Below, piece by piece: positions 1-64,000 of a stretch of DNA of 64,000 bases (positions are counted from its first letter, which is position 1; each line of letters opens with the position of its first letter). The notes below the pieces were generated by a model. That model was not told where the DNA came from. It saw only the letters and a program-made list of their open reading frames with translations, and did no database searches. Source of the stretch: Synchiropus splendidus (taxonomy: Eukaryota > Chordata > Actinopteri > Syngnathiformes > Callionymidae); the NCBI RefSeq assembly GCF_027744825.2, contig NC_071334.1:33387937-33451936 (forward strand), given 5' to 3'. A program made the position numbers and the translations under genes.

Positions 1-725
1 AAGACAGTAATGTCCGCATTTTGGCAAAAGATGACAGATTGTTTGAAAGAGTCTTACTCTCTGACTCTTACTAGTCCGGATGACCTGATTCAAACCTGTG
101 CTGCGTGATGACCTGGATAACTGAGCACTCTCACAAACTTTGCTGTTTGTTTTTTTTCTGTGAAGCCATTTTCACAAAACCACATTGTCAAACTTTTTAT
201 TTGCAACAATAACATAATTCACTCATTTATCTGTACTCATTCAATGCACTCAGAATCATGGTCAGACTTGAAGTGAACTATGTACAGTGTTCTGAAGGAT
301 CTTCCCTGGAGGTGGATCGAAACCATCCTCTGCCTTGAACGTTTTTATATTCTATTCAAATGCTATAGGTTCACTTTCATGTGTTTCCTTTGAAGTGTTG
401 ATGATGTGTCAAGCTGTGTGTGAATGGGTGTTTGTGTATAGTGGATGAACGTAGAGAGCACTGTATAAGCCAGAGTGACATTTCAGAAGCATCAGTGTGT
501 GATGGTCATCTCTGTCGCATTAATGTCAATAAAGGAGTCTGAGGTGCAGGTCACAGAAGAACAACAGCCCAGCAGTGAGAAGAATGTTTATTTTCCCTGG
601 TAATGGGTTTAAAACTGTGTTACTTTCCTGCTTGAGGAAAAAAGAAAATATAAGTTTCGACATGTGGTTGTTAAAGTAAAGTTATTTATATACTGGATGT
701 TCACTGAAGGACAGCAGCCACCAGT
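1..725. repeat. Array-module tail, no intact gene
   Basis: Duplicated flank of the array. Positions 1-300 match the segments near 8340-9020 and 43440-43690; 380-600 match 5690-5870 and 36350-36520. The only gene-like piece is the 3' end of an initiator tRNA at 311-334. No coding region is supported. Confidence 0.6.
311..334 (+). pseudogene. 3' fragment of tRNA-iMet
   Basis: Only the T-arm and 3' acceptor strand of the initiator tRNA remain. They are joined directly to a LINE-tail sequence ending in 'cttccctgga', which elsewhere (9015-9030) continues differently. This is a recombination junction inside a tRNA gene. Confidence 0.7.
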
Positions 726-797
726 GGTTCCATGGTGTAATGGTCAGCACTCTGGACTCTGAATCCAGTGATCCGAGTTCAAGTCTCGGTGGAACCT
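726..797 (+). tRNA. tRNA-Gln (CTG)
   Basis: A 72-nt cloverleaf begins ggttccatgg and ends ggaacct. The anticodon loop is CTCTGAA, and the acceptor, anticodon and T stems are paired. The T-box reads gagttcaagtctc. No 3' CCA is encoded. The inverted relative is at 41888-41959. Only a short interrupted T-run follows. Confidence 0.93.
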
Positions 798-1004
798 GTC
801 TCTTTCTGCCAGTGATCACACTCCTCGTGGCTCCACCGTCCAACTGGCGCTCCATGAACTCATACTCTACATGTGAATAGTTTATAGGTTCCTGTCCTGA
901 AATGGTGCTGTGACTGGTGGTGGAGTGCCTTCATGAGGCTTCCGTTGACTCTACTTTGTGCTTCAAATACTTCAGCGTCACTTCTGCACCATGAGTAAGT
1001 CTGA

Positions 1005-1270
1005 GTGGAACCTCTATGTTTGCCTGGTACAGCAGGGCCACGCCCAAGGAACAGGGCAGACTGCAGCGTGCATTCTGAGAAGGTGATCGGTAGCATTCTG
1101 CCGCCTCTTCAGGACCCAGAGACATGCTGGTCGGATCAGAGCCGACCCTTCTCACCCTGGTCATGGACTGTTTGTCCCTTTTTCCTCTAGTAGGAGGCTA
1201 CGGTCGATCCAGAACAGAACCTCCGACACAGGAACAGCTTCTTGTCCTCGGCTGTCAGATGAGGAAGAAT
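1005..1270 (+). mobile_element. LINE 3' end fragment (CR1/L2/Rex1-like)
   Basis: Conceptual reading gives a broken version of the C-terminal reverse-transcriptase tail seen more fully at 28100-28760. It includes 'SAGKVIG..LPPLQD', 'RTQRHAGR' and 'DPSHPGHGLF'. A tRNA-Gln T-arm scrap lies just upstream at about 996-1012. The inverted copy is at 41395-41690. It is heavily truncated and non-coding. Confidence 0.6.
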
Positions 1271-1349
1271 TGGACCATTAGGTTTCCTCTCACTGCATTT
1301 CTACTGGTTATACCAGTTTTATGATGGAATGTCCAAGAGCCACTCCAAA

Positions 1350-1421
1350 GTTCCACAACACTAATGGTCAGCACTCTGGAGTCTGAATCCAGTGATCTGA
1401 GTTCAAATCTTTTTGGAGCCT
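1350..1421 (+). pseudogene. tRNA-Gln (CTG) pseudogene
   Basis: The anticodon arm and central region are recognisable, but the D-arm start is altered (ttccacaaca for ttccatggtg). The T-arm 3' strand is replaced by a T-run (aaatctttttgg), so the T stem cannot form. The inverted mate at 41126-41197 has similar lesions but a TTG anticodon. Confidence 0.8.
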
Positions 1422-1899
1422 CAGTTTTCATGTCCTGAAACTTGCTTTGGAGTCACACTGACATGTTGACGAAAGCTCTTCCTGTAACTGATGCCATATA
1501 TTGTTCGAGCCACTCGTCTGTTCACACACCACAATTCCCAACAGAAGCCACATTCCACAACTTCATTGCACTGCACACTTGATCTCCAAGACCAAAACTT
1601 TCTATTTAATCTGAAAGTTTATAGATTTGAAGGAATTATTGTAGCTATATAAATTAGACTTTTAATCTAAGAGGCCTCTTGACGTTGCTTATTCTTCTTT
1701 TATTCCAGCATCTGTTCTACGAACTTTTACCTTTGCAGTGTAAATGAAGGGGAAGGAATTGCGTCTCGTGAGTATTACAAAGTAATAAACCTAAGTTTGA
1801 GGTGGAGGATGAAGGAAGAAATTGGAACAAGATTGGAATGGTTTGCAATGGATGTTCAGACAAGCAGTGGAAAGGAGTCCTATGACTTTGGTTACACAT
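1422..1899. other. Conserved array flank, no gene seen
   Basis: AT-rich flank with inverted copies at about 40641-41120. It includes a LINE-tail scrap near 1720-1790, with the 'tattacaaagtaataaacct' type end. No RNA gene or convincing open frame. Confidence 0.5.
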
Positions 1900-1981
1900 G
1901 TTGTTGTGGCCGAGTGGTTGAGGCGACGCACTCGAAATCCATTGGCGTTTCCCTGCGTAGGTTCGAATCCTGCCAACAACG
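1900..1981 (+). tRNA. tRNA-Ser (CGA), decayed anticodon stem
   Basis: An 82-nt class II tRNA with a long variable arm and anticodon loop CTCGAAA. Box A (tggccgagtgg) and box B (ggttcgaatcc) are intact. The 5' anticodon strand reads acgca against tccat, which gives two mismatches. The mate at 40559-40640 pairs perfectly. TTTT follows at about 1993. It is probably transcribed but a poor tRNA. Confidence 0.8.
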
Positions 1982-3199
1982 GAAATCTTACATTTTATTA
2001 CACTGTGTACGTCCGATGCCTGTTTCAGTTTCTCAATCACAATGTCTCCTGGAGTTGGTGTATGGCAGCAAGCGCTTTACCCCACCAATATTATGCCGAT
2101 ACAAGCTCATGGAACACTCCAAATGAACATGCAAAGCACCACTATAGTGAGGAAGACTTGTCCACCAGCCCGACGTGTTCCACAAATGCCGGTGCTGCAA
2201 CTATGAGTTAGCAAAACACATGCGCGAGTTCTGCCAACTGATGTTTAGTGGTAAGTGCATGCGCTGCTCCACTTAGACTGCACCTGATGTGGACCGGAAG
2301 ATAACTACACGATACCTACTACTTTCTCTTCTTCTCTGCCTTTGCCCTCGTCCCCTTCCTCACCACCATGGTCATCCTGAAATCTAACATATGAAGAGAT
2401 CATTCTCGAAAAATCCCTTTCAGCATTAAGAAAAACTGAAAGCGCGAAATACAGAAATACTCATAAGAAAACACACTGAATGGCGAAATGTCTCCCAGAG
2501 GAAACACTCTCAGTTCAATAACATAAATTGGTGCATTACGTGAGTTGTCCCTTTCAATTTTGCATGACAAACAAAATTGGAGAACTTTGCTTTAAAATAT
2601 TATAACATCTACCCAGGAAAGTTGCTCCTCTCTAAATTTACTCGAGTTGATACTTATTGCTCCTTCTGTGAAAACACAATACATTAATTGTGCATTTATC
2701 CTGAATCTGTCAAATTCTTCAATTAATGCTGAAACTTCAATTTGCATTTTAATACCCTGTAAAATGTTTTTATTTTTTTCTAAGCTAAAAGAACTCTCTG
2801 ACTATAATGACATATTCTCTTGTCTATGATTCATGCCATTTCTCTCTGAGATTATGGAACTTTGTCTTTGAACGGACTCACTTTGAATTGCACTAATGTG
2901 CCTGTATTTATTACTTTTGTGTATTTGTCATCATCTGTTTATGAATGTTGTTTTATTAAAAAAAAAAAAAAAACCTCCTCCTCCTCCTCCTCTGTCCCAT
3001 TGCTAATAGGTTTAACATTGTTACATAGCTGCTTGGTGAAAAGGAAAACAAAAGTTTGAGCATGTGGTTGTCAAAGTAAAGCTATTTTAGATTATCATAA
3101 CTTTTAAACCATCACAGAAATGCAATAGCAAAGGTCTCCACAACACAGTTTCTCATCCTGGATATACTGGATGTTCACTGAAGGACAGCAGCCACCAGT
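1982..3199. repeat. AT-rich conserved flank with A-run and CTC microsatellite
   Basis: No gene is supported. An A-run followed by (CTC)n lies near 2957-2992. The whole stretch recurs inverted at 39359-40558, including the microsatellite at 39565-39595. Small frames such as 2647-2829 are conserved only because the DNA is duplicated. Confidence 0.65.
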
Positions 3200-3271
3200 G
3201 GTTCCATGGTGTAATGGTCAGCACTCTGGACTCTGAATCCAGTGATCTGAGTTCAAGTCTCGGTGGAACCT
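3200..3271 (+). tRNA. tRNA-Gln (CTG)
   Basis: Full 72-nt cloverleaf with anticodon loop CTCTGAA. The T stem has one G-T wobble (ctgag/ctcgg). Inverted relatives are at 39287-39358 and 63608-63679, all preceded by the same flank. Confidence 0.92.
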
Positions 3272-3475
3272 GTCTGTTAGCTAATAGTGTGTCAGCTAAC
3301 AGACACACTTCAGTGAAGTCTTTCAGCACTATTGGAAAGTTATCAGGTGCCATGATTAACTTTGGGAAACCAGAGGTGATGTTCAGGATTTCAGCGATGA
3401 GAACACACCGACTTCAGGTCTTAGATTTACTGGTGATGAAAGAATATTCAGAAAGTAAATTTAGGGAAGGAAAAT

Positions 3476-4280
3476 GAGATAGAAAGAAATCAATACCAGG
3501 AATTAGTCACCAAATGAAAAAAAAAGAATGTGATGAAATGTGAGGACAGAAAACATCATGAAGGAATCAGTGATATGATCAGGAACATGATTTGGGATGG
3601 GAAGGGAGCCAGGATCAGGAAAGAGGTTTTAGAGCATGAGGATGATGATGGAGGATCAAGCTCGTTACTTTGGAGAATCAGAAAAGTGTGATAAGGGTCA
3701 GAACAGTGACAAAATACTTGGAACAGGAGGATGATCAGATATGGAAGAAGGTTTTGAAAAGAAAGTTAAGGAAATATTGTGGTTGTGAAATAATGGGAAA
3801 ATATGTGTCTTTTAAAGAAGCACATTTAATAAAAACAAATGAATTCCACGAGGAAGTACTTGAAGAACGAAGATACCCCCTAAACAAGGTGAGCTATGAC
3901 TGCGATACATTGTTGAAGATCTTGAAACAACCCATCTTTCTAAATAATGTGACAAAGAAAGTGAACAAGGTCCCATGTATGTGTGTCATGGTATTTACGA
4001 CATGTCAATCAGGTACTTAGGGGGCAGGGACTGCCATAAAGAGATGTTGTTACAGACCACGAGAGTGATTGGAGTACGGGAAATAAAAGGAACCTCAAAG
4101 ACCTCTGGACTGTTTATTGAATAACCTCACTTTACAGTATGGAGGTCTGGGATCAGAAAAATAAACTCTATAACTTGTGAGTACGTCCCAGGATTCATGA
4201 TCGCACAAGTGCTGATCGATAAACTGGAAGAGAAGGGCGGAGCTCTGAGACCAGGAGGGCGGCTCTAGTCATGCAGGACA
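3476..4280 (+). repeat. Repeated unidentified coding-like segment, frameshifted
   Basis: I do not recognise this family. It reads as a charged, lysine- and glutamate-rich sequence. A first frame ends in 'SSLLWRIRKV' followed by a stop. A second overlapping frame runs from about 3670 through 'KYLEQEDDQIWKKVLKRKL' and 'YDCDTLLKILKQP' to 4020. The frame shift and lack of a proper ATG suggest a pseudogene fragment. Copies are at 23330-23978 (+), 38640-39110 (-) and 62610-63480 (-). Only the 23.5 kb copy continues into 'ITCEYVPGFMIAQVLID' in frame. Confidence 0.5.
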
Positions 4281-4927
4281 TCAAAGAAGGCATGTGGACA
4301 GAGTGGAAAACTAGAATTGAGACAGGAAGAACAGAATATTGAATGTTGAAAGGTATTAATACTAATCTTTCAATCATGTCCCTCAGTTTTGCAAGATAGA
4401 CGAAATATTGTCTAATATCAAAATAGAGTTGGTATTATAGTGAATGTGAATCATGTGTCATGTCAGATCATTGTTTCATTTTCTGAAAAAGGAAGATTTA
4501 GATTTAGTTTTTTCTCGTTTGATTTCATTAATGGACGACAATATAGTCATCAACTACGATTCTGTTGAGTAGAATCGCTGATGAAAGACAAACCTTAGAA
4601 AATGAAACAAAATGTGAAACATGGAAATTTGTTTGATTAACTACACTATTCTGTTGTTTCTGAATCATTACCCATTGAGAGAAATGGGATGGAAGATATA
4701 TAATTTATTTTTAGTAATTGGATGGCGCAAATGTGTTTGTATATTATTTGTTCGTACTTTTGAAAGAACGATGTATCTTTTTTATTAACACTTTTTTAAA
4801 TGAACAAACAGCAGGCCCTCGGTTTGAACCTTGCTCTGGGATGGAAAACTGGATCAGGTTCCCATTTTAAATCTGTCGACAATACAAATCAATGCACATG
4901 GATACTAGCTCAGTGTTGTCTGATGGA
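4281..4927. other. AT-rich flank, no gene seen
   Basis: Upstream flank of the initiator tRNA at 4928. It recurs inverted at about 61750-62640 and partly at 38110-38640. No RNA gene or convincing frame. Confidence 0.5.
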
Positions 4928-4999
4928 AGCAGAGTGGCGCAGCGGAAGCGTGCTGGGCCCATAACCCAGAGGTCGATGGATCGAAACCATCCTCTGCTA
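4928..4999 (+). tRNA. Initiator tRNA-Met (CAT)
   Basis: Matches the vertebrate initiator tRNA throughout its 72 nt: start agcagagtgg, GGG/CCC pairs flanking the anticodon loop, CAT anticodon, and the initiator-type T-arm tcgaaacc instead of ttcgaatcc. TTTTT follows at about 5006-5010 as a Pol III terminator. Inverted mate at 61661-61732. Confidence 0.96.
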
Positions 5000-5111
5000 T
5001 GAACATTTTTCATATCCTGTTTTAATGTTACAGGGTTCAAATCCAAGTGTTGCCAACAACATGTTCATGAGAAAGCATTGGACCATGAGGTTTCCTCTTG
5101 CTGCATTTCTA

Positions 5112-5183
5112 CTGGCAAGTAGAACCACTCTAGCGCTCTGGACTTTGAATCCAGTGATCCGAGTTTAAATCTTGGTGGAACCT
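5112..5183 (+). pseudogene. tRNA-Gln (TTG) pseudogene
   Basis: The 3' half and TTG anticodon arm are clear. The 5' acceptor strand and D-arm are replaced by unrelated sequence (aagtagaaccactctagcg). The mate at 61469-61545 carries the same 5' loss, so the lesion predates the inverted duplication. Confidence 0.8.
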
Positions 5184-5388
5184 TATGTCTTAAATTACCT
5201 TTGAAGTGACTCAGACATGTTGCCTGAAGGTGTAACTATTACTTACAGCAAATATTGTTCTACCCAAACTCGACTGTTCACACCCCACAGGAGCTATGTT
5301 TAAGAATTTTTCATCAGGTTTTCATTACTCTCCGTACTTGATCTCTAAGACTAGAGGGTTTTTATGTTTTTATTTTCCTCTCCTGCGT

Positions 5389-5462
5389 GGCGCTGTGGCT
5401 TAGTTGGTCAAAGCGCCTGTCTAGTAAACAGGAGATCCTGGGTTCAAATCCCAGCAGTGCCT
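5389..5462 (+). tRNA. tRNA-Thr (AGT)
   Basis: Full 74-nt cloverleaf with start ggcgctgtgg, anticodon loop CTAGTAA and T-arm ggttcaaatcc. All stems pair. TTTTT follows at about 5479-5483. Inverted mate at 61190-61263. Confidence 0.95.
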
Positions 5463-5566
5463 CACTGGTGAAACATTGTTTTTCAGATACTTGGTCAAGA
5501 CGGCAGGATTTATGACACCAGTTTTAAAAAGGATGGTCCAAGAACCACTCCAAAGTCAACATGACT

Positions 5567-5603
5567 GGTTCCATGGTGTAGTGTTCTGGACTCTGAATCC
5601 AGC
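5567..5603 (+). pseudogene. tRNA-Gln 5'-half fragment
   Basis: Begins ggttccatggtgtagtg, lacks about 9 nt of the D-arm, and ends after the anticodon stem. This same half-tRNA follows every Thr-AGT gene in the array (12478, 25180, 36238; inverted at 46285, 56056, 61049), so it is an old passenger of the Thr module. Confidence 0.8.
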
Positions 5604-6167
5604 TGCGTAAGAGCTTTAGAATGCGTCATTCATGTTCATGTGAGTGGTGAAAGTGAAGACACTTAAATGCCTTGTTTCCCTGAGGTGTGTCAAGCTGTGT
5701 GTGAATGGGTGTTTGTGTATAGTGGATGAACATAGAGAGCACTGTATAAGCCAGAGTGACATTTCAGAAGCATCAGTGTGTGATGGTCATCTCTGTCGCA
5801 TTAATACCAATAAAGGAATCTGAGGTGCGGGTCACAGAAGAACAACAGCCCAGTAGTGAGAAGAATGTTCGTTTTCCCACTTTGGTGATGAACAGTGACA
5901 CAGACCCCCGTCATGTCCAGAAGTGGAGGCACTGAGATCATGCTGGACACAGAGCTGCTGCTCAGTTCCACACCAGTGAAGGGCGGTTTGCAACTCTCCT
6001 CAGCAAACAGACCCCGTCTGGAGATGCTGAACAGGACAGTTTCTTGACGCGTTGGACGGTCATGGCATCGGAAACAGTCTTGCTTGATTATGATGGCGTG
6101 TCTCGGCAGGTTCCCATTTTGTCCAGGAGTGAGGAGTTTTTGGATTATGTTACATCAACAGCAAACA
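5604..6167. repeat. Thr-module spacer, no gene assigned
   Basis: A conserved spacer repeated at 36273-36720, 480-600, and inverted at 42560-42850, 45985-46280 and 60610-61045. One frame reads 'SGGTEITLDTELLLSSTPVK', which I do not recognise. It is not open across all copies, so I make no coding call. Confidence 0.5.
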
Positions 6168-6315
6168 CGTCCCCACAGAGACATCAAAAATTGCCGTAAC
6201 AACTGTATTTCAAGTGGTCAAGGCGGGGTATAGACCTTTAAGGTAAGTTTTCAACTGGCAATAATCGCGCCTCGGATTAACCTCATAGGCTACGATACTG
6301 CCACTGTGCAAAGCT
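6168..6315 (-). ncRNA. U4 spliceosomal RNA, variant or pseudogene
   Basis: U4 pairs with U6 in the tri-snRNP. The start (agctttgcacagtgg), the U6-pairing stretch, the 5' stem-loop region and the Sm-like site (aatttttg) are recognisable in the correct order over about 148 nt. This copy has extra bases before the ataccccgcc block, where the other copies read tttacccaataccccgcc. That suggests a variant or dead gene. A PSE lies at 6355-6369. Confidence 0.75.
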
Positions 6316-6354
6316 GCTGGTTGAGTTGCTCAGATGAGGACCCATGGAATTACG

Positions 6355-6369
6355 CCTTACATTACGTGA
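6355..6369 (-). promoter_or_regulatory. Proximal sequence element for U4
   Basis: Reads tcacgtaatgtaagg on the minus strand, 40-54 nt upstream of the U4 start. Sequence and spacing fit a vertebrate snRNA PSE. Identical spacing is kept at both other U4 copies. Confidence 0.65.
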
Positions 6370-6644
6370 CGGTTCCACAGAGCCACAACTACAAACGAAG
6401 CTCAAGTATTCCAACCTGCATTCATAACACTCACACTGCTGTATTTCAGACATGACCGCTGCATCCATTTATGGACAGAGTGGAACTGAGTAGATACATT
6501 TCTTGTGCTGACATGGACTTAAAGAAATAGAAAAGCTGAGGAGCCAAACTCAGTCGGCCAAAAACACCATCTCACCGCATGTTTGTAAATCCACTATTGT
6601 CGATTTCTCTTTGTGACAGTGAAAGTTCCTTGACAGGAATCTGT

Positions 6645-6716
6645 GCAGTGATGTTCTTGTGTAAACTGTAGCAACCTTCCATACAGTTGACTTGGGTTCA
6701 ATTCTCAGGCTTTGCC
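6645..6716 (+). pseudogene. tRNA-Gly-like pseudogene
   Basis: The anticodon region (accttccat), T-arm (gggttcaattctc) and spacing follow the Gly-TCC gene. The acceptor strands (gcagtga and ctttgcc) do not pair. Inverted mates are at 45316-45387 and 59950-60021. Confidence 0.6.
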
Positions 6717-6851
6717 AATTGTTTTTGCCATCTAACCATGGATGGCAGAATATTTGTGCCTCAACTGTCAACACCACAAATGTCCCATTAAGGCTGGACG
6801 CGGACGACCAACACATAGGTCTCAATGGGATAAAAACCAATCTCCGCCTGG

Positions 6852-6922
6852 CGTTGTTGGTAGGACTCGAAGCTACGGGGGAAATCCCCAATGGATTTCA
6901 GTTCCATGGCCTTCATCACTCG
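6852..6922 (-). pseudogene. tRNA-Ser pseudogene
   Basis: The 3' two thirds of a tRNA-Ser, including variable arm and T-arm. The first acceptor nucleotides are missing and the anticodon loop is one base short (aactgaaatcc). Inverted copies at 45110-45180 and 59748-59818 have the same defects. Confidence 0.75.
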
Positions 6923-6994
6923 TGCCTTCAGTGGATTTGTGACTGGTCAGAAGAAACCAGTTCTCTGAATCACGATTGAATGGAATGAGGTATG

Positions 6995-7066
6995 TGCAGT
7001 GGCTGGGAATGGAACCCAGGTCAAGTGCTTGAAAAGCAGCCATCATCATTGTTGCTTGAAAGATGA
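6995..7066 (-). pseudogene. tRNA-Gly-derived pseudogene
   Basis: The T-arm and 3' end match Gly-TCC (cccagccactgca). The anticodon loop reads TTTTCAA, the anticodon stem has a C-C mismatch, and the 5' acceptor strand is lost. Copies at 44966-45037 and 59604-59675. Confidence 0.6.
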
Positions 7067-7116
7067 GGAAGAGATGACCCATAACTAAATTACTGATGAA
7101 GTGGCTGGGAAACAGT

Positions 7117-7198
7117 GTTGTTGTGGCCGAGTGGTTAAGGCGATGGACTAGAAATCCATTGGGGTTTCCCCACGTAGGTTCGAGTCCTACCAGACTGA
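7117..7198 (+). pseudogene. tRNA-Ser (AGA) with broken acceptor stem
   Basis: Body, long variable arm and AGA anticodon (ctagaaa loop) are intact. The 3' acceptor strand reads agactga where the other Ser genes have aacaac, so the stem cannot form against gttgttg. The mate at 59472-59553 has the same change. This is the only AGA serine type in the window. Confidence 0.75.
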
Positions 7199-7354
7199 CT
7201 TGATGTTTGAAGCCCAAATATCTTGAGTGTTGTGGACAAGCTGCTCATAGAGTTTACGTTGTAGCTTTTTATCTTGTGTAGTACTTTTCCATGGATGACT
7301 TCCCTACTTTATCTTAATTCATCATGTTGTGAGACACGCACGATGCAGAGGGCG

Positions 7355-7371
7355 TCACCATGAGTTAAAGG
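7355..7371 (+). promoter_or_regulatory. Proximal sequence element for U5
   Basis: tcaccatgagttaaagg, 47-63 nt upstream of the U5 start, is a near-consensus vertebrate snRNA PSE. It is conserved at the other two U5 copies. Confidence 0.75.
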
Positions 7372-7417
7372 TTGATGTGGAAGAATACAGCTCCTTCTCT
7401 GGTTCAGTGTCAGTAGT

Positions 7418-7533
7418 TCACTCATGTTTCTCTTCAGATCGTATAAATCTTTCGCCTTTTACTAAAGATTTCCGTGGAGAGGAACAACATGAGTTTTTAC
7501 TAATTTTTTGATGCCCTGCTCTTGTTGGGCTTG
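7418..7533 (+). ncRNA. U5 spliceosomal RNA
   Basis: U5 holds the exon ends during splicing through its invariant loop 1. Here loop 1 (cgccttttactaaag) and its flanking stems (gatcgtataaatctttcg; tttccgtggagaggaacaac) match vertebrate U5 almost perfectly. A Sm site (aattttttg) and a 3' hairpin (gccc...gggc) follow. The length of about 116 nt is normal. With a strong PSE upstream this copy looks functional. Copies at 44506-44621 and 59137-59252. Confidence 0.93.
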
Positions 7534-8180
7534 TTATTGTGTTCAATGTAACCTGTGTGGTCAACAACTTTGCATCACAAGTGCAGAGTTGTTATTCCCA
7601 AGATGTGTATCTATGAAGCAGCAGAGTTTGTTGTGTAACTTCAATTCATCACTCAATTTCCATGGTTTTCATGTTTTCCTGCTCTCAAAGTGTCTCTCTT
7701 TTTGTACAGATCCTCATTCTCATGTCTCTGTGCCGTAACTGGTCAGTGTGTTTGGCTGTTGTGGGAAAGGCTGCTGGTTAGAGACCACCCTGGGAAGAAG
7801 ATCCACTTTGGTTCCGTGACGAACCTCAGGGTTAGTAGGGCAGGTGATGGGCTGGTGATTTCACAGTGCTGTCGGCCCGTACGTTCCCCAGGGGACTGGA
7901 ATGTTTGATTTCTGCATTCAAAGGGTTTTACCCAATACTTTGAGGAAACTGCATGAAAAGATCAGACCCTGCCTTCAATTGTTGGACTGTCACGACATAC
8001 AGTCTGGTTGAAGAAGACCAATGAAGTCACACACACTATGTTACGTGACGGTTCCACAGAGCGATTCCTGGTGGACACAACATCACTTCATGCGGCATAT
8101 TCCAGCCCAAGGAACAACACGATTGTCATGTGACAGTTCCTCAGACTCAAAATGACCGAAGGATCCTAAACACACACCAA
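7534..8180. repeat. snRNA-module spacer with orphan PSE-like site
   Basis: Repeated inverted at 43850-44505 and 58515-59136. I see no gene. On the minus strand around 8040-8062 it carries the same ccgtcacgtaa block that forms the U4 promoter, without a U4 body downstream. Confidence 0.55.
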
Positions 8181-8262
8181 CATTGTTGGTAGGACTTGAA
8201 CCTACCCGGGTACAACCCAATGGATTTCAAGTCCATCGCCTTAACCACTCGGCCACAACAAC
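8181..8262 (-). tRNA. tRNA-Ser (TGA)
   Basis: An 82-nt class II tRNA with anticodon loop CTTGAAA and intact box A and box B. The acceptor pairs except for one terminal G-T wobble. The mate is at 43768-43849. The corresponding place in the outer right arm (about 58510) has lost the gene. Confidence 0.92.
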
Positions 8263-9077
8263 ATCGTGATGAGAGCCGTTTTTCTGTCTTTTGTCCATTT
8301 GAAACACCTACACCGAGAAGACAAGAAAGTCTTTTGAAGACAGTAATGTCCGCATTTTGGCAAAAGACGACAGATTGTTTGAAAGAGGAGTAAAAGAGGC
8401 CATTTTTGTCAAAGTGGAAAAAGCTTCTCTAAACAGAGGTGGAGGACTGAGACACCATCTTTCATCCTTTCAGCATGGACAGGTCCTTCACACCTGTACA
8501 GTGTGGTGTCAACATCTGAATTGCCTCAATTCCCACCTGGGTTACATTCAGCATTTGCATTAATGGACCATCAACACCCATCCCCAATGGGCGGGGACCA
8601 ATAAGCACATCTCCATTGTCATAATGCTGACTCTTGCCACCCATCACACTGGATTGGTCCCACCCCTGTCCATCAACACCTTTGCCCATTCAACTGGCCT
8701 AATATAAGCCTGAACTCCAACCCAGCACATTAGAACTGACGAAGCCTTCTGGATAGGAGGCCAAACCTTTTCTCTGACTCTTTCTAGTCCAGTTGACCTG
8801 ATTCAGACCTCTGCTGCGTGATGACCTGGATAACTGAGCACTCTCACAAACTTTGCATAGTGCTTTTTATTTTTATTTTTTCTGTGTCACAAAACCACAT
8901 TGTCAAACTTTTTATTTGCAACAATAACATAATTCACTCATTCATTTATACTCATTCAATCCACCCAGAATCATAGTCAGACTTGAAGTGAACTATGTAC
9001 AGTGTTCTGAAGGATCTTCCCTGGAGGGATGAGGGTCAAGAGACCAGGGGAGCAGCATCTGGTTCCTTATCTCAGCA
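8263..9077. repeat. Ser-TGA/LINE module spacer
   Basis: No gene seen. Recurs inverted at about 57760-58500 and partly at 43340-43765. The stretch near 8820-9030 is the flank adjoining the LINE tail and is also found at 60-330 and 28790-28980. Confidence 0.5.
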
Positions 9078-9662
9078 GGTGCCCTTTTTTTGAGGTTTAT
9101 TACTTTGTAATAGTCACTAGACGCAGGCGTCTGTGATCATTCCTTCCCCTTCATTTTCACTACAAATGTAAGAGCTTGTTTTGGACTAAAAGAGGATGGA
9201 CTGTAGCCTGCTGCCAGAGGGAAGAGGAACAAACAGTCCATGTCCAGGTGTCCTAAAGAGTTGGCAGTCTGCAACCGATCACCTTCCCAGCAGAACGGAT
9301 CGCTGCACTCTGCTCTTGTCCCTCGAGGTGGTGCTGTTGTACCAGACGGTGATAGAGGAGGTGATGATGGACTGGATGATGGCCGTGTAGAACTCCACCA
9401 GCAACTTCATCGGCAGTCGTAGTTTTCGTAGCAGCCTAAAGAAGAACATTCTCTGCTGGTCCTTCCTGATGAGGGACCTGATGGTTGGCTCCCATTTGAG
9501 GTCCTCAGTGATGGTGGTTCCTAGGAAGCAGAAGGAGTCCACAATAAGAATGGGCAAACCAGCCAACATGAGAGGGGACAGAGAAACTGTTACTCTCCTG
9601 AAGTCTATGATCATCTCCACTGTCTTCTGGGTGTTCAGCTCCAGGTTGTTGTGGCCGCTTTC
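9078..9662 (-). mobile_element. LINE 3' fragment (reverse transcriptase C-terminus)
   Basis: On the minus strand it reads 'NNLELNTQKTVEMIIDFRR', 'DSFCFLGTTITEDLKWE', 'QQRMFFFRLLRKL' and 'SSITVWYNS'. This is the C-terminal reverse-transcriptase and thumb pattern of CR1/L2/Rex1-type LINEs. The 5' end is truncated and joins a tRNA-Gly scrap. Frames are broken near the end. Copies at 28095, 30890, 42950, 51250 and 57140 share the same junction, so they spread as part of the array. Confidence 0.75.
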
Positions 9663-9709
9663 AGTGTTTTTGGTTGTTCCTGGATAGAATTGGTAATGGT
9701 TGTATCGTG

Positions 9710-9770
9710 GGAATCAAACCCATGTCAACTGCTTGGAAGGCAGCTCTGCTAACGTCTACAGCACCAATGC
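9710..9770 (-). pseudogene. tRNA-Gly (TCC) variant, 3' truncated
   Basis: Anticodon arm (gctgccttccaagcagt) and T-arm start are intact. After 'gattcc' it runs into the inverted 5' piece of another tRNA-Gly (ggttgtatcgtgg, 9697-9709). The mate at 57043-57106 has the same head-to-head junction. Confidence 0.75.
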
Positions 9771-10320
9771 ACATGGAATCTTCAAGTTCGATGAAGGTGA
9801 GCTTCATATGGCTGTCTGGGTGATCGTCATGGACCCTGGGTGGGATCCAACCAGCAACTGTTCGGTTAAGAGCCGAACGGTCAGTGTGATAATACATCAC
9901 TGTGTTGGTCTTTGCTCCATTTTAAAATCGATGGACGGACACTTTGAGAGCATAAAAGCAGTGTCAAAATATTCAATAAAAGCTCTATATATGTCCCTAA
10001 GTCATCATGCAGTTTCTCTTACAGGTTATTATACTTTGTCTTTGAACTGCTGGCCTCATATTGCCATAATGTGCCTGTATTTTTATTTGTTTATTCATCA
10101 TCACCTGTTTGTGTGTACCGTTCTGTTGAAAACAAATAAAAAAATAAATAAAACTACTAGCTGTTCCATTGGTAATAGGTTTAACACTGTGTTACGTCCC
10201 TGCTTAAAGTTATTTTATCAACATTAATGTGACTCAAAATAATCACAGAAATAGAATAAAGGTCTATGCAACAAAGTTTCTAATACTGGATTTGCTTGAT
10301 GTTCAGTGAGGGACATATGA
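9771..10320. repeat. Gly-Gln module spacer with tRNA-like hairpin
   Basis: At about 9840-9905 (minus) lies a perfect 5-bp stem around loop CTCTTAA. This resembles a Lys-CTT anticodon arm followed by a poor T-arm (ctggttggatccc). The D-arm is unconvincing, so I do not call a tRNA. Copies at 27655-27725, 30470-30540, 51980-52045 and 56925-56990. Confidence 0.45.
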
Positions 10321-10354
10321 GGTTCCATGGTGTAATGGTCAGCACTCTGGACTC
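10321..10354 (+). pseudogene. tRNA-Gln cut in the anticodon loop
   Basis: Identical to an intact Gln gene up to ggactc, where it is broken and continues into Harbinger-like sequence (cgcagccattagc). The equivalent right-arm gene at 56428-56499 is whole. Confidence 0.85.
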
Positions 10355-10650
10355 CGCAGCCATTAGCTTCTCCTCCTCCGGGACACATCACTCGCGGATC
10401 TGGTCTCTGATTGGTCAATGCGCCACGACTGGTCGCAGCAGTTCAAAAAATTGAACTACTGCGACTGTCGCAGTAGTCCAGTCGTGTCATCTTGAGTAGC
10501 CGGAATCGGCATATATAGCTCAAATCGCGTAGCATCGGACACTCCAGTCGTGTCGCGGCCATGTTGGTCGCCGCTGATCGCCGTTAATCGCCCAACTCCA
10601 TTGACTTTGTATGCAAATCAGTCGTGTCGCCCGCGGTGTGAACGTACCTT
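10355..10650. mobile_element. Harbinger-like element end fragment
   Basis: Matches the right-hand end of the element at 20505-20775, with the same 'gcagccattagcttctcc' block and terminal gtgtgaacgtacctt followed by TA. It has inner palindromic segments such as ttcaaaaaattgaactactgcgac. It marks the start of a 1.7 kb block inserted in the left arm. Confidence 0.65.
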
Positions 10651-10798
10651 TAGAGATCAAATACGGAGCGTAATGAAAACCTCATGAAATATTCTTGAAC
10701 ATGGCTCTTGTGGTGTGTGAACAGTCGCGTGTGGGTAGAACAATATTTGTCGTAAGTAATAGGGAGACGTTTGGGTCCCTTCAAAGGAAGTTGAGTTG

Positions 10799-10870
10799 AG
10801 GCTCCACCGAGATTTGAACTCGGATCACTGGATTCAGAGTCCAGAGTGCTGACCATTACACCATGGAACC
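10799..10870 (-). tRNA. tRNA-Gln (CTG)
   Basis: Intact 72-nt cloverleaf with one G-T wobble in the acceptor. The flanks are those of the Gln-TTG genes at 20924-20995 and 53527-53598, but the anticodon here is CTG. Confidence 0.92.
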
Positions 10871-11032
10871 ATGAGAGTGTTCAGACTTTGGAGTGGTTCT
10901 TGGACATTCCTTCATAAAGCTCTTGCCAGTAGCAGCAAGAGGAAACCTCATGGTGCAATGCTTTCTCAAACACTCCAAAGGAAACAAATGAAAGTGAACC
11001 CATAGCATTAGAATAGAATATAAAAATCTCCA

Positions 11033-11104
11033 TAGCAGAGGATGGTTTCGATCCATCGACCTCTGGGTTATGGGCCCAGCACGCTTCCGCTGCGCCACTC
11101 TGCT
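11033..11104 (-). tRNA. Initiator tRNA-Met (CAT)
   Basis: Identical in sequence to the other initiator copies, with a TTTTT terminator about 9 nt downstream on the minus strand. The conserved leader of about 330 bp extends to about 11440. Confidence 0.96.
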
Positions 11105-12048
11105 TCCATCAGACATCACTGAGCTAGTATCCATGTGGAGGAACGCAGCTCTTGTCATGTAAACTGTTCCTGCCATTCACTGGCATCAACAGCACAAACT
11201 GGACCTGAATGAAAGTGGTTGGAAAGACTTCATTCCCTCAGATTTAGCCTCATGCACCAGGCTACACAGATGTGATGAAGAGCTGGGTGAAGACAACTGC
11301 GAGGAAAGCCATCTTTTGTCAAAAAAGCAGAGCTTGAACTGAGCAGGACATGATTTGTATTATCGACAGAATTTAAAATGGGAACCTGATCCAGTTTTCC
11401 ATCCTAGAGCAAGGTTCAAACCGAGGGCCTGCTGTTTGTTTTATTTTATTTTGAAAAGTATCAATAAAAATGATACATCATTCTTCATTCAAAAGTACAA
11501 ACAAATCATTTTGTAACACACTTAGATGGCACTCAAGAAATCCTCAGGGTGCTATGTTGAATTTTCTTTATTTCTGCAAACCCAGAAAACGACACTTGAC
11601 AGGACACAATGCAGCACGATGCAACTTCGCTTGTGTCTTTCAACTTCTGAGAATATTTCTATTACACAATGAAAATGAACAAATCGTGCACAATTAGCTT
11701 GATAACTCAGGTGGCACACAGATAACACACTCACGTTGACAGCCAAACGACAATACCCTTGCAGTCCACACGGTGGTGCACACGTCCACCCGTTCATACA
11801 TCTCGCGCCTGCAAACATGCATTCCACACACACAGAGAGGGTTTTCACGGCGAGTCATCAAACCCGGAACCCTCATTTAACTTTGCCCCTCACATGAATT
11901 TTTGTGGATTAAGGTTGAGGTTAAGAATTCAGGAAGAAATTGGAGCCTGAGATTGGAATGGCTTGCAATGGATTCCCACTCAAGGAAAGGACAAGAGTTT
12001 CTAACACTGGATATACTGGATGTTCACTGGAGAACAGCAGCCACCAGT
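11105..12048. other. iMet leader and single-copy stretch, no gene
   Basis: Positions 11105-11440 are the leader shared by all initiator tRNAs. Positions 11460-11930 appear unique in the window: AT-rich, then a CA-rich stretch near 11700-11840. I see no RNA gene or supported coding frame. Confidence 0.5.
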
Positions 12049-12120
12049 GGTTCCATGGTGTAATGGTCAGCACTCTGGACTCTGAATCCAGTGATCCGAG
12101 TTCAAATCTCGGTGGAACCT
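12049..12120 (+). tRNA. tRNA-Gln (CTG)
   Basis: All stems pair, with anticodon CTG. It sits at the right edge of the 1.7 kb left-arm insertion. Its downstream flank corresponds to that of the right-arm gene 56428-56499. Confidence 0.94.
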
Positions 12121-12300
12121 CATATCTTAAATTACCTTGGAAGTGACACAGACATGTTGCCGGAAGGTGTAACTATTACTTACAGCAAATGTTGTTCTAC
12201 CCAGACACAACTGTTCACACACCACCCAGGACCCATGTTGAAGAATTTTTCATTACTCTCTGTACTTGATCTCTAAGACTAGAGGGTTTTTTTTTCCTCC

Positions 12301-12374
12301 TCTGCTGTGGCTTACTTGGTAAAAGCACCTGTCTCGTAAAAAGGAGATCCTGGGTTCAAATCCCAGCAGTGCCT
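12301..12374 (+). pseudogene. tRNA-Thr (CGT-like) pseudogene
   Basis: The T-arm and 3' end are intact. The 5' acceptor strand is tctgctg (should be ggcgctg), and the anticodon arm reads ctgtctcgtaaaaagg, breaking the stem. The loop would read CGT. The mate at 56195-56268 has the same acceptor lesion but an intact AGT arm. Confidence 0.75.
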
Positions 12375-12477
12375 CACTGGTGAAACATTGATTTTAAACA
12401 CTTTGTCAAGACGGCAGGATTTATGACACCAGTTTTACAAAGGACTGTCCAAGAACCACTCCAAAGTCAACATGACT

Positions 12478-12506
12478 GGTTCCATGGTGTAGTGGTCTGG
12501 ACTCCT
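12478..12506 (+). pseudogene. tRNA-Gln 5'-half fragment
   Basis: The Thr-module passenger half-tRNA, ending a few bases before the TA that flanks the Harbinger-like element. Confidence 0.7.
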
Positions 12507-12725
12507 GCTGCATAAAGATACGACCACACCGAGCGCCAATTTTCAGTCGCGGTAGCACCAGTCGTCAGTAGCAGGTAGCTTGCTCAGGTAGTGGTTAGTT
12601 GCCACCTGCCCGGATCGAACACGTCGCCAAAGTAGGTCAGTCGCCGGGGGGCGTGGTCACAGGTTGTGGACGGTGGATTGAAGATGGCGGAGCCGGTGCT
12701 CGCTACTTATCAAATGAAAACATGG

Positions 12726-12731
12726 AAAAAG
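12726..12731 (+). repeat. Target-site duplication, left copy
   Basis: AAAAAG directly before the transposon end. The same hexamer follows the other end at 18601-18606 and is present once at the empty site (55888-55893, opposite strand). Confidence 0.92.
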
Positions 12732-12764
12732 TACGGAAGAGGATTAGGGCCAGTAAAGAAAACT

Positions 12765-12956
12765 TTAACTTTAAAGTGAGAATTCTGACTTTAAAGTGAG
12801 AATTCTCACTTTTTTCTCAGAATTCTGACTTAAAAGTGAGAATTCTGACTTCAATCTCAGAATTCTGACTTTAAAGTGAGAATTCTCACTTTTTTCTCAG
12901 AATTCTGACTTTAAAGTGAGAATTCTGACTTTAATCTCAGAATTCTCACTTTGTGA
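12765..12956 (+). repeat. Subterminal AGAATTCT/ACTTTAAAGT array
   Basis: Roughly 20-bp units alternate 'ctttaaagtgagaattct' and 'gactttaatctcagaattct'. Each centres on palindromes (GAATTC, ACTTTAAAGT). Such subterminal repeats are usual transposase-binding candidates. The right end has a shorter array at 18444-18562. Confidence 0.8.
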
Positions 12957-13018
12957 CGTTGAGCAATGAATTGTGGGGCGGGAAACGTCAGATCGCTGTG
13001 TAGCTGTGAAGAGACAAC

Positions 13019-13093
13019 ATGTCATCGACCAGTGACTTTTTGCGCAGTCGAGGAGTTTCAGAGGACATCATCTCACTTATGGAGGAGCAGAGG
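13019..13093 (+). CDS. Shared first exon, HECT gene copy
   Basis: Twenty-five codons starting MSSTSDFLRSRG and ending EEQR, followed by a consensus donor (agg|gtgagt). It ends in phase 0 and joins the exon at 14152 in frame. The sequence 'SEDIISLMEEQ' resembles the start of a SAM-like helical domain. The exon is repeated exactly in the right TIR (18302-18376). Confidence 0.85.
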
Positions 13094-14151
13094 GTGAGTA
13101 ACATATTGCCCTCATTTGGTGACTGTTGAGTACTTAAAGGAAATGCTCCATGTAGCTTGTAGCTTCGCTGCTAATTCATATCACATTGATGGGATCTACC
13201 CGCGTGAATATGCAGATTAGGAGTCGTTGGTTCCTTCAGACAAAAGTATTCAAGAGACAGTCCAGATACGTCATGGTGACGTCATATAACATTTGTAGAA
13301 CTCGGCGACACTTTGCATCCAGCCCCTTTGCTTGCTTGACGGAGCCAGCGATCCGGTAATTAAGGAAGAGGCAGACACCGCTCCTCATTCACAACATTGC
13401 TTTCATTAAATCAGTCAAATATACGATTGTAAAATAACAGAAACTGTGCGATCACTGAACAAACAGACAACATTTGAACAAACCAGCACGTCTTGACGCT
13501 ATTAACCATCGTGCCATTAACATACATGCATATGAGCCAGTAATCTCCTGTCTTTGGTGACTTATTTTGCAGACATTCACATGTTCAGCGCACAAAAGAG
13601 ACGTATCTAATGTTCTAGAGTCATCGCCGCCAAGGTGTCAGTGACGATGTGAGTGTGTTTGTAATATATTGGGAACTTGAATGAAGGCAACTGTTCGTTT
13701 GGTGCGTGCATTTTATTTTACGCCCGTCACACTCACTCGCCGATGCTTCGTCAAGCGTGTTGGCCAACAAAAACCTTCCCTTAACCATCGCTAATATCAG
13801 TGCACTCCACTCCACTAACACCTACTAGGGCAACAACACAGTCTATAACACGGTTGTTAATTATATTTCTTGTTCTTATATTGCTCGCATGCTTCACGCT
13901 GCTGCTGTCGTTTGTTGTCGAATGTGTTGAATCTAATTTTAGACTCATTAAGCTTATTTAAATCTAAGTAGTTTTGAAATAATATTTTTAGGCATATATG
14001 TACATCACAAATTATTAATATATTTCAACGTGTAACAGTTGCAGCATTTTTGTCAGTTTGTATTTTATTTACAATTTTATAATACTTACAATACTTTGTG
14101 ATTCTGTTATATTTTAATTGATTGTCTTTTTTTGCTGTTTTTCTTGTGCAG
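13094..14151 (+). other. Intron 1 of the HECT gene
   Basis: Opens gtgagtaac and closes tttttcttgtgcag, with a strong polypyrimidine tract. Its first 87 bp belong to the TIR. No other gene is seen inside. Confidence 0.8.
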
Positions 14152-15915
14152 ATTGATAGTGACGTCATCTCACTGATGGATGATGAAAGTCTTGCCAATT
14201 TCATCCCCTGTTATGGAGACCGAATTGCTCTCTTCAATTTTTGCAAGACAAAACAGCCCCCATTAAAAAGAAAAAACGGACTTTTGGAAAAACTCAGTGA
14301 AAAAATAAAACTCAGAAATGAAAGTGCGAAAGGGGACACTGCCTCAAAAACGAAAATACAACAGATTAAGAGGCAGAAAACCACAAGAAATGTTGCGATT
14401 GGATGGATACACAATGATGGAAAAATAGCAAAACAGGTGAGGGAGAAGCAGGGAGGAGGTACCAGAAAGGTTAAAATGTCCACAGAAGCTGGGTTAAAGG
14501 ACATTCTTGAGGAGGGAAAAAAACTGTTTTTCCCTGGTGGAATTTCTCCTAAAGGATCTGAATTGGACTTCGAGTTTGAGGTGTGGGATTTCAAACAGAA
14601 TTACCTCACTGATGACACCTGCCAGTCCATTGGCAATATGTACGAGGCAGCAAAACTGACGTTGTTGCGTTTTTACATTGCAACAAGGCGAAAAGATGAG
14701 CAAGATGACGCCAGCACAACGACAGGGGAAGTCTTGGCTTTGTCACACAATGGCAGTGAAAACAACTCTGCAGAAATTGAGGAGGTCACAGTTGAATCAA
14801 GTGAAGTCTACATATCTTTGGACATTTCTGTTGATTCAGAAATTACTTTTGGTCCCACATATGATGCAGAGGAAGATACAGAGGTCACATTGATTTACGA
14901 TGGTCCAGCTATGCCTCTCAGTCCACCTGATCCACCAGATGCGATGACAATAACTGTTCACTACTCTGACACATTGAATGATATGATTACAGCTTTCTCT
15001 GATGACGCCATCTTGAACAAATCACTGAATGTGAAACGCATATTACCAGATAATAGAGAAGAAGCAGGTGTTGGATCTGGAGTGCTGAGGGATGTTCTTA
15101 GCTGCTTCTGGCAAGAATTCTATGAACGATGCACCCTTGGTACAATAGTTAAAGTGCCATTCATCCGCCATGATTTTCCTGAGGAAAAGTGGAAAGCAGT
15201 TGGGAGAATCCTTGTTAAAGGTTACCAAGATTGTTGCTATTTCCCAAACAAACTTGCATTTCCCTTCCTCGAACAAGTGCTTTTTAACTGTGTTTACAGT
15301 GATGCGAAAGCCCATTTCCTGCAGTTTGTGAGCAGCCAGGAACGAGATGTGTTGATGGAAGCAATGAAGGACTTTTCTGAAGTGGACCTAGATGATCTTG
15401 TCGAAGTACTTGACAGCTATGGCTGTAGAAGGAGAATCACAGCTGAAACCTTTCCCACAATACTGCTGGAAATAGCACACAAAGAGCTGGTCCAAAAGCC
15501 CATGTTTGTTATAGACTGCTGGAGGGAGGTTACTCTTCAGCATATCTCCATCAGTCCTGAAGCACTGAACAAATTGTGCTCTGACTTGCAACCAAAAGTC
15601 TGCCAACTGCTGAGATTTGCGACTGATTTAACCCCAAAGCAGAAAGAAGTGGCAAGTCATCTGAAAAAGTTCATCAGAGAGTTGGATGAAGTCAAGCTTC
15701 AGAAGTTTCTCCGGTTTTGCACTGGCTCTGATCTTGTTGTTACAGACACCATTCCTGAGGAATTCCAGGAAATGACAGAGTTCACGAGAAGACCCGTGGG
15801 GCACACCTGTGGGAAAGTTCTGCATATTGCTGAAAGCTATGAAAATTTCCCAGATTTCCGATCAGAATTCAATGCAGTTCTCGAAAGCAATGTTTGGATG
15901 ATGGACATTGTTTAA
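14152..15915 (+). CDS. HECT-type E3 ubiquitin ligase-like protein, main exon
   Basis: With the exon at 13019-13093 this encodes 612 residues. An upstream TTG at 14122 lies in the intron and is not the start. Residues 1-60 look SAM-like ('DSDVISLMDDESLANFIPC'). Residues about 105-205 form a domain ('GWIHNDGK', 'LFFPGGISPKG') that I recall from fish HECT proteins related to G2E3. An acidic linker follows. Residues about 290-612 are HECT-like ('GVGSGVLRDVLSCFWQEF'). The C-lobe HTC motif places the likely thioester cysteine at residue 578. A polyadenylation signal AATAAA lies at 16089-16094. It probably ubiquitinates something; the substrate and role in transposition are unknown. Confidence 0.85.
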   Translation: MDSDVISLMDDESLANFIPCYGDRIALFNFCKTKQPPLKRKNGLLEKLSEKIKLRNESAKGDTASKTKIQQIKRQKTTRNVAIGWIHNDGKIAKQVREKQGGGTRKVKMSTEAGLKDILEEGKKLFFPGGISPKGSELDFEFEVWDFKQNYLTDDTCQSIGNMYEAAKLTLLRFYIATRRKDEQDDASTTTGEVLALSHNGSENNSAEIEEVTVESSEVYISLDISVDSEITFGPTYDAEEDTEVTLIYDGPAMPLSPPDPPDAMTITVHYSDTLNDMITAFSDDAILNKSLNVKRILPDNREEAGVGSGVLRDVLSCFWQEFYERCTLGTIVKVPFIRHDFPEEKWKAVGRILVKGYQDCCYFPNKLAFPFLEQVLFNCVYSDAKAHFLQFVSSQERDVLMEAMKDFSEVDLDDLVEVLDSYGCRRRITAETFPTILLEIAHKELVQKPMFVIDCWREVTLQHISISPEALNKLCSDLQPKVCQLLRFATDLTPKQKEVASHLKKFIRELDEVKLQKFLRFCTGSDLVVTDTIPEEFQEMTEFTRRPVGHTCGKVLHIAESYENFPDFRSEFNAVLESNVWMMDIV

Positions 15916-16519
15916 TTGTTTTGCACCCTTAACTAGAGGAATATAACGATCTAAAAAGTTCATGGGCTTCATTTAAAAGAAAGCCTAAGATGTTATACTT
16001 ACTATTGGGAAGTTGTTTCAGCAGCTGCATTGTTTTATATGGATATATACCATGCTGCTACTATGAAGAGTAATATTTTATTGCATTCAATAAACTCACT
16101 CTTCTACAACTTTGTATTTCTGTCTTCACCTGAGTGTTTATTAAGTGTGTAAATATGAAGTGTCTCATAATGTTGTTCATATGTTTTGTAAAATGTTTTT
16201 TGCAATACATAGTACTTCAAAAATATTTATGGAACCAATCGAAACTAAAAAAAACGACATTGTAGACAGCGAATTATACACAGGAAAATATTTTCTGTCA
16301 CTCATTTTGGTAGGTGAAGTTTTACATAGATTCATCACAACTCAGGTGAAATGTTTAATGCCCTTTTATTTATTTGTGACTTACAGAAAATACATTTAAA
16401 ATGTCATGTGTGAAAAATCACAATACGTAAACTCAAAGGACAAAAAATGTGTCGAATTCATTCTCTTAATGACACAGTTAGATGCCGAAGTTTTAATAAA
16501 TATTACATCAATAGACTTG
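15916..16519. other. Convergent 3' ends of the two transposon genes
   Basis: No further gene. It has AATAAA at 16089 for the plus gene and its complement TTTATT at 16365-16370 for the minus gene. The two transcripts probably end before overlapping. It is AT-rich. Confidence 0.65.
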
Positions 16520-16846
16520 TCATACAATCTTCAATATTTCTCCCCTCAATGTAATGTACAAATCACTTGCATCTAATGGATCTGATGGAGCATGCCATTC
16601 ATTTTCCTCCATGAGCAGACAACACAGCTCAAAAACAGTTTCATCACAAGGAAACGGGGCTTTTGGCGTGCACTCTTCCATACATACAATGACCTCTTCC
16701 ATTTCAGCAGATTTCAGTCGATCCTCAGCACTGTGAATGGCAGGGAATGAATACATGACGACTGGCCGACCTGAAGCTGCATCACCGGTCAACCTTGATC
16801 TTATTTTGTGGGAGTTCCATGTGTTCACAACTTCATCCAGCTCATC
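16520..16846 (-). CDS. Integrase-like transposase, last exon
   Basis: Begins after a good acceptor (gctttttgggcag) in phase 0 with 'DELDEVVNTWNSHKIR' and ends at TGA, 108 residues. 'WNSHKIR...GRPVVMY' is the typical C-terminal end of this integrase family and would not be included if translation ran on past the donor at 17079. The GTG at 16828 is not a start. Confidence 0.85.
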   Translation of the reverse strand, partial: DELDEVVNTWNSHKIRSRLTGDAASGRPVVMYSFPAIHSAEDRLKSAEMEEVIVCMEECTPKAPFPCDETVFELCCLLMEENEWHAPSDPLDASDLYITLRGEILKIV

Positions 16847-17079
16847 CTGCCCAAAAAGCGGAATAGTTAAGTATTGATATTATTGACATTTTGCCCAGCA
16901 ACTTTATGAACATTCAATTTGCTTGTTTGAGTCATCCCATCTACAGTATGCACTATGCAAAATGACAAAAGTATCTGTAGTACATCTGACTGTCTTACTT
17001 CAAGTATTTCGGAATTAAATTTTTACCATTGATTAATTTCAATGCAGAAAAAATAATATGCACAGACAAAGTCTTTTAC
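16847..17079 (-). other. Intron 2 of the transposase gene
   Basis: Donor cag|gtaaaag and acceptor ttttgggcag|g. Removing it joins 'ILNLMQ' to 'DELDEVV' without a frame change. Confidence 0.8.
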
Positions 17080-17958
17080 CTGCATGAGATTGAGAATGCA
17101 GAACTGGATGAGGCTTTTATCCAGAAAGTTTCCTGTGAAGTGACCATCATCCTGAAGAGTTTGAAATAAATTCATCCAGAATTGTGCAGTCTGTTTACGG
17201 AGGGTGGTCCACCATCCTTCAATGCGCTGATTGGCGGTACTTCTTCCATAAAGGAAACTTTTGTCCCCTGCAAAGCTATCTGAGTGGTTTCTTCGCAAAA
17301 ACATTTGCATCTGTTCAACATGGCCATTTTCTGTGCCCCTGTCAGCACGGATCCTTTCTGGGCATCCACCAATGCGTGAAACTGTTTTAATAAAGTAACT
17401 TGCAACCACCTTCGGACCATTGTTTGTGGTGTAGGCCTCTGCCCATAATACGTATCGGCTAAACCCGTCAATGCAGCCATGGATGCCAATCCCATAGGGT
17501 TTCAATTTATCATAGCCATCCATGTGCCAAACAGCATTTGGTCCTCTGCAGCTGTATTGCCGTCTTCGTAGGCGTCGTGCTCTTCTTAATTCCACACCAA
17601 CGGGGTCAATCATTTTTATAATTTGCCGTATTGTGTCTTGTGACACAACAAATCCTTTCTGAATTGCTCGTAGATGAAGCCATCGATAACCTTGCATCTG
17701 CCCACTCGTCATGATCTCTTGCTGGATAAAAGCCAACACTTCTCCCAGGTCTGACTGGTTCTTTCTTCGATACAAACCAAGTCTTCGGCATATGCTCTTC
17801 AGAGTCCGAATACTCATGACAGTCTGAGCACGATGTGCCACTACTGCAAGTATTTCTTTATTGCTGAGTGAAAGTCTAAAGCACAGCTTGATGAAGTCAT
17901 CCAAATCTGGCTTTTCAGCTGCCACTGTGTGAGTTGTAGCCTCCATCAGTCACTTTAT
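17080..17958 (-). CDS. DDE integrase-like transposase, main exon
   Basis: Catalytic recombinase of the element. From ATG at 17946 it encodes 289 residues, then splices to 16520-16846 for 397 in total. The N-terminal 30-60 region ('ILAVVAHRA'...'LKSICRRLGLYRR') looks like a helix-turn-helix, followed by an arginine-rich linker (121-129). The rve-type core shows D143 ('HMDGYDKL'), D202 ('RADRGTEN') and E243 ('NQRIEGWW'), with 40 residues between the last two. All three acidic residues are present. Upstream, exon 1 (18302-18376) splices in at 17958, but the joined frame meets TGA at 17952-17950, two codons before this ATG. Translation must start here unless the stop is bypassed. Confidence 0.88.
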
Positions 17959-18301
17959 CTGCACAAGAAAAGATAAAAAACAATCATATTTTAGAATTAC
18001 TGAAATAATGTAGCGTCTGACAAAACAGTATGCATATTATATATTTTGTAAATAATAATGTTCGCATTTATCGTGTTGTGTCAGTTTCAACAGTTCACTA
18101 CACTCATCAACCTTCCCAGTTAGTAGTAAAATACAGACGTGTGTGTGCATATGTGTGTCTATGTGTATATGACATCACCGTGACATATATGGATTGTCAC
18201 GTCAGTCTCTTTTTTATGAATTAGTAGCGAAGCTACAAGCTACATGGAGCATTTCCTTTAAGTACTCAACAGTCACCAAATGAAGGCAATATGTTACTCA
18301 C
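17959..18301 (-). other. Intron 1 of the transposase gene
   Basis: Donor agg|gtgagt and acceptor cttttcttgtgcag, nearly identical to the HECT gene's intron ends. A GT/AT-rich patch lies at 18135-18170. Confidence 0.75.
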
Positions 18302-18376
18302 CCTCTGCTCCTCCATAAGTGAGATGATGTCCTCTGAAACTCCTCGACTGCGCAAAAAGTCACTGGTCGATGACAT
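18302..18376 (-). CDS. Shared first exon, transposase gene copy
   Basis: Same 25 codons and donor as 13019-13093. Spliced to the exon at 17958 it is followed in frame by Ile, Lys and TGA. As written it therefore forms a 27-codon upstream frame ending just before the transposase ATG. Confidence 0.7.
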
Positions 18377-18443
18377 GTTGTCTCTTCACAGCTACACAGC
18401 GATCTGACGTTTCCCGCCCCACAATTCATTGCTCAACGTCACA

Positions 18444-18562
18444 AAGTGAGAATTCTGAGATTAAAGTCAGAATTCTCACTTTAAAGTCAGAATTCTGAGA
18501 TTAAAGTCAGAATTCTCACTTTAAAGTCAGAATTCTGAGATTAAAGTCAGAATTCTGAGATT
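18444..18562 (-). repeat. Subterminal AGAATTCT array, right
   Basis: Six or so units of 'ttaaagtcagaattct' alternating with 'gagattaaagtcag'. Fewer and more homogeneous than the left array. Confidence 0.75.
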
Positions 18563-18600
18563 TTTTTTTTTTTCTTTACTGGCCCTAATCCTCTTCCGTA

Positions 18601-18606
18601 AAAAAG
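18601..18606 (+). repeat. Target-site duplication, right copy
   Basis: AAAAAG immediately after the transposon, matching 12726-12731. Confidence 0.92.
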
Positions 18607-18619
18607 AGACGTCTCTCGT

Positions 18620-19366
18620 TTCGTAGCATTCGCCAGAGCCGCTCACACTGGTGAATTTAACCACCTCCTCCAGCAGCGTCACCGGGATACGGCCACTTCA
18701 AACGGTACTTCAAGCGGAACCACCGCGAGTTGGACGACCTGTTGGTCTGGATCAGTGGCTGAATACAGGACATCAAGTGCCCGCGGTCTGTCCTCGGTAA
18801 GCAGCTCGATGTGTCGTTATGTACGCGGACTTGTGTCCAAGTCTTTCTGAACTGTCATCAATTCATCAACTCCGCGGTCGTATCTGCTGTGTGCTTGAAG
18901 TAATTTTCGGAGATATATAATCTGTCATCGTCAATAGTATGTACACTAAAACTAGACTATTTGAAACAATATTTATATTTCTTTGAGTCTTGTCAGTTAG
19001 CGCCACTTTGTGGTCATCAATGAATGCAACAGTTAAATGCATTGTGATGAAACTATTTATCCTGTGAGGCAGATGCACTGTTGTATGATTGATATATACT
19101 TAAAGTTATCACCAATATATATATGTTTACATATCCATGTATGGTTTATATTTTGCAGGTATTCGGTAACAGGACACCTGCTTCCATGTTGGTGTGACCG
19201 TCCATTTCCAGGAGCTGACCAGAGGACTCCAGCCACAGACCACACATGTTTTTGTTGTCCCCGGAGGGACGGGGGTCAAGAGAGGCGGACCCTAACCCTA
19301 ACTGTGGCTACAAAGAAAGTAAATGATCCAAATTTCAGTCAGCTGTTGTTTTGCTTGGTAAGGTAA
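18620..19366 (+). pseudogene. PIF-Harbinger transposase remnant
   Basis: Short stretches in shifting frames resemble the family. 'GHFKRYFKRNHRELDDLL' (about 18680-18740) is followed by a stop, and 'RYSVTGHLLP' is near 19158-19190 after a possible intron. No DDE motif is left. The mirror copy at 55128-55875 (minus) carries the same lesions, so decay preceded the duplication. The mostly open frame 19037-19366 is not a gene. Confidence 0.5.
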
Positions 19367-19388
19367 GGTAACTTTATTGTCAAATATG

Positions 19389-20400
19389 CTACAGTACGAG
19401 ACATATAGCATGGATGAAATATCTGGTAAAGTAGCATGTACATTTTAAATTTATGTGGAACCTGGAAGGAACAAGGACCTTGAAAACTGTCCCATCTTCT
19501 GAGCTGGGTTTGTGGAGGGAGTACATTAGTAGATGTTTGAGCTCAGCTTCAGCATCTGGTGACACCATGCTCTGAAGGTCTCTTCCATCGGTGTCCTGCA
19601 CATAATGGAAGTTGAGTTCAATAGTGATAGTGATGAGTACGAATAAATAAAATCTGTATAGGACAGCAATACTTAACCTAAAGCAAGTCATGTCACGATG
19701 ACAGTGCTTGAATGATGGAGAACATTTAATAACAAAAACAGAACAATGCTAGAAAATGCTATGTCTACATACATCAGGAGCAGCAGTGGATGAGGAGGGG
19801 CCAGTGTTAGGTGGAGAAGATGCAGCAGCAGCAGGTGAGGCAGAGGAAGGTCCATCCTCCTCCTCATCATCACCAACATCATGAGTGGATCCATCCTCCT
19901 CCTCTCACATAGCGTGATTACATTATTGTACTAGCTATACTGAAAAAAGCAATACAGAAAGCTACATACGTTTTTATATTTATATATTTAGCTAGTATTC
20001 AGAATGTCACCACTAAATGAACGTACAAACCGACCTGCTACCTTGCTGCTGCTGCAGCTGCCTCTCCAGTCATGTTGGCCGAGGTCTCTCTTGGAGATGA
20101 AGGGCTCCAGAAGAGAGAGGACGGTGAAGAACGCTCACTTCACGGCACTACAGTAGATGCCACTGACCACTCCGCTCCTCGATCGCCATCCTCCCCTCAT
20201 ATAAACAGAGCCTTCAGGACGTCTCATCTGAATTAAATTAAATCAGAAACAGTACTGATTTATCCCGTCGCCATACAGATGTAGTTTCTACAGTCGCAGC
20301 AGTACATTCGCCTCGTAAACTCGGTGGACATTGCGTTTAGTAAACTTAGGTAAATAAAGGTGTCAACTCACCAGGAACGCCACCGTTGTGGCGAACTTTC
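19389..20400 (-). pseudogene. Second Harbinger-element gene remnant
   Basis: Possible exons on the minus strand: a short start (MVAFL, donor gtgagt) near 20385, an alanine-rich piece near 20040, an acidic Ser/Pro/Ala piece at 19770-19900, and 'TDGRDLQSMVSPDAEAELKH' at 19500-19600. An AATAAA-type end lies near 19375. I do not recognise the protein. Mirror copy at 54114-55120 (+). Confidence 0.4.
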
Positions 20401-20923
20401 CCTCCGGACAAGATTCTTCCTATTTATGTTCCGGTGGAAATTAAAAAATGCAGAATTTGTGCCACTCACGACAGGACGGCGGAAAGTCTGCATGTAAACA
20501 ACTGCAGCCATTAGCTTCTCCTCCTCCGGGACACATCACTCGCGGATCTGGTCTCTGATTGGTCAACGCGCCGCGACTGGTCGCAGTAGTTCAATTTTTT
20601 GAACTACTGCGACTGTCGCAGTAGTCCAGTCGTGTCGTCTTGAGTAGCCGGAATCGCCATATGTAGCTCAAATCGCGTAGCGTCGCACACTCCAGTCGTG
20701 TCGCGGCTGATCATCGTCAATCGGCCAAATCAGTCGTGTCGCTTGCGGAAGTCGCGTTCGGTGTGAAAGTACCTTTAGAGATCAAATACGGAGAGTATTG
20801 AAAACCTCATGAAATATTCTTGAACATGGCTCTTGTGGTGTGTCAACAGTCGCGTGTGGGTAGAACAATGTTTGTCGTAAGTAATAGGGAGACGTTTGGG
20901 TCCCTTCAAAGGAAGTTGAGTTG

Positions 20924-20995
20924 AGGTTCCACCGAGATTTGAACTCGGATCACTGGATTCAAAGTCCAGAGTGCTGACCATTACACCATGGAACC
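20924..20995 (-). tRNA. tRNA-Gln (TTG)
   Basis: Intact 72-nt cloverleaf with loop CTTTGAA. Mate 53527-53598 with identical flanks (x+y about 74,522). Confidence 0.93.
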
Positions 20996-21162
20996 ATGAG
21001 GATTCTGAAACTTTGGAGTGGTTCTTGGACATTCCTTCATAAAGCTCTTGCCAGTAGAAATGCAGCAAGAGGAAACCTCATGGTCCAATGCTTTCTCAAA
21101 CACTCCAAAGGAAACAAATGAAACTGAACCCATAGCATTAGAATAGAACATACAAATGATCA

Positions 21163-21234
21163 TAGCAGAGGATGGTTTCGATCCATCGACCTCTGGGTTA
21201 TGGGCCCAGCATGCTTCCGCTGCGCCACTCTGCT
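21163..21234 (-). tRNA. Initiator tRNA-Met (CAT), one D-arm change
   Basis: Matches the consensus initiator except gaagcatgctggg for gaagcgtgctggg. The downstream T-run is weak (TTT only). Confidence 0.92.
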
Positions 21235-21725
21235 TCCATCAGACAACACTGAGCTAGTATCCATGTGGAGGAACACAGCTCTTGTCATGTAAACTGTTCC
21301 TGCCATTCACTGGCATCAACAGCACAAACTGGACCTGAATGAAAGTGGTTGGAAAGACTTCATTCCCTCAGATTTAGCCTCATGCACCAGGCTACACAGA
21401 TGTGATGAAGAGCTGGGTGAAGACACTTTGCATTGTCAAGAGCATTTGAAATGGGACCCACCTCAGTTTTTCCCAAAAAATCCTGATCAAATCAGTGATT
21501 TCCTTCATGATGTTTTCTGTCATCACATTCATTGTATAAACTATCTCACTCATGATAAGTGTGTTAACAATCACTATTTTCCCATCATCTCTGCACTAAA
21601 ATGTGTTCAATTTCATTTGTTGACATTTTGCATGGTGCTTTTTATTTTTTTTTTCACAAAAACACATTGTCAAACTATTTATTAGCAACAATTAAAAAAA
21701 AACGTTATTTCTCTCAGAGATTAAA
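21235..21725. repeat. iMet leader and adjoining spacer
   Basis: Leader common to all initiator genes, then a spacer repeated at 26560-26705, 29400-29580, 35100-35390 and 47180-47400. No gene. Confidence 0.5.
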
Positions 21726-21727
21726 GT

Positions 21728-22345
21728 ACAGTGGTACCTCGGTTTTCGAACGTCCCAGACTTCCAACAAATCGGAGTTTGAACAAAGATTTCGAGATTTT
21801 TTTACTTGGGATTTCAAAAATCCAGAACTCGAACGCCCCCGGAAAAACATAACGTGCGCGGACCGATCAGCTGACCCACGACGCGCTTTGTTATTGTGGA
21901 AATTAGCTCTATTTACTGACTGTTTTTTCTTCATATTGAGGTGTAAAACCTTTCCTGTCTCCACACTGGACCGTGGTAGAGCGTCACAGGGGAGGTGCTC
22001 ACTCTCCACACCTCTCAGGCTGGAGCACTCACTCCAGGGTTTGATGTCCTGTTGTCAGCTGGAGCTGGGACAGGGATGAGGCGAGTCTGGGACAGAGCGT
22101 TACTTGGTTTATGACTTTGTCACAGCCAAACTGCACAGAAGCGCACATTCAGAGCTGGACACGCACCGGGCACCTCTTCACTTCTGGAGAGACGTCACTC
22201 TACATTCACTCCTACAAAAGCCTATTTTAAGGCTTGGAACGCATTATTTCTTTTTCCATTCATTGTGATGGGAAAAATCGATTCGGATTTCGAACAAATC
22301 GCTTCTCAAATGGCCGTCTGGAACGGACTGTGGTCTTTGAACTGA
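21728..22345 (+). mobile_element. Unclassified dispersed repeat (CAGTGGTACCTCGG end)
   Basis: Begins cagtggtacctcggttttcg and ends near a ttcaaagaccac/gtggtctttgaa block. It is rich in TTCGAA motifs (gatttcgaacaaatcg). Longer copies are at 34350-35077 (-) and 47473-48178 (+). This copy lacks about 100 bp near 22195. It has no coding capacity and may be a non-autonomous DNA element. Confidence 0.5.
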
Positions 22346-22675
22346 CTGACCTCGAATTGCAATATTTTGCGTATATTTTTTACATTTGTTTATTTGTCAT
22401 CACCTGTTGATGTATGTTCTGTTATACATTGAACATATTAATAAACTACTCAGTGGCGAGCTGTCCCATAGGTAATAGGTTTAACACTGTTACGTCTCTG
22501 CTTGGTGAAAAGGAAAACAAAAGTTTGAGCAAATGGTTCTTAAAGTAAAGTTGTTTTAGATGAACATAACTTATCAACAATCACAGAAATGTATGTAAAA
22601 ATGCAAATGTCTCAAATGCAACAGTTTCTGATACTCACTAAACTGGATGTTCACTGAAAGGCGTGCAACAACCAA
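22346..22675. other. Gln upstream flank, no gene
   Basis: Conserved flank of Gln genes, repeated before 23131, 48504 and (inverted) 33940. Confidence 0.5.
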
Positions 22676-22747
22676 GGTTCCATGGTGTAATGGTCAGCAC
22701 TCTGGACTCTGAATCCAGTGATCCGAGTTCAACTCTCGGTGGAACCT
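22676..22747 (+). tRNA. tRNA-Gln (CTG)
   Basis: Intact cloverleaf, T-loop ttcaactc. Close relatives are 23131-23202, 48504-48575 and 33940-34011. Confidence 0.92.
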
Positions 22748-23130
22748 GTCTCTTCGGTGTGAAGTGTGTGAGTCAAGTTTTGGAAAGGCATCAGGAGCCA
22801 TTATTACCTTAATACCAGAGGTGATGTACAGTATACAAGCGATGAGAACCCACCAGCTTCAGGTATGGATTTACAGGTGATGCAAGAATATACGAAAATT
22901 GTAAATTTAGGGAAGGAAAATGAAATATTCATTGGTAATAGGTTTAGCACTGTTACGTCCCTGCTAGGTGAAAAGGAAAAGTTTGAGCAAGTGGTTGTTA
23001 AAGTAAAGTTGTTTTAGATGAACATAACTTATCAACAATCACAGAAATGCATGTAAAAGGGCAAATGTCTCTACACCAGTTTATAAAACTCACTAAACTG
23101 GATGATCACTGAAAGATGTGTACAACCCCA

Positions 23131-23202
23131 GGTTCCATGGTGTAATGGTCAGAACTCTGGACTCTGAATCCAGTGATCCGAGTTCAACTCTCGGTGGAAC
23201 CT
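23131..23202 (+). tRNA. tRNA-Gln (CTG)
   Basis: Tandem duplicate of 22676-22747 at 455-bp spacing. It has cagaactctgg for cagcactctgg at the D-arm/anticodon junction. Confidence 0.88.
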
Positions 23203-23329
23203 GTCTCTTAGGTGTGAAGTTTGTGAGTCAAGTTTTGGAAAGGCATCGGGAGCCATTATTACCTTAATACCAGAGGTGATGGACAGTACATTGGCGATGA
23301 GAACCCACCAACTTCAGGTCGAGATTTAC

Positions 23330-23978
23330 AGGTGAAGGAAAATGAAATAGCAGAAAGAAAACAATATGAGCAATTGGTCACCAAAACAAAAAAGGAATGT
23401 GATGACAGAAAACATCATGAAGGAATCAGTGATGTGATCAGGAACATGATTTGGGATGGGAAGGAAGCCAGGATCAGGAAAGAGGTTTTCGAGCATGAGG
23501 ATGATGATGGAGGATCAAGCCAGTTACTTTGGAGAATCAGAAAAGTGTGATAAGGGTCAGAACAGTGACAAAATACTTGGAACAGGAGGATGATCAGATA
23601 TGGAAGAAGGTTTTGAAAAGAAAGTTAAGGAAATATTGTGGTTGTGAAATAATGGGAAAATATGTGTCTTTTAAAGAAGCACATTTAATAAAAACAAATG
23701 AATTCCACGAGGAAGTACTTGAAGAACGAAGATACCCCCTAAACAAGGTGAGCTATGACTGCGATACATTGTTGAAGATCTTGAAACAACCCATCTTTCT
23801 AAATAATGTGACAAAGAAAGTGAACAAGGTCCTAAATAATGAAAAGGTATGGAAGACTGGGATCAGAAAAATAAACTCTATAACTTGTGAGTACGTCCCA
23901 GGATTCATGATCGCACAAGTGCTGATCGATCAACAGGAAGAGAAGGGCGGAGCTCTGAGACCAGGAGGGCGGCTCTAG
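23330..23978 (+). repeat. Repeated unidentified coding-like segment
   Basis: Best copy of the family also at 3476-4280. A frame at 23332-23550 ends 'GGSSQLLWRIRKV'. An overlapping frame in another phase then runs to 23978 and contains 'EQEDDQIWKKVLKRKL', 'YDCDTLLKILKQP' and 'CEYVPGFMIAQVLI'. One frameshift would join them, so it is probably a decayed gene piece. Function unknown. Confidence 0.5.
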
Positions 23979-24559
23979 TCATGCAGGACGTCAAAGAAGT
24001 CATGTGGACAGAGTGGAAAAGTAGAATTGAGACAGGAAATAATATAAGAAGAGGCAGAAATGACTGATCTTGTTTTATATCAGAAGAGGACAGAAGAAAA
24101 TTGAATTAAGTACATTAAAAACTAATTTCTGGTCCTTTGAAGAAAATCAGAATCATTACCCATTGAGAGAAATTGGATGGAAGATAAGTATTTAATTTTT
24201 AGTAAGTTGAGGACGAAAATGTGTTTGTACTGCAGGCCCTCGGTTTGAACCTTGCTCTGGGATGGAAAACTGGATCAGGTTCCCATTTTAAATTCTGTCG
24301 ACAATACAAAGCATGTGCTGCTCAGTTCAAGCTCTGCTTCTTTGACAAAAGATGGCTTTCCTCGCAGTTGTCTTCACCCAGCTCTTCATCACATCTGTGT
24401 AGCCTGGTGCATGAGGCTAAATCTGAGGGAATGAAGTCTTTCCAACCACTTTCATTCAGGTCCAGTTTGTGCTGTTGATGCCAGTGAATGGCAGGAACAG
24501 TTTACATGACAAGAGCTGCGTTCCTCCACATGGATACTAGCTCAGTGTTGTCTGATGGA
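23979..24559. repeat. iMet leader
   Basis: From about 24235 this is the standard leader of initiator tRNA genes. No gene upstream of it. Confidence 0.5.
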
Positions 24560-24631
24560 AGCAGAGTGGCGCAGCGGAAGCGTGCTGGGCCCATAACCCA
24601 GAGGTCGATGGATCGAAACCATCCTCTGCTA
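24560..24631 (+). tRNA. Initiator tRNA-Met (CAT)
   Basis: Consensus initiator sequence, TTTTT at 24638-24642. Confidence 0.96.
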
Positions 24632-24797
24632 TGAACATTTTTCATATCCTGTTTTAATGTTACAGGGTTCAAATCCAAGTGTTGCCAACAACATGTTCAT
24701 GAGGAAGCATTGGACCATGAGGTTTCCTCTTGCTGCTACTGGCAAGAGCTTTATGAAGGAATGTCCAAGAACCACTCCAAAGTCCAACAACTCTCAT

Positions 24798-24869
24798 GGT
24801 TCCATGGTGTAATGGTCAGCACTCTGGACTTTGAATCCAGTGATCCGAGTTAAAATCTCGGTGGAACCT
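24798..24869 (+). tRNA. tRNA-Gln (TTG) with T-loop change
   Basis: Stems pair and the anticodon is TTG. The T-loop reads ttaaaat, losing the invariant C56 of box B, so transcription and folding may be impaired. Confidence 0.75.
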
Positions 24870-25055
24870 CAGTTTTCTTGTCCTGGAACTCGCTTTGGCG
24901 TCACACTGACTGAAGGTGTCCTGATCACTGACGCCAAACATTGTTCCAGCCAGACACGACTGTTCACACACCACCATCCACCACAGGAGCCACGTTCTGA
25001 AATTCCTCATCACTTTTTCATTTCTTCACTGGATCTCGAAGACCAAAGTGGTTTT

Positions 25056-25075
25056 ATTCAAATCCCAGCAGTGTC
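25056..25075 (+). pseudogene. tRNA-Thr 3' fragment
   Basis: Only attcaaatcccagcagtg plus the 3' end. It sits where a full Thr gene stands at 5389 and 36062. Confidence 0.7.
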
Positions 25076-25179
25076 TCACTGGTGAAACATTGATTTTAGG
25101 CACTTGGTCAAGACGGCAGGATTTATGACACCAGTTTTACAAAGAACAGTCCAAAAACCACTCCAAAGTCAACATGACT

Positions 25180-25215
25180 GGTTCCATGCTGTAGTGGTCT
25201 GGACTCTGAATCCAG
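25180..25215 (+). pseudogene. tRNA-Gln 5'-half fragment
   Basis: The Thr-module passenger fragment, same break points as 5567-5603. Confidence 0.75.
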
Positions 25216-25329
25216 CTGCGTAAGAGCTTTTCAATGCGTCATTCATGTTCATGTGAGTGGTGAAAGTGAAGACACTTAAATGCCTCGTTTCCCTGAGGTG
25301 TGTCAAGCTGTGTGTGAATGGGTGTTTGT

Positions 25330-25758
25330 GTTGTGAGCACTGTATAAGCCTGACACACCTAATTGAGAAATGATCAAAGTAGTTAAACTATCATTTTGGT
25401 AATTGTTCTGTTGCTGGTTTTATGGGAAATGTAAATAATGGCAGGGTACATGTCGTGCCATCCAAGACAGTGGACCACCAGCGTCTGAGGAGGCAAACTA
25501 TCTCAGTGCACCAGAAAGTTCCTCTGAGGCAAAGCTCACAAAGTTCACCCCCATGGACGGATGTCCTCCATGACGGGTTTGTGAAGAGCAACCCAGGCCG
25601 CATCCTACCGTTCATATATCACAACATGAAATCTGGCAAAAGCAAAAAGAAGTTCTCCCCATTTTCTGAGCCTCAGCTCGCAAAGTGACAAAGTGTCAAA
25701 TCAATGTGTTAAACATTGATTTGGCACTCAATGGTGAAAAATCAATGTTTCACCAGTG
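25330..25758. other. Single-copy stretch with unassigned frame
   Basis: A frame of 88 codons (25422-25688, +) contains 'TVDHQRLRRQTISVHQKVPL' and is not repeated elsewhere in the window. I recognise no domain and the opposite strand is equally open, so I do not call a gene. Confidence 0.35.
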
Positions 25759-25832
25759 AGGTACTGTGGGGATTTGATCCCAGGATCTCCGGTTGACTAG
25801 ACAGGGGCTTTGACCAACTAAGCCACAGCGCC
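25759..25832 (-). pseudogene. tRNA-Thr (AGT) pseudogene
   Basis: Full length, but the anticodon stem (cctgt/accgg) and T stem (ctggg/cccca) carry mismatches and the loop reads CTAGTCA. Decayed. Confidence 0.75.
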
Positions 25833-26047
25833 ACACAGGTGAGTTGTTAAATGAAAAAAAAAAATAAATTAAAAAAAAACTCTGGTCTTAGAGATCTAGT
25901 AGAGAGAGTAATGAAAACCTCATGAAATATTCTTGAACATGGCTCTTGTGGTTTGTGAACAGTTGCATCTGGGTCGACCAATATTTGTCATAAGTAATAG
26001 ACACCTTCAGGCAACATGTCTGAGTCACTTCAAAGGAAGATGTGTTG

Positions 26048-26119
26048 AGGTTCCACCTCGATTTGAACTCAGATCACTGGATTCAAAGTTCCGAATGCTG
26101 ACCATTACACCATGGAACC
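26048..26119 (-). pseudogene. tRNA-Gln (TTG) pseudogene
   Basis: Full length with TTG. The 5' anticodon strand is scrambled (cattcggaactttg for cactctggactttg), so the anticodon stem is lost. Confidence 0.8.
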
Positions 26120-26288
26120 ATCAGAGTTTTCATACTTTGGAGTGGTTCTTGGACATTCCTTCATAAAGCTCTTGCCAGTAGAAATGTAGCAAGAGGAAAC
26201 CTCATGGTCAAATGCTTTCTCATGAACACTTCGAAGGAAATACATGAAAGTGAATTTAAAGCATTAGAATAGAATATAAAGATCTTCA

Positions 26289-26360
26289 TAGCAGAGGATG
26301 GTTTCGATCCATCGACCTCTGGGTTATGGGCCCAGCACGCTTCCGCTGCGCCACTCTGCT
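26289..26360 (-). tRNA. Initiator tRNA-Met (CAT)
   Basis: Consensus initiator sequence. Leader at 26361-26560. Confidence 0.95.
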
Positions 26361-27122
26361 TCCATCAGACAACACTGAGCTAGTATCCATGTGGAGGAAC
26401 GCAGCTCTTGTCATGTAAACTGTTCCTGCCATTCACTGGCATCAACAGCACAAACTGGACCTGAATGAAAGTGGTTGGAAAGACTTCATTCCCTCAGATT
26501 TAGCCTCATGCACCAGGCTACACAGATGTGATGAAGAGCTGGGTGAAGACACTTTGCATTGTCAAGAGCATTTCAAATGGGACCCACCACAGTTTTCCCC
26601 AAAAATGCCTTATGAAATGAATGATTTCCTTCATGATGTTTTCTGTCATCACATTCATTGTATAAACTATCTTACTCATGATAAGTGTGTGAACAATCAC
26701 TATTTTCCCTCTCAGTCCTAACTTCCTGGTTTTCCCAGAGTTTAATCCTTATTGTCTGTTTCATGTTGTCTTTTCAGAAGAGAAATCCATGAAGGTTATA
26801 GACGTCCTTCAATGTTGAAAACCTGCCAACCAGTGGCAGAAATATCATCTCTAACAGACGTCTGGACTGCAAACAACTCCTCCAGGATCTCTGCTAACTG
26901 TCATCGCACCACTTTCATGGAGTCAGAAGCCTCTTGGTGCCACTGGAAAACAAGGCACGGAATTGTCCTTGAGCAGAGACAGAGAGACAGTGAACAGCTG
27001 GAACAACATTTGGCTTTGTTGGTGGAACAAGCTTGGACTGAATGGTGTTGATGAGGTTGGACAGTGAGAGTGGGACAGAGCTTTGAAATGACCTGGCATC
27101 TGCTCTGCCAAGTCTAAAATGC
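26361..27122. repeat. iMet leader and unidentified repeated segment
   Basis: Leader and spacer, then a segment at 26750-27050 read as 'HEGYRRPSMLKTCQPVAEIS'. It is open for about 90 codons here and at 29640-29948, and inverted at 52600-52902. I do not recognise it, and it lacks a consistent start. Confidence 0.4.
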
Positions 27123-27194
27123 AGGTTCCACCGAGACTTGAACTCAGATCACTGGATTCAGAGTCCAGAGTGCTGACCATTACACCATGGAACC
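27123..27194 (-). tRNA. tRNA-Gln (CTG)
   Basis: Intact cloverleaf with a wobble in the T stem. Sister of 29985-30056. Confidence 0.93.
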
Positions 27195-27527
27195 TCATAT
27201 GTCCCTGACTGAACATCAAGCAAATCCAGTTTTAGAAACTTTGTTGTATAGACCTTTATTCTATTTCTGTGATTATTTTGAGTGACATTAATGTTGATAA
27301 AGTAACTTTAAGCTGGGACGTAACACAGTGTTAATCCTATTACCAATGGAACAGCTCGCCACCTATTGGTTTTATTTATTTCTTTGATTTGTTTTCAACA
27401 GAAAAGTACACACAAACGGGTGATGATGAATAAACAAATAAAAATACAGGCACATTATGGCAATATGAGGTCAGGAGTTCAAAGACAGAGTATAAAAATC
27501 TGTAAGAGAAACTACATGATGACTTAG

Positions 27528-27531
<4 letters not shown>

Positions 27532-27580
<49 letters not shown>
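27532..27580 (+). repeat. (TA)n microsatellite
   Basis: About 24 TA units. Sister copies at 30381, 52125 and 56826 have only four or five. Confidence 0.95.
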
Positions 27581-27581
<1 letters not shown>

Positions 27582-27793
27582 CTTTTACTGAATATTTTGA
27601 CACTGCTTTTGTGCTCTCAAAGTGTCTGTCCATCAATTTTAAAATGTAGCAAAGAGCAACACAGTGATGTATTATCACACTGACCGTTCGGCTCTTAACC
27701 GAACAGTTGCTGGTTGGATCCCACCCAGGGTCTATGATGATCACCCAGACAGCCATATGAAGCTCACCTTCATCGAACTTGAAGATTCCATGA

Positions 27794-27865
27794 GCATTGG
27801 TGCTGTAGACGTTAGCAGAGCTGCCTTCCAAGCAGTTGACATGGGTTTGATTCCCATCCAGTACA
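27794..27865 (+). tRNA. tRNA-Gly (TCC) variant
   Basis: Anticodon arm gctgccttccaagcagt is canonical, and the T stem is a perfect ATGGG/CCCAT that differs from the canonical gene. The acceptor has one mismatch (gcattgg/ccagtac). It could be a diverged functional gene or a pseudogene. Copies at 30603 and 51841, truncated at 9710 and 57043. Confidence 0.6.
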
Positions 27866-28002
27866 AGGCACCTCTGTGTTTGCTGTACAATCTGGAGTCT
27901 TCCCATCAACCTTTCTCAGACATGGACTGATAACATGAATAAGAATAAGATAATATGAACAGGAATGAACTGTGATGTTGTTGAAGATGCATAGAAACGA
28001 AG

Positions 28003-28074
28003 TGCAATGGCTGGGAATCAAACCCAGGTCAATTGCTTGGAAGGCAGCTTTGCTCGCCACGATACAACCGTTGG
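28003..28074 (-). tRNA. tRNA-Gly (TCC), weakened acceptor
   Basis: Canonical anticodon and T-arm. The acceptor 5' strand ccaacgg has two mismatches with ccattgc. Sisters 30801-30872 and 51643-51714 are perfect. Confidence 0.75.
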
Positions 28075-28094
28075 CAATTCTATCCAGGAACAAG

Positions 28095-28760
28095 CAAAAA
28101 CACTCAATGCGGCCACAACAACCTGGAGCTGAACGCCCAGAAGACAGTGGAGATGATCATAGACTTCAGGAGAGTAACAGTTTCTCTGTCCCCTCTCATG
28201 TTGGCTGGTTTGCCCATTCTTATTGTGGACTCCTTCTGCTTCCTAGGAACCGCCATCACTGAGGACCTCAAATGGGAACTGACCATCAGGTCCCTCATCA
28301 GCAAGGACCAGCAGAGAATGTTCTTCTTTAGGCAGCTACGAAAACTACGACTGCCGATGAGGTTGCTGGTGGAGTTCTACACACCATCATCCAGTCCATC
28401 TTCACCTCCTCTATCACCGTCTGGTACAACAGCACCACCTCCAGGTACAAGGGCAGACTGCAGCGCATTGTGCGTTCTGCTGAGAAGGTGTTCGGTTGCA
28501 GACTGCCAACTCTTCAGGACCTGTATGTCTCCAGGACCCAGAGACGTGCAGGTCGGCTCAGAGCCGACCCTTCTCACCCTGGACATGGACTGTTTGTTCA
28601 GCAGGCAGCAGGCTACAGTCCATCCTCTTTTATTCCAAAACAAACTCTTACCTTTGTAGTGAAAATGAAGGGGAAGGAATGGTCGCAGACGCCTGCGTCT
28701 AGTGACTATTACAAAGTAATAAACCTCAAAAAAGGGCACCAGCTAGGATAAGGAACCAGA
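28095..28760 (+). mobile_element. LINE 3' fragment, longest copy
   Basis: Frame 28033-28659 covers 'LELNAQKTVEMIIDFRR', 'DSFCFLGTAITEDL', 'QQRMFFFRQLRKLRL', then shifts frame into 'RLPTLQDLYVSRTQRR' and 'HPGHGLF'. It ends with attacaaagtaataaacctc. This is the C-terminal reverse transcriptase of a CR1/L2/Rex1-type LINE, 5' truncated, no longer coding. Confidence 0.75.
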
Positions 28761-29086
28761 CTCCGCTCCCCTGGTCTCTTCACCCTCATCCCTCCAGGGA
28801 AGATCCTTCAGAACACTGTACATAGTTCACTTCAAGTCTGACCATGATTCTGGGTGTATTGAATGAGTATAAATGTAAGAGTGAATTATGTTATTGTTGC
28901 AAATAAAAAGTTTGTCAATGTGGTTTTGTGAAAATGGCTTCACAGAAAAATAAAAATAAAAAGTACTATGCAAAGTTTATGGTGGAGCAAGAGGAAACCT
29001 CATGGTCCAATGCTTTCTCATGAACACTTCAAAGGAAACACATGAAATGGAACCTATGGCATTAGAAAATAATATAAAGATGTTCT
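28761..29086. other. Spacer between LINE tail and iMet
   Basis: Same as the sequence next to other LINE tails (8820-9030, 57760-57960), then abruptly the iMet 3' flank from 28982. No gene. Confidence 0.5.
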
Positions 29087-29158
29087 TAGCAGAGGATGGT
29101 TTCGATCCATCGACCTCTGGGTTATGGGCCCAGCACGCTTCCGCTGCGCCACTCTGCT
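29087..29158 (-). tRNA. Initiator tRNA-Met (CAT)
   Basis: Consensus initiator sequence. Leader at 29159-29480. Confidence 0.95.
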
Positions 29159-29984
29159 TCCATCAGACAACATTGAGCTAGTATCCATGTGGAGGAACAC
29201 AGCTCTTGTCATGTAAACTGTTCCTGCCATTCTCTGGCATCAACAGCACAAACTGGACCTGAATGAAAGTGGTTGGAAAGACTTCATTCCCTCAGATTTA
29301 GCCTCCTGCACCAGGCTACACAGATGTGATGAAGAGCTGGGTGAAGACAACTACAAGGAAAGTCGTCTGTTGTCCTGAAAAAGAAAGAAAAAGAAGAACT
29401 TGAACTAAGCAGGACACACTTTGCATTGTGAAGAGCATTTCAAATGGGACCCACCTCAGTCTTTCCCATAAGTTCCTTTTGAAATGAGTGATTTCCTTCA
29501 TGATGTTTTCTGTCACATCACATTCATTGTATAAACTATCTTACTCATGATAAGTGTGTTAACAATCACTATTTTCCCTCTCAGTCCTAACTTCCTGGTT
29601 TTCCCAGAGTTTAATCCTTATTGTCTGTTTCATGTCAGAAGAGAAATCCATGAAGGTTATAGACGTCCTTCAATGTTGAAAACCTGCCAACCAGTGGCAG
29701 AAATATCATCTCTAACAGACGTCTGGACTGCAAACAACTCCTCCAGGATCTCTGCTAACTGTCATCGCACCACTTTCATGGAGTCAGAAGCCTCTTGGTG
29801 CCACTGGAAAACAAGGCACGGAATTGTCCTTGAGCAGAGACAGAGAGACAGTGAACAGCTGGAACAACATTTGACTTTGTTGGTGGAACAAGCTTGGACT
29901 GAATGGTGGTTCATGAGGTTGGACAGTGAGAGTGGGAGAGAGGCTTGAAATGACCTGGCATCTGCTCTGCCAAGTCTAAAATGC

Positions 29985-30056
29985 AGGTTCCACCGAGACT
30001 TGAACTCGGATCACTGGATTCAGAGTCCAGAGTGCTGACCATTACACCATGGAACC
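29985..30056 (-). tRNA. tRNA-Gln (CTG)
   Basis: Intact. Exact mate 52459-52530 (x+y = 82,515). Confidence 0.95.
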
Positions 30057-30602
30057 TCATATGTCCTTCACTGAACATCAAGTAAATCCAGTATTAGAAA
30101 CTTTGTTGGATAGACCTGAATTATATTTCTGTGATTATTTTGAGTGACATTAATGTTAATAAAATAACTTTAAGCAGGGACGAAACACAGTGTTTAACCT
30201 ATTACCAATGGAACAGCTCGCCACCTAGTGGTTTTATTTATTTTTTTTATTTGTTTTCAACAGAACAGGTGATGATGAATAAACAAATAAAAATACAGGC
30301 ACATTATGGCAATATGAGGCCAGCAGTTCAAAGACAAAGTATAATAACCTGTAAGAGAAACTACATGATGACTTAGGGACATATATATAGCTTTTACTGA
30401 ATATTTTGACACTGCTTTTGTGCTCTCAAAGTGTCTGTCCATCGATTTTAAAATGTAGCAAAGACCAACACAGTGATGTATTATCACACTGACCGTTCGG
30501 CTCTTAACCGAACAGTTGGTGGTTGGATCCCACCCAGGGTCCATGATGATCACCCAGACAGCCATATGAAGCTCACCTTCATCGAAATTGAAGATTCCAT
30601 GA

Positions 30603-30674
30603 GCATTGGTGCTGTAGACGTTAGCAGAGCTGCCTTCCAAGCAGTTGACATGGGTTTGATTCCCATCCAGTACA
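30603..30674 (+). tRNA. tRNA-Gly (TCC) variant
   Basis: Same as 27794-27865, one acceptor mismatch. Mate 51841-51912. Confidence 0.6.
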
Positions 30675-30800
30675 AGGCACCTCTGTGTTTGCTGTACAAT
30701 CTGGAGTCTTCCCATCAACCTTTCTCAGACATGGACTGATAACATGGCCCAGGGTTTTAGTAATGAACTGTGATGTTGTTGAAGATGCGTAGAAACGAAG

Positions 30801-30872
30801 TGCAATGGCTGGGAATCAAACCCAGGTCAATTGCTTGGAAGGCAGCTGTGCTCGCCACGATACAACCATTGC
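30801..30872 (-). tRNA. tRNA-Gly (TCC)
   Basis: All stems pair, including acceptor gcaatgg/ccattgc. Loop CTTCCAA. Mate 51643-51714. Confidence 0.9.
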
Positions 30873-30889
30873 CAATTCTATCCAGGAAC

Positions 30890-31264
30890 AACCAAAAACA
30901 CTGAAAGCGGCCACAACAACCTGGAGCTGAACACCCAGAAGACAGTGGAGATGATCATAGACTTCAGGAGAGTAACAGTTTCTCTGTCCCCTCTCATGTT
31001 GGCTGGTTTGCCCATTCTTATTGTGGACTCCTTCTGCTTCCTAGGAACCGCCATCACTGAGGACCTCAAATGGGAGCCAACCATCAGGTCCCTCATCAGG
31101 AAGGACCAGCAGAGAATGTTCTTCTTTAGGCTGCTACGAAAACTACGACTGCCGATGAGGTTGCTGGTGGAGTTCTACACAGCCATCATCCAGTCCATCA
31201 TCACCTCCTCTATCACCGTCTGGTACAACAGCGCCACCTCCAGGGACAAGAGCAGACTGCATAA
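30890..31264 (+). mobile_element. LINE 3' fragment, truncated at both ends
   Basis: Frame 'LELNTQKTVEMIIDFRR' to 'SRDKSRL', then an abrupt switch to unrelated sequence at about 31260. Mirrored with the same break at 51250-51612. Confidence 0.72.
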
Positions 31265-32100
31265 TGTGGTAGTATGTCATCTGATTTAGTCATTTCTTTT
31301 CTCTCTTGGCTTCTATTGAAGCAGGCGATGAGACCGGCAGTGCAACAGTACGTGACGAGGACACTCGCAACTCCAAATGAACCAACAGAATAGACACGCT
31401 GTGAATCACTTAAAATTGAATTTACATATGTTTGGCAGTTTCTGTTAATGCTAGAATGAAAGACAAATATTGCACAACGCTCCCTGATGGGCGGGAGTAA
31501 TAACCGCATGTCACTGACTCCACCAAAACAATCAGTGAGCATTTCTTCTGATGGTTATTTTATAATTCCATGCTGTCTGTGCTTCATTTAGCTTGCTGGT
31601 GCTTGGTTCTTCAGAGCTGGTCTCCTTCTTCTCATGCAGGGCTTGAAAATGCCTCAGCATGGAAGTGTTGTTGTTGAACACAACAGGCACTTCACCTTAC
31701 GATCGAAACATCAGCTATAGCAACAATCCATCACAACACATCGCACACTCGATTACACCTGTAGTATTTTGGAATTACCTTATTGGGAGAGTTGAGGTCA
31801 AAGTGTTCCCAACAGGGGAAAACGTTTCACTCTTTCACAGTGTTTGCATGACAGCACAGGGATCACAGTCATGACAAAACAGGAAAACTTCATTGCATCG
31901 AGTTGCTGCTTAAATCTAGAATTGTCCACTTCCCGAACTAGTCACATGGTACGGCCGGTTTCAAGGCTTCGGCTGTCGTCTTCAGAGCATTCCTCGTTGT
32001 GCGTTTTATATACTCGCTGCCAGTTTACTCTGTTCATGCAGAATCTTGAGTGATCACCTCATCATCTTAACCACTCATCCACAACAACACAGCAGGCATG
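31265..32100. other. Inner-arm unique stretch, no gene assigned
   Basis: Present only here and inverted at 50410-51250. The near-perfect mirror keeps small frames open on both strands. I see no RNA gene or recognisable protein. Confidence 0.5.
32052..32088 (-). pseudogene. tRNA-Ser 5' fragment
   Basis: Acceptor 5' strand and D-arm (gttgttgtggatgagtggttaag), then lost. Mirror 50427-50463. Confidence 0.75.
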
Positions 32101-32815
32101 GGAAAATTCAAGATGGCGCCGACGAAGGCTGGCTTGGCATTATTGTGTGTGTTACTTTGCTTGTTTTATGTTTTGACGGAGCATGTTCTTACACCCAAAA
32201 TGAGTCGATGAACATCAGGTCTATCACGCCGTCTGACTTATTGTCTGTATTTGTTGTGTGAGGCTTGGAGTTAGTCCACTTTTCGACTGGACAAAAGAGG
32301 CTGAGGAGGAGAGGGAAACGTTCATTTGTTTGCCTTCGCCAAAGAGGATCACGCACACCGCTTCATGGGATGTTCCACTCCAACGTCCTCCTCTTGTGTT
32401 TTGTGTTCCACACAGATGTAGTTGAGCAAACTCATACCGGACAATGTGCTTCATCCAGAGGGGTTCCACCTTCACCGGGTACTGCACAGTCTCTGCACAA
32501 TGCTTATAAGGCCCTCCCTCGAGCAGAACTGGGACTCTGACCACTTGATGGTCCATCTTGTCCCCACATACTGTACAAGCAGAGATTGAAGCTTGCAAAG
32601 CGTGTTGTGTAGCGCATGAAGATCTGGATGAGTGATGCTGTGAGAAAGAGGCAGCTCACAAGAGTGGGCACACAAGCTGAAATATCAGACAAACTTAGGC
32701 AGCAGTTCTCAGGCAGTGACTCGGCTGCAGTGTGGAGAGGGCTCAAGGTGGTCACAAACCTCACTCTTGCACAGGACTTGAACAACTTTTAGTGTCGTTT
32801 TGAGCATCCATTGAG
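32100..32815 (+). mobile_element. LINE ORF2 fragment: start, endonuclease end, linker
   Basis: Frames in series resemble L2/CR1-type ORF2. A leader 'MAPTKAGLALLCVLLCLF' is followed by 'RQRGSRTPLHGMFHSNVLLL' (endonuclease entry). After a deletion come 'NAYKALPRAELGL' and 'DHLMVHLVPTYC' (endonuclease end), then 'SDSAAVWRGLKVVTNL' (linker before the reverse transcriptase). Several frameshifts and stops make it non-coding. Mirror 49700-50415. Confidence 0.65.
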
Positions 32816-32990
32816 CCCTGTCTCATGTCAATGGTTCTTTGGATATTCTTTTGGGGTGTTCCATCATCTTGTATGGGCATAGTATGGGCGGGATAAAGCT
32901 CTTCCTGCACACACCAACTTTAGGAGAGATTGTGATTCATAAACAGCAAAAGGGATATAATGTACTCAGTGTAATAAAACACACACATTC

Positions 32991-33072
32991 CATTGTTGGT
33001 AGGACTCAAACCTACGTGGGGAAACCCCAATGGATTTCGAGTCCATCGCCTTAACCTCTCGGCCACAACAAC
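32991..33072 (-). tRNA. tRNA-Ser (CGA)
   Basis: Intact class II tRNA with loop CTCGAAA and D-arm gagaggtt. Downstream TTTT on the minus strand. Mate 49443-49524. Confidence 0.93.
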
Positions 33073-33939
33073 ACATTCAACACAACCTTCCATCCTTTTG
33101 CATTCGAATTTTTTCCTTAATCCTCCACCTCAAACTTAATCCACAAAAACTCATGTGAGGGTCAAGGACTGTTACGATTGTTGGAAAGTTCAATTGAGGA
33201 GCAACATTGAGGAATGGACCTCTCTCAGCATTGAGAAACTCCACGACCTTCCTCTGTATTGAGGAATACCCAGAATCCTTTGCGTAGTATCCAGGAATAA
33301 AAGCGTGGCACTGAAGGCGACAAAGAAAGCGAGCTTCAAATGTAAGTGTTTTCTTTGTTCATGGACACATAAAAAACAGAAGGCATAAACACAGCTGCAG
33401 TATCTGCAATAAGGAATCTCTCATTTCTGAGGAACCAAACCTTCCTTCACCCTTGGTTTTGAGGAATCTGGTTAAGGATTGGAATTGAGCATTCAGGAAG
33501 CATTTGGAATTCATCCTAAGGGTACGCTCACACCGCCGGCTACTCTTCAGTTGCAGTAGCGCCAGTCGTCAGTTGTTAGCTCCAGCCATGATGAGTTGAG
33601 TCCTGCCCGGCACCAACACGTTGCCAAAGTAGGTCAATCGGCTCCCTTCCCATCCCAAATAATATTCCTTATCACATCAGTGATTCATTCATTATGTTTT
33701 CTGTCATCACATTCCCTTTTTATCTTGGTGATCAATTCCTCCTATTGATTTCTTTCTGCTATTTCATTTTCCTTCCCTAAATTTACAATTTTCGTATATT
33801 CTTGCATCACCTGTAAATCCAGACCTGAAGCTGGTGGGTTCTCATCGCTTGTATACTGTACATCACCTCTGGTATTAAGGTAATAATGGCTCCCGATGCC
33901 TTTCCAAAACTTGACTCACACACTTCACACGTAAGAGAC
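33073..33939. repeat. Spacer with truncated Harbinger-like end
   Basis: No gene. Near 33520-33640 a piece starting agggtacgctcacaccg resembles the ends of the Harbinger-like element, mirrored at 48870-49000. Positions 33650-33935 are the Gln downstream flank. Confidence 0.5.
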
Positions 33940-34011
33940 AGGTTCCACCGAGAGTTGAACTCGGATCACTGGATTCAGAGTCCAGAGTGCTGACCATTAC
34001 ACCATGGAACC
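33940..34011 (-). tRNA. tRNA-Gln (CTG)
   Basis: Intact. Mate 48504-48575. Confidence 0.94.
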
Positions 34012-34349
34012 TTGGTTGTTGCACGCCTTTCAGTGAACATCCAGTTTAGTGAGTATCAGAAACTGTTGCATTTGAGACATTTGCATTTTTACATACATTT
34101 CTGTGATTGTTGATAAGTTATGTTCATCAAAAACAACTTTACTTTAAGAACCATTTGCTCAAACTTTTGTTTTCCTTTTCACCTAGCAGAGACGTAACAG
34201 TGTTAAACCTATTACCTATGGGACAGCTCGCCACTGAGTAGTTTTTTAATATGTTTAATGTATAACAGAACATACATCAACAGGTGATGACAAATACACA
34301 AATGTAAAAAATATACGCAAAATATTGCAATTCGAGGTCAGTCAGTTCA

Positions 34350-35077
34350 AAGACCACAATCCGTTCCAGACGGCCGTTTGAGAAGCGATTTGTTCGAAAT
34401 CTGAATCGATTTTTCCCATCACAATGAATGGAAAAAGAAATAATGCGTTCCAAGCCTTAAAATAGGCTTTTGTAGGAGTGAATGTACAGTGTCTGCTGCA
34501 GGTGCGCTGTTCGTCTATGTTTGTGGCCGCTGCATGTGGGAGGGGTTGCCGAGTGAGTGGCGTCTCTCCAGAAGTGAAGAGGTGCCCGGTGCGTGTCCAG
34601 CTCTGAATGTGCGCTTCTGTGCAGTTTGGCTGTGACAAAGTCAAAAACCAAGTCACGCTCTGTCCCAGACTCGCCTCATCCCTGTCCCAGCTCCAGCCGA
34701 CAACAGGACATCAAACCCTGGAGTGAGCACTCCAGCCTCGGAGGTGTGGAGAGTGAGCACCTCCCCTGTGACACTCTACCACGGTCCAGTGTGGAGACAG
34801 GAAAGGTTTTACACCTCAATATGAAGAAAAAACAGTCAGTAAATGGAGCTAACAGGACACGTCTGCATACAGAGGCTGCGTTATACACAATAACAAAGCG
34901 CCTCGTGGGTCAGCTGATCGGTTTGCGCAAGTTATGTTTTTTCTGGCTTTTTTCGGGGGCGTTCAAGTTCTGGATTTTCATTCCAAATCCGAAGCAAAAA
35001 CATCTCTAAATTTTTGTTCAAACTCCGATATATTTGAAGTCTGGGACGTTCGAAAACCGAGGTACCACTGTACTTTA
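34350..35077 (-). mobile_element. Unclassified dispersed repeat (CAGTGGTACCTCGG end)
   Basis: Full-length copy of the element at 21728, about 730 bp. Mirror 47473-48178. Confidence 0.5.
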
Positions 35078-35573
35078 ATCTCTGAGAGAAATAACTTTTT
35101 TTTTATTTTATTTTATTGTTGCTAATAAACAGTTTGACAATTTGTTTTTGTGAAAAATAAAAATAAAAAGCACCATGCAAAATGTCAACAAATGAAGATG
35201 AACACATTTTAGTGCAGAGATGATGGGAAAATAGTGATTGTTAGCGCACTTATCATGAGTAAGATAGTTTATACAATGAATGTGATGACAGTAAACATCA
35301 TGAAGGAAATCACTGATTTGATAAGGAATTTTTGGGGAAAACTGAGGTGGGTCCCATTTTAAATGCTCTTGACAATGCAAAGTGTCTTCACCCAGCTCTT
35401 CATCACATCTGTGTAGCCTGGTGCATGAGGCTAAATCTGAGGGAATGAAGTCTTTCCAACCACTTTCATTCAGGTCCAGTTTGTGCTGTTGATGCCAGTG
35501 AATGGCAGGAACAGTTTACAAGACAAGAGCTGCGTTCCTCCACATGGACACTAGCTCAGTGTTGTCTGATGGA
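35078..35573. repeat. iMet spacer and leader
   Basis: Leader repeat common to initiator genes. No other gene. Confidence 0.5.
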
Positions 35574-35645
35574 AGCAGAGTGGTGCAGCGGAAGCGTGCT
35601 GGGCCCATAACCCAGAGGTCGATGGATCGAAACCATCCTCTGCTA
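35574..35645 (+). tRNA. Initiator tRNA-Met (CAT), D-arm variant
   Basis: Consensus except tggtgcagcgg for tggcgcagcgg in the D-arm. The same change occurs in 37696-37767 but not in the mate 46909-46980. Confidence 0.9.
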
Positions 35646-35809
35646 TGAACATCTTTATATTCTATTCTAATGCTATAGGTTCACTTTCATGTGTTTCCTT
35701 TGAAGTGTTGATGAGGAAGCATTGGACCATGAGGTTTCCTCTTGCTGCTACTGGCAAGAGCTTTATAAACGAATGTCCGAGAACCACTCCAAAGTCTGAA
35801 AATCCTCAT

Positions 35810-35881
35810 GGTTCCATGGTGTAATGGTCAGCACTCTGGACTTTGACTCCAGTGATCCGAGTTCAAATCTCGGTGAAACCT
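35810..35881 (+). tRNA. tRNA-Gln (TTG), weakened
   Basis: TTG anticodon, loop CTTTGAC, and one acceptor mismatch (ggtgaaacct). Probably marginal. The mate at 46675-46746 reads CTG. Confidence 0.7.
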
Positions 35882-36061
35882 CATCTCTGACACTACCTTC
35901 GAAGTGACACCGACATGTTGCCTGAAGGTGTTCTACTGAGACACAACTGTTCACACACCACAGGAGCTACGTTCAAGAGCTTTTCATCAGGTTTTCATTT
36001 CTCTCCATAATTGATCTCTAAGACTAGAGGGTTTTTATATTTTTATGTTCTTCACCTGTGT

Positions 36062-36135
36062 GGTGCTGTGGCTTAGTTGGTCAAAGCGCCTGTCTAGTAA
36101 ACAGGAGATCCTGGGTTCAAATCCCAGCAGTGCCT
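36062..36135 (+). tRNA. tRNA-Thr (AGT)
   Basis: Full 74 nt. The acceptor ggtgctg/cagtgcc has two wobbles. Mate 46423-46496. Confidence 0.92.
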
Positions 36136-36237
36136 CACTGGTGAAACATTGATTTTTTTTTAGACACTTTGTCAAGACGGCAGGATTTATGACACCAGTT
36201 TTACAAAGGACTGTCCAAGAACTACTTCAACATGACT

Positions 36238-36272
36238 GGTTCCATGGTGTCGTGGTCTGGACTCTGAATCCT
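36238..36272 (+). pseudogene. tRNA-Gln 5'-half fragment
   Basis: Thr-module passenger fragment. Confidence 0.75.
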
Positions 36273-37180
36273 GCTGCATCAGAGCTTCTCAATATGTCAT
36301 TCATGTGAAAGTGAAGACACTTCAATGCCTAGTTTCCCTGAGGTGTGTCAAGCTGTGTGTGAATGGGTGTTTGTGTATAGTGGATGAACATAGAGAGCAC
36401 TGTATAAGCCAGAGTGATATTTCAGAAACATCGGTGTGTGATGGTCATCTATGTCGCATTAATACCAATAAAGGAGTCTGAGGTGCAGGTCACAGAAGAA
36501 CAACAGCCCAGTAGTGAGAAGAATGGACACATTTGTTTTCCCACTTTGGTGATGAACAGTGACACAGACCGCCGTCATGTCCAGAAGTGGAGGCACTGAG
36601 ATCACGCTGGACACAGAGCTGCTGCTCAGTTCCACACCAGTGAAGGGCAGTTTGCAACTCTCCTCAGCAAAGAGACCCCGTCTGGAGATGCTGAACAGGA
36701 CAGCTGTTCTTTTTTTGTCCACCACGACTCAAGACATATAAGCCTTGGCATTCAGCGACGGAGGACTCTGAACTGAGGTAAGACATTTGAAGTGCCATGA
36801 CATGTCTGTAGTATAATGCTTTCAGTATTCAGTGACTGTTTTTTATCTTCAGTAAAAGGCAGATGGAATCTGAAAAACATAACAGCAGCAAGTACATTGT
36901 TTTTGAGGATGGTTCGAGGGTGCTCTTCCAGTCCTGCCCTGTGTGCACCAGTGCATCATACATTCTACCTGGATGTGTGACGACAACACTGCAATAATCG
37001 ACCAGGTCTTCAAGTACAATGCTTTCAGAGTAGAAGTTTGAAACTGTCTGGGACCGACCATAAGTGGAAACCAGAATAGCGTACATTGGTAGAACAGAAG
37101 AAAACATCACCTGGAGAGTGTTGATAAAATGTGTCATGTTTACGGGACACACAGCCAGGTTTGGCACCTATACATTGATG
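36273..37180. other. Thr-module spacer, then centre-specific sequence
   Basis: Up to about 36740 it repeats 5604-6050. Positions 36760-37150 recur only in part at 42390-42550 (-). No gene is supported. Confidence 0.45.
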
Positions 37181-37254
37181 CACCACTGGTGGGATTTGAA
37201 CCCAGGATCTCCGGTTTACTAGACAGGCGCTTTCACCAACTAAGCCACAGCACC
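37181..37254 (-). pseudogene. tRNA-Thr (AGT), degenerate
   Basis: AGT loop intact, but there is one mismatch in the anticodon stem (cctgt/accgg) and an altered 3' acceptor (cagtggt). Likely inactive. Confidence 0.7.
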
Positions 37255-37473
37255 ACACTGCTGAAAAGAAGAAAAATAATAATAAAAAATTGCTCTTGGA
37301 GATCAATTGAGATGAGATGAGAAACTGATGAGAAATTTGCAACGTGGGTCGTGTGTGGAATGGTGGTGTGTGAAGAGTAGTGTGTGGCAAGAACAATATT
37401 GGCGTCAGTAAGAGAAAGACCTTCAGTCAACATGTCACTGTGACTCCAAAACAAGTTTCAGGAGATGAAAACT

Positions 37474-37540
37474 GAGGCTCCACCAAGATTTTAACTCGGA
37501 TCACTGGATTCAAAGTCCAGAGCCCTGGAAGCGTTAGTGT
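37474..37540 (-). pseudogene. tRNA-Gln (TTG) pseudogene
   Basis: 3' half and TTG arm only. The D-arm and 5' acceptor have diverged beyond recognition. Confidence 0.7.
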
Positions 37541-37695
37541 TGCTGGTCTTTGGAGTGGTTCTTGGACATTCCTTCATACTCCAGCCAGCAGAAATGCAAC
37601 CAAGGGAAACCTCACGGTCCAATGCTTCCTCATGAACACTTCAAAAGCAGCACTGGATTTGAACCTGTATCAATGAAATAGAACATCGATTTTGA

Positions 37696-37767
37696 TAGCA
37701 GAGGATGGTTTCGATCCATCGACCTCTGGGTTATGGGCCCAGCACGCTTCCGCTGCACCACTCTGCT
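37696..37767 (-). tRNA. Initiator tRNA-Met (CAT), D-arm variant
   Basis: Same tggtgcag change as 35574-35645. The downstream strand has no T4 run close by. Confidence 0.88.
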
Positions 37768-39286
37768 TCCATCAGATAACACTGAGCTAGTATCCATGTG
37801 GAGGAACGCAGCTCTTGTCATGTAAACTGTTCCTGCCATTCACTGGCATCAACAGCACAAACTGGACCTGAATGAAAGTGGTTGGAAAGACTTCATTCCC
37901 TCAGATTTAGCCTCATGCACCAGGCTACACAGATGTGATGAAGAGCTGGGTGAAGACAACTCTGAGGAAAGTCGTCTTTTGTCGTAATAACAAAAAAGCA
38001 GAGCTTGAACTGAGCAGGACATGCTTTGTATTGTCGACAGAATTTAAAATGGGAACCTGATCCAGTTTTCCATCCCAGAGCAAGGTTCAAACCGAGGGCC
38101 TGCAGTTTGTTTTATTTCATTTTAAAAGTGTAAATAAAAAAGATACATCGTTCTTTCAAAAGTACGAACAAATAATATACAATAACATTTGCGTCCTCAA
38201 CTTACTAAAAATAAAATACATATCTTCCATGCCATTTCTCTCAATGGGTAATGATTCGGAAGCCAACAGAACAATAATAAAACAAATTTCCATGTTCTAA
38301 TTTTGTTTCATTTTCTGAGGTTTATCTTTCATCAGTGATTCTACTCAGCAGAATCATATTTGATGACTATATTGTCGTCCATTAATGAAATCAAACGAGG
38401 AAAAACTAAATCTAAATCTTCCTTTTTCAGAAAATGAAGCAATGATCTGACATGATTCAAAAACATGCTCTTAAAATCAACTCTATTTTGATATTGGACA
38501 ATATTTCGTCTATCTTGCATAACTGAAGTACATGATTGAAAGATTAGTATTAATACCTTTCAACATTCAACATTCTGTTCTTCCTGTCTCAATTCTAGTT
38601 TTCCACTCTGTCCACATGCCTTCTTTGACGTCCTGCATGACTAGAGCCGCCCTCCTGGTCTCAGAGCTCTGCCCTTCTCTTCCAGTTTATGTATCGCAGT
38701 CATAGCTCACCTTGTTTAGGGCGTAGCTTCGTTCTTCTTATTAAATGTGCTTCTTTAAAAGACATATATTTTCCCATTTTTTCACAATCACAATATTTAC
38801 TAAACTTTCTTTTCAAAACCTTCTTCCATATCTGATCATCCTCCTGTTCCAAGTATTTTGTCACTGTTCTGACCCTTATCACACTTTTCTGATTCTCCAA
38901 AGTAACGAGCTTGATCCTCCATCATCATCCTCATGCTCTAAAACATCTTTCCTGATCCTGGCTCCCTTCCCATCCCAAATCATGTTCCTGATCACATCAC
39001 TGATTCCTTCATGATGTTTTCTGTCATCACATTTCATCACATTCTTTTTTTCATTTGGTGACTAATTCCTGGTATTGATTTCTTTCTATCTCATTTTCCT
39101 TCCCTAAATTTACTCCTAAAATTTCTGAATATTGTTCCATCACCTGTAAATCTAAGACCTGAAGTTGGTGTGTTCTCATCGCTGAAATCCTGAACATCAC
39201 CTCTGGTTTCCGAAAGTTAATCATGGCTCCTGATAACTTTCCAATAGTGCTGAAAGACTTCACTGACACACTATTAGCTAACAGAC
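37768..39286. repeat. iMet leader and unidentified coding-like repeat
   Basis: Leader at 37768-38100, AT-rich flank to 38640, then a deleted copy (38640-39110, -) of the segment at 3476-4280, which here lacks about 190 bp after 'FKEAHLI'. Confidence 0.5.
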
Positions 39287-39358
39287 AGGTTCCACTGAGA
39301 CTTGAACTCGACTCACTGGATTCAGAGTCCAGAGTGCTGACCATTACACCATGGAACC
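39287..39358 (-). tRNA. tRNA-Gln (CTG), T-stem mismatch
   Basis: Intact except gagtcgag..ctcag in the T stem (one mismatch). Related to 3200-3271. Confidence 0.82.
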
Positions 39359-40558
39359 ACTGGTGGCTGCTGTCCTTCAGTGAACATCCAGTATATCCAG
39401 GATGAGAAACTGTTGTGGAGACCTTTGCTATTACATTTCTGTGATGGTTTAAAAGTTATGATAATCTAAAATAACTTTACTTTGACAACCACATGCTCAA
39501 ACTTTTGTTTTCCTTTTCACCAAGCAGCTATGTAACAGTGTTAAACCTATTAGCAATGGGACAGAGGAGGAGGAGGTTTTTTTTTTTTTTTTTTAATAAA
39601 ACAACATTCATAAACAGATGATGACAAATACACAAAAGTAATAAATACAGGCACATTAATGCAATTCAAAGTGAGTCCGTTCAAAGACAAAGTTCCATAA
39701 TCTCAGACAGAAATGGCATGAATCATAGACAAGAGAATATGTCATTATAGTCAGAGAGTTCTTTTAGCTTAGAAAAAAATAAAAACATTTTACAGGGTAT
39801 TAAAATGCAAATTGAAGTTTCAGCATTAACTGAAGAATTTGACAGATTCAGGATAAATGCACAATTAATGTATTGTGTTTTCACAGAAGGAGCAATAAGT
39901 ATCAACTCGAGTAAATTTAGAGAGGAGCAACTTTCCTGGGTAGATGTTATAATATTTTAAAGCAAAGTTCTCCAATTTTGTTTGTCATGCAAAATTGAAA
40001 GGGACAACTCACGTAATGCACCAATTTATGTTATTGAACTGAGAGTGTTTCCTCTGGGAGACATTTCGCCATTCAGTGTGTTTTCTTATGAGTATTTCTG
40101 TATTTCGCGCTTTCAGTTTTTCTTAATGCTGAAAGGGATTTTTCGAGAATGATCTCTTCATATGTTAGATTTCAGGATGACCATGGTGGTGAGGAAGGGG
40201 ACGAGGGCAAAGGCAGAGAAGAAGAGAAAGTAGTAGTTATCGTGTAGTTATCTTCCGGTCCACATATGTGGAGCAGCGCATGCACTTACCACTAAACGTC
40301 AGTTGGCAGAACTCGCGCATGTGTTTTGCTAACTCATAGTTGCAGCACCGGCATTTGTGGAACACGTCGGGCTGGTGGACAAGTCTTCCTCACTATAGTG
40401 GTGCTTTGCATGTTCATTTGGAGTGTTCCATGAGCTTGTATCGGCATAATATTGGTGGGGTAAAGCGCTTGCTGCCATACACCAACTCCAGGAGACATTG
40501 TGATTGAGAAACTGAAACAGGCATCGGACGGACACAGTGTAATAAAATACACTTTTAA
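39359..40558. repeat. AT-rich flank, inverted copy of 1982-3199
   Basis: Collinear inverted copy including the GGA/T-run microsatellite. No gene. Confidence 0.65.
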
Positions 40559-40640
40559 CGTTGTCGGCAGGATTCGAACCTACGCGGGGAAACCCCAATG
40601 GATTTCGAGTCCATCGCCTTAACCACTCGGCCACAACAAC
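40559..40640 (-). tRNA. tRNA-Ser (CGA)
   Basis: Intact class II tRNA. Acceptor gttgttg/cgacaac has one wobble, the anticodon stem is perfect. Mate of 1900-1981. Confidence 0.93.
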
Positions 40641-41125
40641 ATGTGTAACCAGAGTTATAGGACTCCTTTCCACTGCTTGTCTGAACATCCATTGCAAACC
40701 ATTCCAATCTTGAGCTACGTTCCAATTTCTTCCTTAATCCTCCACCTCAAAGTTAGGTTTATTACTTTGTAATACTCACGAGACGCAATTCCTTCCCCTT
40801 CATTTTCACTGCAAAGGTAAGAATTTGTATCACAGATGCTGCAATAAAAGAAGAATAAGCAACGTCAAGAGGCCTCTTAGATTGAAAGTCTAATTTATAT
40901 AGCTACGATAATTCCTTCAAATCTATAAACTTTGAGATTAAATAGAAAGTTTTGGTCTTGGAGATCAAGTGTGCAGTGCAATGAAGTTGTGGAATGTGGC
41001 TTCTGTTGGGAATTGTGGTGTGTGAACAGACGAGTGGCTCGAACAATATATGGCATCAGTTACAGGAAGCGCTTTCCTCAACATGTCAGTGTGACTCCAA
41101 AGCAAGTTTCAGGACATGAAAACTA

Positions 41126-41197
41126 AGGCTCCAAAAAGATTTGAACTCAGATCACTGGATTCAAAGTCCAGAGTGCTGAGCATTAGTGTTGTGGAAC
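41126..41197 (-). pseudogene. tRNA-Gln (TTG) pseudogene
   Basis: Same D-arm and T-arm damage as 1350-1421 (T-run in the 3' T strand), but anticodon TTG. Confidence 0.78.
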
Positions 41198-41394
41198 TTT
41201 GGAGTGGTTCTTGGACATTCCATCATAAAACTAGTATAACCAGTAGAAATGCAGCGAGAGGAAACCTCATGGTCCAATTCATCCTCATGAACGTGTTAAA
41301 GGTAACACCACATCCCACCAACTCGGAATGTGCGTCAGAATAAAGTGCTGTCAACAAAATAAAATAAAATAAGCCACAAACAGCAAAGACTGAT

Positions 41395-41690
41395 CACAAA
41401 TTCAATAGTCTGACAGCCGAGGACAAGAAGCTGTTCCTGTGTCGGAGGTTCTGGTCTGGATCGACCGTAGCCTCCTACTAGAGGAAACAGGGACAAACAG
41501 TCCATGACCAGGGTGAGAAGGGTCGGCTCTGATCCGACCAGCATGTCTCTGGGTCCTGGAGACATACTGGTCCTGAAGAGGCGGCAGAATGCTACCGATC
41601 ACCTTCTCAGAATGCACGCTGCAGTCTGCCCTGTTCCTTGGGCGTGGCCCTGCTGTACCAGGCAAACATAGAGGTTCCACTGAGACTTAC
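41395..41690 (-). mobile_element. LINE 3' end fragment
   Basis: Reads 'LPPLQDQYVSRTQRHAGR', 'SHPGHGLF' and 'RRLRSIQTRTS', typical C-terminal end of CR1/L2/Rex1-type ORF2. Inverted copy of 1005-1270 with fewer breaks. Confidence 0.65.
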
Positions 41691-41887
41691 TCATGGTGCA
41701 GAAGTGACGCTGAAGTATTTGAAGCACAAAGTAGAGTCAACGGAAGCCTCATGAAGGCACTCCACCACCAGTCACAGCACCATTTCAGGACAGGAACCTA
41801 TAAACTATTCACATGTAGAGTATGAGCTCATGGAGCGCCAGTTGGACGGTGGAGCCACGAGGAGTGTGATCACTGGCAGAAAGAGAC

Positions 41888-41959
41888 AGGTTCCACTGAG
41901 ACTTGAACTCGGATCACTGGATTCAGAGTCCAGAGTGCTGACCATTACACCATGGAACC
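41888..41959 (-). tRNA. tRNA-Gln (CTG)
   Basis: Intact. Related to 726-797. Closest full tRNA to the palindrome axis. Confidence 0.93.
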
Positions 41960-42886
41960 ACTGATGGCTGCTGTCCTTCAGTGAACATCCAGTATATAAA
42001 TAACTTTACTTTGACAACCACATGTCCAGACTTATATTTTCTTCTTTCCTCAAGCAGGAAAGTAACACAGTTTTAAACCCATTACCAATGACGCACATTT
42101 TAGTAGATGAACATGAGGGTTTAACTGAGTTCTCACACCAGATCACTGAATCTCCTCAGGGATGTGGTTCTTGGGCAACAGCCCTTTTTCTCTGTGTGAA
42201 ATGTGCCTTTTTTGTGGAGCACCTTTTTTTTTAAAGAGGAAACAAAATTGTCTCTCTTTCTTTCTGCTCAAATGTATTTTGGAGACTGACTGGGCATTTG
42301 AAAATCCCTGCAGTGTAGCGCTCCCAACCCTCTGTCACAGCTCCTCCTTCACTGCGATACAATGTTGAAGATCATGGAACAACCCATCAGCTGGCACCCT
42401 GAAAGCATTGTGCTTGAAGACCTGGTCGACAATTGCTGTGTTGTCGTCATACATCTCATACATATTCTCCCTTTTACTGAAGATAAAAGAGTCACTGAAT
42501 GCTGAAGGTATTATACTACAGACATGTCATGGCACTTCAAATGTCCAACCTCAGTTTACACTCCTCCATTGCTGAATGTCGAGGCCGAAGTGTTGAGTCG
42601 TGGTGGATGAAAAAAAAAAAAAAAAAAGGACTGCTGTCCTTTTCATGATCTCCATCCTCCTCAGCATCTCCAGATGGGGTCTCTTTGCTGAAGAGAGTTG
42701 CAAACCGCCCTTCACTGGTGTGGAACTGAGCAGCAGCTCTGTGTCCAGCGTGATCTCAGTGCCTCCACTTCTGGACATGACGGCGGTCTGTGTCGCTGTT
42801 CATCACCAAAGTGGGAAAACAAACATTCTTCTCACTACTACATTAGTAATGGGCTGTGATGTTGTTGAAGATGCGTAGAAACGAAG
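41960..42886. other. Centre spacer, no gene
   Basis: Patchwork: Gln flank, an unmatched stretch at 42090-42360, and an inverted Thr-module spacer at 42550-42850 with an A-run at 42609-42628. Confidence 0.45.
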
Positions 42887-42950
42887 TGCAATGGCTGGGA
42901 ATCAAACCCAGGTCAATTGCTTGGAAGGCAGGTATGCTCGTCACGATACA
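42887..42950 (-). pseudogene. tRNA-Gly (TCC), 5' truncated
   Basis: Canonical 3' three quarters. The acceptor 5' strand is replaced by LINE sequence (gagaatgttc) at about 42951. Confidence 0.8.
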
Positions 42951-43330
42951 GAGAATGTTCTTCATTAGGCTGCTACGAAAACTACGACTGCCGATGAAGT
43001 TGCTGGTGGAGTTCTACACGGCCATCATCCAGTCCATCTTCTCCTCCACTGTCACCGTCTGGTACAACAGCGCCACCTCCAGGGACAAGAGCAGAGTGCA
43101 GCGCATCGTGCGTTCTGCTGGGAAGGTGATCGATTGCAACCTGCCACCTCTTCTGGACACCTGGACATGGACTGTTTGTTCCTCTTCCCTCTGGCAGCAG
43201 GCTACAGTCCATCCTCTTTTATTCCAAAACAAGCTCTTACCTTTGTAGTGAAAATGAAGGGGAAGGAATGATCCCAGACGCCTGGGTCTAGTGACTATTA
43301 CAAAGTAATAAACCTCAAAAAAGGGCACCA
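42950..43330 (+). mobile_element. LINE 3' fragment
   Basis: Starts inside 'QRMFFIRLLRKLRL' and runs to the attacaaagtaataaacctc tail, missing the upstream 200 bp present at 28095. Confidence 0.72.
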
Positions 43331-43767
43331 GCTGAGATAAGGAACCAGACGCCGCTCCCCTGGTCTCTTGACCCTCATCCCTCCAGGGAAGATCCTTCAG
43401 AACACTGTACACAGTTCACTTCAGGTCTGACCATGATTCTGGGTGGATTGAATGAGTATAAATGAATGAGTGAATTATGTTATTGTTGCAAATAAAAAGT
43501 GTGACAATGTGGTTTTGTGAAAATGGCTTCACAGAAAAAAAACAAAAAGCAAAGTTTGTGAGAGTGCTCAGTTATCCAGGTCATCACGCAGGGGGGAGGT
43601 TTGAATCAGGTCAACTGGACTAGTAAGAGTCAGAGAGTAAGACACTTTCAAACAATATGTCGTCTTTTGCCAAAATGCGGACATTACTGTCTTCAAAAGA
43701 CTTTCTTGTCTTCTCGGTGTAGGTGTTTCAAATGGACAAAAGACAGAAAAATGGCTCTCATCACGAT

Positions 43768-43849
43768 GTTGTGGTGGCCGAGTGGTTAAGGCGATGGACT
43801 TGAAATCCATCGGGTTGTACCCACGTAGGTTCAAGTCCTACCAACAACG
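43768..43849 (+). tRNA. tRNA-Ser (TGA)
   Basis: Intact 82-nt gene, loop CTTGAAA, acceptor gttgtgg/caacaac with one mismatch near the base. Mate of 8181-8262. Confidence 0.88.
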
Positions 43850-44505
43850 TTGGTGTGTGTTTAGGATGCTTTGGTCATTTTGAGTCTGAGGAACTGTCAC
43901 ATGGCAATAGTGTTGTGCCTTGGGCTGGAATATGCCACATGAAGTGATGTTGTGTCCACCAGGAATCGCTCTGTGGAACCGTCACGTAACACAGTGTGTG
44001 TGACTTCATTGCTCTTCAGCTGATTGGAGTTCAACCAGACTGTATGTCGTGACAGTCCAACAATTGAAGGCAGGGTCTGATCTTTTCATGCAGTTTCCTC
44101 AAAGTATTGGGTAAAACCCTTTGAATGCAGAAATCAAACATTCCAGTCCCCTGGGGAACGTACGGGCCGACAGCACTGTGAAATCACCAGCCCATCACCT
44201 GCCCTACTAACCCTGAGGTTCATCACGGAACCAAAGTGGATCTTCTTCCCAGGGTGGTCTCTAACCAGCAGCCTTTCCCACAACAGCCAAACGCACTGAC
44301 CAGTTACGTCACAGAGACATGAGAATGAGGATCTCTACAAAAAGAGAGACACTTTGAGCAGGAAAACATGAAAACCATGGAAATTGAGTGATGAATTGAA
44401 GTTACACAACAAACTCTGCTGCTTCATAGATACACATCTTGGGAATCACAACTCTGCATTTGTGATACAAAGTTGTTGACCACACAGGTTACATTGAACA
44501 CAGGA
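43850..44505. repeat. snRNA-module spacer with orphan PSE-like site
   Basis: Inverted copy of 7534-8180. The PSE-like gtcacgtaac block is at 43980-43992 (+). No RNA body recognised downstream. Confidence 0.5.
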
Positions 44506-44621
44506 AGAACCCTACAAGAGCAGGGCATCAAAAAATTAGTAAAAACTCATGTTGTTCCTCTCCACGGAAATCTTTAGTAAAAGGCGAAAGATTTATACGA
44601 TCTGAAGAGAAACATGAGTGA
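44506..44621 (-). ncRNA. U5 spliceosomal RNA
   Basis: Loop 1, its stems and the Sm-site region match 7418-7533. The 3' hairpin is altered (gccctgctcttgtagggttc), weakening its stem. PSE at 44668-44684. Confidence 0.85.
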
Positions 44622-44667
44622 ACTACTGACACTGAACCAGAGAAGGAGCTGTATTCTTCCACATCCA

Positions 44668-44684
44668 CCTTTAACTCATGGTGG
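44668..44684 (-). promoter_or_regulatory. Proximal sequence element for U5
   Basis: ccaccatgagttaaagg on minus, one base different from the 7355 copy, 47-63 nt upstream. Confidence 0.7.
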
Positions 44685-44965
44685 CGCCCTCTGCATCGCG
44701 CGTGTCTCACGAAATGATGAATGAAGATAAAGTAGGGAAGTAATCCGTGGAAAAGTACTACACAAGATAAAAAGCTGCCACGTAAACTCTATCAGCAGCT
44801 TGTCCACAACACTCAAGATATTTGGGCTTTAAACATCAAGTCAGTCTGGACGCTGGCTATGACACATGGGTCACAAGACGAGAAAATCTCCATTGACGTT
44901 GTTGGTAGGAATCAGGAATTTAGTGATGGGTCGATGAGAAATCAGCTCATCACACCATCTCTTTC

Positions 44966-45037
44966 TCATCTTTCAAGCAACAATGATGATGGCTGCTTTT
45001 CAAGCACTTGACCTGGGTTTCATTCCCACCCACTGCA
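44966..45037 (+). pseudogene. tRNA-Gly-derived pseudogene
   Basis: Copy of 6995-7066, loop TTTTCAA, further T-arm decay (cattcccaccc). Confidence 0.55.
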
Positions 45038-45109
45038 CGTACCCCATTCCATTCAATCGTGATTCAAAGAACTAGTTTCTTCTGACCAGTCACAAATCCA
45101 CTGAAGGCA

Positions 45110-45180
45110 CGAGTGATGAAGGCCATGGAACTGAAATCCATTGGGGATTTGCCCCGTAGTTTCGAGTCCTACCAACAACG
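45110..45180 (+). pseudogene. tRNA-Ser pseudogene
   Basis: Copy of 6852-6922, short anticodon loop and missing acceptor 5' strand. Confidence 0.72.
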
Positions 45181-45315
45181 CCAGGCGGAGATTGGTTTTT
45201 ATCCCATTGAGACCTATGTGTTGGTCGTCCGCGTCCAGCCTTAATGGGACATTTGTGGGGTTGACAGTTGAGGCACAAATATTCTGCCATCCATGGTTAG
45301 ATGGCAAAAACAATT

Positions 45316-45387
45316 GGCAAAGCCTGAGAATTGAACCCAGGTCAACTGCATGGAAGGTTGCTACAGTTTACACAAGAACACCACTGC
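45316..45387 (-). pseudogene. tRNA-Gly-like pseudogene
   Basis: Copy of 6645-6716 with an unpaired acceptor. A tiny tRNA-Ser 3' scrap also lies at about 44898-44915 (-). Confidence 0.55.
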
Positions 45388-45662
45388 ACAGATTCCTGTC
45401 AAGGAACATTCACTGTCACAAAGAAAAATCGACAATAGTGGATTTACAAACATGCAGTGAGATGGTGTTTTTGGCCGACTGAGTTTGGCTCCTCAGCTTT
45501 TCTATTTCTTTAAGTCCATGTCAGCACAAGATATGTATCTCCTCAGTTCCACTCTGTACATAAATGGATGCAGCGGTCATGTCTGAAATACAGCAGTGTG
45601 AGTGTTATGAATGCAGGTTGGAATACTTGAGCTTCATTTGTAGTTGTGGCTCTGTGGAACCG

Positions 45663-45677
45663 TCACGTAATGTAAGG
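45663..45677 (+). promoter_or_regulatory. Proximal sequence element for U4
   Basis: tcacgtaatgtaagg, 40-54 nt before the U4 start. Confidence 0.7.
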
Positions 45678-45716
45678 CGTAATTCCATGGGTCCTCATCT
45701 GAGCAACTCAACCAGC

Positions 45717-45860
45717 AGCTTTGCGCAGTGGCAGTATTGTAGCCTATGAGGTTCATCCAAGGCGCGATTATTGCTAGTTGAAATCTTTACCCAATACCCC
45801 GCCTTGACCACTTGAAATATAGTTGTTACGGCAATTTTTGATGTCTCTGTTGGGACTTGT
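45717..45860 (+). ncRNA. U4 spliceosomal RNA
   Basis: Best-preserved U4: agctttgcgcagtggcag start, gcgcgattattgcta block, acccaataccccgcc, cttgaaatatag, Sm site aatttttg and a 3' hairpin, about 144 nt. The 5' stem-loop differs from the usual sequence (ttcatccaagg for ttyatccgagg), so function is likely but not certain. Confidence 0.87.
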
Positions 45861-46284
45861 TTGCTGTTGATGTAACATAATCCAAAAACTCCTGACTCCT
45901 GGACAAAATTGGAACCTGTCGAGACACGCCATCATAATCTAGCAAGACTGTTTCCGATGTCATGACCGTCCAACGCTTCAAGAAACTGTCCTGTTCAGCA
46001 TCTCCAGACGGGGTCTGTTTGATCTGGAGAGTTGCAAACTGCCCTTCACTGGTGTGGAACTGAGCAGCAGCTCTGTGTCCAGCGTGATCTCAGTGCCTCC
46101 ACTTCTGGACATGACGGTGGTCATTGTCGCTCTGGCTTATACAGTGCTCTCTATGTTCATCCACTATACACAAACACCCATTCACACACAGCTTGACACA
46201 ACTCAGGGAAACGAGGCATTTAAGTGTCTACACTTTCACCACTCACATGAACATGAATGACGTATGGAGAAGCTCTGATGCAGC

Positions 46285-46319
46285 AGGATTCAGAGTCCAG
46301 ACCACTACACCATGGAACC
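46285..46319 (-). pseudogene. tRNA-Gln 5'-half fragment
   Basis: Thr-module passenger fragment, mirror of 36238-36272. Confidence 0.75.
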
Positions 46320-46422
46320 AGTCATGTTGACTTTGGAGTGGTTCTTGGACAGTCCTTTGTAAAACTGGTGTCATAAATCCTGCCGTCTTGACAAAGTGTT
46401 TAAAATCAATGTTTCACCAGTG

Positions 46423-46496
46423 AGGCACTGCTGGGATTTGAACCCAGGATCTCCTGTTTACTAGACAGGCGCTTTAACCAACTAAGCCACAGCGCC
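46423..46496 (-). tRNA. tRNA-Thr (AGT)
   Basis: Canonical with all stems paired, ggttaaag D-loop. Confidence 0.95.
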
Positions 46497-46674
46497 GCAC
46501 AGAAGATGAAAATAAAAATATAAAAACCCTCTAGTCTTAGAGATCAAGTACAGAGAGGAATGAATACCTGATGAAAAGTTCCTGAACGTAGCTCCTGTGG
46601 TGTGTGAACAGTTGTGTCTCTGTAGAACACATTCAGGTAACATGTCTGTGTCAATTCAAACAGTTTCAGACATG

Positions 46675-46746
46675 AGGTTCCACCAAGACTCAAACGCGGA
46701 TCACTGGATTCAGAGTCCAGAGTGTTGACCATTACACCATGGAACC
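46675..46746 (-). tRNA. tRNA-Gln (CTG), weakened T-arm
   Basis: CTG anticodon arm intact. The T-arm reads gcgtttgagtcttgg, changing the conserved ttcaa and leaving a stem mismatch. Possibly inactive. Confidence 0.68.
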
Positions 46747-46908
46747 ATCAGGGTTTTCAGACTTTGGAGTGGTTCTTGGACATTCCTTCATAAAGCTCTT
46801 GCCAGTAGCAGCAAGAGGAAACCTCATGGTCCAATGCTTTCTCAAACACTCCAAAGGAAACAAATGAAACTGAACCCATAGCATTAGAATAGAACATACA
46901 AATGATCA

Positions 46909-46980
46909 TAGCAGAGGATGGTTTCGATCCATCGACCTCTGGGTTATGGGCCCAGCACGCTTCCGCTGCGCCACTCTGCT
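46909..46980 (-). tRNA. Initiator tRNA-Met (CAT)
   Basis: Consensus initiator sequence. Confidence 0.96.
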
Positions 46981-47472
46981 TCCATCAGACAACACTGAGC
47001 TAGTATCCATGTGGAGGAACGCAGCTCTTGTCATGTAAACTGTTCCTGCCATTCACTGGCATCAACAGCACAAACTGGACCTGAATGAAAGTGGTTGGAA
47101 AGACTTAATTCCCTCAGATTTAGCCTCATGCACCAGGCTACACAGATGTGATGAAGAGTCGGGTGAAGACACTTTGTATTGTCAAGAGCATTTAAAATGG
47201 GACCCACCTCAGTTTTCCCCAAAAATTCCTTATCAAATCAGTGATTTCCTTCTTGATGTTTTCTGTCATCACATTCATTGTATAAACTATCTTACTCGTG
47301 ATAAGTGTGTTAACAATCACTATTTTCCCATCATCTCTGCACTAAAACGTGTTCAGCTTCATTTCTTGTCTTCTGCATGGTCATTAAAAAAAAAAAAAAA
47401 AATTGTCAAACTTTTTATTTGCACCAATAAAAAAAAAAAAAAAAAAAAGTTATTTCTCTCAGAGATTAAAGT
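46981..47472. repeat. iMet leader, spacer and two A-runs
   Basis: Leader to about 47230. A-runs near 47385-47402 and 47429-47448. No gene. Confidence 0.55.
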
Positions 47473-48178
47473 ACAGTGGTACCTCGGTTTTCGAACGTCC
47501 CAGACTTCGAATATATCGGAGTTGGAACAAAAATTTAGAGATGTTTTTGCTTCGGATTTCGAATGAAAATCCAGAACTTGAACGCCCCCCCCAAAAAAAC
47601 AGAAAAAGTAACTTGCGCAAACATTTGTTATTGTGTATAACGCAGCCTCTGTATGCAGACGTGTCCCGTTAGCTCCATTTACTGACTGTTTTTTCTTCAT
47701 ATTGAGGTGTAAAACCTTTCCTGTCTCCACACTGGACCGTGGTAGAGTGTCACAGGGGAGGTGCTCGCTCTCCACACCTCCGAGGCTGGAGTGCTCACTC
47801 CAGGGTTTGATGTCCTGTCAGCTGGAGCTGGGACAGGGATGAGGCGAGTCTGGGACAGAGCGTTACTTGGTTTATGACTTTGTCACAGCCAAACTGCACA
47901 GAAGCACATATTCAGAGCTGGACGCGCACCGGGCACCTCTTCACTTCTGGAGAGACGTCACTCACTCGGCAACCCCTCCCACATGCAGCGGCCACACACA
48001 TAGACGAACAGCGCACCTGCAGCAGACACTGTACATTCACTCCTACAAAAGACTATTTTAAGGCTTGGAACGCATTATTTCTTTTTCCATTCATTTTGAT
48101 GGGAAAAATCGATTCGGATTTCGAACAAATCGCTTCTCAAACGGCCGTCTGGAACGGATTGTGGTCATTGAACTGACT
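47473..48178 (+). mobile_element. Unclassified dispersed repeat (CAGTGGTACCTCGG end)
   Basis: Mirror of 34350-35077, same ends. Confidence 0.5.
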
Positions 48179-48503
48179 GACCTCGAATTGCAATAATTTG
48201 CGTATATTTTTTACATTTGTTTATTTGTCATCACCTGTTGATGTATGTTCTGTTATACATTAAACATATTAAAAAACTACTCAGTGGCGAGCTGTCCCAT
48301 AGGTAATAGGTTTAACATTGTTACATAGCTGCTTGGTGAAAAGGAAAACAAAAGTTTGAGCAAATGGTTGTTAAAGTAAAGTTGTTTTAGATGAACATAA
48401 CTTATCAACAATCACAGAAATGCATGTAAAAATGCAAATGTCTCTGCAACAGTTTCTGATACTCACTAAACTGGATGTTCACTGAAAGATGTGCAACAAC
48501 CAA

Positions 48504-48575
48504 GGTTCCATGGTGTAATGGTCAGCACTCTGGACTCTGAATCCAGTGATCCGGGTTCAACTCTCGGTGGAACCT
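48504..48575 (+). tRNA. tRNA-Gln (CTG)
   Basis: Intact. T stem 5' strand cgggttcaactctcgg has one change from its sister 33940-34011. Confidence 0.9.
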
Positions 48576-49442
48576 GTCTCTTAGGTGTGAAGTGTGTGAG
48601 TCAAGTTTTGGAAAGGCATCGGGAGCCATTATTACCTTAATACCAGAGGTGATGTACAGTATACAAGCGATGAGAACCCACCAGCTTCAGGTCTGGATTT
48701 ACAGGTGATGCAAGAATATACGAAAATTGTAAATTTAGGGAAGGAAAATGAAATAGCAGAAAGAAATCAATAGGAGGAATTGATCACCAAGATAAAAAGG
48801 GAATGTGATGACAGAAAACATAATGAATGAATCACTGATGTGATAAGGAATATTATTTGGGATGGGAAGGGAGCCGATTGACCTACTTTGGCAACATGTT
48901 GGTGCCGGGCAGGACTCAACTCATCATGGCTAGAGCTAACAACTGACGACTGGCGCTACTGCAACTGAAGAGTAGCCGGCGGTGTGAGCGTACCCTTAGG
49001 ATGAATTCCAAATGCTTCCTTAATACTCAATTCCAATCCTTAACCAGATTCCTCAAAACCAAGGGTGAAGGAAGATTTGGTTCCTCAGAAATGGAAGATT
49101 CCTTATTGCAGATACTGCAGCTGTGTTCATGCCTTCTGTTTTTTATGTCTCCATGAACAAAGAAAACACTTACATTTGAAGCTCGCTTTCTTTGTCGCCT
49201 TCAGTGCCACGCTTTTATTCCTGGATACTACGCAAAGGATTCTGGGTATTCCTCAATACAGAGGAAGGTCGTGGAGTTTCTCAATGCTGAGAGAGGTCCA
49301 TTCCTCAATGTTGCTCCTCAATTGAACTTTCCAACAATCGTAACAGTCCTTGACCCTCACATGAGTTTTTATGGATTAAGTTTGAGGTGGAGGATTAAGG
49401 AAAAAATTCGAATGCAAAAGGATGGAAGGTTGTGTTGAATGT
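48576..49442. repeat. Spacer, mirror of 33073-33939
   Basis: Contains the truncated Harbinger-like end at 48870-49000. No gene. Confidence 0.5.
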
Positions 49443-49524
49443 GTTGTTGTGGCCGAGAGGTTAAGGCGATGGACTCGAAATCCATTGGGGTTTCCCCACG
49501 TAGGTTTGAGTCCTACCAACAATG
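49443..49524 (+). tRNA. tRNA-Ser (CGA)
   Basis: Intact, TTTT about 15 nt downstream. Confidence 0.93.
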
Positions 49525-49699
49525 GAATGTGTGTGTTTTATTACACTGAGTACATTATATCCCTTTTGCTGTTTATGAATCACAATCTCTCCTAAAGTTG
49601 GTGTGTGCAGGAAGAGCTTTATCCCGCCCATACTATGCCCATACAAGATGATGGAACACCCCAAAAGAACATCCAAAGAACCATTGACATGAGACAGGG

Positions 49700-50415
49700 C
49701 TCAATGGATGCTCAAAACGACACTAAAAGTTGTTCAAGTCCTGTGCAAGAGTGAGGTTTGTGACCACCTTGAGCCCTCTCCACACTGCAGCCGAGTCACT
49801 GCCTGAGAACTGCTGCCTAAGTTTGTCTGATATTTCAGCTTGTGTGCCCACTCTTGTGAGCTGCCTCTTTCTCACAGCATCACTCATCCAGATCTTCATG
49901 CGCTACACAACACGCTTTGCAAGCTTCAATCTCTGCTTGTACAGTATGTGGGGACAAGATGGACCATCAAGTGGTCAGAGTCCCAGTTCTGCTCGAGGGA
50001 GGGCCTTATAAGCATTGTGCAGAGACTGTGCAGTACCCGGTGAAGGTGGAACCCCTCTGGATGAAGCACATTGTCCGGTATGAGTTTGCTCAACTACATC
50101 TGTGTGGAACACAAAACACAAGAGGAGGACGTTGGAGTGGAACATCCCATGAAGCGGTGTGCGTGATCCTCTTTGGCGAAGGCAAACAAATGAACGTTTC
50201 CCTCTCCTCCTCAGCCTCTTTTGTCCAGTCGAAAAGTGGACTAACTCCAAGCCTCACACAACAAATACAGACAATAAGTCAGACGGCGTGATAGACCTGA
50301 TGTTCATCGACTCATTTTGGGTGTAAGAACATGCTCCGTCAAAACATAAAACAAGCAAAGTAACACACACAATAATGCCAAGCCAGCCTTCGTCGGCGCC
50401 ATCTTGAATTTTCCC
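49700..50415 (-). mobile_element. LINE ORF2 fragment
   Basis: Mirror of 32100-32815 with the same frameshifts. Confidence 0.65.
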
Positions 50416-50426
50416 ATGCCTGCTGT

Positions 50427-50463
50427 GTTGTTGTGGATGAGTGGTTAAGATGATGAGGTGATC
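50427..50463 (+). pseudogene. tRNA-Ser 5' fragment
   Basis: Mirror of 32052-32088. Confidence 0.75.
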
Positions 50464-51249
50464 ACTCAAGATTCTGCATGAACAGAGTAAACTGGCAGCG
50501 AGTATATAAAACGCACAACGAGGAATGCTCTGAAGACGACAGCCGAAGCCTTGAAACCGGCCGTACCATGTGACTAGTTCGGGAAGTGGACAATTCTAGA
50601 TTTAAGCAGCAACTCGATGCAATGAAGTTTTCCTGTTTTGTCATGACTGTGATCCCTGTGCTGTCATGCAAACACTGTGAAAGAGTGAAACGTTTTCCCC
50701 TGTTGGGAACACTTTGACCTCAACTCTCCCAATAAGGTAATTCCAAAATACTACAGGTGTAATCGAGTGTGCGATGTGTTGTGATGGATTGTTGCTATAG
50801 CTGATGTTTCGATCGTAAGGTGAAGTGCCTGTTGTGTTCAACAACAACACTTCCATGCTGAGGCATTTTCAAGCCCTGCATGAGAAGAAGGAGACCAGCT
50901 CTGAAGAACCAAGCACCAGCAAGCTAAATGAAGCACAGACAGCATGGAATTATAAAATAACCATCAGAAGAAATGCTCACTGATTGTTTTGGTGGAGTCA
51001 GTGACATGCGGTTATTACTCCCGCCAATCACGGAGCGTTGTGCAATATAAGTCTTTCATTCGTGCATTAACAGAAACTGCCAAACATATGTAAATTCAAT
51101 TTCAAGTGATTCACAGCGTCTCTATTCTGTTGGTTCATTTGGAGTTGCGAGCGTCCTCGTCACGTACTGTTGCACTGCCGGTCTCATCGCCTGCTTCAAT
51201 AGAAGCCAAGAGAGAAAAGAAATGACTAAATCAGATGACATACTACCAC
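50464..51249. other. Inner-arm unique stretch, no gene assigned
   Basis: Mirror of 31265-32050. Confidence 0.5.
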
Positions 51250-51612
51250 ATTATGCAGTCTGCTCTTGTACCTGGAGGGGGCGCTGTTGTACCAGACGGT
51301 GATAGAGGAGGTGATGATTGACTGGATGATGGCCGTGTAGAACTCCACCAGCAACTTCATCAGCAGTCGTAGTTTTCGTAGCTGCCTAAAGAAGAACATT
51401 CTCTGCTGGTCCTTCCTGATGAGGGACCTGATGGTTGGCTCCCATTTGAGGTCCTCAGTGATGGTGGTTCCTAGGAAGCAGAAGGAGTCCACAATAAGAA
51501 TGGGCAAACCAGCCAACATGAGAGGGGACAGAGAAACTGTTACTCTCCTGAAGTCTATGATCATCTCCACTGTCTTCTGGGTGTTCAGCTCCAGGTTGTT
51601 GTGGCCGCCTTG
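51250..51612 (-). mobile_element. LINE 3' fragment
   Basis: Mirror of 30890-31264, same truncation points. Confidence 0.72.
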
Positions 51613-51642
51613 AGTGTTTTTGCTTGTTCCCGGATAGAATTG

Positions 51643-51714
51643 GCAATGGTTGTATCGTGGTGAGCACAGCTGCCTTCCAAGCAATTGACCTGGGTTTGAT
51701 TCCCAGCCATTGCA
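51643..51714 (+). tRNA. tRNA-Gly (TCC)
   Basis: All stems pair: acceptor gcaatgg/ccattgc, loop CTTCCAA, T-arm ctgggtttgattcccag. Confidence 0.92.
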
Positions 51715-51840
51715 CTTCGTTTCTACGCATCTTCAACAACATCACAGTTCATTACTAAAACCCTGGGCCATGTTATCAGTCCATGTCTGAGAAAGGTTGA
51801 TGGGAAGACTCCAGATTGTACAGCAAACACAGAGGTGCCT

Positions 51841-51912
51841 TGTACTGGATGGGAATCAAACCCATGTCAACTGCTTGGAAGGCAGCTCTGCTAACGTCTA
51901 CAGCACCAATGC
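51841..51912 (-). tRNA. tRNA-Gly (TCC) variant
   Basis: Mirror of 30603-30674, one acceptor mismatch. Confidence 0.6.
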
Positions 51913-52458
51913 ACATGGAATCTTCAATTTCGATGAAGGTGAGCTTCATATGGCTGTCTGGGTGATCATCATGGACCCTGGGTGGGATCCAACCACCAAC
52001 TGTTCGGTTAAGAGCCGAACGGTCAGTGTGATGATACATCACTGTGTTGCTCTTTGCTACATTTTAAAATCGATGGACAGACACTTTGAGAGCACAAAAG
52101 CAGTGTCAAAATATTCAGTAAAAGCTATATATATGTCCCTAAGTCATCATGTAGTTTCTCTTACAGGTTATTATACTTTGTCTTTGAACTGCTGACCTCA
52201 TATTGCCATAATGTGCCTGTATTTTTATTTGTTTATTCATCATCACCTGTTCTGTTGAAAACAAATCAAAAAAATAAATAAAACCACTAGGTGGCGAGCT
52301 GTTCCATTGGTAATAGGTTTAACACTGTGTTTCGTCCCTGCTTAAAGTTACTTTATTAACATTAATGTCACTCAAAATAATCACAGAAATATAATTAAGG
52401 TCTATAGAACAAAGTTTCTAATACTGGATTTGCTTGATGTTCGGTGAAGGACATATGA

Positions 52459-52530
52459 GGTTCCATGGTGTAATGGTCAGCACTCTGGACTCTGAATCCA
52501 GTGATCCGAGTTCAAGTCTCGGTGGAACCT
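52459..52530 (+). tRNA. tRNA-Gln (CTG)
   Basis: Intact consensus copy. Confidence 0.95.
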
Positions 52531-53285
52531 GCATTTTAGACTTGGCAGAGCAGATGCCAGGTCATTTCAAGGCTCTGTCCCACTCTCACTGTACAACCTC
52601 AAGAACCACCATTCAGTCCAAGCTTGTTCCACCAACAAAGTCAAATGTTGTTCCAGCTGTTCACTGTCTCTCTATCTCTGCTCAAGGACAATTCCGTGCC
52701 TTGTTTTCCAGTGGCACCAAGAGGCTTCTGACTCCATGAAAGTGGTGCGATGACAGTTAGCAGAGATCCTGGAGGAGTTGTTTGCAGTCCAGACGTCTGT
52801 TAGAGATGATATTTCTGCCACTGGTTGGCAGGTTTTCAACATTGAAGGACGTCTATAACCTTCATGGATTTCTCTTCTGAAAAGACAACATGAAACAGAC
52901 AATAAGGATTAAACTCTGGGAAAACCAGGAAGTTAGGACTGAGAGGGAAAATATTGATTGTTCACACACTTTTATGAGTAAGATAGTTTATACAATGAAT
53001 GTGATGACAGAAAACATCATGAAGGAAATCACTGATTTGATCAGGAATTTTTGGGGAGGTGGGTCCCATTTCAAATGCTCTTGACAATGCAAAGTGTCTT
53101 CACCCAGCTCTTCATCACATCTGTGTAGCCTGGTGCATGAGGCTAAATCTGAGGGAATGAAGTCTTTCCAACCACTTTCATTCAGGTCCAGTTTGTGCTG
53201 TTGATGCCAGTGAATGGCAGGAACAGTTCACATGACAAGAGCTGCGTTCCTCCACATGGATACTAGCTCAGTGTTGTCTGATGGA
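52531..53285. repeat. Unidentified repeat and iMet leader
   Basis: Mirror of 29480-29984 followed by the leader. The 52672-52902 minus frame is the 'HEGYRRPSMLK' segment. No gene called. Confidence 0.45.
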
Positions 53286-53357
53286 AGCAGAGTGGCGCAG
53301 CGGAAGCGTGCTGGGCCCATAACCCAGAGGTCGATGGATCGAAACCATCCTCTGCTA
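53286..53357 (+). tRNA. Initiator tRNA-Met (CAT)
   Basis: Consensus, TTTTT 8 nt downstream. Confidence 0.96.
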
Positions 53358-53526
53358 TGGAGATTTTTATATTCTATTCTCATGCTATAGGTTCACTTTC
53401 ATGTGTTTCATTTGAAGTGTTGATGAGAAAGCATTGGACCATGAGGTTTCCTCTTGCTGCATTTCTACTGGCAAGAGCTTTATGAAGGAATGTCCAAGAA
53501 CCACTCCAAAGTTTCAGAATCCTCAT

Positions 53527-53598
53527 GGTTCCATGGTGTAATGGTCAGCACTCTGGACTTTGAATCCAGTGATCCGAGTTCAAATCTCGGTGGAACCT
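53527..53598 (+). tRNA. tRNA-Gln (TTG)
   Basis: Intact, loop CTTTGAA, all stems paired. Confidence 0.95.
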
Positions 53599-54113
53599 CA
53601 ACTCAACTTCCTTTGAAGGGACCCAAACGTCTCCCTATTACTTACGACAAACATTGTTCTACCCACACGCGACTGTTCACACACCACAAGAGCCATGTTC
53701 AAGAATATTTCATGAGGTTTTCAATACTCTCCGTATTTGATCTCTAAAGGTACTTTCACACCTAACGCGACTTCCGCAAGCGACACGACTGATTTGGCCG
53801 ATTGACGATGATCAGCCGCGACACGACTGGAGTGTGCGACGCTACGCGATTTGAGCTACATATGGCGATTCCGGCTACTCAAGATGACACGACTGGACTA
53901 CTGCGACAGTAGTCCAGTACAGAGACCAGTCGCGGCGCGTTCACCAATCAGAGACCAGATCCGCGAGTGACGTGTCCCGGAGGAGGAGAAGCTAATGGCT
54001 GCAGTTGTTTACATGCAGACTTTCCACCGTCATGAGTGGCACAAATTGTGCATTTTTGATTTCCACCGGAACATAAATAGGAAGAATCTTGTCCGGAGGG
54101 AAAGTTCGCCACA

Positions 54114-55122
54114 ATGGTGGCGTTCCTGGTGAGTTGACACCTTTATTTACCAAAGTTTACTAAACGCAATGTCCACCGAGTTTACGAGGCGAATGTACTG
54201 CTGCGACTATAGAAACTACGTCTGTATGGCGACGGGATAAATAAGTACTGTTTCTGATTTAATTTAATTCAGATGAGGCGTGCTGAAGGCTCTGTTTATA
54301 TGAGGGGAGGATGGCGATCGAGGAGCGGAGTGGTCAGTGGCATCTACTGTAGTGCCGTGAAGTGAGCGTTCTTCACCGTCCTCTCTCTTCTGGAGCCCTT
54401 CATCTCCAAGAGAGACCTCGGCCAACATGACTGGAGAGGCAGCTGCAGCAGCAGCAAGGTAGCAGGTCGGTTTGTACGTTCATTTAGTGGTGACATTCTG
54501 AATACTAGCTAAATATATAAACATAAAAACGTATGTAGCTTTCTGTATTGCTTTTTTCAGTATAGCTAGTACAATAATGTAATCATTGAGAGGAGGAGGA
54601 TGGATCCACTCATGATGTTGGTGATGATGAGGAGGAGGATGGACCTTCCTCTGCCTCACCTGCTGCTGCTGCATCTTCTCCACCTAACACTGGCCCCTCC
54701 TCATCCACTGCTGCTCCTGATGTATGTAGACATAGCATTTTCTAGCATTGTTCTGTTTTTGTTATTAAATGTTCTCCATCATTCAAGCACTGTCGTAGTG
54801 ACATGACTTGCTTTAGGTCAAGTATTGCTGTCCTATACAGATTTTGTTTATTCGTGCTGATCACTATCACTATTGAACTCAACTTCCATTATGTGCAGTA
54901 CACCGATGGAAGAGACCTACAGAGGAAGGTGTCACCAGATGCTGAAGCTGAGCTCAAACATCTACTAATGTACTCCCTCCACAAACCCAGCTCAGAAGAT
55001 GGGACAGTTTTCAAGGTCCTTGTTCCTTCCAGGTTCCACATAAATTTAAAATGTACATGCTACTTTACCAGATATTTCATCCATGCTATATGTCTCGTAC
55101 TGTAGCATATTTGACAATAAAG
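54114..55122 (+). pseudogene. Second Harbinger-element gene remnant
   Basis: Candidate exons: MVAFL with donor gtgagt (54114-54128); a piece after acceptor ttaattcag at 54273; an Ala-rich end near 54458; an acidic Glu/Asp then Ser/Ala/Pro exon about 54590-54719 (donor gtatgt); 'YTDGRDLQRKVSPDAEAELK' after ttatgtgcag (54900). AATAAA at about 55117. The product is not recognised and the frame is not proven. Confidence 0.4.
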
Positions 55123-55127
55123 TTACC

Positions 55128-55875
55128 TTACCTTACCAAGCAAAACAACAGCTGACTGAAATTTGGATCATTTACTTTCTTTGTAGCCACAGTTAGGGTT
55201 AGGGTCCGCCTCTCTTGACCCCCGTCCCTCCGGGGACAACAAAAACATGTGTGGTCTGTGGCTGGAGTCCTCTGGTCAGCTCCTGGAAATGGACGGTCAC
55301 ACCAACATGGAAGCAGGTGTCCTGTTACCGAATACCTGCAAAATATAAACCATACATGGATATGTAAACATATATATATTGGTGATAACTTTAAGTATAT
55401 ATCAATCATACAACAGTGCATCTGCCTCACAGGATAAATAGTTTCATCACAATGCATTTAACTGTTGCATTCATTGATGACCACAAAGTGGCGCTAACTG
55501 ACAAGACTCAAAGAAATATAAATATTGTTTCAAATAGTCTAGTTTTAGTGTACATACTATTGACGATGACAGATTATATATCTCCGAAAATTACTTCAAG
55601 CACACAGCAGATACGACCGCGGAGTTGATGAATTGATGACAGTTCAGAAAGACTTGGACACAAGTCCGCGTACATAACGACACATCGAGCTGCTTACCGA
55701 GGACAGACCGCGGGCACTTGATGTCCTGTATTCAGCCACTGATCCAGACCAACAGGTCGTCCAACTCGCGGTGGTTCCGCTTGAAGTACCGTTTGAAGTG
55801 GCCGTATCCCGGTGACGCTGCTGGAGGAGGTGGTTAAATTCACCAGTGTGAGCGGCTCTGGCGAATGCTACGAAA
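55128..55875 (-). pseudogene. PIF-Harbinger transposase remnant
   Basis: Mirror of 18620-19366, same stop after 'DDLLVWISG'. Confidence 0.5.
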
Positions 55876-55887
55876 CGAGAGACGTCT

Positions 55888-55893
55888 CTTTTT
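55888..55893 (-). other. Empty target site of the nested transposon
   Basis: On minus the sequence reads catgg-AAAAAG-agacgtc, precisely the two flanks seen on either side of 12732-18600 with one hexamer copy. Confidence 0.93.
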
Positions 55894-56055
55894 CCATGTT
55901 TTCATTTGATAAGTAGCCAACCTGAGACCACGCCCCCCGGCGACTGACCTACTTTGGCGACTTGTTCGATCCGGGCAGGTGGCAACCACTCACTACCTGA
56001 GCAAGCTACCAGCTACTGACGTCTGGCAGTTCGGTGTGAACGTACCTTTATGCAG

Positions 56056-56091
56056 CTGGATTCAGAGTGCAGACCACTACACCGTGGAACC
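56056..56091 (-). pseudogene. tRNA-Gln 5'-half fragment
   Basis: Thr-module passenger fragment, mirror of 12478. Confidence 0.7.
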
Positions 56092-56194
56092 AGTCATGTT
56101 GACTTTGGAGTGGTTCTTGGACCGGCCTTTGTAAAATTGGTGTCATAAATCCTGCCGTCTTGACAAAGTGTCTAAAATCAATGTTTCACCAGTG

Positions 56195-56268
56195 AGGCAC
56201 TGCTGGGATTTGAACCCAGAATCTCCTGTTTACTAGACAGGCGCTTTTACCAAGTAAGCCACAGCAGA
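56195..56268 (-). pseudogene. tRNA-Thr (AGT), broken acceptor
   Basis: Anticodon arm and T-arm intact, but the 5' acceptor strand is tctgctg, leaving two mismatches. Same lesion as 12301-12374. Confidence 0.72.
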
Positions 56269-56427
56269 GGAGGAAAATAAAAACCGTCTCATCTTAGAGA
56301 TCAAGTACGGAGAGTAATAAATACCTGATGAAATATTATTGAACGCAGCTCATGTGGTGTGTGAACGGTCTCGGAAAACACCTTCAGGCAACATGTCTGT
56401 GTCTCTCCAAAGGTAATTTGAGCTATG

Positions 56428-56499
56428 AGGTTCCACCGAGACTTGAACTCGGATCACTGGATTCAGAGTCCAGAGTGCTGACCATTACACCATGGAACC
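56428..56499 (-). tRNA. tRNA-Gln (CTG)
   Basis: Intact. Its left-arm equivalent is split between 10321-10354 and 12049-12120. Confidence 0.94.
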
Positions 56500-57042
56500 T
56501 CATATGTCCCTCACTGAACATCAAGCAAATTCAGTATTAGAAACTTTGTTGTATAGACCTTTATTCTATTTCAGTGATGATTTTGAGTGACATTAATGTT
56601 GATAAAATAACTTTAAGCAGGGACGTAACACAGTGTTAAACCTATTACCAATGGGACAGCTAGTAGTTTTATTTATTTTTTTATTTGTTTTCAACAGAAC
56701 AGTACACACAAACAGGTGATGATGAATAAACAAATAAAAATACAGGCACATTATGGCAATATGAGGCCAGCAGTTCAAAGACAAAGTATAATAACCTGTA
56801 AGAGAAACTACATGATGACTTAGGGACATATATATAGCTTTTACTGAATATTTTGACACTGCTTTTGTGCGCTCAAAGTGTCTGTCCATCGATTTTAAAA
56901 TGTAGCAAAGAGCAACACAGTGATGTATTATCACACTGACCGTTCGGCTCTTAACCGAACAGTTGCTGGTTGGATCCCACCCAGGGTCCATGATGATCAC
57001 CCAGACAGCCAGACACCTTCATCGAACTTGAAGATTCCATGC

Positions 57043-57106
57043 GCATTGGTGCAGTAGACATTAGCAGAGCTGCCTTCCAAGCAGTTGACATGGGTTTGAT
57101 TCCCAC
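57043..57106 (+). pseudogene. tRNA-Gly (TCC) variant, 3' truncated
   Basis: Mirror of 9710-9770. Joined head-to-head to the 5' piece of a second tRNA-Gly. Confidence 0.72.
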
Positions 57107-57139
57107 GATACAACCATTACCAATTCTATCCAGGAACAA

Positions 57140-57745
57140 CCAAAAACCCTGAAAGCGGCCACAACAACCTGGAGCTGAACGCCCAGAAGACAGTGGAGAT
57201 GATCATAGACTTCAGGAGAGTAACAGTTTCTCTGTCCCCTCTCATGTTGGCTGGTTTGCCCATTCTTATTGTGGACTCCTTCTGCTTCCTAGGAACCGCC
57301 ATCACTGAGGACCTCAAATGGGAGCCAACCATCAGGTCCCTCATCAGGAAGGACCAGCAGAGAATGTTCTTCTTTAGGCTGCTACGAAAACTACGACTGC
57401 CGATGAAGTTGCTGGTGGAGTTCTACACGGCCATCATCCAGTCCATCATCACCTCCTCTATCACCGTCTGGTACAACAGCACCACCTCGAGGGACAAGAG
57501 CAGAGTGCAGCGTTCCGTTCTGCTGGGAAGGTGATCGGTTGCAGACTGCCAACTCTTCAGGACACCTGGACATGGACTGTTTGTTCCTCTTCCCTCTGGC
57601 AGCAGGCTACAGTCCATCCTCTTTTAGTCCAAAACAAGCTCTTACATTTGTAGTGAAAATGAAGGGGAAGGAATGATCACAGACGCCTGCGTCTAGTGAC
57701 TATTACAAAGTAATAAACCTCAAAAAAAGGGCACCTGCTGGCATA
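57140..57745 (+). mobile_element. LINE 3' fragment
   Basis: Mirror of 9078-9662, frame 57193-57534 open across the reverse-transcriptase C-terminal motifs. Confidence 0.75.
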
Positions 57746-59136
57746 AGGAACCAGATGCTGCTCCCCTGGTCTCTTGACCCTCATCCCTCCAGGGAAGATC
57801 TTTCAGAACACTGTACATAGTTCACTTCAAGTCTGACTATGATTCTGGGTGGATTGAATGAGTATAAATGAATGAGTGAATTATGTTATTGTTGCAAATA
57901 AAAAGTTTGACAATGTGGTTTTGTGACACAGAAAAAATAAAAATAAAAAGCACCATGCAAAGTTTGTGAGAGTGCTCAGTTATCCAGGTCATCACGCAGC
58001 AGAGGTCTGAATCAGGTCAACTGGACTAGCAAGAGTCAGAGAAAAGGTTTGGCCTCCTATCCAGAAGGCTTCGTCAGTTCTAATGTGCTGGGTTGGAGTT
58101 CTGGCTTATATTAGGCCAGTTGAATGGGCAAAGGTGTTGATGGACAGGGGTGGGACCAATCCAGTGTGATGGGTGACAAGAGTCAGCATTATGATAATGG
58201 AGATGCGCTTATTGGTCCCCGCCCATTGGGGATGGGTGTTGATGGTCCATTAATGCAAATGCTGAATGTAACCCAGGTAGCAATTGAGGCAATTCAGATG
58301 TTGACACCACACTGTACAGGTGTGAAGGACCTGTCCATGCTGAAAGGATGAAAGATGGTGTCTCAGTCCTCCACCTCTGTTTCGAGAGGGTTTTTCCACT
58401 GACAAAAATGGCCTCTTTTACTCCTCTTTCAAACAATCTGTCGTCTTTTGCCAAAATGCAGACATTGCTGTCTTCAAAAGACTTTCTTGTCTTCTCGGTG
58501 TAGGTGTTTCAAGTCTGAGGAACTGTCACATGACAATAGTGTTGTGTCTTGGGCTGGAATATGCCGCATGAAGTGATGTTGTGTCCACCAGGAATCGCTC
58601 TGTGGAACCGTCACGTAACATAGTGTGTGTGACTTCATTGCTCTTCAGCTGACTGGAGTTCAACCAGATGTATATTGTGACAGTCCAACAATTCAAGGCA
58701 GGGTCTGATCTTTTCGTGCAGTTTCCTCAAAGTGTTGGGTAAAACCCTTTGAATGCAGAAATCAAACATTCCAGTCCCCTGGGAAACGTACCGGCCGACA
58801 GCACTGTGAAATCACCAGCCCATCACCTGCCCTACTAACCCTGAGGTTCGTCACGGAACCAAAGTGGATCTTCTTCCCAGGGTGGTCTCTAACCAGCAGC
58901 CTTTCCCACAACAGCCAAACGCACTGACCAGTTACGTCACAGAGACATGAGGATGAGGATCTCTACAAAAAGAGAGACACTTTGAGAGCAGGAAAACATG
59001 AAAACCCTGGAAATTGAGTGATGAATTGAAGTTACACAACAAACTCTGCTGCTTCATAGATACACATCTTGGGAATAACAACTCTGCATTTGTGATACAA
59101 AGTTGTTGACCACACAGGTTACATTGAACACAATAA
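57746..59136. repeat. Module spacers, Ser-TGA gene deleted
   Basis: Corresponds to 7534-9077 inverted, but the Ser-TGA gene and its flanks are missing at about 58510. The PSE-like block is at 58611-58622 (+). No gene remains. Confidence 0.6.
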
Positions 59137-59252
59137 CAAGCCCAACAAGAGCAGGGCATCAAAAAATTGGTAAAAACTCATGTTGTTCCTCTCCACGGAA
59201 ATCTTTAGTAAAAGGCGAAAGATTTATACGATCTGAAGAGAAACATGAGTGA
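59137..59252 (-). ncRNA. U5 spliceosomal RNA
   Basis: Essentially identical to 7418-7533, including loop 1, Sm site and the gccc...gggc hairpin. Confidence 0.92.
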
Positions 59253-59298
59253 ACTACTGACACTGAACCAGAGAAGGAGCTGTATTCTTCCACATCAA

Positions 59299-59315
59299 CC
59301 TTTAACTCATGGTGG
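59299..59315 (-). promoter_or_regulatory. Proximal sequence element for U5
   Basis: ccaccatgagttaaagg, 47-63 nt upstream of the start on minus. Confidence 0.72.
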
Positions 59316-59471
59316 CGCCCTCTGCATCGCGCGTGTCTCACGACATGATGAATGAAGATAAAGTAGGGAAGTATTCCGTGGAAAAGTACGACACAAGATA
59401 AAAAGCTGCAACGTAAACTCTATGAGCAGCTTGTCCACAACACTCAAGATATTTGGGCTTCAAACATCAAG

Positions 59472-59553
59472 TAAGTCTGGTAGGACTCGATCCTACGTGG
59501 GGAAACCCCAATGGATTTCTAGTCCATCGCCTTAACCACTCGGCCACAACAAC
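59472..59553 (-). pseudogene. tRNA-Ser (AGA) with broken acceptor stem
   Basis: Mirror of 7117-7198. The 3' acceptor reads cagactta, and the T-arm has a further change (ggatcgagtcc). Confidence 0.75.
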
Positions 59554-59603
59554 ACTGTTTCCCAGCCACTTCATCAGTAATTTAGTTATGGGTCATCTCT
59601 TCC

Positions 59604-59675
59604 TCATCTTTCAAGCAACAATGATGATGGCTGCTTTTCAAGCACTTGACCTGGGTTCCATTCCCAGCCACTGCA
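59604..59675 (+). pseudogene. tRNA-Gly-derived pseudogene
   Basis: Mirror of 6995-7066. Confidence 0.55.
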
Positions 59676-59747
59676 CATACCTCATTCCATTCAATCGTGA
59701 TTCAGAGAACTGGTTTCTTCTGACCAGTCACAAATCCACTGAAGGCA

Positions 59748-59818
59748 CGAGTGATGAAGGCCATAGAACTGAAATCCATTGGGGATTTCCCCCATAGCTC
59801 CGAGTCCTACCAACAACG
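59748..59818 (+). pseudogene. tRNA-Ser pseudogene
   Basis: Mirror of 6852-6922. Confidence 0.72.
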
Positions 59819-59949
59819 CCAGGCAGAGATTGTTTTTTATCCCATTGAGACCTATGTGTTGGTCGTCCGCGTCCAGCCTTAATGGGACATTTGTGGCGTT
59901 GACAGTTGAGGCACAAATATCTCTCCATGGTGAGATAGCAAAAACAATT

Positions 59950-60021
59950 GGCAAAGCCTGAGAATTGAACCCAGGTCAACTGCATGGAAGGTTGCTACAG
60001 TTTACACTAGAACATCACTGC
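59950..60021 (-). pseudogene. tRNA-Gly-like pseudogene
   Basis: Mirror of 6645-6716. Confidence 0.55.
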
Positions 60022-60296
60022 ACAGATTCCTGTCAAGGAACTTTCACTGCCACAAAGAAAAATCGACAATAGTGGATTTACAAACATGCGGTGAGATGGT
60101 GTTTTTGGCCGACTGAGTTTGGCTCCTCAGCTTCTCTATGTCTTTAAGTCCATGTCAGCACAAGATATGTATCTACTCAGTTCCACTCTGTACATAAATG
60201 GATGCAGCGGTCATGTCAGAAATACAGCAGTGTGAGTGTTATGAATGCAGGTTGGAATACTTGAGCTTCGTTTGTAGTTGTGGCTCTGTGGAACCG

Positions 60297-60311
60297 TCAC
60301 GTAATGTAAGG
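60297..60311 (+). promoter_or_regulatory. Proximal sequence element for U4
   Basis: Identical to 45663-45677 at the same distance from the U4 start. Confidence 0.68.
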
Positions 60312-60350
60312 CATAATTCCATGGGTCCTCATCTGAGCAACTCAACCAGC

Positions 60351-60487
60351 AGCTTTGCGCAGTGGCAGTATCGTAGCCTATGAGGTTAATCCGATTATTG
60401 CTAGTTGAAAACTTTACCCAATACCCCGCCTTGACCACTTGAAATACAGTAGTTATGGCATTTTTTAATGACTCTGTGGGGACTTGT
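60351..60487 (+). ncRNA. U4 spliceosomal RNA, deleted copy
   Basis: The start and central blocks match U4. The gaggcgc segment after 'ttaatcc' is missing, and the Sm site is altered (cattttttaatg). Probably a pseudogene. Confidence 0.75.
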
Positions 60488-61048
60488 TTGCTCTTGATGT
60501 AACATAATCCAAAAATTCCTGACTCCTGGACAAAATGGGAACCTGCCGAGACACGCCATCATAATCTAGCAAGACTGTTTCCGATGTCATGACCGTCCAA
60601 CGCTTCAAGAAACTGTCCTGTTCAGCATCTCCAGACAGGGTCTCTTTGATCTGGAGAGTTGCAAACTGCCCTTCACTGGTGTGGAACTGAGCAGCAGCTC
60701 TGTGTCCAGCGTGATCTCAGTGGCTCCACTTCTGGACATGACGGCGGTCTGTGTCACTGTTCATCACCAAAGTGGGAAAACAAACATTCTTCTCACTACT
60801 GGGCTGTTGTTCTTTTGTGACCTGCACCTCAGATTCCTTTATTGGTATTAATGCGACAGAGATGACCATCACACACTGATGCTTCTGAAATGTCACTCTG
60901 GCTTATACAGTGCTCTCGATGTTCATCCACTATACACAAACACCCATTCACACACAGCTTGACACAACTCAGGGAAACAAGGCATTTCAGTGTCTTCACT
61001 TTCACCACTCACATGAACATTAATGACGCATTCTAAAGCTCTTACGCA
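60488..61048. repeat. Thr-module spacer, no gene
   Basis: Inverted copy of 5604-6167. Confidence 0.5.
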
Positions 61049-61085
61049 GCTGGATTCAGAGTCCAGAACACTACACCATGGAACC
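61049..61085 (-). pseudogene. tRNA-Gln 5'-half fragment
   Basis: Mirror of 5567-5603. Confidence 0.75.
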
Positions 61086-61189
61086 AGTCATGTTGACTTT
61101 GGAGTGGTTCTTGGACAGTCCTTTTTAAAACTGGTGTCATAAATCCTGCCGTCTTGACAAAGTATCTGAAAAACAATGTTTCACCAGTG

Positions 61190-61263
61190 AGGCACTGCTG
61201 AGATTTGAACCCAGGATCTCCTGTTTACTAGACAGGCGCTTTGACCAACTAAGCCACAGCGCC
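61190..61263 (-). tRNA. tRNA-Thr (AGT)
   Basis: All stems pair, with one wobble in the T stem. Mate of 5389-5462. Confidence 0.93.
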
Positions 61264-61468
61264 ACGCAGGTGAGGAAAATAAAAACATAAAAACCCTGTA
61301 GTCTGAGAGATCAAGTACGGAGAGTAATGAAAACCTCATGAAATATTCTTAAACATAGCTCCTGTGGGGTGTGAACAGTCGAGTTTGGGTAGAACAATAT
61401 TTGCTGTAAGTAATAGTTACACCTTCAGGCAACATGTCTGAGTCACTTCAAAGGTAATTTAAGACATA

Positions 61469-61545
61469 AGGTTCCACCAAGATATAAACTCGGATCACTG
61501 GATCACTGGATTCAAAGTCCAGAGCGCTAGAGTGGTTCTACTTGC
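61469..61545 (-). pseudogene. tRNA-Gln (TTG) pseudogene
   Basis: Mirror of 5112-5183 with an extra 9-bp duplication (gatcactggatcactgg). Confidence 0.78.
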
Positions 61546-61660
61546 CAGTAGAAATGCAGCAAGAGGAAACCTCATGGTCCAATGCTTTCTCATGAACATG
61601 TTGTTGGCAACACTTGGATTTGAACCCTGTAACATTAAAACTGGATATGAAAAATGTTCA

Positions 61661-61732
61661 TAGCAGAGGATGGTTTCGATCCATCGACCTCTGGGTTATG
61701 GGCCCAGCACGCTTCCGCTGCGCCACTCTGCT
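61661..61732 (-). tRNA. Initiator tRNA-Met (CAT)
   Basis: Consensus, TTTTT downstream on minus. Mate of 4928-4999. Confidence 0.96.
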
Positions 61733-62609
61733 GCCATCAGACAACACTGAGCTAGTATCCATGTGGAGGAACGCAGCTCTTGTCATGTAAACTCCTGCCA
61801 TTCACTGGCATCAACAGTACAAACTGGACCTGAATGAAAGTGGTTGGGAAGACATCATTCCCTCAGATTTAGCCTCATGCACCAGGCTACACAGATGTGA
61901 TGAAGAGCTGGGTGAAGACAACTGCAAGCAAAGCCATCTTTTGTCAAAAAAGCAGAGCTTGAACTGAGCAGGACATGCTTTGTATTGTCGACAGAATTTA
62001 AAATGGGAACCTGATCCAGTTTTCCATCCCAGAGCAAGGTTCAAACCGAGGGCCTGCTGTTTGTTTTATTTCATTTTAAAAAGTGTAAATAAAAAAGATA
62101 CATCGTTCTTTCAAAGGTACGAACAAATAATATACAAACACATTTGCGCCATCCAATTACTAAAAATAAATTATATATCTTCCATCCCATTTCTCTCAAT
62201 GGGTAATGATTCAGAAACAACAGAATAGTGTAGTTAATCAAACAAATTTCCATGTTTCACATTTTGTTTCATTTTCTAAGGTTTGTCTTTCATCAGCGAT
62301 TCTACTCAACAGAATCGTAGTTGATGACTATATTGTCGTCCATTAATGAAATCAAACGAGAAAAAACTAAATCTAAATCTTCCTTTTTCAGAAAATGAAA
62401 CAATGATCTGACATGACACATGATTCACATTCACTACAATACCAACTCTATTTTGATATTAGACAATATTTCGTCTATCTTGCAAAACTGAGGGACATGA
62501 TTGAAAGATTAGTATTAATACCTTTCAACATTCAATGTTCTGTTCTTCCTGTCTCAATTCTAGTTTTCCACTCTGTCCACATGCCTTCTTTGACGTCCTG
62601 CATGACTAG
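61733..62609. repeat. iMet leader and AT-rich flank
   Basis: Leader to about 62060, then AT-rich flank equivalent to 4281-4830. No gene. Confidence 0.5.
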
Positions 62610-63480
62610 AGCCGCCCTCCTGGTCTCAGAGCTCCGCCCTTCTCTTCCAGTTGATCGATCAGCACTTGTGCGATCATGAATCCTGGGACGTACTCACAAG
62701 TTATAGAGTTTATTTTTCTGATCCCAGACCTCCATACTGTAAAGTGAGGTTATTCAATAAACAGTCCAGAGGTCTTTGAGGTTCCTTTTGTTTCCCGTAC
62801 TCCTATTTCCAATCACTCTCGTGGTCTGTAACAACATCTCTTTATGGCAGTCCCTGCCCCCTAAGTACCTGATTGACATGTCGTAAATACCATGACACTT
62901 ACCTTTTCATGATATGAGACCTCGTTCACTTTCTTTGTCACATTATTTAGAAAGATGGGTTGTTTCAAGATCTTCAACAATGTATCGCAGTCATAGCTCA
63001 CCTTGTTTAGGGGGTATCTTCGTTCTTCAAGTACTTCCTCGTGGAATTCATTTGTTTTTATTAAATGTGCTTCTTTAAAAGACACATATTTTCCCATTAT
63101 TTCACAACCACAATATTTCCTTAACTTTCTTTTCAAAACCTTCTTCCATATCTGATCATCCTCCTGTTCCAAGTATTTTGTCACTGTTCTGACCCTTATC
63201 ACACTTTTCTGATTCTCCAAAGTAACTGGCTTGATCCTCCATCATCATCCTCATGCTCTAAAACCTCTTTCCTGATCCTGGCTCCCTTCCCATCCCAAAT
63301 CATGTTCCTGATCATATCACTGATTCCTTCATGATGTTTTCTGTCATCACATTTCATCACATTCTTTTTTTTCATTTGGTGACTAATTCCTAGTATTGAT
63401 TTCTTTCTATCTCATTTTCCTTCCCTAAATTTACTCCTAAAATTTCTGAATATTCTTTCATCACCAGTAAATCTAAGACC
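62610..63480 (-). repeat. Repeated unidentified coding-like segment
   Basis: Mirror of 3476-4280, with the same frame shift between 'LLWRIRKV' and the 'EQEDDQIWKK' frame. Confidence 0.5.
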
Positions 63481-63607
63481 TGAAGTTGGTGTGTTCTCAT
63501 CGCTGAAATCCTGAACATCACCTCTGGTTTCCCAAAGTTAATCATGGCACCTGATAACTTTCCAATAGTGCTGAAAGACTTCACTGACACACTATTAGCT
63601 AACAGAC

Positions 63608-63679
63608 AGGTTCCACTAAGACTTGAACTGAGATCACTGGATTCAGAGTCCAGAGTGCTGACCATTACACCATGGAACC
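63608..63679 (-). tRNA. tRNA-Gln (CTG), T-stem mismatch
   Basis: Anticodon and acceptor intact. T stem ctcag/cttag has one mismatch. Mate of 3200-3271. Confidence 0.82.
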
Positions 63680-64000
63680 TCAGCTGTCCTTCAGTGAACA
63701 TCCAGTATATCCAGGATGAGAAACTGTGTTGTGGAGACCTTTGCTATTACATTTCTGTGATGGTTTAAAAGTTATGATAATCTAAAATAGCTTTACTTTG
63801 ACAACCACATGCTCAAACCTTTGTTTTCCTTTTCACCAAGCAGCTATGTAACAGTGTTAAACCTATTACCAATGGGACAGAGGAGGAGGAGGAGGAGTTT
63901 TTTTTTTTTTTTTTTAATAAAACAACATTCATAAACAGATGATGACAAATACACAAAAGTAATAAATACAGGCACATTAATGCAATTCAAAGTGAGTCCG
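63680..64000. repeat. AT-rich flank with (GGA)n and T-run
   Basis: Inverted copy of 2880-3199, microsatellite at about 63881-63917. No gene. Confidence 0.6.

Follow-up and report, generated by a model that had tools for sequence, protein, structure and literature searches.

A coding exon in the terminal inverted repeats of a fish transposon that probably serves a HECT ligase gene and the facing transposase gene in different roles

Introduction

Can one exon, present in identical copies at the two ends of a transposon, serve two genes that face each other, and if so, in what capacity for each of them? This question is raised by an element of 5,869 bp in the fish Synchiropus splendidus, which lies in a stretch of 64,000 nucleotides of contig NC_071334.1 that we analysed in its entirety (hereafter the window). 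The terminal inverted repeats (TIRs) of the element enclose a gene for a HECT ligase on the left and a transposase gene on the right, and a sequence-only reading of the window had proposed that both genes share one first exon located within the TIRs. The analysis presented here suggests that the exon probably has two roles, as coding sequence for the ligase and as a leader with an upstream open reading frame (ORF) for the transposase.

Results

The element and its insertion site

The transposon occupies positions 12732..18600 and has the termini TACGG...CCGTA; its ends read TACGGAAGAGGATTAGGGCCAGTAAAG, exactly so on both sides. The same 6 bp, AAAAAG, flank it on the left (12726..12731) and on the right (18601..18606). 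Elsewhere in the 64-kb window, a paralogous site that lacks the element (55888..55893, minus strand) carries AAAAAG in single copy and reads catggAAAAAGagacg without interruption, which bears out the boundaries that had been proposed for the element. When the whole window was searched for the 27-bp terminal motif with up to 8 mismatches, it was found in two places only, namely at the two ends of the element.

The right flank matches the empty paralogous unit at 1290/1300 bases, and because of this near-identity we infer that the insertion is recent. The left flank is more altered than the right, with 226/244 aligned bases matching and 112 gap columns in the nearest 300, and 729/851 matching and 298 gap columns over 1000, but the bases adjacent to the junction nonetheless agree with those of the empty site. 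The target of the insertion was one of the repeated tRNA-gene units of the window. Across its full length (1-64000), the window contains 49 predicted genes for tRNAs (Gln, Met, Ser, Thr, Gly), organised in units that recur in direct and inverted orientation; among these is an inverted pair of 4,441 bp with 99% identity (29630-34070 and 48445-52885).

By its termini, its target-site duplication (TSD) and its DDE transposase, the element fits a young autonomous transposon of the IS3EU/GingerRoot type, a placement that is based on described features. According to the available text of the paper on IS481EU, TA..TA termini are an invariable feature of complete IS3EU families, the TSDs of which usually measure 6 bp (PMC10045372), and the termini of fungal IS3EU/GingerRoot families are given as TAYGG..CCRTA in the available part of a second paper (PMC12730594). 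The present element resembles these families in its TA..TA termini, which agree with TAYGG..CCRTA, in its 6-bp TSD (AAAAAG on both flanks, as seen in one element only) and in the integrase-like DDE core of its transposase. The same part of the second paper describes fungal TET+ families, in which the transposase is oriented opposite to an accessory alpha-kinase gene (PMC12730594); the opposite orientations of accessory gene and transposase are a likeness to our element, whereas the accessory gene here codes for a SAM-like/HECT ligase. The available text of both papers (PMC10045372, PMC12730594) describes neither an accessory HECT gene nor a TIR exon for IS3EU/GingerRoot elements. Searches of the open-licence literature, outside of which most subscription journals fall, found no paper joining IS3EU and HECT and no match for the HECT domain with DNA transposons/Repbase or with Ginger, and looser searches for HECT in the same literature gave nothing apparently relevant, as judged from the listings alone.

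Structure of the terminal inverted repeats

As delimited by the inverted-repeat match, the left TIR spans 12732..13180 (plus strand) and the right TIR 18215..18600 (minus strand); the inner arms (12832-13180 and 18215-18563) form a 349-bp inverted repeat of 97% identity with the exon inside. Both TIRs contain subterminal 20-bp repeats, in which a GAATTC core recurs every 20 bp exactly, nine times on the left (12780..12945, plus strand) and six times on the right (18450..18555, minus strand); these repeats are possible binding sites for the transposase. Further inward there is a leader or presumed promoter of 63 bp (12956..13018, plus strand, and 18377..18439, minus strand), followed by the 75-bp exon 1 (13019..13093, plus strand, and 18302..18376, minus strand). 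The octamer GCGGGAAA, at 12978 in the left leader, occurs once per TIR and nowhere else on either strand of the whole window, and it presumably resembles an E2F site. At 12966, the left leader also harbors an additional ATG, which is not in the frame of exon 1; transcription would have to start downstream of it, since the ligase would otherwise be impeded too.

The two copies of exon 1 are identical at 75/75 bp, encode MSSTSDFLRSRGVSEDIISLMEEQR and are each followed by GTGAGTAAC, with a GTGAGT donor on each side; the identical exon and donor that the sequence-only reading had pointed out in both TIRs are thus present. Leader and exon together show 0/138 mismatches between the TIRs (63 bp of leader, 75 bp of exon), while 2/87 positions differ in the intron part and 7/124 in the outer subterminal repeats (Fisher p = 0.011 for 7/124 in the outer repeats against 2/225 differences). 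The identity of the TIRs could come from sequence exchange without any function of the right copy. Exon 1 would then belong to the ligase only; it would have reached the other end as the TIR grew inward, through gene conversion or an inverted duplication, with the transposase being transcribed from within its own 5′ region. With an identity of 97% across the TIR, i.e., a divergence of 3%, one would expect the 75 bp to show about 2 differences, so that an unselected exon could look alike; against this stands the finding that leader and exon are free of mismatches whereas the outer repeats are not.

The HECT ligase gene

On the left, exon 1 supplies codons 1-25 of the HECT gene and joins exon 2 (14152..15915, plus strand, including the stop codon) in frame at a phase-0 junction, which gives a spliced protein of 612 amino acids. 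Its closest relative among the matches listed is P0001 of Synchiropus splendidus, with 98% identity; this protein is 3 residues longer, with 615 amino acids, and an in-frame gap between the two lies near '...DLQPKVCQLL'. Homologues were assessed by a pattern count over the 120 matches listed of 183 found. An N-terminus of the exon 1 type joined to ...[KRG]-I/V-D is present in 43/120, and in a further 15/120 the intron is translated and continues directly into Q-I-D or Q-I-G at the junction, where the Q appears because CAG is the acceptor. The other 62/120 listed homologues display neither pattern and are mostly shortened, partial or later-starting models. The pattern extends far from fish, for instance to Mytilus and Tribolium, which argues that the junction is old. 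Because the same junction recurs in many homologues and cuts a putative SAM-like domain, this comparison shows that the coding sequence of the HECT gene does begin with the left exon, and the in-frame splice that had been proposed for this side is upheld.

The ligase relatives listed come from fish, frogs, hemichordates, echinoderms, molluscs and beetles and are usually annotated as 'uncharacterized protein'. A fold search with the whole model returned HECT chains exclusively in its best 50 rows, which identifies a HECT fold, and the catalytic cysteine of the C-lobe (C581 of P0001) is kept in 23/24 aligned sequences, P0025 being gapped there. The N-terminus is modelled with helices at residues 2-10, 15-23, 28-31, 36-39 and 46-58 (pLDDT 80-90), and with the exon junction after residue 25, exon 1 is predicted to supply the first two helices of the SAM-like domain. 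The SAM_2 profile picked up 5/11 sequences with a best E of 0.015, which is below its cut-off, and profile matches to the SAM domains of tankyrase, ANKS4B and USH1G were obtained at E 0.009-0.14, beside unrelated matches at similar E, for example 8fje (0.0016) and an arylsulfatase (0.012). There was no SAM chain among the 50 rows of the fold search, which as a whole-model search barely probes the N-terminus. An alignment search of viral contigs with the ligase gave 40 stretches and 0 confirmed relatives.

The transposase gene and its upstream ORF

The transposase gene lies on the minus strand, with the first coding part at 17080..17946 (ATG at 17946) and exon 3 up to the stop codon at 16520..16846, and the spliced protein has 397 amino acids, as has P0121 of Synchiropus splendidus, to which it is 98% identical. 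Its core matches the integrase profile rva_4 (E 3.7e-28), and also rve at E 4.6e-6, below the cut-off of that profile. The DDE residues D143, D202 and E243 are kept in 20/20 aligned relatives, and Foldseek matched the model to IstA, Mu, TnsB and retroviral integrases. The two genes of the element are convergent, with poly(A)-type signals 3′ of both. In other fish, genes for ligase and transposase have adjacent or near-adjacent locus tags (024914/024917, 003485/003486 and 014761/014762 in Sarotherodon; 023528/023527 in Chaenocephalus), and therefore travel together there as well. Viral contigs searched by alignment with the transposase gave 43 stretches and 0 confirmed relatives. A search of genome contigs with the transposase gave one relative, of 29% identity, on a contig of a Myxococcales-binned MAG (L001:1725-2474); this is either eukaryotic contamination or a bacterial relative.

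Splice sites were ranked across the whole window using an approximate splice matrix. The exon 1 donors GTGAGT rank 25 (left) and 24 (right) among 7,925 GTs, and the acceptors rank 38 (left) and 12 (right) among 8,263 AGs, each acceptor being the best of its own intron by this matrix. Both acceptors read CTTGTGCAG, with exon 2 beginning at 14152 on the left and at 17958 on the right, in agreement with the common motif and exon starts named before. The acceptor regions align beyond the common CTTGTGCAG with a score of 41, and for this reason the two acceptors may likewise share ancestry as copies, which is suggestive only; that score was reached by 0/1000 simple simulations and by 14/5000 with the acceptor core held fixed, in a test devised only after the likeness had been noticed.

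The right acceptor lies 12 nt upstream of the transposase ATG, a position that is sensible only with an upstream exon, and the GTGAGT donor of the TIR is 343 nt away. The predicted splice to 17958 yields a 27-codon ORF (M...EEQRIK), which is closed by the TGA of ATA AAG TGA at the start of exon 2 (17950..17958, minus strand) and is followed by CTG and the transposase ATG, such that upstream ORF and transposase share one reading frame and are separated by 3 nt. The sequence of exon 1 was found in 0/120 transposase homologues (the matches listed of 1,055 found), and the transposase models of relatives, including P0121, start at the ATG of exon 2. Since the TGA stands two codons into exon 2 and none of the listed homologues has the exon, it cannot be an ordinary coding exon of the transposase. 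The idea of one first exon for two genes hence stands as regards the donor and the strong facing acceptor on the right, and has to be given up as regards an ordinary coding role for the transposase.

That exon 1 might be the ordinary first coding exon of both proteins was suggested by the identical exon and donor at both ends. For the present copy, a transposase that continues in frame from exon 1 was rejected on account of the TGA; the nearest AG by which the stop could be bypassed is a poor site, and its use would delete the transposase ATG. Together with the count among homologues, this makes such an arrangement extremely improbable. Passage of some ribosomes through the stop would give a transposase with half a SAM domain, which could pair with the ligase or compete with it. 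The in-frame order …EEQRIK-TGA-L-M-E… would permit this, and stops of the form UGA-C are comparatively leaky. However, half a SAM domain should not fold, and the listed relatives are without such an N-terminus; a directed protein search for exon 1 at the transposase N-terminus, itself insensitive, gave 2 candidates, of which 1 matched and was the ligase P0001. We consider read-through to be improbable.

The closed frame and the count of 0/120 can also be taken in favor of a right copy that is a passive by-product of TIR growth. This reading has difficulty with the acceptor, which at rank 12/8,263 and 12 nt before the ATG needs an upstream donor, for which the GTGAGT of the TIR is available, and we regard it as rather unlikely. 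The same closed frame and count are the reason why we read the right exon as a leader with an upstream ORF. The ATG of exon 1 has an A at -3, and the transposase ATG has a C at -3 and a G at +4; contexts of this kind would favor the upstream ATG and lower the output of transposase.

Discussion

We propose that a common promoter and exon start both transcripts, and that the exon is coding for the ligase and a leader with an upstream ORF for the transposase; we put the probability of this reading at roughly 0.6. Each long TIR would consist of subterminal repeats, a short promoter-leader, the 75-bp exon and a splice donor, and one promoter and exon, being present at both ends, would initiate the mRNAs of ligase and transposase. 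On the ligase side, translation of the exon would yield the first half of the SAM-like domain. On the transposase side, the 27-codon upstream ORF would end 3 nt before the AUG, and less transposase would be made, its translation depending on leaky scanning or on reinitiation. The two genes would thereby be matched in their transcription, while a brake built into the transposase mRNA would act on its translation. The location of the exon in the TIRs is seen here in the DNA sequence of one element.

More tentatively, the arrangement may be a self-homogenising promoter-exon cassette of the TIRs that places half a SAM domain into the ligase mRNA and a 27-codon brake into the transposase mRNA. It would thereby tie transcription of the two genes together, set the ratio of their proteins and leave neither gene without a promoter should the interior be inverted by recombination between the TIRs. 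The sequence-only reading had described the TIR as a bidirectional promoter-exon cassette. Exon and upstream region are indeed duplicated, but 'bidirectional' is a loose term, as each copy faces inward only.

That reading had also held that there is no standard description of such an arrangement. This is only partly right, as two known systems are close to it in design. In maize MuDR, as far as the available text tells, convergent genes for transposase and an accessory protein each have promoter and start in their TIR (PMC3440606), and the TIR carries cell-cycle enhancer motifs, according to the accessible part of a further paper (PMC3310237). Our element likewise has two convergent genes, transposase and accessory; the convergence is seen here, and the TIR promoters are presumed. 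The MuDR TIR so described contains promoter and start only, whereas here it also encompasses a coding exon with its donor and reaches into the intron. In HSV-1, the available text describes a repeat-borne promoter of ICP47 (US12) whose counterpart drives ICP22 (US1), with an intron between promoter and coding sequence (PMC10688380). A repeat-borne promoter and intron common to two genes, as so described, are the likeness to our element; the difference is that HSV-1 is a herpesvirus, whereas we are dealing with a transposon with an exon that is coding for one gene. The repeat-borne exon of HSV-1 is noncoding for both ICP22 and ICP47. The difference from both systems would thus be a repeat that carries a coding exon, the role of which is set by the gene to which it is joined.

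If this is true, it would provide a simple rule by which one promoter governs an accessory gene and a transposase while damping the output of the latter. Such damping bears on the long-standing question of how elements avoid harming their hosts. The findings also point to a transposon-borne HECT ligase, the listed relatives of which range from fish to molluscs and beetles and mostly stand as uncharacterized.
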